Below are positions 1-39,288 of a DNA stretch of 39,288 nucleotides, piece after piece. Origin of the DNA: a virus. How positions within the stretch are numbered: the stretch's first letter is position 1; every line of letters starts with the position of its first letter. The position numbers were made by a program, and so were the translations under genes. The DNA lies in the IMG/VR virus record IMGVR_UViG_3300025154_000230, positions 1-39,288 of that record; one strand, 5' to 3'. The notes under the pieces are model-generated. The model saw nothing but the letters and a program-made list of their open reading frames with translations. It did no database searches and was not told where the DNA came from.

Positions 1-196
1 AACAAGTCGCAACAGCACTTTTAATATCGCCTTTTTACGGACGGTCGGAGGCAAGGGAAAAATTTTAATCAATCACGATATGCCTTTTGCGACTTGTTCG
101 GAGGGTATCCGTAATATTGTACGCTTTGTAAAACAATATTATCAAGACTTCATTGAAGATTACAGCGTACACGGCGATTTAATAATTGAAATATAA
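1..196 (+). CDS. Unknown protein, C-terminal part (continues from 38851)
   Basis: C-terminal end of the gene that starts at 38851. The stop TAA is at 194-196, only three bases before the amidoligase start at 200. After closing the circle at the terminal repeat the reading frame continues without interruption and ends in GDLIIEI. The codons from base 8 on are reliable; the first seven bases differ from the right-hand copy and should not be translated as real sequence. See the entry at 38851 for the full protein. Confidence 0.8.
   Translation, partial: TSRNSTFNIAFLRTVGGKGKILINHDMPFATCSEGIRNIVRFVKQYYQDFIEDYSVHGDLIIEI
8..133. repeat. Left copy of terminal direct repeat (circular-contig overlap)
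   Basis: The 126 bases here are identical to 39163-39288 at the right edge. The repeat lies inside a coding sequence that reads through the join in frame, so it is best explained as an assembly overlap of a circular or circularly permuted molecule rather than a physical end. Bases 1-7 do not match the corresponding bases left of the right copy (39156-39162). Instead bases 1-12 are the reverse complement of 87-98, so the first seven bases may be a fold-back artefact. Confidence 0.9.
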
Positions 197-199
197 ATT

Positions 200-1276
200 A
201 TGAAAAGCCAAATTCATAAAATCGGAATAGAGATTGAGGGGGAATGGGGACGGCGCGTACCCGCGCAAATAATAAGCGCCTTTGGCGGAGAAACAAAAGG
301 CGATGGCAGTATTCGGAGGTGCGAGGAAAACAGGTGCGAAGATTTAAGCATTATAGAATATACCAGCGAGGCCGAACCGATTAAAAATTTAAACAAGTTT
401 CAAAAATTATTTGACGCATTGCAGAATGCGCGGGAAAAAAATTTATTCCATTATAATAAGTCAATGGGGTTTCATATTCATATTAGTTTTAAACCGCGGG
501 AGCCGGCTGAATTGATAAGTCCGGAATTTTTAAATTTTTTTGAATGGAGCTTGCGGGAAAAATACAGCCAAGTACTGGAATATCGGAAGCAATCTACCTA
601 TGCTAAAATCAAAAAAAATAATCAAGATGAAGACGCCTTGCAAAACGGGGACAGATATAAATTTATCAATCTTATGCCCGCAATGAGCAAGCACGGGACG
701 ATAGAGTTTCGCATTTGGCCGAGTAATGAACCAAAAAAAATGTGGGAGTATTTACAATGGACATTAACCAAAACGCAATACTTTTTGAATAACGCGGATA
801 AATTTTTGAAAAGAAGCTTTACCATTAAAAGAAAAAAAAGTAAAAGAGAACTGAATTTAAATGACCATATAAACCTTATGCCGGACGCGGAAAAGAGAGA
901 TTTGAGAATGAGCTATATTTTGGAAGATAATGATAGAAATTTAGAGGGTGAAATAAGAAGTGGAACATTATTACCGCACGATGTTTACGAATTGCCGAAT
1001 TATGACAGGTATATTTATAATGATTTCTTGACGGAGGAATTGACATATACAATAGAAAAAGAAGCATTGAAAAATAAAATAATGAATGCCAAAATAGTTT
1101 TACAAATGTACGCGCCAAGGCGTTTTACCGCCGGCGCAAACATAAAAGAAAAAAATATAAAATACTTGAAAAAAATCTTATCGGATTATGGGCTGACTGT
1201 TGCCGATGTGTTTATAAGAGAAGCGAAAGTTAGAAATTATTTTAAATTATTAAAAACTAACGAACCATCGTTTTAA
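200..1276 (+). CDS. Amidoligase-family (COOH-NH2 ligase) enzyme
   Basis: 358 residues resembling the amidoligase family (PF12224 type), enzymes of the glutamine-synthetase/ATP-grasp-like class thought to use ATP to join a carboxylate to an amine. Seen: the N-terminal strand IGIEIEGEW (residues 8-16, with the paired acidic residues typical of the metal/ATP site), DGS near 35, IEYTS near 52-56, FHIHIS at 91-96, and GTIEFRIWPS near residue 170, the usual E-x-R motif late in the core. The roughly 150-residue C-terminal part is lysine-rich and unrecognised. ATG at 200 has no Shine-Dalgarno and follows the previous stop by three bases. It is followed after five bases by a class II glutamine amidotransferase, the classical partner that would supply ammonia. 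The substrate is unknown; peptide, cell-wall or small-metabolite targets are all possible. Confidence 0.75.
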   Translation: MKSQIHKIGIEIEGEWGRRVPAQIISAFGGETKGDGSIRRCEENRCEDLSIIEYTSEAEPIKNLNKFQKLFDALQNAREKNLFHYNKSMGFHIHISFKPREPAELISPEFLNFFEWSLREKYSQVLEYRKQSTYAKIKKNNQDEDALQNGDRYKFINLMPAMSKHGTIEFRIWPSNEPKKMWEYLQWTLTKTQYFLNNADKFLKRSFTIKRKKSKRELNLNDHINLMPDAEKRDLRMSYILEDNDRNLEGEIRSGTLLPHDVYELPNYDRYIYNDFLTEELTYTIEKEALKNKIMNAKIVLQMYAPRRFTAGANIKEKNIKYLKKILSDYGLTVADVFIREAKVRNYFKLLKTNEPSF

Positions 1277-1281
1277 AAATT

Positions 1282-2217
1282 ATGTGTAAATTATTAGTAG
1301 CGTTTCAAATAAATGCCGGTAAAGAATACGAACTGTTTAATGCGATAAACGCGCAAGAAGATACTATGCGTACGCAAACGCACGGCGCGGGCGTTTTGAC
1401 GGTGGACAAGGAAAACGCCATAGGCGTAGTACGCGAGGTATCGGACTATGACAAAGTATTTGCGACTTCTTCGGCGATGCAAGACATTGTCAATAAAAAG
1501 ATGATAGCCTATCATACGCGGTTAGCGTCAACGGGAAGCGTTAAGAAAGAGAATGTACATTTTTTTGATATAGACGGCCGGTATTTTATGGCGCATAATG
1601 GAATGGCTTATTTAAAAAGAGAATACGGCGGTTATAGCAGTGGTGGCAGTTTAGGCGCTTATGAGCGCGGTTTAGGGTGGCAGTCTTTAGGGTGGGAAAA
1701 AGAAAAAGAGAAAGAACCGGAACCGGAACCGGAAGCGCCAACGCTTAAGACTGAATTTGTCAATGGACAGAGTGTCTACTCAATGATGAATAATAAACAG
1801 GAATGGGAAAAGATATCCGGCAAGCGATATAAAAAGATAAGCAGGCGGTATCACGAAAACAAACAAAAAGAAAACGACACAACGGATACAATGCAATTTT
1901 TAGAAAGCTTAGACAAACCGATAACCGAGGACGGACTGCGCCAGCACATTAAAGATAGCGACTTCAGCGGAGTAGCCATAATTTATGACGCGGTGGATAA
2001 TATAGCGTGGATATTTTCTACCAGAAAAATTACGGCGTTGACGGACGGTAAAAATTATCTTGTGTTGTGTTCGTGGTCGGAAATACACAGAAAATTTATC
2101 GGGTATAAGAATATTTTAGGCTTCCGATTGCCGGATGAGAGCAAAGGATTTGAAATTGCCGAATATGACATACCGGCCGGAATAACCAAAGTAAATTTGA
2201 ATGACATTAAATTGTAA
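1282..2217 (+). CDS. Class II glutamine amidotransferase (Ntn hydrolase)
   Basis: 311 residues. Met1 is followed by Cys2, which after Met removal would be the N-terminal nucleophile of a class II glutaminase. Supporting motifs are GAGVL (36-40), YHTR (77-80, equivalent to the H-T/S-R substrate loop) and AHNG (104-107, oxyanion/NG motif). An acidic Lys/Glu/Pro linker around 137-152 separates the glutaminase domain from an unrecognised C-terminal domain of about 150 residues. The family hydrolyses glutamine to release ammonia for a partner synthetase. Its position five bases after the amidoligase gene suggests the two act as a pair. The Cys2 position strongly supports ATG 1282 as the start, despite no Shine-Dalgarno. 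No asparagine-synthetase domain is evident, so an independent amidating unit is more likely than a known biosynthetic enzyme. Confidence 0.75.
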   Translation: MCKLLVAFQINAGKEYELFNAINAQEDTMRTQTHGAGVLTVDKENAIGVVREVSDYDKVFATSSAMQDIVNKKMIAYHTRLASTGSVKKENVHFFDIDGRYFMAHNGMAYLKREYGGYSSGGSLGAYERGLGWQSLGWEKEKEKEPEPEPEAPTLKTEFVNGQSVYSMMNNKQEWEKISGKRYKKISRRYHENKQKENDTTDTMQFLESLDKPITEDGLRQHIKDSDFSGVAIIYDAVDNIAWIFSTRKITALTDGKNYLVLCSWSEIHRKFIGYKNILGFRLPDESKGFEIAEYDIPAGITKVNLNDIKL

Positions 2218-2222
2218 ACAAT

Positions 2223-2238
2223 CGTTAAGCTAAAGCTC
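2223..2238. repeat. Dispersed repeat copy upstream of HTH gene
   Basis: Copy of the family whose fullest form is AAGCGTTAAGCTAAAGCTC; here CGTTAAGCTAAAGCTC, ending four bases before the ATG of the gene at 2243. It contains the palindrome AGCTNAAGCT-like core AGCTAAAGCT and could fold as a small hairpin at the ribosome binding region. Confidence 0.7.
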
Positions 2239-2242
2239 AATT

Positions 2243-2569
2243 ATGCCGTATAAATTCCAAAGAACCAAAGCAAAGATACCGAGAGAATTGGACAGGCGCG
2301 TTAAGATAACACCGGAGGATAGAGCCAATATCTTGACTATGTATAATTTTGAACGATTGGCCGTTAGAGAGATAGTCCGGCGATTTAACAATAGAATTTC
2401 AAGGCGTTCCATAGATTATATTTGCAAGCCGGAAAAATTGGAACACGCCAAAGCGCTGTACAAAGAGCGGAGGAAGGACGGCCGGTATTACGACAAAGAA
2501 AAAGCAACCGTCTACGCGCGACTTCATCGGAGGTATAAACAAAGCATCAAAGACAATTTGGTAGCATAA
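2243..2569 (+). CDS. Small helix-turn-helix DNA-binding protein
   Basis: 108 residues, very basic. Residues 22-52 read like a resolvase/terminase-small-subunit type helix-turn-helix: ITPEDRANILTMY, then LAVREIVRRFN, then ISRRSIDYI as recognition helix. The C-terminal half (KDGRYYDKEKATVYARLHRRYKQ) is a basic tail seen in many small phage HTH proteins. It might be a transcription regulator of this operon or a small terminase subunit, but it is far from the large terminase (5603), so regulation is at least as likely. The start has no Shine-Dalgarno; a repeat hairpin lies directly upstream. Confidence 0.6.
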   Translation: MPYKFQRTKAKIPRELDRRVKITPEDRANILTMYNFERLAVREIVRRFNNRISRRSIDYICKPEKLEHAKALYKERRKDGRYYDKEKATVYARLHRRYKQSIKDNLVA

Positions 2570-2720
2570 AAAGAACGCTTTAAAATCAATCTTACGGCGG
2601 AGTAAAGCCAGCGCCATTTGAACTTATAATCTGTAAGTCAATATGACAAGTGCGACACTCCATTAGGCCATAAAAAATGCCAAATTGTGATTATAAACTA
2701 TAAAGAAAGGGGGTGGAATT

Positions 2721-2945
2721 ATGACAAAATTACTAAGTTTTTTAACGGCCAAGTGGTTTGACGCTCCTACTAAAAGCCTGTTAAAAGCAAACTTCGTGTA
2801 TTGGGATGAGGCAACCGGCGGATTGGAACTGTCAAAGACCGGACGACGCGCCTTGCATAGCATTTTGATTGAAAAGTATCGGGAGGAATTGACAGCTATG
2901 GCGGAAGCGATAAATGAGGAAGCGGAAAAACAGACGGAAAAATAA
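2721..2945 (+). CDS. Small protein of unknown function
   Basis: 74 residues, unrecognised. It begins after a strong Shine-Dalgarno (AAAGGGGGTGG, 2707-2717) about five bases before ATG, unlike its upstream neighbours. The N-terminal part (TKLLSFLTAKWFDAPTKSLLKANFVYWDEATGGLELSKTG) looks folded, and the last 30 residues form a charged, helix-prone tail rich in Glu and Lys. The 151 bases before it (2570-2720) carry no gene I can support. It is probably cotranscribed from the 38790 promoter and ends ahead of the small membrane protein at 2955. Confidence 0.7.
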   Translation: MTKLLSFLTAKWFDAPTKSLLKANFVYWDEATGGLELSKTGRRALHSILIEKYREELTAMAEAINEEAEKQTEK

Positions 2946-2954
2946 AAATAAAAT

Positions 2955-3104
2955 ATGCGCCATACTATAAAGCCATATACGATAAGGAAAAGCGGAGGCG
3001 AATGGAAAAAAGAAGCAATGAAAGTAAGCGGGTGGCTGATAGCCGTTGAGATAATTAAGGTAGTAATTGCATTATTGATTATCGCCTTTGTCTTCTCTAT
3101 ATAG
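2955..3104 (+). CDS. Small single-pass membrane protein
   Basis: 49 residues: a basic N-terminus (MRHTIKPYTIRKSGGEWKKE) followed by one hydrophobic helix from about residue 27 to 48 (WLIAVEIIKVVIALLIIAFV). Predicted topology is cytoplasmic N-terminus and a C-terminal membrane anchor. It starts nine bases after the preceding stop and is the last gene before the terminator at 3121. Function unknown; superinfection exclusion or membrane anchoring are open possibilities. Confidence 0.55.
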   Translation: MRHTIKPYTIRKSGGEWKKEAMKVSGWLIAVEIIKVVIALLIIAFVFSI

Positions 3105-3120
3105 AGAGCGCAATAGAGAG

Positions 3121-3149
3121 AGCCGGAATGATTTGTTCCGGCTTTTCTT
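3121..3149 (+). terminator. Rho-independent terminator
   Basis: Stem AGCCGGAA (3121-3128) and TTCCGGCT (3136-3143) with a seven-base loop, followed by TTTCTT. It closes the plus-strand amidoligase operon. Confidence 0.85.
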
Positions 3150-3176
3150 ATCCATCCGTATAACCTATAGCAAATT

Positions 3177-3191
3177 GTTAAGCTAAAGCTC
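3177..3191. repeat. Dispersed repeat copy
   Basis: GTTAAGCTAAAGCTC, same family as at 2223, 3243, 3302 and 3671, and inverted at 5307. No gene starts directly after it. Confidence 0.7.
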
Positions 3192-3220
3192 AGGAATGCG
3201 ACTTTAACGGCGTTTTATTA

Positions 3221-3318
3221 CAACATAAAAAATTATAAAATCAAGCGTTAAGCTAAAGCATAATAGAGATATTATATTATAACATAAAAAGTTATAAAGT
3301 CAAGCGTTAAGCTAAAGC
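3221..3318. repeat. Pair of 39-bp direct repeats, 59-bp period
   Basis: Copies at 3221-3259 and 3280-3318 differ at only three positions. Each is an AT-rich half (AACATAAAA..TTATAAA) followed by AAGCGTTAAGCTAAAGC, the dispersed repeat. They sit 29 bases before a DnaA box, so an iteron-like role at an origin is possible. Confidence 0.85.
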
Positions 3319-3346
3319 TCAAGGGGTGTATTTAAGGGGTGTAAAG

Positions 3347-3355
3347 TTATCCACA
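3347..3355 (+). promoter_or_regulatory. DnaA box (TTATCCACA)
   Basis: Perfect match to the high-affinity DnaA box, next to the 39-bp direct repeats and a strong promoter. A second perfect box is at 38574 and a one-mismatch form at 38729. Confidence 0.6.
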
Positions 3356-3391
3356 ACTTAGCGACTTGATAGGAGCTATTGCTATATTAAC

Positions 3392-3435
3392 GCTAACCTT
3401 AGCCTATTGACAGGGTTAAGATTATGCAGTATAAT
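3392..3435 (+). promoter_or_regulatory. Consensus sigma70 promoter with upstream GCTAACCTTAGC element
   Basis: -35 TTGACA (3407-3412), 17-base spacer, -10 TATAAT (3430-3435). The palindromic GCTAACCTTAGC (3392-3403) ends three bases before the -35. The same element lies four bases before the -35 of the promoter at 38790. Transcription would enter a roughly 340-base leader and then the small genes at 3783-4184. Confidence 0.85.
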
Positions 3436-3441
3436 GTATGT

Positions 3442-3782
3442 ATTAAGGATTTAAAATAAAAGTCTTTAATGGTGGAGCGATTGGATTTATCGGGATAACA
3501 TTGACGCGCCGACCTATGGCGGGTATGAATGGTAAACCGATTAAAAAAGTTATTTGACAACAATTAAAAATCTTCTGCTGGTATCCCAAAAATAAAAGAG
3601 ATATAGCAAGGCCTACGGCCTGAGATGATAGCAATTTATTTTTGAACGGAACGAGCGGATAATAAAGAATAAGCGTTAAGCTAAAGCTTAGCGACACTAT
3701 CGGAGGCGTTGAGTTATCCCGCTTGAGCGGTCAACGCTTAACGCTTCCGATAAAATATTATCAATTAAAATATAAAAACAAT
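3442..3782 (+). ncRNA. Long structured leader / possible regulatory RNA
   Basis: About 340 bases between a perfect promoter and the next start, with no convincing gene. Hairpins seen: AGGCC/GGCCT (around 3606-3620) and a nested stem TATCGGA (3698-3704)/TCCGATA (3746-3752), GCGTTGA (3706-3712)/TCAACGC (3731-3737) and CCGC/GCGG (3719-3730). An alternative ten-base pairing, AAGCGTTAAG (3671-3680) with CTTAACGCTT (3737-3746), excludes part of that stem. This could be a switching leader or a small RNA; no known riboswitch class is recognised. Confidence 0.4.
3671..3688. repeat. Dispersed repeat copy in leader
   Basis: AAGCGTTAAGCTAAAGCT; its first ten bases can pair perfectly with 3737-3746. Confidence 0.7.
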
Positions 3783-3953
3783 ATGACAAAAAAAGATTAT
3801 ATTATGTTGGCAAAATTAGTAAATTCTCATTTATTGTATGTATCTGTAAAGAATGTACCAGAATTTATTCAAAATTTAGTCAAAGAATTAAAAAAAGATA
3901 ACCCACGGTTTGATGAAGTAAAATTTAAAAAAGCTTGCGGAATTATTAACTAA
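3783..3953 (+). CDS. Small conserved-type phage protein, unknown function
   Basis: 56 residues from ATG 3783 (MTKKDYIMLAKLVN). A longer version using TTG at 3723 would run through the structured leader and is unlikely. The layout, MTKKDY..LAK at the N-terminus and NPRFDEVKFKKACG at the C-terminus, resembles short proteins common in phage early regions, but I cannot name the family. It is soluble and helix-rich. It is the first gene downstream of the promoter at 3407, so that promoter probably drives it. Confidence 0.65.
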   Translation: MTKKDYIMLAKLVNSHLLYVSVKNVPEFIQNLVKELKKDNPRFDEVKFKKACGIIN

Positions 3954-3972
3954 AAAACAAATAAAAAACAAT

Positions 3973-4113
3973 ATGCGAGTCATCTATTATTCGGGAACAT
4001 TAAGAAAACAAATGCAAGAATATCACGACAAAGAAAACAAAAAACAAAAATGGGAAATCGCCGCAATTATAGTATTAGTCTATGGATTATTGATTTATTC
4101 CGCCATTATATGA
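3973..4113 (+). CDS. Small membrane protein
   Basis: 46 residues: a charged N-terminal half (RKQMQEYHDKENKKQKW) and a C-terminal hydrophobic helix (IAAIIVLVYGLLIYSAII). It follows the previous stop by 19 bases and has no Shine-Dalgarno. The stop TGA overlaps the possible next start in ATGA. Function unknown. Confidence 0.55.
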   Translation: MRVIYYSGTLRKQMQEYHDKENKKQKWEIAAIIVLVYGLLIYSAII

Positions 4114-4184
4114 AGTACGCTATTTTTTCTTTTTCGGGAACGGTTGCGGAATTGATTGAGGAACTAAACAATTGGAACGCCTAA
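4110..4184 (+). CDS. Possible 24-residue peptide
   Basis: ATG overlaps the preceding stop (ATGA), a sign of translational coupling, and the frame ends eight bases before the terminator stem at 4192. Sequence starts MKYAIFSFSGTVAELIEEL. Position supports it, but length is too short for confidence. Confidence 0.35.
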   Translation: MKYAIFSFSGTVAELIEELNNWNA

Positions 4185-4191
4185 AAAAGAT

Positions 4192-4217
4192 AACCGGCCA
4201 ATAGGCCGGTTTTCCTT
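4192..4217 (+). terminator. Rho-independent terminator
   Basis: AACCGGCC (4192-4199), loop AATA, GGCCGGTT (4204-4211), then TTTT..TTT. Ends the 3783-4184 small-gene unit. Confidence 0.85.
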
Positions 4218-4261
4218 TGCGCTCTTTTTTCTTTTGTGAATTCATAGGGGTTTTATACTAC

Positions 4262-4289
4262 TTGACAAAAAAGAGAAAAGTGTTATAGT
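4262..4289 (+). promoter_or_regulatory. Sigma70-like promoter upstream of structured RNA
   Basis: -35 TTGACA (4262-4267), 16-base spacer, -10 TATAGT (4284-4289). No coding sequence follows on the plus strand for 1.3 kb, so the product would be the RNA candidate starting near 4296. Confidence 0.65.
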
Positions 4290-4295
4290 TTTCGG

Positions 4296-5075
4296 CCTAT
4301 TCTTATGGGAATTTCAGAAATGGGGTAGTGCGGGAGTTTTTTTTAAATACCCACGGGCAAAATTTTCTCTCTCCTTTCCTTTCCTTTTTTTTCATTTCAC
4401 CATTTCAATTTGTCAATGGGGGAGTAGGCTTTAAATAATACCCATTCGTATATATAATAATATATACACCCCAAATCTCTCTCCATATTCCCAAAACCGC
4501 TCTCCCCAAACCCAAATTCCGCCAATCTAATATTATTTTTTTTTAATCTCACATTACTGTACTCCCTTTCTCTTTCTTAACCAAGGAAACGGCTTTAACG
4601 GGTTGCCGATTCAACGGCGATTCAAAAAAAAACAAAACAAAACACTAATGTTCTCCTATTAGTCAAAAGGGTTGACTTTTAGAACAACTCATTGTGTAAT
4701 ATTAAATTACACTATGCGTATCCAATTATTTGCGTTCTCTCCTTTTAAAACATTACGAAGATGTCTTAAAGCTTAAAAAGTTTATGGCGCTGTTACCGTT
4801 AGAATAGATTTGCCACTAATCAAGGAATTGATACGATGACCTTGAAAACAAAATTGGATTTCTATTCTCGCTTATCCGCCAACTTTTTAATAGGACGGGG
4901 TTTCCCTAAGCCGTTATAGGGACAGTTCAAGCTTTATTATGACGGTTGGGAGTGGCAATAAAACTTGTGTTTCTTTCTTGAACCGGAGGAATCCGTGTTC
5001 CTTAGGTTATAGGCTTTTCTGTCAGGCGACCCCTATAATTTGAGTTGCAGTCGCCGGTTAGTAAAAACTAACCAT
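4296..5075 (+). ncRNA. Large structured RNA candidate with pseudoknots
   Basis: No supportable plus-strand gene, but dense perfect complementarity. Stems: 4773-4782/4881-4890 (10 bp), 4786-4789/4877-4880, 4801-4808/4861-4868 (8 bp) and 4821-4825/4840-4844, all nested. Then 4810-4817 pairs with 4951-4958 (8 bp) outside that domain, a pseudoknot. Also 4925-4931/4977-4983, 4905-4910/5001-5006, 5025-5030/5050-5055 whose loop 5031-5038 pairs with 4914-4921 (second pseudoknot), and 5056-5061/5068-5073 at the 3' end. The 5' half has hairpins at 4415-4446, 4448-4467, 4644-4663 and 4694-4712, with pyrimidine-rich single strands. Size and complexity recall large phage RNAs such as GOLLD or ROOL; I cannot assign it to either. 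Strand is inferred from the promoter at 4262; the 5' limit is uncertain. Confidence 0.6.
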
Positions 5076-5076
5076 T

Positions 5077-5304
5077 TTAAATCCCTAAATTTAAGGAATT
5101 AAAACGGGAAGTCTTTTTAGCTTCTTCAGTGGTAATTTTAGCTTTTTCCACCAGATATATTTGTCGGCAATTCGGGCAATAAAGGTGATAAGTGAAACAA
5201 TAAGCTCTTTTTAATCTGCTTCTTGTATCTTTTGTTATTCTTTTAATTACCGGAAAATTGCATTTTCTGCATAAATCTCCTTCTTTTTCAATTTTTCTTT
5301 TCAT
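5077..5304 (-). CDS. Small zinc-ribbon protein
   Basis: 75 residues with two CxxC pairs: LCRKC near residue 12-16 and YCPNC near 43-47, the typical four-cysteine zinc knuckle, and many basic residues around them. It probably binds nucleic acid. It is the only minus-strand gene in this part and is convergent with the structured RNA; its stop lies four bases from the RNA's last hairpin. The ATG (5304) is preceded on its own strand by the AAGCGTTAAGCTAAAGCTC repeat, as for the gene at 2243. Confidence 0.65.
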   Translation of the reverse strand: MKRKIEKEGDLCRKCNFPVIKRITKDTRSRLKRAYCFTYHLYCPNCRQIYLVEKAKITTEEAKKTSRFNSLNLGI

Positions 5305-5306
5305 AT

Positions 5307-5346
5307 GAGCTTTAGCTTAACGCTTGGGGCTTTAGCCTTAATTTAT
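5307..5346. repeat. Inverted dispersed repeat plus second AGCTTTAGCC-type unit
   Basis: GAGCTTTAGCTTAACGCTT (5307-5325) is the exact reverse complement of the repeat at 3302. It is followed by GGGGCTTTAGCCTTAATTT and ATG, nearly the unit seen at 30398-30420; here the plus-strand ATG is followed within three codons by a stop. Confidence 0.7.
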
Positions 5347-5360
5347 GCGCATTTAATTCC

Positions 5361-5415
5361 TTTTCAGCGCCATCATCAAGTAAAAAGAACAGTTGACAGA
5401 TGATGGCGTTGAAAA
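5361..5415. repeat. 17-bp inverted repeat (large hairpin)
   Basis: TTTTCAGCGCCATCATC (5361-5377) pairs with GATGATGGCGTTGAAAA (5399-5415) with one G-T wobble and a 21-base loop. It is the longest perfect-type stem in the window outside the RNA candidate. Position just before the terminase fits a packaging site, protein operator or RNA element. Confidence 0.7.
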
Positions 5416-5418
5416 AGA

Positions 5419-5430
5419 GCTAACCTTAGC
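5419..5430. promoter_or_regulatory. GCTAACCTTAGC palindromic element, third copy
   Basis: Same 12-base element found just before the -35 boxes at 3407 and 38790, here without an adjacent -35/-10. It lies between the large hairpin and the terminator-like hairpin, 128 bases upstream of the terminase promoter. Confidence 0.6.
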
Positions 5431-5441
5431 AAATAACGAAA

Positions 5442-5477
5442 AAAACCACTCGGTCTTTTTACAGACTTTGTGGTTTT
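5442..5477. terminator. Terminator-like hairpin (stronger on minus strand)
   Basis: AAAACCAC (5442-5449) pairs with GTGGTTTT (5470-5477); an inner stem GTCT/AGAC lies within. A T-run follows on both strands, seven Ts on the minus strand. Confidence 0.5.
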
Positions 5478-5546
5478 AATCGATGAAGATACTTTTCAGT
5501 ACTAAAATATAACCTCATAAGATGATTATAGCATACCCTTAAAATC

Positions 5547-5575
5547 TTGTCAATAGCCTTAAAGGGTGCTATATT
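5547..5575 (+). promoter_or_regulatory. Late-operon promoter before terminase
   Basis: -35 TTGTCA (5547-5552), 17-base spacer, -10 TATATT (5570-5575). ACCCTT (5535-5540) and AAGGGT (5562-5567) flank the -35, a possible operator. Start codon of the terminase is 28 bases downstream. Confidence 0.7.
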
Positions 5576-5602
5576 TTAATTAACTAAATTCATTATATAC
5601 CT

Positions 5603-7678
5603 ATGCCCGTTATTAAGTCAAGTACCTCTGTTCTTACGGAGGATTTATACAAGCTGAAAGAAAAGCCGGATAAAACCTTACCCGGAACTTTTATAAGCCA
5701 AATGGAGAAATCTCCCCGCTTTCCGGAGGCTAAAGAGTTTATTTGGAAAAATATTCGGCTGACCCACAAGAAATTGTTTTTGGCGATGAAAGAAAAGTTT
5801 TCGGAGATTCCTTTTTCTTATCAGACCTTATATAAGATTCTTGCTCGGATGAAGATAGAGGAGGGGATAAAAAGCGATGAAGAAATGTATGCGCTCCAAA
5901 AAGACGAACAGGAAAGGATTTTAGGGGAAAAGGAAAATCAAATGGCGCGATTTCACGAACAGAGAAAAAAACATTCAGTGGCTATTAAGCTGGCGGCGAT
6001 GGGACGAGTTAAACATTTTGGCGTAGCGCCCGATATTTTAAGACGAGGACAAAACGACCCGGCTTATTTTGCCGAGAATATTTTAGGGGTAAGGCTTCAT
6101 CCCGGCCAGAAATTCTTTTTGCGCTTATTCCTTATTTTTAAGAAATTGGTGTTCGCGCCCAGCAATCAATACGGCAAATCTTTTATGGTGGCCGTCATTC
6201 ATATTTGGGCCGCCTTTTATAAATTCAATTTAAAGGGTTGGGACGAAGACGAGAGTTGGATAACCAATAAGGGGCTGGTCTTTCAAAAGTATAAGACGGT
6301 CAATATGGCTCCCCGCTTGGAACAGGCTTCGCAGGTTTATGAGTATATTCTTTTAATTCTTCAATCCCAATTCTTTTGGGATAACGACCCGGACGGTGTC
6401 AAATCCGATTATATCCATAATGAATGCCGCTTGCAGAACTTTTTGATTGAACCCTTAAAACTGCCCTCCCGTTATTTGGTGTCGGGCAAACCGATTATTT
6501 ATTCCAATGGCGCGGAAACTAAAATCGTTTGTACTAAAGGGGACAAGGGCGCGATGATTCAAGGCCAGCAATTCGGCTTGATATCAATGGACGAATGCGC
6601 TTTGGAGCCGGGTTTAGAAGATATGGTGATGGCGCGCTTGCCGTCCCGGCTGGTCAAGCACGACGGCACCCTCTGCTTAATCAGCACGGCGGACGCGGAC
6701 GCGCAGGAATCCGGCGCGGAATCCCAATCCAACACTTATGAGTTTTACGAGAAATTGGTAATGACCGGGATGAATAATACCGAACCGTATCATTCTTTGT
6801 TCGCGGAATTATGGGAGGAAAAAGGCTCTCGTTCAATCACCGATATTTTAAATGAAATCAAATCCAAGGCGGGCGAAGAAACGGATACTTGGAAATCTTT
6901 TCTTGGCAAGATGACGGATAATATTTTCTTGTCTAAAAAGATAATCGCCAAGAAAAGAAAAGAGATTGAGGAAGATTCTCCGGAAATGGCTCAACAGATT
7001 TTTGAGGGCATTTTTGTCGGCAATGTGGGCAAGTACTTTAACGCGGACGCGGTTAAGAATTTGTTTTCCGGCGATTGGGAAACCCAAGAAGCAAAATCCG
7101 GCCGAACTTACTGCATTGGCTGCGATTTTGCGGCCGGTAAGGTTTTTTATACGGTTTATACGGTTTGCGATATCACTGATTGGCGGGACGGCTTTGTTCC
7201 CATTGTTAAGATAATCAGGTATCGGGGAAACTCCAAGAACCCGCAAAATCAGATTCAAGAATTGATTGAATTGGCCGAGGAGTATAATGACGCGGATGTG
7301 GCCATTGATGCCAGCTCTTTAGGCGGTTCAGTGATTCAAAGCTACCTTGACACAATCAATACTTTCCCCAATGGTTTCCGGGCGGAAGGCAAAAAAGAGC
7401 TGATGTTTGCATTGCGAAAGTTTTTATTGTATAATAATAACGAAGGTAAATTCAGAGCGCCAGCGCCTGATGGAAAGCTTAATGCTGACCCGTTTATGGC
7501 CTTAAAAAGGGAATTAAATGCGTATCGGGAAGATGATAAGAGGTTGATAAAAGATTGCGTGATGAGCCTCGGTCTGGTAGCGTGGCGTTTGGAACAGCTG
7601 GTTCAAGAAGACGATGTGCCGATTATGACTTATTTTGACCCGCTTTCTTCGGCGGAAAGCGTCCAATTCTGGAATTAA
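5603..7678 (+). CDS. terL: Terminase large subunit
   Basis: 691 residues, the DNA-packaging motor of the phage. An N-terminal extension of about 150 residues precedes the ATPase. Walker A is APSNQYGKS at about residues 185-193, Walker B ends in ISMDE at about 325-329, and the coupling motif CLISTAD follows near 350. The nuclease part has the RNase H-like GCDFAAG near 505-511 and the second acidic patch VAIDASSLGG near 564-573. The length is at the upper end for the family because of the N-terminal helix-rich part. ATG 5603 has no Shine-Dalgarno. It is the first gene of the late operon, with the portal directly after; no small subunit is adjacent. Confidence 0.93.
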   Translation: MPVIKSSTSVLTEDLYKLKEKPDKTLPGTFISQMEKSPRFPEAKEFIWKNIRLTHKKLFLAMKEKFSEIPFSYQTLYKILARMKIEEGIKSDEEMYALQKDEQERILGEKENQMARFHEQRKKHSVAIKLAAMGRVKHFGVAPDILRRGQNDPAYFAENILGVRLHPGQKFFLRLFLIFKKLVFAPSNQYGKSFMVAVIHIWAAFYKFNLKGWDEDESWITNKGLVFQKYKTVNMAPRLEQASQVYEYILLILQSQFFWDNDPDGVKSDYIHNECRLQNFLIEPLKLPSRYLVSGKPIIYSNGAETKIVCTKGDKGAMIQGQQFGLISMDECALEPGLEDMVMARLPSRLVKHDGTLCLISTADADAQESGAESQSNTYEFYEKLVMTGMNNTEPYHSLFAELWEEKGSRSITDILNEIKSKAGEETDTWKSFLGKMTDNIFLSKKIIAKKRKEIEEDSPEMAQQIFEGIFVGNVGKYFNADAVKNLFSGDWETQEAKSGRTYCIGCDFAAGKVFYTVYTVCDITDWRDGFVPIVKIIRYRGNSKNPQNQIQELIELAEEYNDADVAIDASSLGGSVIQSYLDTINTFPNGFRAEGKKELMFALRKFLLYNNNEGKFRAPAPDGKLNADPFMALKRELNAYREDDKRLIKDCVMSLGLVAWRLEQLVQEDDVPIMTYFDPLSSAESVQFWN

Positions 7679-7683
7679 CGAAT

Positions 7684-9438
7684 ATGTTAAATCCGTTTAC
7701 TTGCGAAAAAGAAGAAACAATGGAATCTTCCATTGCTTTGAGTTTGCTTAAAACGAAGTTTAATTCGTCCGGACTTTTATTTGACGCTCAAAGAAGAATT
7801 GATTTGTATAAAAAATATTTGGACTATTACTTGGGCGACGCGGACAAGTATATGGTCCGGGAGCCGGGCCGCCACAAAGAACAAGTTAATCTGGCGCGCC
7901 GCGCCGTTTCAATGATTGCCCACTTTATGATGGACGAATTTCCGGAAGTCCGCGTACCGCGGGATTCGGAAATTATGGCCGGGTATGATATCAGCAATAA
8001 AGAAATTCCTAAGTTTTACGAAGAAGTCAATCGCGCCGAAGCGCTGGGGAAAATTATTCGGGAAAAGGTGTTGGATGAAACCTTACTGAATGTGCTGGAA
8101 TGCCAGAACGGTTTGGAAACCGGCATTTGTTTGGGCGATACCGTTCTTTATCATCCAATGGGAGAAAAAGATGTTTTGAATATTCAGAATATTTTTCCGG
8201 GTCATTGCCGAATGGTTTATTCTTCCTCTAAATTTGACCGGCTTCAAGAAATTTTTATCATCACTCTCCAAAACGCTTCCAGTATTTTAGACCAATACGG
8301 AGTAAATGAGAAATTTAATTTCTCCGACACCGCTTTTAGCGCTTCCAATATCTGGGACTTTGGTTTATTGCAAGGTTCGGACTTGGTTCCGGTCATCACT
8401 TATTACAATGAAAAATATACGGTCAAGTTTACCGAGAAAAATATTTTAAAAGAAACATCTTTGCACGGATTTTCCGAACTGCCGTTTAAAATGATTCCGT
8501 CTTTCCAGAGGCCGTTTCAACCCAACGGCATTTCTTTATTGGCCGATTATATTCCTTTAATCAATCGATACAATGAAATGATTTCCGATGAAATGGATAT
8601 CGTTAAAATTTATTCCAAACCCAAGGTGATTATTTCCAACGCGACGCAGAAAGAAGTGGACGCGCTGCGCGCGATGTGGAAAAGCGGCATTGTGGTTTCC
8701 CGCAATAATATCAATGTTCAAATGTTCGAGCCGAAAGGCAATGTTTACAATATGGAGCAAGCGCTTCACCGCGTCACTGATGAGATAATGAAAGTGCTGG
8801 GTCTGCCTCCGGCCGTTTGGGGAACGCCCGAAGGGTCAATCAACACCGGCGTTTCTTTAACTGTCCAGTACACGCCCACCTTGCAGATTGCCCAGACGAT
8901 TTATAAAAATTGGCGTCCGGCTTTAAAAGGTATTTTATCTTTTTATTTAAAAGAATTGGAAAAAAGAAATAAGGAATATTCTTATGAGATTGACGGCAAG
9001 AAAAAGACCGTTAAATACAAAGAATTGATTAACGGCAATTATTCCGTAGAACTGAAACCGCGCTTCCGCTTCCCGCGCGATGAATCGATTATGATTTCCA
9101 ATGTGGTTAATAAGACCGACCGTTTGGGCTTGCCTCGGACAATCGCTTTGGAAGAACTGGGCTATCGCTCGCCCGAGGATGTGATGACTTTGAAAGCGTG
9201 GGAAGACTTCAACCCGATTCTTTCTCCGGAAAAGATGTCCGATATGGTGATTAAAATGCAACAGAATCAAATGGCCTTGCAGGAAAAGATAACGGCCTTA
9301 ACTCCTCCTCAACCTACCCAGCCTTCCGGCGGCACAATGCCTAATCCGGAAAATATGGGACAGGGCAATCCGACCAATCAGCCGGTTGCCCCCACCGGTC
9401 CGGTTCAGCCCGGCTCCGTGGTAATGCCTCCTCAATAA
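7684..9438 (+). CDS. Portal protein
   Basis: 584 residues; forms the dodecameric ring at the capsid vertex through which DNA is pumped. Supporting features: N-terminal YYLGDADKYM..LARRAVSMIAHFMMDEFPEVRVP (helical wing), the central SPP1-gp6/T7-gp8-like stem region with MSDEM-type helices, and the late LGLPPAVWGTPEGSINTGVSL stretch typical of portals. The C-terminal 60 residues are a proline/glutamine-rich tail (PPQPTQPSGG..), probably disordered inside the capsid. It lies five bases after terL, the usual order. No Shine-Dalgarno at ATG 7684; an internal ATG at 7720 is a possible alternative. Confidence 0.88.
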   Translation: MLNPFTCEKEETMESSIALSLLKTKFNSSGLLFDAQRRIDLYKKYLDYYLGDADKYMVREPGRHKEQVNLARRAVSMIAHFMMDEFPEVRVPRDSEIMAGYDISNKEIPKFYEEVNRAEALGKIIREKVLDETLLNVLECQNGLETGICLGDTVLYHPMGEKDVLNIQNIFPGHCRMVYSSSKFDRLQEIFIITLQNASSILDQYGVNEKFNFSDTAFSASNIWDFGLLQGSDLVPVITYYNEKYTVKFTEKNILKETSLHGFSELPFKMIPSFQRPFQPNGISLLADYIPLINRYNEMISDEMDIVKIYSKPKVIISNATQKEVDALRAMWKSGIVVSRNNINVQMFEPKGNVYNMEQALHRVTDEIMKVLGLPPAVWGTPEGSINTGVSLTVQYTPTLQIAQTIYKNWRPALKGILSFYLKELEKRNKEYSYEIDGKKKTVKYKELINGNYSVELKPRFRFPRDESIMISNVVNKTDRLGLPRTIALEELGYRSPEDVMTLKAWEDFNPILSPEKMSDMVIKMQQNQMALQEKITALTPPQPTQPSGGTMPNPENMGQGNPTNQPVAPTGPVQPGSVVMPPQ

Positions 9439-9459
9439 TATTATTATTATTATTATTTA
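9439..9459. repeat. (TAT/ATT)n trinucleotide tract
   Basis: About seven TAT units between the portal stop and the next gene. Prone to slippage; it separates two genes and may tune translation of the second. Confidence 0.8.
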
Positions 9460-9471
9460 ATTAGAATTAGT

Positions 9472-9762
9472 ATGATAGAAAGATTCCCAACGATAATAAA
9501 TAAACCGGAAACAAATATGGACCGCATTAGAATTGAAGGAGCGAAAAAAAAAGCGCTCCGAAGCAGGTTTCCAAATTTAGAAAGATTCCCAACAATAATA
9601 GATGAACCAAGAGGCGACCCTCAAAGAATAAGTGACGATATGAGAAGAAAAACTCAAGCGCGTGAAGACCAGTTGAGAAAAGAATATACTTTAATAAAAC
9701 CTATAGAACAACCTAATGAGCGACCGATAAAAAGAAGACAAAGTAAAAGAATGTGGCAATAA
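9472..9762 (+). CDS. Small basic protein with internal duplication
   Basis: 96 residues. ERFPTIINKP near the N-terminus recurs as ERFPTIIDEP about 35 residues later, each followed by a segment ending in RI, so the protein arose by duplication of a 35-residue unit. It is rich in Arg, Lys and Pro with no hydrophobic core, suggesting an intrinsically disordered or DNA/protein-binding peptide. It sits between the portal and the next virion-type gene. Function unknown. Confidence 0.65.
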   Translation: MIERFPTIINKPETNMDRIRIEGAKKKALRSRFPNLERFPTIIDEPRGDPQRISDDMRRKTQAREDQLRKEYTLIKPIEQPNERPIKRRQSKRMWQ

Positions 9763-9774
9763 TACGTTAATAAT

Positions 9775-11349
9775 ATGCTTTGGAAAAATCAATTAAAGAA
9801 AATGAATGTTACATCTTCGGTCGCCGATGCGATGCAACGCGCCCAATTTTGGAGGCAGACCGCTACCGCGCGCGATAATGAAATGATAATGAAATGGGTA
9901 AACGGCGACTTGCCGGGCAAGTTTGATGAATTGAATTCTTTTTTTCAATCCCGTTTATCCGGTTCGGGAACTCGGATGGAAAAGGAGGGGATAGCTACCG
10001 CTTTTCAAGGAGCTAAAAGCACTAAATCAAATTTAGATGACGCGATGAATGAACAAATGTTTAAAGACGGACATTTGTCTTTTGCCGATTTGGCGAGTTA
10101 TGTTTCCAAGAGAAAAGGGGAAACCCCGTCTGGCGAGAAAGAATATATTTTTAAAGAATCCGGCGGACAGCAACTGGATAATTTAACCCGGATTTTTAAT
10201 GAATCGCAGGAAACAACGCGCTTTGCCCAAGAAAAGGATATGGGAACTAAATTCAATACCGGAATGATTGATTATAATACTTATAAAGGATTTTTAGATA
10301 ATCAACATAATTTATACGACCCGGCTTCCGCTCGCGCGGCATCAATCAATGAAACGCGTTATCGGATTACTCCGGACTTTAAACTTAAAGAATTGGAATC
10401 AATGTTCAGGACGGGCGCTTTCGCGCAAAGGAACGCGGAAGGCGGTTATGACCAAGAAGAAAATCTTACCGGATATATCGGCGCGTTAAAGGATTTGGAA
10501 CAACGCTATGGACACGGTTCAGATGAACAAAGAAAAGTAAACACTATGGTTCTTGACGCGGATGACACGCGGCGGCAATTCAGATTCTCCGGAAAACTGA
10601 ATGCTCAAGCGACAATATATAATAATGCGTATGGAGGATTTATGAAAGCGAAATCGGATTATGATACGGCTGTGGAGCAATATCGAATGAATCCCACTTC
10701 GGAAAATTATGCCAAAGTGCAAAATGCTTACGCGCCTTATAAAACATCTTTTGATTCTTTTATAAACGCGGAAACGGATTATAAAAATTTGGAAAGAGAG
10801 GCCGGAAATTTGACCAAATACGGTATGCCGATAATCACCGCTAAAGCGGTGCCGGGTCTGACTGATATTACTCCTATTCAAACCCCCACCCCCGCTCCCG
10901 CTCCCGTGGATAATGCTCAACCCACCCCCACCCCTGCTCCTGATACAAGTATTGTCCAACCGCCTGTTCAAGAAATTGTCCAGCCTCCTGCTCAAATTAC
11001 TCCTCCGGCGCCCAGCTATAATGTTCGTCAGATTTTGAATGCGAATGCTATGAAAAATATAAGTCAAGGAGATTATTACAAGGTGGGCGACAGTTTTTTC
11101 CTTCGTTCCGGATTGGACTCGCGAATGTATGAAAATGCCGCGGTTATGGGCGGATATAAAGGCAGTTATAAGGATATAACACGCGCTGATAATCCCAATT
11201 TTGAAAAGATTTTAGATGTAAATTCTTTAAATAAATATAAAAAAGACGGGAAACTTCCCACTTATGTATTTAAGGTGGGCAATGATTATTATGTCGACCC
11301 GACTAAAAAAATAACCGGTACCACTAAAACAGTGACCGGCTGGTTATAA
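9775..11349 (+). CDS. Putative virion protein with Pro-rich linker
   Basis: 524 residues, unrecognised. Residues 1-350 are mostly helical, charged and repetitive (DYDTAVEQYRMNPTSENYAKVQ), then a linker of about 60 residues made of PTPAPAP-type repeats (near 365-425), then a compact C-terminal domain with two KVGD/KVGN-DYY.. segments (YYKVGDSFFLR and FKVGNDYYVDP) that look like a repeated small beta motif. Its place between portal and scaffold genes in a tightly packed late operon suggests a structural or ejected protein. Confidence 0.7.
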   Translation: MLWKNQLKKMNVTSSVADAMQRAQFWRQTATARDNEMIMKWVNGDLPGKFDELNSFFQSRLSGSGTRMEKEGIATAFQGAKSTKSNLDDAMNEQMFKDGHLSFADLASYVSKRKGETPSGEKEYIFKESGGQQLDNLTRIFNESQETTRFAQEKDMGTKFNTGMIDYNTYKGFLDNQHNLYDPASARAASINETRYRITPDFKLKELESMFRTGAFAQRNAEGGYDQEENLTGYIGALKDLEQRYGHGSDEQRKVNTMVLDADDTRRQFRFSGKLNAQATIYNNAYGGFMKAKSDYDTAVEQYRMNPTSENYAKVQNAYAPYKTSFDSFINAETDYKNLEREAGNLTKYGMPIITAKAVPGLTDITPIQTPTPAPAPVDNAQPTPTPAPDTSIVQPPVQEIVQPPAQITPPAPSYNVRQILNANAMKNISQGDYYKVGDSFFLRSGLDSRMYENAAVMGGYKGSYKDITRADNPNFEKILDVNSLNKYKKDGKLPTYVFKVGNDYYVDPTKKITGTTKTVTGWL

Positions 11350-11352
11350 TTT

Positions 11353-11943
11353 ATGGCTTACGATAAATTTGAACTTCCACCCAATACAGGATTCACCGCT
11401 CCGGTCAAACCGTCAGAGCTTTTAGGTTTTCAAGAAAAGCTGGCGATGGCGCCGATTGAATTCAAGCAAATTCAGCAGGATGCTCTTTCCAAAAGATTAA
11501 GTAATCTGGCCGAGGAATGGAATAATGAAAAAGTGGATAATAAAAAGTTTTTCAGCCAGTTGGATGAAATTGGTAAACAGGCTACCCCCGGAGTTTTTCA
11601 AAATCAAGTGAACACGATGAAGAGAGTGTATCAGCATAAATCTTTGGAAAGAAACTTGGAAACGGAATTTAATACTTTATCCGGCGATGTGATTTCTAAG
11701 AAAGTCGGTTTGCAGGAAGCTTATATTAAAGTGAGCCAGCTCTCCAAAATGGCGGCCGTAGGCGGGTCAAAAAATCTATCCGCCGCTTATTATCTGCGCG
11801 GCCAGCAACTGTTGAATCAAATTAAAAATGAAATGGAATCGGAACGGCGCGCTCTTTTAGGCGAACAGAAAGCGGCGGTTAAGGAGGAAGAAAAAGCCAG
11901 ACAAAAAGCGGCTGAAGATTCTGTTGCTGATTTATTTAATTGA
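11353..11943 (+). CDS. Helical protein of unknown function, likely virion-associated
   Basis: 196 residues, almost entirely predicted helix, with charged ends and a C-terminal stretch rich in Glu, Lys and Ala (EEEKARQKAAEDS). It starts three bases after the previous stop in a TTTATGG context and ends just before the next gene. The N-terminal PPNTGFTAPVKPSELLGFQEKL resembles docking segments of internal virion proteins, but that is only an impression. Confidence 0.65.
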   Translation: MAYDKFELPPNTGFTAPVKPSELLGFQEKLAMAPIEFKQIQQDALSKRLSNLAEEWNNEKVDNKKFFSQLDEIGKQATPGVFQNQVNTMKRVYQHKSLERNLETEFNTLSGDVISKKVGLQEAYIKVSQLSKMAAVGGSKNLSAAYYLRGQQLLNQIKNEMESERRALLGEQKAAVKEEEKARQKAAEDSVADLFN

Positions 11944-11954
11944 ATTATTTTATT

Positions 11955-13358
11955 ATGGCTAATCAAATATATTTAAAACCCCAAGAAAAACTCGATGAAG
12001 CTTATCGCCGTTTAAAAAACTACGAGATAGGCTTTGACACATTTATTCAATTAACCGACCCCGGACATCCCGGAGGGATTTGGAGCGATAAATTGGCTCA
12101 ACTGGACGCTGTTCAAGAGAATAAAGATACTTGGAATTATTTAAGTTCTGATACGCAAAGTAAAATACTTAAAGCCAAACAAGAAATTTTAGCGGGGAAA
12201 GTTCCCGAAGGAATGGCTAATCCTTATAAAAATTATGATGACCGAGTAGCCGCGGAAGAAAAAGGGTCAGCCGAGAGTATTTTTAAAGATTGGCGGTTGA
12301 ATATTGAAAGCAATGAAGATAAAATGGTGGGGGTAATAGATATGTCTAAAGAGGGAGCGATGAATCTGACTATGGTCGGCAAATCGCAAATTAAAGATAA
12401 TGATGATTTTATAACAGTCAAAATAAATGACGGCGAATCTCCGAGCGGTGTTCCTATCAATCCGCGCCAAGCGGTTTTTAAAGGAAGATTGGAAGGAACC
12501 GACCCGGAAAAACGATTAGTAGTGAATCTGCCCAATGCTCAAGGGACGCTTTCAATCAATCGGGGCATAACTGGCGCTTCCGCCGGTTCCTCATATACTA
12601 AAGCGGGACGGATAGCCGCCGCTCAAGCGGCTCGTCAAGCGATGAGAGATGAGGGTCAATTTATTGATTCCAACGGAATAAGCCGTCAAATTTCTTCCGA
12701 CCCGGCTGACCCGGATGGAGCTTTTTCTATTGTTTTAGATAAAGATAAACACGAAGAAAATACTAATAAACTGAAATATATCAATCAAATGTACCGGCAG
12801 ACTATCGGTTCTCCCGATTTGAGCAGTCCAACCGGAGAAAAAAGTTCGGAAGCTCCGGCTGATTATTTATCATATGCTTTGGATTCATTAAATTCGGGAA
12901 TGGATATAAATACTTTACAAAAACAAATGCAAGGCGATTCGCGCGCGATTGCCAATCGTACTCAACAGAAAGCGTTAATTGACGCGCAAAACGCTTTACC
13001 GGCCGCGCCGCAACAGGAACAACCGCAAACGCCTCAAATGACTATTCCGGAGAATCAATCCGCTTATAATCTTGGTCAAGGCGCTTTGGGTATGGCGGCG
13101 GGCGCGCAAGGAGGGGTTGAGGGCGCTATGGGTGTAGCCGCTCAAAATGTTCAAGGAGCCAGAGGAGCCGCTCAAGGAATTGCTCGCGCGGCCGCCCCCG
13201 CGGTTCAAGCGGTTGGCCAAGGTATCGGGCAAGTCGGTCAAGGAGCGGTTGATATTGCCGGACAAAATTTAGCTTCCGCTTTTAATGCGGCGCAAGGCGC
13301 GGCTTCTAAAGGCGTAGGCGCTTTTCGTTCCTTTGCCAAGGGTTTATTTGGCCGATAA
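11955..13358 (+). CDS. Ala/Gln-rich protein, likely virion-associated
   Basis: 467 residues from ATG 11955 (MANQIYLKPQEKL). A TTG-initiated form six bases into the upstream gene's end is less likely, because TATTATGGC matches neighbouring starts. Residues 1-300 look globular. The last 120 are low-complexity Ala/Gly/Gln with heptad-like repeats (GVAAQNVQGARGAAQGIARA), ending FAKGLFGR. Such amphipathic Ala/Gly tails occur in phage internal or membrane-interacting ejection proteins; this is inference. Confidence 0.7.
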   Translation: MANQIYLKPQEKLDEAYRRLKNYEIGFDTFIQLTDPGHPGGIWSDKLAQLDAVQENKDTWNYLSSDTQSKILKAKQEILAGKVPEGMANPYKNYDDRVAAEEKGSAESIFKDWRLNIESNEDKMVGVIDMSKEGAMNLTMVGKSQIKDNDDFITVKINDGESPSGVPINPRQAVFKGRLEGTDPEKRLVVNLPNAQGTLSINRGITGASAGSSYTKAGRIAAAQAARQAMRDEGQFIDSNGISRQISSDPADPDGAFSIVLDKDKHEENTNKLKYINQMYRQTIGSPDLSSPTGEKSSEAPADYLSYALDSLNSGMDINTLQKQMQGDSRAIANRTQQKALIDAQNALPAAPQQEQPQTPQMTIPENQSAYNLGQGALGMAAGAQGGVEGAMGVAAQNVQGARGAAQGIARAAAPAVQAVGQGIGQVGQGAVDIAGQNLASAFNAAQGAASKGVGAFRSFAKGLFGR

Positions 13359-13361
13359 TAT

Positions 13362-13385
13362 ATGGAGCTTTAGCTCTGATTTATG
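13362..13385 (+). promoter_or_regulatory. AGCTTTAGCT hairpin with four-codon mini-frame before a start
   Basis: GGAGCTTTAGCTC (13364-13376) is a short palindrome placed directly before ATG 13383. An upstream ATG-GAG-CTT-TAG (13362-13373) makes a three-residue frame. The same arrangement appears twice at 30375-30420. Confidence 0.5.
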
Positions 13386-16300
13386 GCAATTTTTCAAGAA
13401 GCGGAAAAAAAATATAAAGAAGAAATGATTGCTTCGCAGCAAAAAACTGCGGAGAATTTTGATTCGCAAAAATTTTATGCCGAAGCGCAAAATGTAAACA
13501 CGGAACGGCGGCAAGCTTTGGATGATTGGATGAATCAGGTGAAGCAATCCACCGGCGGTCAAGATTGGTTAAGGAGAGATATTTTCCCCGCGCCTGCGCC
13601 TCCTGATTTTAGAAGCGAGGCGCAAAAATTAAAAGATAAGGGAGTGGGAACCTTTTCTTCGGAAGGAATAAAAAATACTCTTATTTCCGCGCCGGTGGAA
13701 GTGGGGAAATCAATGTGGAATGTGGCCAAAGGATTGCCGGACGCTTTTATTTTCAGTCCGTTGCGGACTTTCGGTTCTTTTGCTTTTAACGCGGTTGACC
13801 CTTTTTTAAAAAAAGACTCGGCATTGCGCGCCGGTTTGAAAGAATATGGGATAATGACTACGCCAGAGAAGCATAAAAAAGAAGCGATGGATTGGGCGAG
13901 AACGGTGGTGGCGTTTAAATATTCCAATGGAACCGCGGATGATTTTGAACGGAAAGCCATAGAATATTATGATAATCATAAAATGCAGATGGCTTTAGCC
14001 GGACCGCTTATTTCAATCGGCGATGTAATGCTGCTTCCCGGTTCTTGGTGGAAGTTGGGCAGGGCGGCGATAAAAGAAGTGGCGTTGGGCCAGAAAACAA
14101 TCAGCGAGGTTTATGGAATTTCCAAGACGGGTTTGGCGGGTAAAGTATTTAATAGAAAATTGGTTATTCCGAGAAAAACCGGACAGGCTGTAAAAACCTT
14201 AGAAGAAAGAATATCCAGTCTTAAAGCTTTAACTGCTAAGAGTGCGGAGTTTACCGTGGAAGCGGAACCAATCAGAATGGCCGGACACGCTGATATTAAA
14301 GTAATAGGCGGAGAAGATACGATTAAAACAGCCGGGAGAATAGCCGGTAAACTTGTTGATGATACGGCTCCGATGACCAAAGAAGCGGCGGAAACCGCCG
14401 CTAAAGAATTAACAAATAAAGCCTATAAAGGCGTTGATGTTTTTGAAGTTGATGTAAAGGGCAAAAAAGGTTGGTTGCCGACTTATTCGGAACGGCCGCC
14501 AAAGATTGATATTGGCGACATAGGGGAAAAAGCCGTATTGCAGGAAAAGGCTTTTAAAGAGGCGAATCAAATTGTGGAAAACGGTTCTGATTTGATGAAG
14601 AAAAAATTATTGCAGGTTTTGGATGAAACCGGCGATAATATTGATTTTTTTATAAAAGATACGCCGGAGGCGGCCGCCATAAGAAAATATATTCACGAGG
14701 ATACTCCCGTTAAAAAGACTTTGGAAATAGCTCCAGAAATGAAAGCAATGGATGCGGCTGATGCGGCGACTCATCAGAAGTATCAAAAATTGCAGGAAAC
14801 CCAAGTGGAATTAGATGGTTTGAAAGAAGCTTTAAATCAACATCCTTTTGATGAATTGAAAAAATTGCTTAAATTAACAGTGGGAAAATATAAGAATGAA
14901 TTGCCGGAAGTAGGCAAAGAAATTACCGGCGCTAACGCTAAAACTATTTTTGGCCGGTATGGCGATGAAATCGCCGCTGGCTTGGGATACGCGGACAGCG
15001 AAGCTTTGCGCGCTGATTTTTTGAAATTCAAGGAAATGCTTGACCGCCAAAAACTTTTAGATGACGAAATTAAATCGGTTGGCAAGGAATTGAAAATTAA
15101 AGAAACGACTTATGGATATAGCGCGACTGATTATCCGGAAGCGGCGGATAAGTTTAAAGCGGAAAAATTAACATCTAAGGAAGCGCAAAAAGCGCAAGCT
15201 TTTCAAGAAGCGATGAATAAAGAACTTGACCGCTTGGCGGGCAAGGCGGGCGAGTGGGAAACAAAACTCCAAGCGCCGGTGGAATATAATCGTGATATTG
15301 TTTTAGGTAAAGCGATTTATGGACCGATAGATAAATTTTTGGATATAGTCGCTAATCCGGCCAAGGCTAAATTTGAGAAAATTTTTCAATCGCATATGTT
15401 TGAAAATTATTGGAAAACTCTGGCGCAAATTGGAAAAAAACAAGCTCAAGATTTATCTTATAAAGCTATGTTGGAACGGGAAGGAATTAAAAGGTACGCG
15501 TCTGATTTAATCGCTAAAAGGAATCCGGGGATTGCTAAAGCGGAAATAATCGCCGCGGGAGAAAAGGCGGTTGAAATTTTTAATAAAAAGGGATTAAAAT
15601 ACGCCTTATCGGAAATAGGCGGAGATGTTTCTAAGTTTGAAAAATTTACCGGTCTGGGAAAAATGAAAGTTCAGAAACACGCTTTTGAACAATTTTTGGA
15701 AGATGAAGGATTGACTTGGGAAAAAACAATGAATGACCTCGTTGATATGTTAGAACAGAGAAGTCCTGATTGGACACCGGAATTGTTTGACCAGATTATT
15801 AAAGAGCAAGGTGAAAATGCCGGTTCTTATTTTGCAAAAATGAAGCTTGATTTTGTTATGAATGGAGAAAAGAATATGTTTCCTGAAATGAAAGAATTTT
15901 ATAAAATGGTTAAAGGAGTATTCGAGGGTGATACTGAATTGTTGCAAAAAATTGACGCTGTAAAATTTGACCAAGCTTTGGAACGCAAACTCAAACCCTT
16001 AAAAGATATGGGTATGACTGCCGACGCTTTTAAAAAAGCGGCAGATAATCCCACTTATTATCATCATATTGTGGAAAAATACGGAAAGTTTTTTGAAACT
16101 CGGCCGAGGCCGATAGTCGCTCATACGCCTAATTTTGTGAAGAAAATGAAAGGCGCGGAGAATTATTCGCGTGATGTTATTCTGTCTATGGCGACTTATA
16201 AGCACGAAATAGAATCAACTTTCATTATGCACGATTTAATCAGAAAAGTTTATTCAACTTTGGGAAAAAGCTCGGAAGAAGTAATGCTGAAAGGATTGAA

Positions 16301-17942
16301 TAAAGGAAGAAATAAATATGTTAAATCCAATCCGGAAAAATTCCTTAAATTATTCAGAGAAGATAAAAGAAAATTGCTTCTTGAAGGAATTGACGAGGTG
16401 GCTTCAAGGGTTGAAGCGGATGATGTGATAAAAGCCAAAATGAAAGGCATTTTAGCCGATGACCCCAAGTTCGGCAATATGTGGGACCAGAATCCCAGAT
16501 TAGGAGTTACCATTGCCGAAGAAGTTTGGATTCCGCAATATGCTTCCGACCAACTGGGGCGTTTTATCGAGGTGGCTTCCAAATCGGAAAGATGGGCGCG
16601 GAAAATGATTGACCAGCCGATTGCTTGGTGGAAATTCGGTATCTTAGCTCTTTCTCCCCGTTGGTATGTTAATAATTTGGTTTCCGGAATAATTTTTACG
16701 GTTATGTCCGGAGGTAATCCTTTTCAATATCGCAAGATAAGCCGATACGCTAAAAGCGGTATGGTGAATTTAGATATGATTCATCAGGGATTTATGAAGA
16801 CTGAAGCGCAAGCAATGGGTATGGGGGCGAAAGGATTTGTAAAACAAACTCGTTATGAAGGAGTAAAAGCGGCCGCGGCCAAATGGCCGGGTTGGGGCAT
16901 TAACGATAAGATGGAAAACTTTTTCAGGGAAAATATATTTTTCACCTCATTGGAAAGATTATCCAAAGAAAATCTAAACAAGATTTTTCAAAATAATCTT
17001 CAAGTGGCTACGACTGATATGGCTAAATTAACCAAAGGCGATTATGACGGAATGCTGACAAAAATTATGTCCGCGGATAAAGGATTGCAGAACGAAGCTT
17101 TGGATACCTTAAAAAAATGGCTTCCTACTTATCGAGTCTTGTCCAATCCTGAACAGACTATTTTAAAAAGAATATTTCCTTTTTGGAATTGGTATCGGCA
17201 TATGTTTGTTTTAACCGGACGCTTGGCCAATGAAAATCCGCGCGCTTTGGTAATGTGGGTGAAATTATGGAATGCGATGAAACCTTTGGATAACGCGGAA
17301 GACTTGCCGGAGTATATTCAAAATCGTTTTACTTCTCCTTTTACAGCTACTGATGAAAAGACCGGGAAAAAAGTTCCTCTTTTCATATCTTTGCGCGGAC
17401 AGAATCCTTTTTTTGAAATTCAAGAATGGGGAAAGAACATACTTAGAGGAAATATTGTTCCATTAGACCAAGCGTTTCAATCAATGAATCCTCTTATTAA
17501 AGTGGCGATAGAATCAAAATTCCGTCTTAATACTTTTACCGGCCGTGAATTTACTTCCGTGCTTTATAATCCCAATACTGACCAATGGATAAATCCCGAT
17601 ACTTTAGAAACCATTAAAGGGAAGCCAGCCACCAAGATAAATGATATTATTAAAATAACCAGTAATCAGCTGCCCTTATTGGGATTGATAGTAAACTTGG
17701 CCAAGCCTTACGCGATGTATGATGATGGCACGCCGATTGTTGGAAAGGACGGCCAGCCGAAATATTATAAAGAACGATGGTTGGAACTTCTGAAATTCTT
17801 TGGTTTCAATGCTGTGCCTTGGGATAAAGATTTATATTTCTATACTAATGAAAAGAAAAGCGATATAACAAAAAAACAGTATTTGAAAAATCTTGACAGA
17901 CAAAAGATTTATAAAAAGTTTCAGGAGTCTGCTGGACAATAG
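13383..17942 (+). CDS. Giant internal/ejection-type virion protein (1519 aa)
   Basis: The largest gene. Mostly helical, with long charged coiled-coil-like stretches (about 470-640 and 830-1000). Near residue 1080-1110 is a hydrophobic segment (WWKFGILALSPRWYVNNLVSGIIFTV) and near 1265-1285 IFPFWNWYRHMFVLTGRLA. These resemble the LPD38-type large polyvalent proteins of podoviruses that are packaged and injected with DNA; the match is by eye only. No peptidase or transglycosylase motif is evident. It would account for the lack of a tape-measure protein: a short-tailed phage extends its channel with ejected proteins. Placement before the scaffold and capsid genes, rather than after the tail genes, is unusual. 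Confidence 0.7.
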   Translation: MAIFQEAEKKYKEEMIASQQKTAENFDSQKFYAEAQNVNTERRQALDDWMNQVKQSTGGQDWLRRDIFPAPAPPDFRSEAQKLKDKGVGTFSSEGIKNTLISAPVEVGKSMWNVAKGLPDAFIFSPLRTFGSFAFNAVDPFLKKDSALRAGLKEYGIMTTPEKHKKEAMDWARTVVAFKYSNGTADDFERKAIEYYDNHKMQMALAGPLISIGDVMLLPGSWWKLGRAAIKEVALGQKTISEVYGISKTGLAGKVFNRKLVIPRKTGQAVKTLEERISSLKALTAKSAEFTVEAEPIRMAGHADIKVIGGEDTIKTAGRIAGKLVDDTAPMTKEAAETAAKELTNKAYKGVDVFEVDVKGKKGWLPTYSERPPKIDIGDIGEKAVLQEKAFKEANQIVENGSDLMKKKLLQVLDETGDNIDFFIKDTPEAAAIRKYIHEDTPVKKTLEIAPEMKAMDAADAATHQKYQKLQETQVELDGLKEALNQHPFDELKKLLKLTVGKYKNELPEVGKEITGANAKTIFGRYGDEIAAGLGYADSEALRADFLKFKEMLDRQKLLDDEIKSVGKELKIKETTYGYSATDYPEAADKFKAEKLTSKEAQKAQAFQEAMNKELDRLAGKAGEWETKLQAPVEYNRDIVLGKAIYGPIDKFLDIVANPAKAKFEKIFQSHMFENYWKTLAQIGKKQAQDLSYKAMLEREGIKRYASDLIAKRNPGIAKAEIIAAGEKAVEIFNKKGLKYALSEIGGDVSKFEKFTGLGKMKVQKHAFEQFLEDEGLTWEKTMNDLVDMLEQRSPDWTPELFDQIIKEQGENAGSYFAKMKLDFVMNGEKNMFPEMKEFYKMVKGVFEGDTELLQKIDAVKFDQALERKLKPLKDMGMTADAFKKAADNPTYYHHIVEKYGKFFETRPRPIVAHTPNFVKKMKGAENYSRDVILSMATYKHEIESTFIMHDLIRKVYSTLGKSSEEVMLKGLNKGRNKYVKSNPEKFLKLFREDKRKLLLEGIDEVASRVEADDVIKAKMKGILADDPKFGNMWDQNPRLGVTIAEEVWIPQYASDQLGRFIEVASKSERWARKMIDQPIAWWKFGILALSPRWYVNNLVSGIIFTVMSGGNPFQYRKISRYAKSGMVNLDMIHQGFMKTEAQAMGMGAKGFVKQTRYEGVKAAAAKWPGWGINDKMENFFRENIFFTSLERLSKENLNKIFQNNLQVATTDMAKLTKGDYDGMLTKIMSADKGLQNEALDTLKKWLPTYRVLSNPEQTILKRIFPFWNWYRHMFVLTGRLANENPRALVMWVKLWNAMKPLDNAEDLPEYIQNRFTSPFTATDEKTGKKVPLFISLRGQNPFFEIQEWGKNILRGNIVPLDQAFQSMNPLIKVAIESKFRLNTFTGREFTSVLYNPNTDQWINPDTLETIKGKPATKINDIIKITSNQLPLLGLIVNLAKPYAMYDDGTPIVGKDGQPKYYKERWLELLKFFGFNAVPWDKDLYFYTNEKKSDITKKQYLKNLDRQKIYKKFQESAGQ

Positions 17943-17944
17943 AC

Positions 17945-17972
17945 TTGACTTATTGTATAATAATGGTATATT
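17945..17972 (+). promoter_or_regulatory. Promoter for scaffold/capsid genes
   Basis: -35 TTGACT (17945-17950), 16-base spacer, -10 TATATT (17967-17972). The leader to 18047 contains the small hairpin CCGAT/ATCGG. An extra promoter here would raise expression of the capsid proteins. Confidence 0.6.
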
Positions 17973-18047
17973 AAAAGCTAATGGGATGAACAGGTGGAAC
18001 AACACCGATTTATCGGCGCTTTCACTGGGATTCCAATAAGGAGTAGT

Positions 18048-18536
18048 ATGTCAGATTCTGGTTTTTTCCAGAAGATGCAATCGGAGGTTGACCGATTGAA
18101 GGCCCAAAACCAAAGTCTTCAAGAGAAGCTCGAATCAGTCGAGAATCTTGATGAAATTTTGGCGGAAGCCAATAAAGCAAAAGGGGAAAAGTTGGAAGCA
18201 GAGGCTTCCGCGCTTCGCAACCGCTTGGTTTCGGAGAAGTATCCCTCCCTAAAAGGAAAAGAACATCTCGTTTCCTTAGGGTCGCCTGATGAGATGGAAA
18301 AACGGATGGTTGATTTGCAAGCCTTAATCGGCGAGCAAAAAAAACAGCCGGAAAATCAAAATGAAATATCGCCTAAAATTGAGGTGAAAGTCGATAATCT
18401 TCAAGCGCCAGCGGGCGCGCCGCAAGGCGGAATCACCGCTGAACAATTCCGGTCTTTATCCGATGAGGAAAAAGTCAAAACAATGGGAACGGTCAGCGAT
18501 GAGGTTTTGAAAGCGGCGTTCAATATTAGAGTTTAA
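18048..18536 (+). CDS. Scaffold-like protein
   Basis: 162 residues from ATG 18048, which has a real Shine-Dalgarno AAGGAG (18038-18043) four bases upstream; a GTG at 17994 in the same frame would run through the leader and is not preferred. Residues 6-70 form a coiled coil (VDRLKAQNQSLQEKLESVENLDEI). The C-terminal end is a short charged helix-turn (ITAEQFRSLSDEEKVKTM). Size, coiled coil and the place immediately before the major capsid gene are those of capsid scaffolding proteins. No protease motif is seen. Confidence 0.75.
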   Translation: MSDSGFFQKMQSEVDRLKAQNQSLQEKLESVENLDEILAEANKAKGEKLEAEASALRNRLVSEKYPSLKGKEHLVSLGSPDEMEKRMVDLQALIGEQKKQPENQNEISPKIEVKVDNLQAPAGAPQGGITAEQFRSLSDEEKVKTMGTVSDEVLKAAFNIRV

Positions 18537-18556
18537 GTAGAAAAAAACAACATAGT

Positions 18557-19507
18557 ATGGCTGATTCAGTAATTCAGAGTGGCGTACAAACTCAAGTAGT
18601 GGCTGAATTTTGGAATGAACAATTCCTTAAGCGCCTTGAGGCCGGTTTAATCCTAAAAGGATTTGGCCGGACGGGAAGTATCCCTGAAAATGAAGGTGAC
18701 AGAGTGCATTGGCTCCGTGTGGAGAACATTGCCGATGTCACATCTTCTCTTTCAGAAGGTTATGACCCGGATGCCCAGTATGTTTCAGCAACCGACTTGA
18801 CTGCAGACCTGCAGGAGGAAGGCAGCGCTATCCGCGTTGCGACTCGTTTGATGAAGACTTCGGTGCGGGGAACTCTTACCGAGTTTACCAACGCCTTGCT
18901 CTATCAAGCGCGCAAACGGATTGACACTGTCCTCCGAGATGTGGCGTTCGGCGGTTCAAGTAAGTACTATGCTTCAGCTTCCCAGTGGGAAAGCGCGGTA
19001 GCGACCACGGACAAATTGTCCGGAATAGATGTGTCTACGGTTGTAGCATATCTGCGCAACAAATCTGCTCCTACGTTCTCGGACGGGTTCTATGTCGGGT
19101 TAATTCACCCGTATGTGGCTCACGATTTGAGGCGCGATGGCGATTGGTTGGATGCTTCGAAGTACGTCGAATCCGGTGTAAAACGGATTTATCAGGGGGA
19201 AATTGGAACCCTGCACGGCGTGCGATTCATCGAAACAACGCAAGCCCCTATTGACATCAATAGCGGGTCGGCGGAAAACGCAACTTCCGGTTCAGCTTTG
19301 GACGTGTATAAAACGCTTATTTTCGGTCCTGACTTCTTCGGTGTTTCCGAATTATACGGCTTGAAGATAATCACCCGCATTCCTGCTCCGGAATCCAAGT
19401 TGGAGCAATGGGGTACAATCGGTTGGAAATCTAGTTTCGCAACTCGTAGACTTAATGAAGATTTAGCGTATTTAATATATTCTTCTTCTTCCTTGAGTAC
19501 ATTATAA
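18557..19507 (+). CDS. Major capsid protein, N4-gp56 family
   Basis: 316 residues. The family signature is clear: an N-terminal FWNEQFLKRLEAGL helix, GDRVHWLRVENI, the long strand EGSAIRVATRLMKTS (E-loop/spine region), IHPYVAHDLRRDGDWLDASKYV near 175-196 and GEIGTLHGVRFIETTQAPI near 205-225. It builds the icosahedral shell with the HK97 fold. Expression is probably high: promoter at 17945 and a hairpin/pseudoknot directly after the stop. No Shine-Dalgarno is present (AACAACATAGTATGG), so translation may be coupled to the scaffold gene 20 bases upstream. Confidence 0.9.
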   Translation: MADSVIQSGVQTQVVAEFWNEQFLKRLEAGLILKGFGRTGSIPENEGDRVHWLRVENIADVTSSLSEGYDPDAQYVSATDLTADLQEEGSAIRVATRLMKTSVRGTLTEFTNALLYQARKRIDTVLRDVAFGGSSKYYASASQWESAVATTDKLSGIDVSTVVAYLRNKSAPTFSDGFYVGLIHPYVAHDLRRDGDWLDASKYVESGVKRIYQGEIGTLHGVRFIETTQAPIDINSGSAENATSGSALDVYKTLIFGPDFFGVSELYGLKIITRIPAPESKLEQWGTIGWKSSFATRRLNEDLAYLIYSSSSLSTL

Positions 19508-19519
19508 TCCTTAAGTTAT

Positions 19520-19569
19520 CTTTGAGCGGGATTGGTTCTCCCAGACTGCTCAAAGATTGGAGAACCAAT
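19520..19569 (+). promoter_or_regulatory. H-type pseudoknot between capsid and glycosyltransferase genes
   Basis: Stem 1: CTTTGAGC (19520-19527) with GCTCAAAG (19548-19555), 8 bp. Stem 2: ATTGGTTCTC (19531-19540) with GAGAACCAAT (19560-19569), 10 bp. The stems interleave, so together they form an H-type pseudoknot; alone they are alternatives. Stem 2 ends two bases before ATG 19572 and buries the only SD-like sequence (GGAG, 19559-19562). Confidence 0.7.
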
Positions 19570-19571
19570 TT

Positions 19572-21062
19572 ATGGAAAATCAAAATCCTCTGATTTCAAT
19601 AGTGATGCCGACTTTCAATAGAGAAAAATGGATAGGCAAAGCGATTGAGTCAGTATTAAAACAAACATTAAATGATTGGGAACTTATCATCATTGATGAT
19701 GGTTCCACAGACAACACGGAATCATTAGTAGAATCCTATCGTCAAAAAGACGACAGGATTTTATTTTATAAAAATCCCGAACCCTCTAAAGGTTATTTGG
19801 GCATAGTAAGAAATTACGCCGTTGAGTTCGCAAAGGGCGAATATTTCGCTTTTCTTGATTCGGATAATCAATATCGTCCCGACCATTTAAGAATCTTATA
19901 TGAGGAAATTCTTAAAGTCGGCGCTGACTTGGTTTACGGCGACCGGATGCTGATTGATACGACCGGAAAGAAAAAACCGATGCCGGGCATTGCTAATGAT
20001 TTTGATATTGTTTTATTGGGTCAAATGAACTTTATTGATACCTCGGATATTCTAATGAAAAAAAGCGCGTTTATGGAAATCGGGGGGTGGGATGAAAGTC
20101 TGCGCCGATTTGCCGATTGGAATTTAACTGTAAGGTTAGCCAAGGGCGGGTACTTTTTAAAACGCGTGCCTTTATTTTTAACCGAGTATTATGTCCACGA
20201 TGAAATGAACCAGATACAAGCGGTGAAGGAAGATGTGAAACACGCGCGTCCTTTTGAGCCGTCCACTTGTCCAATTTATGCCGTGAAGACAATGTTAGGC
20301 CAGCCGCCGCAAGCTAAAATAGCGGTTTTCACTTTGGTTAAAGACCGATTGGAATATACGCAAAGGTCTTTTGAATCATTGCGCCGGAACGCTTCTTATC
20401 CGTTCTTTCATATTATTGTTGATAATGGTTCAACTGATGGAACGGCTGAATGGTTAAAAGAATATGAGGAACAATATCCCGATACTTTTGTTATCACTAA
20501 TGAAGAAAATGTCGGCATATCCAAGGGGTCGAATCAAGCGTTGAATGAAATAGAACGGTGGGGAAGTTTAGGCCGCAAGTTTGATATTATAATAAAAATG
20601 GATAATGATTGTTTGCTTCAAAGCGAAGGAACTTTAAAAGCGATTGTTGAATTATTTTCTTCGGCGCGAAATCTGGCAGTATCGCCCCGCGTTGAAGGTT
20701 TAATAAACAATCCGGGCGGCGGTTCAAGAGTTCAAATGCCCGGTGTCGGTACGATGTATTTTGATATGGGTGATTTCTTTGTTTCTTTCGCCGCTCATAT
20801 TGGAGGCTTATTTATCGCCGCGCCTGCCAAGGCGTATCAAGGATTCCGTTGGAATGAAGATGACTTTTTGCACGGCCAGCAAGATGTGGAATTTTCCAAG
20901 CATTGCGTCAAGCAAAAATATCAGTTGCTTTATATGGAACAATATATTGTGGAACATATGGATACGGAAATCGGACAAATGAAAAAATTCCCAGAATATT
21001 TTGAAAAAAGAAAAGAAGAAAAAACTGTTAAATATCAGAAAGGGGGTGTTATAAATGGCTAA
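19572..21062 (+). CDS. Two-domain GT2-family glycosyltransferase
   Basis: 496 residues from ATG 19572. Two GT-A domains in tandem. Domain 1 (about 4-215): ISIVMPTFNREKWI, IIIDDGSTDNT and the DxD-type FLDSDNQY near 100. Domain 2 (about 230-485): IAVFTLVKDRLEYTQ, IIVDNGSTDGT, NVGISKGSNQAL and KMDNDCLL. Both carry the nucleotide-sugar/metal-binding acids, so both may be active, adding two sugars or polymerising. There is no signal peptide or membrane helix. Its ATG lies in the shadow of the pseudoknot at 19520. The targets may be virion proteins or host surface glycan. Confidence 0.85.
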   Translation: MENQNPLISIVMPTFNREKWIGKAIESVLKQTLNDWELIIIDDGSTDNTESLVESYRQKDDRILFYKNPEPSKGYLGIVRNYAVEFAKGEYFAFLDSDNQYRPDHLRILYEEILKVGADLVYGDRMLIDTTGKKKPMPGIANDFDIVLLGQMNFIDTSDILMKKSAFMEIGGWDESLRRFADWNLTVRLAKGGYFLKRVPLFLTEYYVHDEMNQIQAVKEDVKHARPFEPSTCPIYAVKTMLGQPPQAKIAVFTLVKDRLEYTQRSFESLRRNASYPFFHIIVDNGSTDGTAEWLKEYEEQYPDTFVITNEENVGISKGSNQALNEIERWGSLGRKFDIIIKMDNDCLLQSEGTLKAIVELFSSARNLAVSPRVEGLINNPGGGSRVQMPGVGTMYFDMGDFFVSFAAHIGGLFIAAPAKAYQGFRWNEDDFLHGQQDVEFSKHCVKQKYQLLYMEQYIVEHMDTEIGQMKKFPEYFEKRKEEKTVKYQKGGVING

Positions 21063-21147
21063 AACTGTAAAAAAACCTTTTCCTTTCGCTAAAAAAGGAA
21101 AGAAAGTTGTTGTAAAATCAAAAGGAAAATCAAAAGGAAAAAAATAA
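21055..21147 (+). CDS. 30-residue lysine-rich micro-protein
   Basis: Starts at ATG 21055, overlapping the glycosyltransferase stop by eight bases, after a very strong Shine-Dalgarno (AAAGGGGGTG, 21040-21049). The product is about half Lys with a short PFPFAKKGKK segment and KSKGKSKGKK at the end, so it is strongly cationic and probably disordered. The excellent ribosome binding site, rare in this genome, supports a real gene. It could bind nucleic acid inside the capsid or membranes; a histone-like packaging aid is conceivable. Confidence 0.6.
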   Translation: MAKTVKKPFPFAKKGKKVVVKSKGKSKGKK

Positions 21148-21182
21148 TTGAATTATCAATAAAATGATTGGAGGTGAATTGT

Positions 21183-21518
21183 ATGAACTTTGAAACTTTT
21201 ATTCAATCGCTTGTAATGTTCGCTCCTCTTATTCCGGTGGTGGAAAACATCACCCAGCAAATTAAAGTTTACGGCACTCGGCTTTTAGCCGGACGGTCGG
21301 AATCTTTCAGAGGGATTGGAATGACAGCAGTCAGCCAAATTGTATCAATAGGAATTTCTTTGCTCTATGGCACAATTATTAAAGTTGATTTCAACACAGC
21401 TTTAATGGCTGGAATTATTATCGGCGGAGGCAGTAATTTATATTATGAATTTATTACCGCTTTTGTAAAACCAAAGAAAAACGAAAACGAACCAATACTT
21501 GATTCAACCATTGAATAA
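21183..21518 (+). CDS. Small integral membrane protein (holin-like)
   Basis: 111 residues from ATG 21183, preceded by GGAGGTGA with good spacing. Two hydrophobic helices are visible (about 9-25, FIQSLVMFAPLIPVV, and 50-90, IVSIGISLLYGTII.. and ALMAGIIIGGGSNLYY). The C-terminus is charged (KPKKNENEPILDSTIE). Two membrane segments and a charged tail fit small holins, but the neighbours are glycan enzymes, so a membrane anchor is also possible. Confidence 0.65.
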   Translation: MNFETFIQSLVMFAPLIPVVENITQQIKVYGTRLLAGRSESFRGIGMTAVSQIVSIGISLLYGTIIKVDFNTALMAGIIIGGGSNLYYEFITAFVKPKKNENEPILDSTIE

Positions 21519-21520
21519 TT

Positions 21521-22123
21521 ATGGAAAACATAAATACCCAAAGTTTTTGGGACGAACAATTTAAATTGGAATACGATAAAATGATAAAGGGAAAAGATTT
21601 AAAAAACCTTGCGTATTATCGTTTCAATGGCGCTCGCTATCAGTTGATAGCGCGCGAAATTCCCCACGATGCCAGCATCTTAGATATCGGCTGCGGTTTG
21701 GGGCATTTCGTGCGTTTCCTGCGCGCCTATCATCCTTTATGCACGCCGGTGGGCGTGGATTTTTCCGCTTTTGCCGTAAATGAAGCGCGCGGATTTGACC
21801 CGACCAGCCGCTATGAAGTGGCCGATTGTTATGATTTGTCTATGTTTCCCGATGAATCTTTTGACGCGGTTCATTCTTCCGAAGTGCTGGAACATTTGAC
21901 TTATCCGGAAAAATTCCTTAAAGAAGCCTGTCGAGTAGGGAAAAAAAGAGGCACGCTTATTATTACCACTCCTATTCAAAGGGATATTGGAGGAGTGCAA
22001 AGCCACGAACACATTAAAGAATATACTTCCAAAGAATTGATTGAATTGATGTCCCGCTTTATTCTGGTTAAAGATATTTTTCGCGTGGATATTTCTCAAA
22101 TTATCATTGGAAAGATTTTATGA
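21521..22123 (+). CDS. SAM-dependent methyltransferase, class I
   Basis: 200 residues. Motif I ILDIGCGLGHF lies at residues 51-61 and binds the S-adenosylmethionine; VGVDFS (motif II acid) follows at about 75-80, and the Methyltransf_11-type region DAVHSSEVLEHL at 110-121 with LIITTP near 146. No catalytic signature distinguishes O-, N- or C-methylation. It sits between a membrane protein and a second methyltransferase whose ATG overlaps this stop (ATGA), so the two are translationally coupled, in a glycan-enzyme cluster. Confidence 0.85.
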   Translation: MENINTQSFWDEQFKLEYDKMIKGKDLKNLAYYRFNGARYQLIAREIPHDASILDIGCGLGHFVRFLRAYHPLCTPVGVDFSAFAVNEARGFDPTSRYEVADCYDLSMFPDESFDAVHSSEVLEHLTYPEKFLKEACRVGKKRGTLIITTPIQRDIGGVQSHEHIKEYTSKELIELMSRFILVKDIFRVDISQIIIGKIL

Positions 22124-22641
22124 TTACTTTAAATCGCGAACAAATTGAAGGGAGAATGAAAACTTATTATCATATTATCCGGCCGATTAAAAAGGATATT
22201 CTGGATATTGGAATCGGCGGAGATGAAGTGAATGAGCTGGGAATTAAAGGCGGAAATTATAAATTCTTTTGTCCGGAATTTGCGGAAAACAGTTATACGA
22301 CAATGGACATTAACTCTGAATACGGACCGGATATTGTCGGCGATATAACCAAAGCGCCTTTTTGGTTCAGGAAATTTGACATTGTTATTTGCTCGCAAAC
22401 CTTGGAACATATTTTTGAATATCAAAAAGCTTTTAAAGAATTGAAAAGAATCACCCGCAAGGGCGGATATATCATTGTTGATTCTCCGTGGGAATATTAT
22501 TATCATCCGGAAGATTCTTTCGGAGATTATTGGCGTTTTTCCACCGAGTGTTTGATAAAATTAGCCGTTAATATCGGATTACGGGTAGTTTCCGCTTCGC
22601 AGGAATCCAAAGTATCCAGCATTTTATGCCAGAAAGTATAA
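22120..22641 (+). CDS. SAM-dependent methyltransferase, glycan-cluster type
   Basis: 173 residues. A SAM-binding strand ILDIGIGGDEV (27-37) replaces the usual GxGxG loop with a shorter one. FDIVICSQTLEHI (87-99) and GYIIVDSPWEYYYHPEDSFGDYWRFS (near 112-137) follow; the DYWRF motif is common in methyltransferases found beside glycosyltransferases. The last 16 bases overlap the next gene. A sugar O-methyltransferase is the best guess. Confidence 0.8.
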   Translation: MITLNREQIEGRMKTYYHIIRPIKKDILDIGIGGDEVNELGIKGGNYKFFCPEFAENSYTTMDINSEYGPDIVGDITKAPFWFRKFDIVICSQTLEHIFEYQKAFKELKRITRKGGYIIVDSPWEYYYHPEDSFGDYWRFSTECLIKLAVNIGLRVVSASQESKVSSILCQKV

Positions 22642-23357
22642 AAATTGTTTTTGACCTTGATGATTTCCACGTTGATTCCGTAGGAATGGAATATCTTTTG
22701 CGCTTAAAAGAACATTTTCCTAAATTCCGTTGCACTCTATTTACTATTCCTTTACCCATAGAACAATTTGGCGGAGGCTTTCCCAAGGATGAACGAATCG
22801 CTCAATGGGCTAAAATGATTAACGGATATGATTGGATTGAAATTGCGCCGCACGGACTTTTTCACGTTAAGGGAGAGTGCGCTGTTTCCCGCCAAGACGC
22901 GGCTTTAAGAATCAGAACAATAGAAAGTATTTTTAAAAGATTCGGTTTAAAGTATGTTAAGATATTCAAAGCGCCCCATTGGATAATGTCGCGCGGAATG
23001 TATCAAGAATTGATAAAACGAGGATATAATGTAGCTATTGACATTCGGCAGAAAAATGTTGAAATATATGATTACCAATATGATTGGTCGATTGACGGAC
23101 GCTTTCCTTATGGCAAAGATATAGTCAAAGCGCACGGACATATTAACACAATGGATAATGCGATTATTCGTTGTTTTGAAAAATTATTAAAAGAAATTCC
23201 TCCTGACGCTGATTGGCTGACCGTCAGTGAATATATAAATCTTTATGGCAAACGTCGCAATCTTTCACAATGGGACAGGCTCAAGATATTATCGGTTGAT
23301 ACCGCAAGGACTGTACTTGCGAAAACAAGGGCATACGGTCGTTTTAGAAAGAGCTAA
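22626..23357 (+). CDS. Polysaccharide-deacetylase-like protein
   Basis: 243 residues, a NodB-like (CE4-type) barrel by eye. Metal-binding motif 1 is FDLDDFH (8-14), motif 2 PHGLFH (78-83) gives the two histidines, and motif 3 KAPHW (near 117) corresponds to R/K-x-P-x-W. Such enzymes remove N- or O-acetyl groups from sugars; in glycan clusters close relatives act on lipid-linked intermediates. The start overlaps the upstream stop by 16 bases. The last 38 codons overlap the next gene, in another frame, by 113 bases; that C-terminal tail looks non-conserved. Confidence 0.75.
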   Translation: MPESIKIVFDLDDFHVDSVGMEYLLRLKEHFPKFRCTLFTIPLPIEQFGGGFPKDERIAQWAKMINGYDWIEIAPHGLFHVKGECAVSRQDAALRIRTIESIFKRFGLKYVKIFKAPHWIMSRGMYQELIKRGYNVAIDIRQKNVEIYDYQYDWSIDGRFPYGKDIVKAHGHINTMDNAIIRCFEKLLKEIPPDADWLTVSEYINLYGKRRNLSQWDRLKILSVDTARTVLAKTRAYGRFRKS

Positions 23358-24294
23358 TCAAAGACTTCCCTTAGATTTGATTAAATGGGCGGATATTATT
23401 ATCTGTCAGATGTTTGCGTCCAACGAATTGATTGCTCAATGGAAAAAAATGGGTAAAAAAATTGTCTATGAAAGCGATGATTATATTGAATCCGTGCCAA
23501 AAACTCATTCTTCTTATCATTTAACGCAAGGCTGGAAAGGAATTAAAAGACGCTGGAAAACCCATAAGGCGATGAAATTATCAGACGGAATGTTTGTTTC
23601 CACGCCAACGCTTTTAGAAGCTTATAAAAAATATCAACCTAAGGCCGTTTGTTTTCCTAATTATCTTTGGCTGGAACATTGGCAATCGCAAAAAGAAAGA
23701 AATTATAACGGAGAAAAAATACGCCTTGGTTGGGCTGGTTCCCTATCTCATCAAGACGACTTGGAATTTGTTTCTCCGATTTTAGCCAAAGTTTTAGCTG
23801 ATTCCGCCAATGTAAAATTTATTTACATTGGTCAAGGCGGTTTTGGCACCGGGTCGGAATGGTTGCAATATGTCAGGGGAAAAGATTTTTTCAAGGAAAT
23901 CCCCAATGAGCGAAAGGAATTTCTCAAAGGCGTATCATCCGATATTTGGGGGCGTTATTTATCAACGCTTCAACTGGATATTGGAATCGCTCCTTTGGTA
24001 GACAGTCCTTTTGTCAGGGGAAAATCCACCTGCAAATACCTTGAATACTCCGTAAACCGCATTGCCGGAGTATATCAACGCTTTCTTTACGGCTCAATCG
24101 TTAAAGACGGAATTACCGGCCTATTGGCCGATACGCCGGAAGAATGGGTAACTGCGCTTGAATATTTGATAAAAAACCCCGAAAAACGAAAGGAAATAGC
24201 GGAAAACGCATATAATGATGTTATTCAAAATCATAACATTGATAATCATTTAGAAAGGTGGTATAATACATTTAAAGAATTTACTAATCTTTAA
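23245..24294 (+). CDS. GT4-like glycosyltransferase (GT-B fold)
   Basis: 349 residues. The N-terminal Rossmann domain begins with a glycine-rich loop (FHNGTGSRYYRLIPQGLYLRKQGHTV), supporting ATG 23245 in spite of a 113-base overlap with the preceding gene. Then come YESDD (71-75), LGWAGSLSHQDDL (near 160), DIGIAPL (near 240) and KYLEYS (near 259-264), which contains the conserved E-x7-E-type acid of GT4 enzymes, and GITGLLADTPEEW. No DxD is needed in this fold. It closes the glycan cassette; substrate unknown. Confidence 0.82.
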   Translation: MANVAIFHNGTGSRYYRLIPQGLYLRKQGHTVVLERANQRLPLDLIKWADIIICQMFASNELIAQWKKMGKKIVYESDDYIESVPKTHSSYHLTQGWKGIKRRWKTHKAMKLSDGMFVSTPTLLEAYKKYQPKAVCFPNYLWLEHWQSQKERNYNGEKIRLGWAGSLSHQDDLEFVSPILAKVLADSANVKFIYIGQGGFGTGSEWLQYVRGKDFFKEIPNERKEFLKGVSSDIWGRYLSTLQLDIGIAPLVDSPFVRGKSTCKYLEYSVNRIAGVYQRFLYGSIVKDGITGLLADTPEEWVTALEYLIKNPEKRKEIAENAYNDVIQNHNIDNHLERWYNTFKEFTNL

Positions 24295-24299
24295 TATAT

Positions 24300-25862
24300 A
24301 TGTTATCATCGTCCCTTAACGCGATTGCTGTAAAGGTACGGAATCAATTAAAAGAATATTATCGGGATACTGACGCGATTTCAAACGGCAGCGCTTTGAC
24401 CACTTCTACCGCGGCTTTTGTAGTGGCTAATGGCGCTCGTTTTGTTGTCGGAGATATTATAGAAATAGAAAGTGAAGTAATGCTGGTGCAAGAAGCTCCG
24501 GCATTTATTGATTATGGAAACGAAGGCTCGGAAATTACCGCTATTGATACTACTATAGCAGTTAATGATGGAACTTTATTTACCGCCGCTAAATATTATA
24601 AAATAGACCAAGAAATAATTAAGGTCAGCTCCATTGCCACCAATGATTTGACAGTTGTACGCGGAATGAAAGGTACGGAAGCGGCAACCCATTATCAAAA
24701 AGCTTCTATTTATCATATGGATAAAATCCGCGTTCAGCGCGGATATGACGGTTCTACCGCGACTACTCACGCTGACACCACGGCCATATCCATTTGTAAT
24801 CGTTTTTCTAATTATGTCACCATTGAAAACATTAAAGATATTATTCGCGGACTTTATCCGCACATTTACAAAGAGAAATTTGAAGACATTACCCTCGCGT
24901 CTAATTATAAGCTTATTGATGACTGCGATACGGTATCTGCTTGGACGGCATCCGGTGATGCGGGAACTCCGACCACCAATAGCGAAGATGCTCAAGAGGG
25001 AACGTATTGTCTTGATTTATCAGCGACTTATTCGGCGGGTACGGCGAGTCTTTTAAAAGCTTCGCTAACTTCTTTTGATTCTACGCCTTATCGTTATTTG
25101 AACATTCGTTGTTATCTGGAAGATATTAAAGACGATAATGATGATTATTATTTGGCTCATCCGGGGCTAACCATTGAATTGGGAAGCGGCAGTTCCGCTT
25201 ATAAGCTTTACAGTTTGGGTCGTCCATTTTTTCAAAAAGGCTGGAATATGATTTCTCTTTTGATTGAAGATTTTGGGACAGGAGCGGGGACTCCTTCAAT
25301 GACCGCTATCACCCATTTGAAATTAAATTTCAAGATTCTTCAAAGTATTGGAGCGGGCGACTTGAAAATTGATGAAGTCAGTATGACGACTTTTCCGATG
25401 TCATCTCATTTGCCGTACATTAAACTTCCCGCGGAAACATTTATCGTTAATGATGTCAGACTATGGTCGGATTTAAATGAGGGAAAATCATTTGATAAAG
25501 TGCGAGCTTTTCAACTAAAATATCCTTATGTTCTATTGGATGAACCAATCTCAAGCGGACGACCCGTTCAAATTATTGGAGCGGATAAATATATCGTGCC
25601 ATCAACCAATTCCGCTTCTTTTGATTTGCCGGATGAAGGAGTGGAAGAATATTTAGTCGTGTCCGCTACCATTAAAACCATTGAACAAAATCTGCAAATG
25701 ATTATGCAGCCGGAACGCGTATCAGTTAAACTACAACAAGACTATATGCTCTATATTGACCGGGAAAAACGCCGTTTAGCCGACCGGCGGAAAGAATTAT
25801 TTGAAACGCTGGCTAAATCGCCCGGCTATTTTTCCGCCAGTTTTAGGGACGAAATTGAATAA
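24300..25862 (+). CDS. Tail/virion protein with duplicated beta module
   Basis: 520 residues. N-terminal 160 residues contain two related modules: one ending GDIIEIESEVMLVQ and one ending IDQEIIKVSS..LTVVRGMKGTEAATH, then a third short VQRGYDGSTATTH. The same module recurs in the protein at 26006. The middle (about 195-350) has a carbohydrate-binding/lectin-like beta-sandwich look (DTVSAWTASGDAGTPTTNSED.., QEGTYCLDLS). The C-terminal 80 residues are helical. Position after capsid genes and before fibre genes suggests a tail adaptor or hub; function inferred from position. Confidence 0.7.
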   Translation: MLSSSLNAIAVKVRNQLKEYYRDTDAISNGSALTTSTAAFVVANGARFVVGDIIEIESEVMLVQEAPAFIDYGNEGSEITAIDTTIAVNDGTLFTAAKYYKIDQEIIKVSSIATNDLTVVRGMKGTEAATHYQKASIYHMDKIRVQRGYDGSTATTHADTTAISICNRFSNYVTIENIKDIIRGLYPHIYKEKFEDITLASNYKLIDDCDTVSAWTASGDAGTPTTNSEDAQEGTYCLDLSATYSAGTASLLKASLTSFDSTPYRYLNIRCYLEDIKDDNDDYYLAHPGLTIELGSGSSAYKLYSLGRPFFQKGWNMISLLIEDFGTGAGTPSMTAITHLKLNFKILQSIGAGDLKIDEVSMTTFPMSSHLPYIKLPAETFIVNDVRLWSDLNEGKSFDKVRAFQLKYPYVLLDEPISSGRPVQIIGADKYIVPSTNSASFDLPDEGVEEYLVVSATIKTIEQNLQMIMQPERVSVKLQQDYMLYIDREKRRLADRRKELFETLAKSPGYFSASFRDEIE

Positions 25863-25863
25863 T

Positions 25864-26031
25864 ATGCCCGGTATTTTTAATATTAGACCATCAGGAGAAA
25901 TACGGCGAGAAATAAAAACTCGGATTACTATTGATATGAGTAATAATGAAAAAATGACGGAATCGGGAGCGATAGAATTTACGAAAAAGAAATTGAAAGA
26001 AAAATATGACCAATCAAATAAAGTTAAATAA
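25864..26031 (+). CDS. Small charged protein of unknown function
   Basis: 55 residues from ATG 25864 (MPGIFNIRPSGEIRREIK), starting one base after the upstream stop. Rich in Lys and Glu, helix-prone, no hydrophobic core. Its last 26 bases overlap the next gene in another frame. It lies between two tail genes; a small connector is possible. Confidence 0.55.
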   Translation: MPGIFNIRPSGEIRREIKTRITIDMSNNEKMTESGAIEFTKKKLKEKYDQSNKVK

Positions 26032-28135
26032 TAAAAAATTCTTTATTCGGGAGGGCAGTTATAATAAAGCCCGTTTGCCGGTACAAATACCGCCTTTCGC
26101 CCAAGGCGAAGTTTCTTATTCCGATTTAACCGATTGGAAATATTGGGCGCAATCGGATTGGGGCGGAGGAGCGGGACAAAAGAACTTCAATGAACCTGAT
26201 TTATTTGACGGCTCGGCCACAGTGGAAACTTTTAAAAAAGACGGAGAGATAAAACTTCATCGCCAGCTCCATAATGCTGTAGGCGATACCGATTCACATT
26301 ATAAAACTCCTCAATGCTTTTCCGAATTTGAAGGAGTTGGTTTTGCCGGATATAAAGATACAACCAATACACTGGGCGAGGTTTGGAAAATCACTCGTTC
26401 AGGAACGACCGTGACAACTGATATAGAAACAATGGCTGGCACCCCAATAGATATTACCGACTTGGTTAAATTTGACGGCAAATTGTACGCGGCCTGCAAT
26501 GACGGCGCGTCCGATGTCGCTTTCAATCGCAAGGCGGCCGGAACGGCGGGCAATGGCGCGTGGAGCCAACCGGCCGCCGGAGTGAAGTTTAAAAAGTTCG
26601 CCGTACTCCAAGAAGGAACAACCGCCTATCTTTACGGGTCAGACGGTTTGACAGTCAAATCTTCCACGGACGGAGTTACTTGGACAACGGAATTTACGCT
26701 TTCTTCCGATAATGAAGATATAAACAAATTGATTGTATATAAAGGACGGCTTTATATCGGAACATACAACCGTCTTTACGCTTATGACGGAGCATATCTT
26801 TATATGATTTCTGAATATCAGGATATGCGCAATGCCAAGAATTTTGAGCAGATGTGCGTATTTAACGACTTGCTTTTTTTCTTTTTACAAGGAAGATTCG
26901 TATATGAATTTAACGGTGCGTCAGTTCGTAAACTTGATTTACGCCGATTCTTTGACGAGGAAATGCAATATTTTGAGGAAACGCCCTGTATTATTCCGTA
27001 TAAATCCCGCATTTTAGTTTATGGGACTTTATCAACCTCCGGTTTTGCCTTAGCGTCTTTTCTTGTTGATTTCGTGGATGAAAATAATTTGCGTTCCTCT
27101 GTCAGTCTTGAACATCGGGCCAGTGATGGAACGGCTGACCAAGGAGGATTTTTTGGAATTTTAGGCGTAGTCGGCAATGACCTTTATATAATGGACAGAA
27201 AGACTGCTTCTCTGACTGCCGGAGGCGATGTATATTGCATTATAGATAGGTCAGAAGTGAATACGCCTTATCAAAAATATAATGATACGGATATGGCCGC
27301 GGCTTCTTCCACTCTGAATGGCGGGATTACAGCTGCGGCTACTTCTATTCTGGTAGCGGCCGGACACGGCTCTCGTTTCGCGGATGGAGATTTTCTTTTA
27401 TGCGAGAATGAACTGATGCTTTGTACGGGCGTGGTTACCGATACCTTGACTGTGCAAAGAGGTATCTTTGGCACGACCGCGGCCACCCACGCAACCGCCA
27501 CCGCTATTTATAATCTTACCGGTGATTTAGCCGGAAGTTTGCGTACTTCCGTAATTGACGGCAATCTTTTCACGATAGACAAATACTGGGGAGGGATAAC
27601 CATTTATCACGAACCTTTGCCTGCCAACTGCACGATTGGCGTAATGGCGCGAATAGACGCTGATTTTTCCCGCTTGGTTAGTGATAACCTGACCATTTTA
27701 GGCTACAATAATACGCAAGGCTCCACCTCTTTTGATATTCAAATGCTGTCTGATAATATTGGAAAAAAGATACAGCTTGAAGTTGTTTTATTAACCACCA
27801 ATACTTCCAATACGCCCATAATCCAAGATGTTGTTTTGCGGTATTTATTGAGGCCGGTCGTTAAATATAAATGGGTAATGGAACTTCTTTGCGTAGACGG
27901 CATTAAAGAATATAATACGCCTAAAACCGGAGCGCAGATTAAAAAAGATTTGGAATATTTAATCAATGATTCATTGGTGGCTTTTGAAGATATTGACGGC
28001 TCTTATTTTGACGCGGCTAAAGCCGGAACGGCTGATGCCGGTATTATTTTTAACGATATTCAATTCTTAGGTCCGACTAAATTAGCTGATAATCATTACG
28101 GCTATATTGCCAAAATTGAATTACTCCAAGGATAA
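26006..28135 (+). CDS. Putative tail nozzle/beta-propeller protein
   Basis: 709 residues, all-beta in appearance. From about residue 100 to 420 there are repeated four-strand units with motifs like KFDGKLYAA, VYKGRLYIGTYN and VGNDLYIMDR, as in beta-propeller blades and in the podovirus tail-tube/nozzle (T7 gp12-like) proteins. At about 430-500 the RGIFGTTAATHAT module also present in the 24300 protein is inserted. The C-terminal 120 residues (YKWVMELLCVDGIKEYN) form a separate domain found at the ends of tail proteins. Role in the tail tube is inference. Confidence 0.65.
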   Translation: MTNQIKLNNKKFFIREGSYNKARLPVQIPPFAQGEVSYSDLTDWKYWAQSDWGGGAGQKNFNEPDLFDGSATVETFKKDGEIKLHRQLHNAVGDTDSHYKTPQCFSEFEGVGFAGYKDTTNTLGEVWKITRSGTTVTTDIETMAGTPIDITDLVKFDGKLYAACNDGASDVAFNRKAAGTAGNGAWSQPAAGVKFKKFAVLQEGTTAYLYGSDGLTVKSSTDGVTWTTEFTLSSDNEDINKLIVYKGRLYIGTYNRLYAYDGAYLYMISEYQDMRNAKNFEQMCVFNDLLFFFLQGRFVYEFNGASVRKLDLRRFFDEEMQYFEETPCIIPYKSRILVYGTLSTSGFALASFLVDFVDENNLRSSVSLEHRASDGTADQGGFFGILGVVGNDLYIMDRKTASLTAGGDVYCIIDRSEVNTPYQKYNDTDMAAASSTLNGGITAAATSILVAAGHGSRFADGDFLLCENELMLCTGVVTDTLTVQRGIFGTTAATHATATAIYNLTGDLAGSLRTSVIDGNLFTIDKYWGGITIYHEPLPANCTIGVMARIDADFSRLVSDNLTILGYNNTQGSTSFDIQMLSDNIGKKIQLEVVLLTTNTSNTPIIQDVVLRYLLRPVVKYKWVMELLCVDGIKEYNTPKTGAQIKKDLEYLINDSLVAFEDIDGSYFDAAKAGTADAGIIFNDIQFLGPTKLADNHYGYIAKIELLQG

Positions 28136-28139
28136 TTTT

Positions 28140-28751
28140 ATGGAAGAAAATAAATCCACCGAAGGAATTTTATCACGCATCGTTTCCGCCTTAGGCGGTA
28201 TAGCTTCGGCTATTCAGCAAGTGGCTTCTTTTCTTCGCGCTCAAACCCTTTCCCATTCGCACACCGGAGGAACGGATGGACAGCAGATAAGTAATGCGGG
28301 AATATCCGCAAGCGCGGCGATTGCCATATCTAAAACAACATTGGAAACTTTCACCGATTTGACGGCGTGGACTCCGACAATCACAGCGACTGGCGGTGGT
28401 TTTTCACTTGGTAATGGTACGGTTTCCGGAAAATATACTCAAATTGGAAAACTGGTTGTAGCGACTTTCATTTTTACTTTTGGGTCAACTTCTAATATGG
28501 GAGCTGGAGCATTGCGCTCTACTATGCCAGTTGCTTCAAATACAGCATCTGAAAGCGCTGTGAATATCGGGAATTGCCGCTCAATAAAACCAGCAGTATC
28601 AGAAGATGAGGGACATATTTACGCGTATGGAAGCGATTTGATTGGATTTACAAACAGCGCGGGGAATGGAACATTAGTAGGAGTTGGCGTTCCTTTTACT
28701 TGGACGGATGGATGTCAATTACAGGGTCAGTTTATCTACTTCGCTGAATAA
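28140..28751 (+). CDS. Tail fibre-like protein
   Basis: 203 residues from ATG 28140; a TTG start 33 bases earlier overlaps the preceding gene and is not needed. An N-terminal helix, then SHSHTGGTDGQQI (34-46), a short loop typical of phage fibres. From 65 to the end comes a beta-rich domain with WTPTITATGGG, GKYTQIGKLVVATFIFTFG, GNGTLVGVGVPFTW, a pattern common in receptor-binding fibre tips and minor capsid fibres. Trimerisation is probable but unproven. Confidence 0.7.
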   Translation: MEENKSTEGILSRIVSALGGIASAIQQVASFLRAQTLSHSHTGGTDGQQISNAGISASAAIAISKTTLETFTDLTAWTPTITATGGGFSLGNGTVSGKYTQIGKLVVATFIFTFGSTSNMGAGALRSTMPVASNTASESAVNIGNCRSIKPAVSEDEGHIYAYGSDLIGFTNSAGNGTLVGVGVPFTWTDGCQLQGQFIYFAE

Positions 28752-28754
28752 CCT

Positions 28755-29051
28755 ATGGAAACAATCTTCACAACCGAATTGATACAAGCCTTGGGCGTGG
28801 GAGCGATTCCGATTGTGATAGTAGCCGGTGTTGTCTATTATCTTTTTCAGCTTTTAAAAGAACGAGATAAGGTAATGCGCGATGTGGTCAATACTTTCAA
28901 TAAGACCATTCAGGAACATCTGAATAGTAATTCTCAAATGATAAAACAGATGATTTCTTCGTTCGAGGAATGGAGGAAAATAAGCACTACCGAACATAAC
29001 TATATAATTGACAATCAAAGAAAAGTCATTAAGAAATTGAAAATAAAATAG
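28755..29051 (+). CDS. Membrane-anchored coiled-coil protein (BhlA/spanin-like)
   Basis: 98 residues: a single membrane helix (about 14-33, VGAIPIVIVAGVVYYLFQLL) followed by a charged coiled coil to the end. Topology is like BhlA-type holins, but could be a structural anchor. It lies between a fibre gene and a promoter at 29054. No Shine-Dalgarno. Confidence 0.6.
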   Translation: METIFTTELIQALGVGAIPIVIVAGVVYYLFQLLKERDKVMRDVVNTFNKTIQEHLNSNSQMIKQMISSFEEWRKISTTEHNYIIDNQRKVIKKLKIK

Positions 29052-29053
29052 AT

Positions 29054-29082
29054 TTGTAAAAAATAAAGAATAGTGTTATAAT
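29054..29082 (+). promoter_or_regulatory. Promoter for the second fibre block
   Basis: -35 TTGTAA (29054-29059), 17-base spacer, -10 TATAAT (29077-29082). Located just after the stop at 29051, before the 29121 gene. Confidence 0.65.
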
Positions 29083-29120
29083 AAATTCAAAAGAATTATC
29101 ATTATTTATATCTATATTAT

Positions 29121-29501
29121 ATGTCAAACCGAGATTACATCATTAGGTCAAGCCGCGATGCGGCCATATTAACTGCCAGCTATGTAGCCGGAACAATAGC
29201 TGATAATATTGATGAATACAATCAACTTCTTTTATTGGTTCAATTTACCTTAGGAAGCTTAACTTCCGCTCAAATTAAGGTAGAATTCTCTCACGACCAA
29301 ATTACTTGGTTTCAGGAAGTCAGTAGCGTCATTGATGGGGGTTCTAGCAAGGATTCCCTTATGGAACATACCATTACCGCTACAGGAAACTATACAATTC
29401 CCACTCAATTAAAGGCCAAGCACGTGCGCGTCAGCGCCAAAGGAACGGGTGTTGTCACCAGCTCCTCAATGAAAATAGACCAATTATTCAGTGTTGTATA
29501 A
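29121..29501 (+). CDS. Small beta-rich virion protein
   Basis: 126 residues that look like a single beta-sandwich: ADNIDEYNQLLLLVQFTLG, AQIKVEFSHDQITWFQEVSS, HTITATGNYTIPTQLKAKHVRVSAKGTG. Similar small jelly-roll-like proteins decorate phage heads or form fibre tips. It is the first gene after the 29054 promoter and is followed by a coiled-coil gene. Confidence 0.65.
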   Translation: MSNRDYIIRSSRDAAILTASYVAGTIADNIDEYNQLLLLVQFTLGSLTSAQIKVEFSHDQITWFQEVSSVIDGGSSKDSLMEHTITATGNYTIPTQLKAKHVRVSAKGTGVVTSSSMKIDQLFSVV

Positions 29502-29504
29502 ATT

Positions 29505-30374
29505 ATGCCGTTCTCTACGGTCCGAGCTAACGCAGTACCAAAGAATAAACTTACCGAGCAAAAAAAAGCCTTGGAAATTGAGGTATCTTTTCTCGGTCAA
29601 AAGATAGAAGAAGCGGAAATTAAAGAACAAACTTATAAGAATCGTACCAGAGAAGTTGAATTATTGAATATAAACATCAGTAAATTAACTGAAACGCTTG
29701 ATAAAAAGAATAGTGAATTTGAAGTATTGGAAAGAATGATTGCCGATAGAGAAAAAGCTTTCTTGGAATTGAAAGGACAGATAAATAACCGCGTAGCCTA
29801 TTTAAGACAAGAAGCGGAAACTAGCAAGAGTGAAAGGAATCTGCTTGAATTGGCTGTCAAATCTTTGACTAATATTAAAGAAAGTCTTTTTCTGGAAATT
29901 GATAAAAAGAATAAAGAATATGAAGCGTTAGTATTGGCTAATGAGAATATTGAAAAAATAATTAAAAAATCCACAGAACGATATACCAAAAGTATTATCA
30001 CTTTTAAAGGAGAAATGGACGCTATGGCAAAAGAATTGGAAGGCAAAGAAAAACTTTTGACTGATAAAAAGAAACTAACCAAAGAAATTTCCGAAAAAGA
30101 AATATTGCTGGAAAATACTCGTCTGGAAATTGACACCGCCCAGCTTAAACTTATTGAAACGAATAAAGAAAAAGAATTGAATATCCTTTCCATTAAAAAA
30201 ACTTACGATGAGTTTAATAAAAGAATGAATGACCGACAAAAAGAACTGGAAGCCAAAGAACACGAACTTACCCAACGAGAAGTATTATTGGACAAACAAA
30301 AAAGATATTTAAAAGGATTTAAGGAAAAATTAGAAATGAAATTGGGAACTCCTCTGGAAAATATAACCATTTAA
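29505..30374 (+). CDS. Long coiled-coil protein
   Basis: 289 residues, nearly all alpha-helical with heptad repeats from about 20 to 280 (KKALEIEVSFLGQKIEEAE.., EKEILLENTRLEID..). No membrane segment, no enzymatic motif. It may be a fibre shaft or a scaffold for the tail. The context is the fibre block, and it follows the preceding stop by three bases. Coiled coils give weak homology signals, so function cannot be pinned down. Confidence 0.65.
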   Translation: MPFSTVRANAVPKNKLTEQKKALEIEVSFLGQKIEEAEIKEQTYKNRTREVELLNINISKLTETLDKKNSEFEVLERMIADREKAFLELKGQINNRVAYLRQEAETSKSERNLLELAVKSLTNIKESLFLEIDKKNKEYEALVLANENIEKIIKKSTERYTKSIITFKGEMDAMAKELEGKEKLLTDKKKLTKEISEKEILLENTRLEIDTAQLKLIETNKEKELNILSIKKTYDEFNKRMNDRQKELEAKEHELTQREVLLDKQKRYLKGFKEKLEMKLGTPLENITI

Positions 30375-30420
30375 TATGAAGCGTTAGCTTTAATTTATGG
30401 GGCTTTAGCCCTAATTTATG
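30375..30420 (+). repeat. Two tandem AGCTTTA/GGGCTTTAGCCC units with mini-frames
   Basis: Between the coiled-coil stop and ATG 30418 lie ATG-AAG-CGT-TAG (30375-30386) and ATG-GGG-CTT-TAG (30397-30408), each followed by a TTAATTTATG-like or CTAATTTATG junction. GGGGCTTTAGCCC is a hairpin. The units resemble those at 5307 and 13362, so the same short element has been placed directly before a gene start several times. Confidence 0.65.
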
Positions 30421-31653
30421 TCCCCTTTTGAAACACATAAAGAAGAATTTGATACAATAGGATTTAATGCCGATGTAGCGCCCGCTACTGCCGGAAGGCA
30501 GGATACGGGCAATACATCTTTGGCGGATATTTTAGCCGCTCTTACCGCAGGAGCGATTGATGGAGCAATTCGCGATGGCGTTACTTCTTCAATCAAAGCA
30601 ACTGTCCACGACTACGCCAATAGCAATCCTTTGGCGGTGGTCTTGCGCGACACTAATGGGGATTATGTTTCAGTAGGCGGAGGCACGCAGTATACGGAAG
30701 ACGCGGCCGCGCCCGCTAATCCAGTGGGCAATGCGATGATTGTCGTGCGGGAAGACGCTCGTGCTGGTTCGCTTGTTTCTTTGGATGGCGACAATGTCGC
30801 CTTGCGAGGAAATAATCTCGGCGAACTTTATGTAAAACATACAGACTCTATCGCCGTAACCGGGACTTTCTATCAAGCCACACAACCGGTATCCGCCGCT
30901 TCTTTGCCTCTGCCGTCAGGCGCGGCCACCGCCGCCAATCAAGCTACTCTTATTGCCAAAGATTTTGCTACCCAGACGACTCTGGCCGCCCTCTTAGCCG
31001 AATTGCAACTCAAAGCCGATTTAACAGAAACACAACCTGTTTCCCTTGCATCCGTTCCTTCTCACGCTGTCACCAATGCGGGAACTTTTGCGGTGCAAGA
31101 AAGCGGCGGGGCTCTTACGGCTTTACAGATAATGGACGACTGGGATAATGGAGCAAGCGACGGGGCTTCGGTATCGGGAGATGTCGCTCACGATGCGGCA
31201 GACGCGGGCGAACCGGTTAAAGTAGGCTATAAAGCTGTTCTATTTGACGGCTCGGCTCCTCCGGCGGCGGCTGTCGCGGAAAATGACAGAGTAAACGGAA
31301 TAGGCGATGAATACGGAAGACAATATGTCAACGATGTACATCCGAATTACTGGGAAGTTTCCGCGGATTATTCCGCCGCGCAAACCAATGCTTCAATTAA
31401 AGTTGCGCCCGGCGCAGGATTATCTCTTTATATTACCGACATTTCAATCAGCAATGGAGCGACTGCCGGAAACATTACTTTGCTCAATGGTTCAGGCGGA
31501 GCGGTAAAATATGAAATTTATCCCGCTATCAATGGCGGAGCGGTTGATAACCGCCGAACGCCTATAAAATTATCAGCCAATACGGCTTTGGTAATTACCA
31601 GCACGACCGTAACCACCCATTCGGTAAATATCAGTGGATTTATCGCGCCTTAA
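30418..31653 (+). CDS. Fibre/virion surface protein
   Basis: 411 residues, low-aromatic, rich in Ala, Thr, Gly and Asp. The N-terminal 170 residues have a repeated beta style (DYVSVGGGTQYTED, MIVVREDARAGSLVSLDGDNVAL, SIAVTGTFYQATQPVS), a pattern seen in phage baseplate/fibre proteins. The final 110 residues look like a separate beta-sandwich (NASIKVAPGAGLSLYITDISISNG) possibly for receptor contact. Gene context supports a virion role. Confidence 0.65.
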   Translation: MSPFETHKEEFDTIGFNADVAPATAGRQDTGNTSLADILAALTAGAIDGAIRDGVTSSIKATVHDYANSNPLAVVLRDTNGDYVSVGGGTQYTEDAAAPANPVGNAMIVVREDARAGSLVSLDGDNVALRGNNLGELYVKHTDSIAVTGTFYQATQPVSAASLPLPSGAATAANQATLIAKDFATQTTLAALLAELQLKADLTETQPVSLASVPSHAVTNAGTFAVQESGGALTALQIMDDWDNGASDGASVSGDVAHDAADAGEPVKVGYKAVLFDGSAPPAAAVAENDRVNGIGDEYGRQYVNDVHPNYWEVSADYSAAQTNASIKVAPGAGLSLYITDISISNGATAGNITLLNGSGGAVKYEIYPAINGGAVDNRRTPIKLSANTALVITSTTVTTHSVNISGFIAP

Positions 31654-31658
31654 TTTTT

Positions 31659-32240
31659 ATGGCAAGAACTATTGTAGCTACGGACAATTTTAATAGGGCA
31701 AATGGAGCATTGGGCGCTAATTGGAGCAATACCTTTGATACACCGCCGCAAATAGTTTCTAATGCTGTTCAGAATGTAAACGCCGCCGACAATACGGCAT
31801 TTTGGTCGGCGAATAGTTTTAGTAATAATCAATATTCTCAAATTACTGTAACTCAATGGGGTACAGGTTCATATTCAGGAGTTATCATAAGAGCAAATGC
31901 TTCTGATTATGTTATAGGCCAGTATGTCAATCATCTTGGGGGTTATGGCATTTTTTGGCTTAATGGAGGAGCCTATACGCAAATAGGCAGTACTTATGTC
32001 GCCAGTAAATCAGACGGAGATGTCCTTGTATTAGAAGCGGAAGGGACGACATTCAGATTATTTATCAATGGAATAGAAAGAGTTAGCGGAGTTAATGCGT
32101 CCGCTCCCGCAAGCGGAAGCGCCGGTATAATAGCTTCCGACGATACCGCAACAGCCATTATTGATGATTGGGAAGGCGGAAATATCACCGCCCCCGCCGC
32201 CTCCACTCCCCTTAGAATGTTGATGGGATGCGGGACTTAA
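31659..32240 (+). CDS. Concanavalin/laminin-G-like beta-sandwich protein
   Basis: 193 residues. The sequence DNFNRANGALGANWS at the N-terminus, QYSQITVTQWGTGSYSGVIIRA, GYGIFWLNGG and LVLEAEGTTFRLFINGIERV (near 130-148) are the hallmark strands of concanavalin-A-like/DUF1080-type glycan-binding domains. It would suit a receptor-binding or glycan-contact role at the end of the late operon. No catalytic residues for a glycosidase are evident. Confidence 0.7.
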   Translation: MARTIVATDNFNRANGALGANWSNTFDTPPQIVSNAVQNVNAADNTAFWSANSFSNNQYSQITVTQWGTGSYSGVIIRANASDYVIGQYVNHLGGYGIFWLNGGAYTQIGSTYVASKSDGDVLVLEAEGTTFRLFINGIERVSGVNASAPASGSAGIIASDDTATAIIDDWEGGNITAPAASTPLRMLMGCGT

Positions 32241-32271
32241 ATTTTAATTATTATTCAATAAAAAGATTATT

Positions 32272-32460
32272 ATGAAAAAGAAAATACAAAAAAAGGAAGA
32301 TAACTTCCAAAAAAGAATGGCAAGCGCCAATGCGATAATCGCTCCTATTCTTTTAGAAATTAAACAAAAATATTCAGTAATAATGAACTCGCGATTAGTG
32401 ATTTCAAAAACATCAATTACATCGATGGTGGAATGGGTAGACATTGAACCTAAAAAATAA
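32272..32460 (+). CDS. Small basic protein of unknown function
   Basis: 62 residues, lysine-rich N-terminus (MKKKIQKKEDNFQKRM), then an amphipathic helix (AIIAPILLEIKQKY) and a C-terminal strand-like end. Starts after a 31-base gap with no Shine-Dalgarno, and is followed one base later by a small membrane protein. Unrecognised. Confidence 0.5.
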   Translation: MKKKIQKKEDNFQKRMASANAIIAPILLEIKQKYSVIMNSRLVISKTSITSMVEWVDIEPKK

Positions 32461-32461
32461 T

Positions 32462-32566
32462 ATGCAAATGCCTGATAATAAGCCGATAGATTTTGGAACT
32501 TATTTAATAATAGCTTTTCTATTGGCTTTAGTTATTGTTTCTTTGGTTCAATTTTTAGGAAACTGA
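32462..32566 (+). CDS. 34-residue membrane peptide
   Basis: MQMPDNKPIDFG is followed by one strong hydrophobic helix (TYLIIAFLLALVIVSLVQFL). The start is one base after the previous stop, suggesting a coupled unit. Function unknown. Confidence 0.5.
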   Translation: MQMPDNKPIDFGTYLIIAFLLALVIVSLVQFLGN

Positions 32567-32661
32567 AATTAAGAGTTTAATCGGATAATTTGACTTTTTG
32601 GATATTTGATTGAGCCTTTAAAAAGGTAATTATAAACTTCTCGCAACAACGCGATACGGAA

Positions 32662-32820
32662 ATGATAGGATTTGCAATATTTTTAACTCTGATTTTCGCA
32701 ATAATCGGCGGTATACTCTGGTTGTACTTCATCTTGGATTTCTTGAAATTCCTTAAAATATTGATTGTTTTTATTTTTTTCTTAATGGCAAATTGGCATA
32801 TTCTAAATGATAAACTATGA
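32662..32820 (+). CDS. 52-residue membrane protein
   Basis: Two overlapping hydrophobic stretches (FAIFLTLIFAIIGGILWLYFIL and LKILIVFIFFLM). The stop TGA overlaps the next gene's ATG at 32817 (ATGA). No Shine-Dalgarno of note. A small holin-like or accessory protein is possible. Confidence 0.5.
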   Translation: MIGFAIFLTLIFAIIGGILWLYFILDFLKFLKILIVFIFFLMANWHILNDKL

Positions 32821-33140
32821 ATTTTCATAAATATAATGTCAGTCCGAAAGCCCAACGCACCTGCGATGGCATAGTTTTTGATTCTAAAAAAGAAATGGCC
32901 TATTACCAAGAACTGAAACTGCGTAAAGTTGCCAAAGATATAAAGGGATTTGAAATGCAAGTCCCTTTTGTTTTTACTTTAAACGGAAAGAAAATGTTTA
33001 AATACATAGCGGATTTTATCATTTATTATAAGGACGGAAATACGGAAGTGGTGGATGTCAAGGGATTTTTAACTTCTATCTATCGTTTAAAAAAAAGAAT
33101 AATAGAAGAAGAATTTAAAATCAAAATCAATGAGATTTAA
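32817..33140 (+). CDS. DUF1064-type PD-(D/E)XK nuclease
   Basis: 107 residues matching the DUF1064 layout (PF06356 type), small phage proteins thought to be nucleases, possibly Holliday-junction resolving. Likely active-site residues: Glu26 in FDSKKE, Asp66 in IADF, and Asp80 with Lys82 in VVDVKG. These match the E..D..DxK pattern. The N-terminal HKYNVSPKAQRTCDGIVFDSK is typical. Coupled to the preceding membrane gene by ATGA overlap. It may trim branched DNA during replication or packaging, which fits a genome lacking its own polymerase. Confidence 0.78.
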   Translation: MNFHKYNVSPKAQRTCDGIVFDSKKEMAYYQELKLRKVAKDIKGFEMQVPFVFTLNGKKMFKYIADFIIYYKDGNTEVVDVKGFLTSIYRLKKRIIEEEFKIKINEI

Positions 33141-33199
33141 AGGACATCAGATGAAAAAATTTACTGTTCTTTAAAACAATCAACCACAAGGAGGTGCTT

Positions 33200-33349
33200 A
33201 TGCTTAATCTGTTATTCTGTACGAAGTGCAATGTTTTGAGGCAACATTTGTTTAATGGCTCGCAAGAAATTTGCGGAGTTTGTCTACTCGCCTATGTCCA
33301 TTCGGACGAGGAAATTCGGCAAGAGTTAGAGAGGAGGGGCTATGAATAA
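33200..33349 (+). CDS. Small zinc-ribbon protein
   Basis: 49 residues from ATG 33200 behind a strong Shine-Dalgarno AAGGAGG (33188-33194). Two cysteine pairs: FCTKC (7-10) and ICGVC (near 30-33) form a four-Cys zinc site. Its stop overlaps the next gene's start region (ATGAATAA). Function unknown; such small ribbons are plausible host-transcription or nucleic-acid modulators. Confidence 0.65.
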   Translation: MLNLLFCTKCNVLRQHLFNGSQEICGVCLLAYVHSDEEIRQELERRGYE

Positions 33350-33623
33350 GTCATTCATTGAACACAAAGACGATATAAGTTTAGAAGAAGTCAATCAAAT
33401 GCTGGAAGACTTGGACGCTCTGCTTTACGAAGTGGAAAGATTTAATGAAATGCTGGCCGAGAAGATTATCAATCGCCACCCCATTTTCTGCTCGTTTATC
33501 CGAGCTTTGCTCATTTCAAATTGCCACGCCACAAAAGCGACCATTCAAATCCGGCATATCTTGGAAAAAACGCTGGACAGTTATTTGGAAAAAAGCAATG
33601 ATAATTCATCGGCTCATAGCTGA
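33342..33623 (+). CDS. Small helical protein of unknown function
   Basis: 93 residues, acidic N-terminal half (LEEVNQMLEDLDALLYEVERF) and a more basic C-terminal half with IIHHP/INRHPIFCSF and two His/Cys sites. Helix-rich throughout. Strong Shine-Dalgarno AGAGGAGGGG directly before ATG 33342. Overlaps the preceding stop by eight bases, in a different frame. It is followed by the operator/promoter at 33621. Confidence 0.6.
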   Translation: MNKSFIEHKDDISLEEVNQMLEDLDALLYEVERFNEMLAEKIINRHPIFCSFIRALLISNCHATKATIQIRHILEKTLDSYLEKSNDNSSAHS

Positions 33624-33658
33624 AAGGGTATTGACACCCTTTCAATATATGATATAAT
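33621..33658 (+). promoter_or_regulatory. Promoter with inverted repeat across the -35 box
   Basis: TGAAAGGGT (33621-33629) and ACCCTTTCA (33636-33644) are a perfect 9-bp inverted repeat around TTGACA (33631-33636). The -10 TATAAT is at 33653-33658, 16-base spacer. This could be an operator for repression, or an attenuator of the preceding gene. Confidence 0.75.
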
Positions 33659-33739
33659 AAGTGATTGAATTTTGTATGAAGCAGAATTTTAAAAAAAACT
33701 GCATTCATCTGCGACTGCAAATTGAAAGGAGGAATCGAA

Positions 33740-33928
33740 ATGGAAGAAAAGCAAATCATAAAGCATATCCGGTGCAAAGGGTGTAGCCGTTCCAGACGGC
33801 ACGGACTATGGGTATTCATATCCGAATACCAAATGAATTTGATGAGGCGATATTATAGCGTTGAGTATATTGATATTCTTTGCGATAATTGCAAAAATGA
33901 CATTCTTAATGGTGTTCCGATTAAATAA
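33740..33928 (+). CDS. Small zinc-ribbon protein
   Basis: 62 residues from ATG 33740 with Shine-Dalgarno AAAGGAGG (33726-33733). Two CxxC pairs: RCKGC (12-15) and LCDNC (near 48-51) form a zinc site with a basic loop between them (SRSRRHG). It is the only gene between the 33621 promoter and the terminator at 33946, so it is probably expressed alone and tightly regulated. Confidence 0.65.
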   Translation: MEEKQIIKHIRCKGCSRSRRHGLWVFISEYQMNLMRRYYSVEYIDILCDNCKNDILNGVPIK

Positions 33929-34110
33929 ACGCCTCCTACAATCAAAAAGCCCGCCGGTATGACGGGCTTTATTTTGCGTTTTTTTTTCGTATGCCAATCA
34001 TCGCAAAAACTGCACCCTCGTCCATCGTTAATGTGATAACCCAAAAAATGACATTCGCATTTGCAGTATCTCAACCATTTCAGAAATTTAAGCCAAAGGT
34101 TTTTAATCAT
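33853..34110 (-). CDS. Cys-rich small protein, C-terminus uncertain
   Basis: From ATG 34110 the frame starts MIKNLWLKFLKWLRYCKCECHFLG and has CSFC later, so a four-to-five Cys zinc-type core (CKCEC..H..CSFC). The frame then runs through the terminator stem at 33946-33970 and into the opposite gene, which is suspicious. A nine-A run (minus strand, opposite nine Ts at 33979-33987) lies just before; with one A fewer, the frame would stop right after it, ending in about 48 residues. The true end may therefore be about 33972. Confidence 0.4.
   Translation of the reverse strand: MIKNLWLKFLKWLRYCKCECHFLGYHINDGRGCSFCDDWHTKKKRKIKPVIPAGFLIVGGVYLIGTPLRMSFLQLSQRISIYSTL
33946..33976. terminator. Bidirectional terminator between convergent units
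   Basis: AAAGCCCG (33946-33953) pairs with CGGGCTTT (33963-33970), nine-base loop, T-run on the plus strand and A/T-rich on both sides. It separates the plus-strand small genes from the minus-strand operon. Confidence 0.8.
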
Positions 34111-34159
34111 ATAAATTGTTTTAAATTTTCTAAGAATATGCTCTTTATTATAACTGCTT

Positions 34160-34321
34160 TTATTTATTTTTTTTAAATAGGAGTTTTTTGGCGATGTCTT
34201 TTTCAAAAGAAGTGAAAGCCAAATCCAGTTGATTCTCAAAAACACTTTCATCAATATTACCATCGTGGTCTATGCCATATTGAAGCGAAGTTATCAACTC
34301 TTTTATTATTTCTTCTTTCAT
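34160..34321 (-). CDS. Small acidic helical protein
   Basis: 53 residues, MKEEIIKELITSLQYGIDHDGNIDES.., with an EF-hand-like DHDGNIDES stretch (residues 18-26) that resembles a calcium loop but is too isolated to be sure. The C-terminus is basic (KKLLFKKNK). It lies five bases downstream of the M23 gene's stop and overlaps no other supported gene. Function unknown. Confidence 0.55.
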   Translation of the reverse strand: MKEEIIKELITSLQYGIDHDGNIDESVFENQLDLAFTSFEKDIAKKLLFKKNK

Positions 34322-34326
34322 AATTT

Positions 34327-34911
34327 TTAAAAATTATCTCCTGATGGAATTTTATTATATTCCGCTTCGGAAATACTAATAATATCGTCTTTGAGTAATC
34401 CTCTATCTATCGCTGTAATTGCCGCAAATCCGGCCCGCGCCACGGTAATTATCCGCCTTTTGCCATTAAGAACAAAAGCATATTCGCCGGTCTTTTGATT
34501 TCTTATTATTTTATTTTCATAATTACTCATAGATAATATTTCTTTAATTATAATTTCAGGGTTAAGACGGACTCCTTCGCTATTGATTATTTGCAAATGA
34601 ATATGCGGGCCGGAAGTGATTGAGCCGGTATTACCCGATGTGGCGATAAATTGACCTTTTATTATTTTATCGCCAATAGCTAATCCAATTGCATACTCGC
34701 TTAAATGCGCAAACTGCCAGCTTCTGCCTTGCTCGTCTGTAATATGAAGCCATTTACCTCCCTCATTGCCAGTATAAATATTTCTCACAATTCCTTTAAT
34801 CGGCGAAATAATATCTTCGTAATCCGCCTGATAATCCACCGCACCTCCCAATCCCGCGGCGATATGCGCTTTGAATCCCCTGATGAGTTTTCTGTTTTCA
34901 ATCGTAAACAT
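34327..34911 (-). CDS. M23-family peptidoglycan endopeptidase (endolysin)
   Basis: 194 residues. The LytM/M23 zinc and catalytic residues are in place: His16, Asp26 in GGAVDY, His69 in FAHLSE, and His103/His105 in SGPHIHLQI. The domain spans about 10-130 and cleaves peptide cross-bridges in peptidoglycan. A C-terminal domain of about 60 residues (EYAFVLNGKRRIITVARAGF) might bind the wall. No signal peptide, so a holin would be required. It lies in the minus-strand operon about 1 kb from the RlpA-like gene and four bases upstream of a small acidic gene. Confidence 0.82.
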   Translation of the reverse strand: MFTIENRKLIRGFKAHIAAGLGGAVDYQADYEDIISPIKGIVRNIYTGNEGGKWLHITDEQGRSWQFAHLSEYAIGLAIGDKIIKGQFIATSGNTGSITSGPHIHLQIINSEGVRLNPEIIIKEILSMSNYENKIIRNQKTGEYAFVLNGKRRIITVARAGFAAITAIDRGLLKDDIISISEAEYNKIPSGDNF

Positions 34912-34916
34912 AATAA

Positions 34917-35069
34917 CTAATCTAATTTACTGATAATTTCTTCGGTATCTTTTTTATTTAACGCTTGTTTTAAATCTATCAAATCATCAGCCGTGCGAAT
35001 AAAAGCCGTGATGTATTCCAATAAACTCTTAAGCGTATCCGCTTGTTTTTCAGTTAATTCAATGGTCAT
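34917..35069 (-). CDS. 50-residue helical protein
   Basis: MTIELTEKQADTLKSLLEYITAFIRTADDLID.., an amphipathic helical protein, possibly a dimeric coiled coil or regulator. Starts at ATG 35069, overlapping the end of the preceding 26-residue gene by 11 bases. Precedes the M23 gene. Function unknown. Confidence 0.55.
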   Translation of the reverse strand: MTIELTEKQADTLKSLLEYITAFIRTADDLIDLKQALNKKDTEEIISKLD

Positions 35070-35139
35070 ATTTTATAGTTATAAATCTGCAAATAAAAAT
35101 TATTATCGTTCCAACTAATACTGATATAAAAATAGTCAT
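35059..35139 (-). CDS. 26-residue membrane peptide
   Basis: MTIFISVLVGTIIIFICRFITIKYDH: one hydrophobic helix with a positive end. Its ATG overlaps the stop of the upstream gene (ATGA), and an AGAGGAAAAG sequence lies just before. Very short; position supports it only moderately. Might be a tiny holin helper. Confidence 0.4.
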   Translation of the reverse strand: MTIFISVLVGTIIIFICRFITIKYDH

Positions 35140-35402
35140 AACTTTTCCTCTCCATACTTTCTTTCTTCATTTTCTATCTTCTCGTGCTGGCACCCCCAGC
35201 ATAAAACCCGCTCCACATTATACTCAACATAAGATAAATTCGGTTCTGTGACCCAACCGAAGCAACCTATACAACCACCTCCGCATACATTGAATAAACT
35301 GGCTAAAAGAATCGGCTTCACATCTCTCATTTTTTGCGGATTATCCGAATCTTCTTCAATCTTTTTTTTAGCCTCTAAATTTTTTTGAATTTGTTCATTC
35401 AT
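35136..35402 (-). CDS. Cys-rich small protein (iron-sulphur or zinc)
   Basis: 88 residues. Cysteines lie in VCGGGCIGCFGW (about 39-50) and LCWGC (near 67-71), giving five Cys in two clusters and a likely zinc or Fe-S site. Charged ends on both sides. The start overlaps the upstream gene's stop (ATGA at 35399-35402). Function unknown. Confidence 0.55.
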   Translation of the reverse strand: MNEQIQKNLEAKKKIEEDSDNPQKMRDVKPILLASLFNVCGGGCIGCFGWVTEPNLSYVEYNVERVLCWGCQHEKIENEERKYGEEKL

Positions 35403-35758
35403 AATTTAAAAATATCTTTTAATGATTTCATTCCGTCCTCTCTGTTACTTTTTCTTTGATTGGTATATCGCATTTCTTCTATGGCATATTCAATTCTTTT
35501 CCAAAAAGACTTGCCATCGCCCCATTTTTTTCTTTCTCCGGCAATCGGGATTGCTCTAATTATCTCCTCTTTCTGGAATCCTTTGGTTAATAATTCTTTG
35601 AGCCTCCTGCGAAATATTAACCACTGTTTGGAAGTCACCTTGTCTGTCGACCAATGAAACCGGGTAATCATTGACTTCAAAATTTCCGTGTAAATTGTTT
35701 GGGGGAATTTCATCAGAAATAATTCCAGCTGATAATCTCCAAGATATTTCTTCATCAT
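35399..35758 (-). CDS. Helical DNA-binding-like protein, start uncertain
   Basis: Up to 119 residues from ATG 35758; other ATGs at 35713 and 35671 are possible. The C-terminal two-thirds (TSKQWLIFRRRLKELLTKGFQKEEIIRAIPIA..WGDGKSFWKRIEYAIEEMRYTNQRKSN) has basic helices reminiscent of replication initiation/winged-helix helper proteins, but no named motif is certain. It overlaps the gene upstream by 116-203 bases depending on start. The stop overlaps the next gene (ATGA). Confidence 0.5.
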   Translation of the reverse strand: MMKKYLGDYQLELFLMKFPQTIYTEILKSMITRFHWSTDKVTSKQWLIFRRRLKELLTKGFQKEEIIRAIPIAGERKKWGDGKSFWKRIEYAIEEMRYTNQRKSNREDGMKSLKDIFKL

Positions 35759-35957
35759 TATGCTCGTCAAGTATTATTTCGTTACCATTATTACCTCTAA
35801 CGCGTATTATGTCTTGTGCATTTCTTCTTAAAGTATCTACGCCCCTCCTAATATCATCTGATGTTAAAATATCATCTGGTTTTCTTATTTTAACTTCTCT
35901 TATATCATTTTTTTTCTTTTCTTCATTATAAAATTCTTCAATTATTTCCAGCTCCAT
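35556..35957 (-). CDS. Charged protein of unknown function
   Basis: 133 residues from ATG 35957 (MELEIIEEFYNEEKK). Acidic-basic mixed with RKPDDILTSDDIRRGVDTLRRNAQDIIRVRGNNG in the middle. It overlaps the RlpA-like gene's end by 20 bases and the next gene by more than 100 bases. The overlap with the downstream frame is unusual for this compact operon, and one of the two may be spurious. Confidence 0.45.
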   Translation of the reverse strand: MELEIIEEFYNEEKKKNDIREVKIRKPDDILTSDDIRRGVDTLRRNAQDIIRVRGNNGNEIILDEHNDEEISWRLSAGIISDEIPPNNLHGNFEVNDYPVSLVDRQGDFQTVVNISQEAQRIINQRIPERGDN

Positions 35958-36402
35958 ATGATTCCACTTTAACTTCAATAATTCCAGTCTTTAAATCGCT
36001 GATTGCGACATATGCGGAGCTACTCAAATCAACAATTCTGTCCGGATGGATTCTTTTATCCGGCCCGAAGTCCGTAATTTTACAAATGACTGACCGGCCA
36101 TTGGCCAAATTAACAACTTTTAAATAAGTATAACGAGGCCAATCTCTGGCGGCGCAAACTAAATGCCCTTTGGAACTCCACCCATTCTTTAAAGTATAAT
36201 CATACCAAGAGGCTATACCAGTAACGCTTGGTGGAGCCGACAATTCGTCAAAGACTACATCTGGAAGCGGTAGCTTCCTTACACTCATCTCAATAACGGA
36301 ATCGCCAGCCCCGACATTTTTTGGAAGAAAATATATAATAATCTTTCCGATTAAAATGCCAATCAATAGAGCGATAGCGCATCTTATCAGCATTTTTTTC
36401 AT
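35938..36402 (-). CDS. RlpA-like double-psi beta-barrel protein
   Basis: 154 residues. An N-terminal membrane/signal-anchor helix (about 5-26) is followed by a linker and a DPBB domain (about 59-147): GIASWYD (62-68), CAARDWPRYTYLKVVNLANGR, then TDFGP (110-114) with the aspartate proposed as catalytic in RlpA lytic transglycosylases, and DRIVDLS (121-127). This enzyme would act outside the cytoplasmic membrane on peptidoglycan glycan strands, complementing the M23 peptidase. It might help lysis or local wall opening. Not a full RlpA: the SPOR domain is missing. Confidence 0.75.
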   Translation of the reverse strand: MKKMLIRCAIALLIGILIGKIIIYFLPKNVGAGDSVIEMSVRKLPLPDVVFDELSAPPSVTGIASWYDYTLKNGWSSKGHLVCAARDWPRYTYLKVVNLANGRSVICKITDFGPDKRIHPDRIVDLSSSAYVAISDLKTGIIEVKVESYGAGNN

Positions 36403-36405
36403 ATA

Positions 36406-36612
36406 TTACTCAACAATTTCTTTAACCTTTACCTTGGGCAATAAAAGAATCTTAGGAATAATCCCCTCGCTTGAAGTCATAATAACCGCTCTGACTTCTA
36501 CGCCCAGTTCTTCCATTGCAGCTTGAACCTTAGGCTGGGTTTCCTCGCGCCATTTTTCGTATTCCTTATTATCTTTATTGCTGATGTTTTTAAACATTTC
36601 AAGTACTCCCAT
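36406..36612 (-). CDS. Small helix-rich protein of unknown function
   Basis: 68 residues, MGVLEMFKNISNKDNKEYEKWREETQPKVQAAM.., ending in a short hydrophobic/charged tail (IPKILLLPKVKVKEIVE). Mostly helical with a charged first half. It follows the membrane protein (36615) by two bases and precedes the RlpA-like gene by three. AAAGGA lies upstream of the ATG. Possibly a lysis-linked partner; unrecognised. Confidence 0.55.
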   Translation of the reverse strand: MGVLEMFKNISNKDNKEYEKWREETQPKVQAAMEELGVEVRAVIMTSSEGIIPKILLLPKVKVKEIVE

Positions 36613-36614
36613 AG

Positions 36615-36779
36615 TTAATTTCCTTTAATCAATCTAAGGCCTCCCCATATTCCGAAGAACATAGTGAAAAGACCTATTAAAAATATTACTTCTCCCGATG
36701 TTTCTATACCGGCAAAGCCGAGTAAGAAAGCGATTGATACGGTGGCCAAAAGACCGATTCCTAATGATTTGTTTGTCAT
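36615..36779 (-). CDS. Two-helix membrane protein, holin candidate
   Basis: 54 residues with two hydrophobic segments (LGIGLLATVSIAFLLGFAGI and EVIFLIGLFTMFFGIWGGL) separated by a short ETSGE turn. The C-terminus is basic (RLIKGN). It is upstream of the small helical gene and the RlpA-like gene in the same operon, so a holin that lets the M23 enzyme reach the wall is a sensible guess. Confidence 0.6.
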   Translation of the reverse strand: MTNKSLGIGLLATVSIAFLLGFAGIETSGEVIFLIGLFTMFFGIWGGLRLIKGN

Positions 36780-36813
36780 ATTAAAATGAATAATAAGTTA
36801 ATAATTATTTTTT

Positions 36814-37059
36814 TTAAAACAAGATATTATTTTCTAATATAATTCCTCCATAAATTTTAATCAACTCAAAGTTTCGGCGCGCTGTTTCATAAGCCTGTCC
36901 CTCTAATGTATCCATAATCGCGCGGTCAACCGCGCCTATCTGCTTATAGTCATCCAACAATTCAATCCATTTCCGCCCATAATCAGCTTCCATAGTGGAC
37001 ATTCTGCTTAAAAAGTCCGCCAATAATTTTAACTGTTCTCCAGTGAATCCGGATTGCAT
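36814..37059 (-). CDS. Helical protein of unknown function
   Basis: 81 residues from ATG 37059 (MQSGFTGEQLKLLADFLSRMSTM..). Entirely helical with alternating charge, no known motif. Upstream TTG in the same frame (37104) is not preferred. Overlaps the preceding zinc-ribbon gene by 31 bases. Confidence 0.5.
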   Translation of the reverse strand: MQSGFTGEQLKLLADFLSRMSTMEADYGRKWIELLDDYKQIGAVDRAIMDTLEGQAYETARRNFELIKIYGGIILENNILF

Positions 37060-37184
37060 ATGACTGTGCCAATTAAATATAATACGCCCTTGCAAAAAGG
37101 GCAACTATCCGCCACTTCTTTGGTGGATTCATCCACATAACAATTCTGTTCGCAAGTTTCGCAACGATAATTTGTGTAATTCAT
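37029..37184 (-). CDS. Small zinc-ribbon protein
   Basis: 51 residues from ATG 37184. Two cysteine pairs: YRCETCEQNC (near 8-15) and SCPFCKG (near 28-32), a rubredoxin-like knuckle. It lies four bases after the ribbon-helix-helix-like gene. Overlaps the next start in another frame. Function unknown. Confidence 0.6.
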   Translation of the reverse strand: MNYTNYRCETCEQNCYVDESTKEVADSCPFCKGVLYLIGTVICNPDSLENS

Positions 37185-37188
37185 AATA

Positions 37189-37509
37189 TTATTTTGATTT
37201 AAGTAATTTTCTAATGTGTTCCCACGGACGAGGCGCGGCCGCCTTTAAAGGGATTTCCTTGACTGTTTCAATGAAACGAGAAGGAGGCAAGGGTGTTTCG
37301 TCATATAGGTCAGGGTGCCGATTAAAGAAGTCCCTAAGCGCTTGCCTCAATATCGTTGAATTTGAGATTTTAGTTTTTATTTTTACCGCCCTTAACAAAT
37401 CCACCAAGTCAACGGAAAGAAAGTAAGAAAGTTTTTGGAGATGTTCTTTAAAACTTCTGTCATACTCGGATATCGGATGGACATAATTTTTTTTAAATTT
37501 CAATGACAC
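37189..37509 (-). CDS. Ribbon-helix-helix-like DNA-binding protein
   Basis: 106 residues. The strand VKIKTKISNSTILRQALRDFFNRHPDLYD (near 42-70) has the beta-helix-helix pattern of Arc/CopG-type regulators, but the N- and C-terminal extensions are longer than usual. Start is GTG at 37509 (no ATG fits), two bases before the SSB stop. It could regulate the early promoters; the GCTAACCTTAGC or TGAAAGGGT palindromes are possible targets, which is inference. Confidence 0.5.
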   Translation of the reverse strand: MSLKFKKNYVHPISEYDRSFKEHLQKLSYFLSVDLVDLLRAVKIKTKISNSTILRQALRDFFNRHPDLYDETPLPPSRFIETVKEIPLKAAAPRPWEHIRKLLKSK

Positions 37510-37511
37510 AC

Positions 37512-38066
37512 TTACAAAGGAATATCATCAATCTCCACTTCATCTTTCTTTCCTTTTAAAGCCGCAATAACTTGAGCCGGAGTTTTAGCTTCGTGGATTC
37601 TTACTTTTTCATTCTCTGTCAACTCAATATTGTTGCGGTCGGCAATCACGCTGTATTCAATATCAGTCGGACGAGTGCCGGTGCGCGTCTTGTTAATGGT
37701 AATATCGTACGGCATAATATCGCCCTCCCAAGCGTATTGCGGATTTTTCTTAAAATCTCTAAGAAAATTAGCAATCGTCCAGCCAAATTGCGCCATCTTT
37801 ACTTGGTCGTCTTTTCTGTCTATTACATTCATTAAGAAACGAACAACCGGTTTCCAAAGTTTATCCGGCGCGCCAATTCCTTTCTGGCATTCCAGACATC
37901 CTTGATTCAAACCTACGCAAATAATCGGCTTGTTGCTTTTCCAATGCTGGGCTAATACTTCCGGCGCGCTGACCACCCGGCATTTATTAGAACCTTCTTC
38001 CATTTGATAGAACTCGCTTTTCCCACCGTATTCTTTGGTGGCTTCGTCAAAATCTTCCCATTTCAT
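37512..38066 (-). CDS. Single-stranded DNA-binding protein
   Basis: 184 residues. The acidic C-terminal tip VEIDDIPL (residues 177-184) is the classical SSB tail that recruits partner proteins, and the body (about 15-150) is beta-rich like the OB-fold phage SSBs, with the Cys pair GCLECQKG (near 56-61) as a possible zinc point. It is the only replication-type protein in the window. Placed in the first half of the minus-strand operon, it would be made early. Homology to T4 gp32 or host SSB cannot be decided. Confidence 0.65.
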   Translation of the reverse strand: MKWEDFDEATKEYGGKSEFYQMEEGSNKCRVVSAPEVLAQHWKSNKPIICVGLNQGCLECQKGIGAPDKLWKPVVRFLMNVIDRKDDQVKMAQFGWTIANFLRDFKKNPQYAWEGDIMPYDITINKTRTGTRPTDIEYSVIADRNNIELTENEKVRIHEAKTPAQVIAALKGKKDEVEIDDIPL

Positions 38067-38087
38067 AATAGATAAATAAATTAGTTT

Positions 38088-38300
38088 TTAATGTTTCCCG
38101 CCTTTTTCCGGATGAGCTTTGTTATGTCCGGCGCGGGTGGTTACTTTAAGATTTCCCGAACTGTTATTTTTTTTATTATGGTCTTTGTGATGAACCACTT
38201 GACCTTTCTTGGCTCCGGCCTTGCGCCGGTAATAATCAGGCGATGTGCCGCCTTTCCAACGACCGTTGTCGCTGGCCATCCTTTGTTTGCTTTTCATCAT
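38088..38300 (-). CDS. Small HNH endonuclease
   Basis: 70 residues from ATG 38300 (MMKSKQRM). HNH motif: VVHHKDHNKKNNSSGNLKV, then TTRAGHNKAH, with the H..N..H zinc/metal residues present. The protein cleaves DNA in the manner of phage homing or packaging-associated HNH enzymes. Neighbours are a zinc ribbon upstream and SSB downstream. No intron is apparent, so packaging or homing are alternatives. Confidence 0.7.
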   Translation of the reverse strand: MMKSKQRMASDNGRWKGGTSPDYYRRKAGAKKGQVVHHKDHNKKNNSSGNLKVTTRAGHNKAHPEKGGKH

Positions 38301-38310
38301 ATAATAATAA

Positions 38311-38508
38311 TTAAGTAGTAATTTCCGGCCCATCCGTAGAGGGCTTATGATTTCTTTCTTTGGCCGCATTGGAAACCCCGACCCGTTCCAATGGTCTGTC
38401 CCACCAAGGACTGCGGCATTTGGCGCACTGTCTGATTTCAGTCCGGCGAGGCATCCATTCGTAAGAACATCTTAGACATTTGATTTTTTGTAATTTAATC
38501 TTTATCAT
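38311..38508 (-). CDS. Small zinc-ribbon protein
   Basis: 65 residues: KCLRC (10-13) and QCAKC (28-31) form a zinc ribbon with the SYEWMPRRTEIR loop between them and WWDRP after it. This pattern (CxxC-x-W-x-P-R ..CxxC) is widespread in phage and bacterial small proteins that bind nucleic acid. It is the first gene of the minus operon, 10 bases from the promoter's -10 at 38518. Confidence 0.7.
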   Translation of the reverse strand: MIKIKLQKIKCLRCSYEWMPRRTEIRQCAKCRSPWWDRPLERVGVSNAAKERNHKPSTDGPEITT

Positions 38509-38517
38509 AATGTAGTC

Positions 38518-38546
38518 ATTATAGCGTATAAAAAATGTTTTGTCAA
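38518..38546 (-). promoter_or_regulatory. Perfect sigma70 promoter of minus-strand operon
   Basis: On the minus strand: -35 TTGACA (38546-38541), 17-base spacer, -10 TATAAT (38523-38518). The first start codon is ten bases on, so the leader is only a few bases long, close to leaderless. Confidence 0.85.
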
Positions 38547-38573
38547 TCCCTCAATCTTAGCGAAAATAATAAG

Positions 38574-38582
38574 TTATCCACA
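38574..38582 (+). promoter_or_regulatory. DnaA box (TTATCCACA)
   Basis: Second perfect DnaA box, 28 bases from the minus-strand -35. With the near-box TTATCCCCA at 38729-38737 and the AT-rich stretch at 38670-38720 it makes a candidate replication origin. Confidence 0.6.
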
Positions 38583-38615
38583 AAATTTTCCATCCGTAAT
38601 AAGCTCTGCGACTCC

Positions 38616-38658
38616 TTCGGGGGTTCTTTTGCATAGTTTCGGGGGACACTTGCATAGT
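38616..38658. repeat. Two tandem 21-22 bp repeats
   Basis: TTCGGGGG, four variable bases, then (T)TTGCATAGT, twice in a row (38616-38637 and 38638-38658). Possible iterons or regulator sites next to the DnaA boxes. Confidence 0.75.
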
Positions 38659-38769
38659 TTGATAAACCGTGTTGTAATATTATATTTATATTATACCATT
38701 TATTTTATTAAAAGTCAATAGAGTAAAGTTATCCCCAGTTAGTAATACTTTATGCCAAATATACCTTTT
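38659..38769. other. AT-rich intergenic stretch, candidate origin core
   Basis: A run of A and T such as AATATTATATTTATATTATA between the tandem repeats and a near-DnaA box, with no gene. The whole 38509-38850 gap holds promoters on both strands and no supportable coding sequence. Confidence 0.4.
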
Positions 38770-38773
38770 TTAC

Positions 38774-38817
38774 GCTAACCTTAGCCGATTTGACAAAACT
38801 TATGTATCGTATATAAT
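38774..38817 (+). promoter_or_regulatory. Sigma70 promoter with upstream GCTAACCTTAGC element
   Basis: Element 38774-38785, -35 TTGACA (38790-38795), 16-base spacer, -10 TATAAT (38812-38817). Same layout as the 3392-3435 promoter. Drives the amidoligase operon across the contig join. Confidence 0.8.
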
Positions 38818-38850
38818 ATAGACATTACAAAATAATATTTTATAAATATT

Positions 38851-39288
38851 ATGGAAAAAGAAATAACAATACCGGAAACAACACCGGAAATTATTTTACA
38901 AAATCCGGTGGAATTAAAAGCTAAAAAAGAAAAGAGAAAAATTAAAATTGAAATATACCGGAAAGACGGCGACACTTATTTACAATTTGAATTTGATTTA
39001 AAACTGGAAAACTTTTTTGCCAAGAAAAAACACGAGATAAGAGAAAGTACAAATTGGCCGGAACTAAAATTTTATTTTATACCGGACATACTGGAAAACA
39101 AGAACTACCAGCAATTATTGAGCGCGTATAATCTTTTTGACGATTATGGGTCAGCCTTGACGCGCAACAGCACTTTTAATATCGCCTTTTTACGGACGGT
39201 CGGAGGCAAGGGAAAAATTTTAATCAATCACGATATGCCTTTTGCGACTTGTTCGGAGGGTATCCGTAATATTGTACGCTTTGTAAAA
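38851..39288 (+). CDS. Unknown 166-residue protein (5' part; ends at 196)
   Basis: ATG 38851 to the right edge gives 146 codons; after the circle is closed, another 20 codons and a stop follow at 134-196, 166 residues in all. The N-terminal 30 residues are Pro/Glu/Lys-rich and probably disordered (MEKEITIPETTPEIILQNP). The rest is alpha/beta with LQFEFDLKLENFF, LKFYFIPDI and GKGKILINHDMPFA. No family is recognised. It is the first gene after the 38790 promoter and directly upstream of the amidoligase and glutaminase, so a substrate, carrier or accessory role in that pathway is plausible. Confidence 0.75.
   Translation, partial: MEKEITIPETTPEIILQNPVELKAKKEKRKIKIEIYRKDGDTYLQFEFDLKLENFFAKKKHEIRESTNWPELKFYFIPDILENKNYQQLLSAYNLFDDYGSALTRNSTFNIAFLRTVGGKGKILINHDMPFATCSEGIRNIVRFVK
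39163..39288. repeat. Right copy of terminal direct repeat
   Basis: Exact copy of bases 8-133. Joining the two copies gives a circle of about 39.16 kb and restores the 166-codon gene that begins at 38851. Confidence 0.9.

Follow-up and report, generated by a model that had tools for sequence, protein, structure and literature searches.

A plausible noncoding transcription unit between two converging gene units of a divergent, unclassified phage

The DNA analysed here (the window) is an entire IMG/VR virus record, 39,288 bases long, from a phage without classification. Its ends carry a 126-nt repeat with 100% identity (8-133 and 39163-39288), so that the record, although classed as linear, very probably represents the complete genome (~39,155 bp). 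The gene set is that of a tailed phage, with a large terminase gene, terL (5603-7678, phrog_2), a portal gene (7684-9438, phrog_64), and a major capsid protein gene (18557-19507, phrog_1357); none of the proteins scanned was recognised as a small terminase, and the 39-kb genome has no tRNA genes. The phage proteins are very divergent, with relatives of the capsid protein reaching only 37% identity and no relatives of the terminase in phage records, IMG/VR, or GTDB genomes. We also note that an amidoligase gene adjoins a glutamine-amidotransferase-like gene at 200-2217.

Upstream of terL is a gene-free block (4212-5075), and the layout from left to right is a rightward operon, a bidirectional terminator, a rightward promoter, the noncoding block, a weak terminator-like hairpin, and a leftward ORF that has a promoter of its own. 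The bidirectional terminator-like hairpin (4192-4211, AACCGGCC-AATA-GGCCGGTT) has T tails of unequal quality, the minus-strand one (ATCTTTTTTA) being the better. The promoter at 4262 proposed in the initial annotation is borne out as a motif, a sigma-70-type TTGACA-16-TATAGT with an extended -10 TG (4262-4289, plus strand, 11/12) and an expected start at ~4296. Genome-wide there are 12 promoters scoring at least 11/12 where 2.4 are expected, and five scoring 12/12 where 0.2 are expected, and this excess indicates that such promoters are real features of the genome. At the far end of the block, the hairpin at 5056-5073 (plus strand, GGTTAGT-AAAA-ACTAACC) is followed by a weak tail, ATTTTAAAT, and lies four bases short of the end, at 5077, of a 75-residue ORF convergent with the proposed RNA (5077-5304, minus strand). 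This ORF is zinc-binding-like, with a weak match to phrog_2306 (E 0.0004) and a match to Pfam Phage_zn_bind that is below the cutoff.

The lack of coding capacity previously ascribed to 4296-5075 holds. Codon scores across 4212-5075 range from -1.1 to ~0 in nearly all six frames, compared with +0.36 +/- 0.14 for the phage's genes, and the six-frame translation of the block has no Pfam match, the ground on which a decayed gene was rejected as its origin. The sole exception in 4212-5075 is a weak, marginal 51-residue ORF on the minus strand (4397-4552), and apart from this the block has no coding potential on either strand, as expected of structured RNAs in general. A replication origin within the block was also considered and rejected, as no repeat array or iterons were found there and the DnaA-box-like sites fall outside it. 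These sites, TTATCCACA at ~3347 and 38571, are near divergent or regulated promoters and mark a possible origin region. Two further elements are scattered through the genome: GTTAAGCTAAAGC is a dispersed repeat in intergenic DNA (2224, 3177, 3247, 3306, and 3675 on the plus strand, and 5315 on the minus strand), two copies of which are immediately 5' of start codons (2243 and 5304), and GGGGCTTTAGCCCTAATTTATG is a small hairpin-like element at 13363, 30377, 30398, and 5325 that is twice found directly at start codons (13383 and 30418).

The block had been described as a large structured RNA with interlocking pseudoknots, and all five of the pairings given for it are perfect: the 10 bp stem P1 (4773-4782/4881-4890, 10/10), the 8 bp stem P2 nested within it (4801-4808/4861-4868, 8/8), the two claimed pseudoknots K1 (4810-4817/4951-4958, 8/8) and K2 (4914-4921/5031-5038, 8/8), and the hairpin GGCGAC/GTCGCC (5025-5030/5050-5055, 6/6) with CCCTATAA in its loop. 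There is also a GNRA-tetraloop hairpin, CGGA-GGAA-UCCG (4984-4995), whose tetraloop is present in the plus strand only. Perfect Watson-Crick stems of at least 8 bp are in excess, with 19 in 4296-5075 relative to 8.7 +/- 3.1 in dinucleotide shuffles (none of 100 shuffles had as many), and five in 4741-5075 relative to 1.1. Roughly half of these 19 come from T-runs matching A-runs, or from AT repeats, within 4330-4740, and about one 8 bp perfect match is expected by chance in 335 nt, which applies to each of the claimed pseudoknots.

The interlocking itself is not supported. When P1, P2, and the 5025/5050 hairpin are forced with both crossings reserved (-76.0 kcal/mol) and the two crossing duplexes are then added (-11.1 and -8.8), the total is -95.9 kcal/mol before any pseudoknot penalty, compared with -92.4 kcal/mol for the nested optimum. 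Pseudoknot penalties are usually several kcal/mol each, and with these the nested fold wins over the crossed one. K1 is energetically neutral at best. K2 is the weaker of the two and is disfavoured, because the sequence GTTATAGG occurs twice (4913-4920 and 5006-5013) and the second copy is the better partner for 5031-5038, forming a 13 bp local hairpin with 5032-5044 (5000-5013/5032-5044). A simple test for crossing helices gave a mixed result, unusual in 4741-5075 and ordinary in 4650-5075. A functional role for the fold or the pseudoknots of the block is unsupported by these data.

The folding stability of the two parts of the proposed RNA differs. The 5' half (4296-4740, plus strand) is pyrimidine-rich with a poorly defined fold (z ~-2.0 to -2.4), and its 4300-4600 segment is purine-rich on the minus strand; the structured half (4741-5075) has z values of -2.8 to -3.4 on the plus strand and -3.8 to -5.2 on the minus strand. 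A structured RNA should fold more stably than both shuffles and the genome background; the z values relative to shuffles are -2.8 to -3.9, yet of the 118 windows, largely coding, that represent the background of this genome, 12 are more extreme than the plus-strand 4741-5075 at z -2.8, which ranks 13th of 119, whereas only two are more extreme than the minus strand. Compared directly, 4741-5075 has z -3.9 on the minus strand and -2.8 on the plus strand, and the minus-strand structure is better defined (structural entropy 0.62 versus 0.79-0.90). The plus-minus difference is not significant relative to shuffles (z +0.7), such that G-U wobbles favouring one strand, the signature of strand-specific structure, are not evident here, in contrast to the region 3442-3770 described below (z -4.1). 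The folding data thus favour neither strand, nor do they indicate selection on plus-strand RNA structure.

A structure signal that is equal on both strands is what inverted repeats in DNA would give, and one reading, which we regard as a serious contender albeit somewhat unlikely, is that the block is a neutral or DNA-level spacer between convergent units, or a cis-acting DNA site for packaging or regulation near the large terminase gene. The stems would then be ordinary inverted repeats of AT-rich DNA, and any transcript incidental. The ordinary rank of the plus-strand z value within the genome, the lack of a homologue in the collections searched, and the position of the block just upstream of terL in a genome with no recognised small terminase gene are all consistent with this, but a spacer accounts poorly for a strong promoter motif aimed into the block and for the excess of perfect stems, and a DNA site might have been expected to contain a repeat array or iterons.

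The leftward unit raises a second possibility. It has a perfect promoter (5525-5553, minus strand, TTGACA-17-TATAAT with TG, 12/12), and ~80 nt past it there is a terminator-like hairpin with seven Ts. The intervening segment is a well-formed candidate short RNA of ~80 nt (5437-5518, minus strand) with a 5' hairpin followed by a AAAACCAC...GTGGTTTTTTT terminator (5482-5437), and 5430-5518 on this strand folds with z -4.3; we consider it likely from these motifs that 5553-5437 specifies a small leftward RNA. Transcription from 5553 could instead continue through this attenuator or small RNA (5518-5437) and the zinc-binding-like ORF, making of the block a structured 3' UTR or noncoding RNA on the minus strand that ends at 4211-4192. 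The minus-strand z values, the lower structural entropy, the purine-rich 4300-4600 segment, and the terminator tail ATCTTTTTTA agree with such an RNA. Nonetheless we think it unlikely, since the seven-T hairpin stands so soon after the promoter, the GNRA tetraloop and the 4262 promoter suit the plus strand, and the strand difference is not significant.

The initial annotation raised the GOLLD and ROOL classes of large phage RNAs and called for Rfam covariance-model searches including HEARO, none of which gave a match. At gathering scores there are no Rfam matches in the whole window, and at E values up to 10 the locus returns only low-scoring noise. Neither the GOLLD model (RF02032) nor the HEARO model (the IscB omega RNA) has a match in the whole record at E <= 10, and no IscB-type nuclease was recognised beside the block. 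The ROOL model (RF03087) likewise has none at E <= 10, and the phi29 pRNA model (RF00044, 118 positions) has no match either, although both were also silent in control genomes and these two negatives are weak taken alone. GOLLD and ROOL are usually encoded near tRNA islands in phages and prophages (PMC12286853), and there is no tRNA array here. GOLLD is, like the block, phage-encoded, noncoding, and of ~800 nt, and ROOL, whose P1-P19 fold is conserved and covaries, is phage-encoded, noncoding, and hundreds of nucleotides long. The block, however, lacks a covariance match to either and tRNAs nearby, and it further differs from GOLLD in that its pseudoknots are not supported. Self-assembly is a hallmark of both classes. 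Packaging RNAs of the phi29 type are also phage noncoding RNAs encoded near packaging genes, but phi29 pRNA is much shorter and the present phage has an ordinary terminase (phrog_2).

The locus also has no relatives in the collections searched. No homologue was found by blastn against phage and plasmid records, by IMG/VR protein searches with the terminase, portal, 1519-residue virion protein, and capsid protein, or in GTDB genomes with the terminase as the only query. An alignment search with the capsid protein recovered 80 distant loci with no more than 37% identity, the best of which has a different gene order. One DNA pattern derived from the block RNA gave a single chance match inside a gene, a further one gave 69 chance matches, all without hairpin context, and patterns from the phage's dispersed repeat and operator retrieved no homologue. 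MW202801.1 at first seemed to have 2.2 kb of noncoding DNA ahead of its terminase, but unannotated ORFs lie in this gap and the record was set aside. On these comparisons the block is an orphan among the collections searched.

A large ornate phage RNA of ~780 nt on the plus strand, either GOLLD/ROOL-like in behaviour or of a new class, and with functional pseudoknots, therefore seems to us improbable. The noncoding character of the block, its own promoter and terminator-like end, the stems found exactly as listed, and a fold better than that of shuffles are what such an RNA would have, but there is no Rfam family match, the pseudoknots are not favoured, the 5' half is poorly structured, and there are neither tRNAs, nor a plus-strand bias, nor relatives in the collections searched. 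Beyond size and phage origin, nothing speaks for GOLLD/ROOL-like behaviour specifically.

The explanation that we tentatively prefer is that the block encodes a phage-specific noncoding transcript of antisense type between two converging units. Promoter and terminator motifs, the lack of coding, and the stem excess are directly observed, and a noncoding transcription unit here is plausible; transcription, its end point, and an antisense or insulating action are what we infer from them. The block would separate the rightward small-ORF operon, which ends at the 4192-4211 terminator, from the leftward zinc-binding-like unit (5304-5077). The 4262 promoter would most likely give rise to an untranslated plus-strand transcript of up to ~780 nt, which may stop near 5073, just before the end of the convergent ORF, and by converging with leftward read-through from 5553 could keep the two units apart. 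What we propose is thus an antisense or insulating action rather than a GOLLD/ROOL-like ornate particle. In favour of the plus-strand transcript we count an 11/12 promoter with TG directly after a terminator, the noncoding block that follows, the 5056-5073 hairpin, the stem excess, and folding more stable than that of shuffles; against it are the weak terminator tail, a minus strand that folds at least as well, the strand-difference z of +0.7, and a minus unit that has its perfect promoter at 5553 and, at 4211-4192, a terminator rich in Ts. Convergent antisense or intergenic phage transcripts similarly start at their own promoter, contain no ORF, and run over the 3' end of the unit that faces them, although transcription of the block is a prediction, for one strand or the other.

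Processive antitermination can be RNA-based, as with the HK022 put RNAs, and by analogy the 4262 transcript might be a long late-operon leader that reads through to terL at 5603. A strong rightward promoter upstream of a 28-kb block of late genes and two intervening terminator-like hairpins (5056-5073 and 5437-5482) would fit such a leader, but terL has a nearer promoter (5547-5575, 10/12, TG) and the convergent ORF intervenes, making this highly improbable.

Some 600-900 bases upstream of the block, at 3442-3770 on the plus strand, is a structured RNA with better support. It is preceded by a perfect promoter (3407-3435, plus strand, TTGACA-17-TATAAT, 12/12), begins with an 11 bp hairpin located exactly at the expected start site of that promoter, and ends with a long hairpin at ~3698-3752. 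The region has z -6.6 and a well-defined ensemble, and the -100.8 kcal/mol of the plus strand compares with -73.2 for the minus strand, a difference (z -4.1) not reached in any of 100 shuffles; the most extreme window of the genome, 3364-3698 on the plus strand, has z -7.4. There is no Rfam match for 3442-3770, the part of the genome with the strongest and most strand-specific structure. It precedes a small operon (ORFs at 3783, 3973, and 4050) bounded by the terminator at 4192-4211, and so has the appearance of a long structured leader, or of an RNA released from such a leader by processing. These three ORFs have no Shine-Dalgarno sequence, and there is an A-rich AAAACAAT upstream. The dyad GCTAACCTTAGC is just 5' of the promoter (3392-3403), with further exact copies at 5419-5430 and 38774-38785, and looks like an operator, as two of the three copies are immediately before the -35 of 12/12 promoters. 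Among the three RNA candidates (3442-3770, 5518-5437, and 4296-5075), the block is the weakest.

Few large phage RNAs have been described, most of them without a known function, and a new class would be valuable if true. There is a slim chance that 4296-5075 (or the structured 4650-5075), perhaps together with 3442-3770, represents one, transcribed early by way of host-type promoters, in which the GTTATAGG copies at 4913-4920 and 5006-5013 would act as a switch by competing for CCTATAA at 5032-5038. As it stands, the block is an orphan noncoding segment in a deeply divergent phage, and it cautions that, within 300-800 nt, chance comes close to accounting for perfect stems and for 8 bp matches over long distances. 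The practical gain also includes a pointer to the better RNA candidate at 3442-3770.
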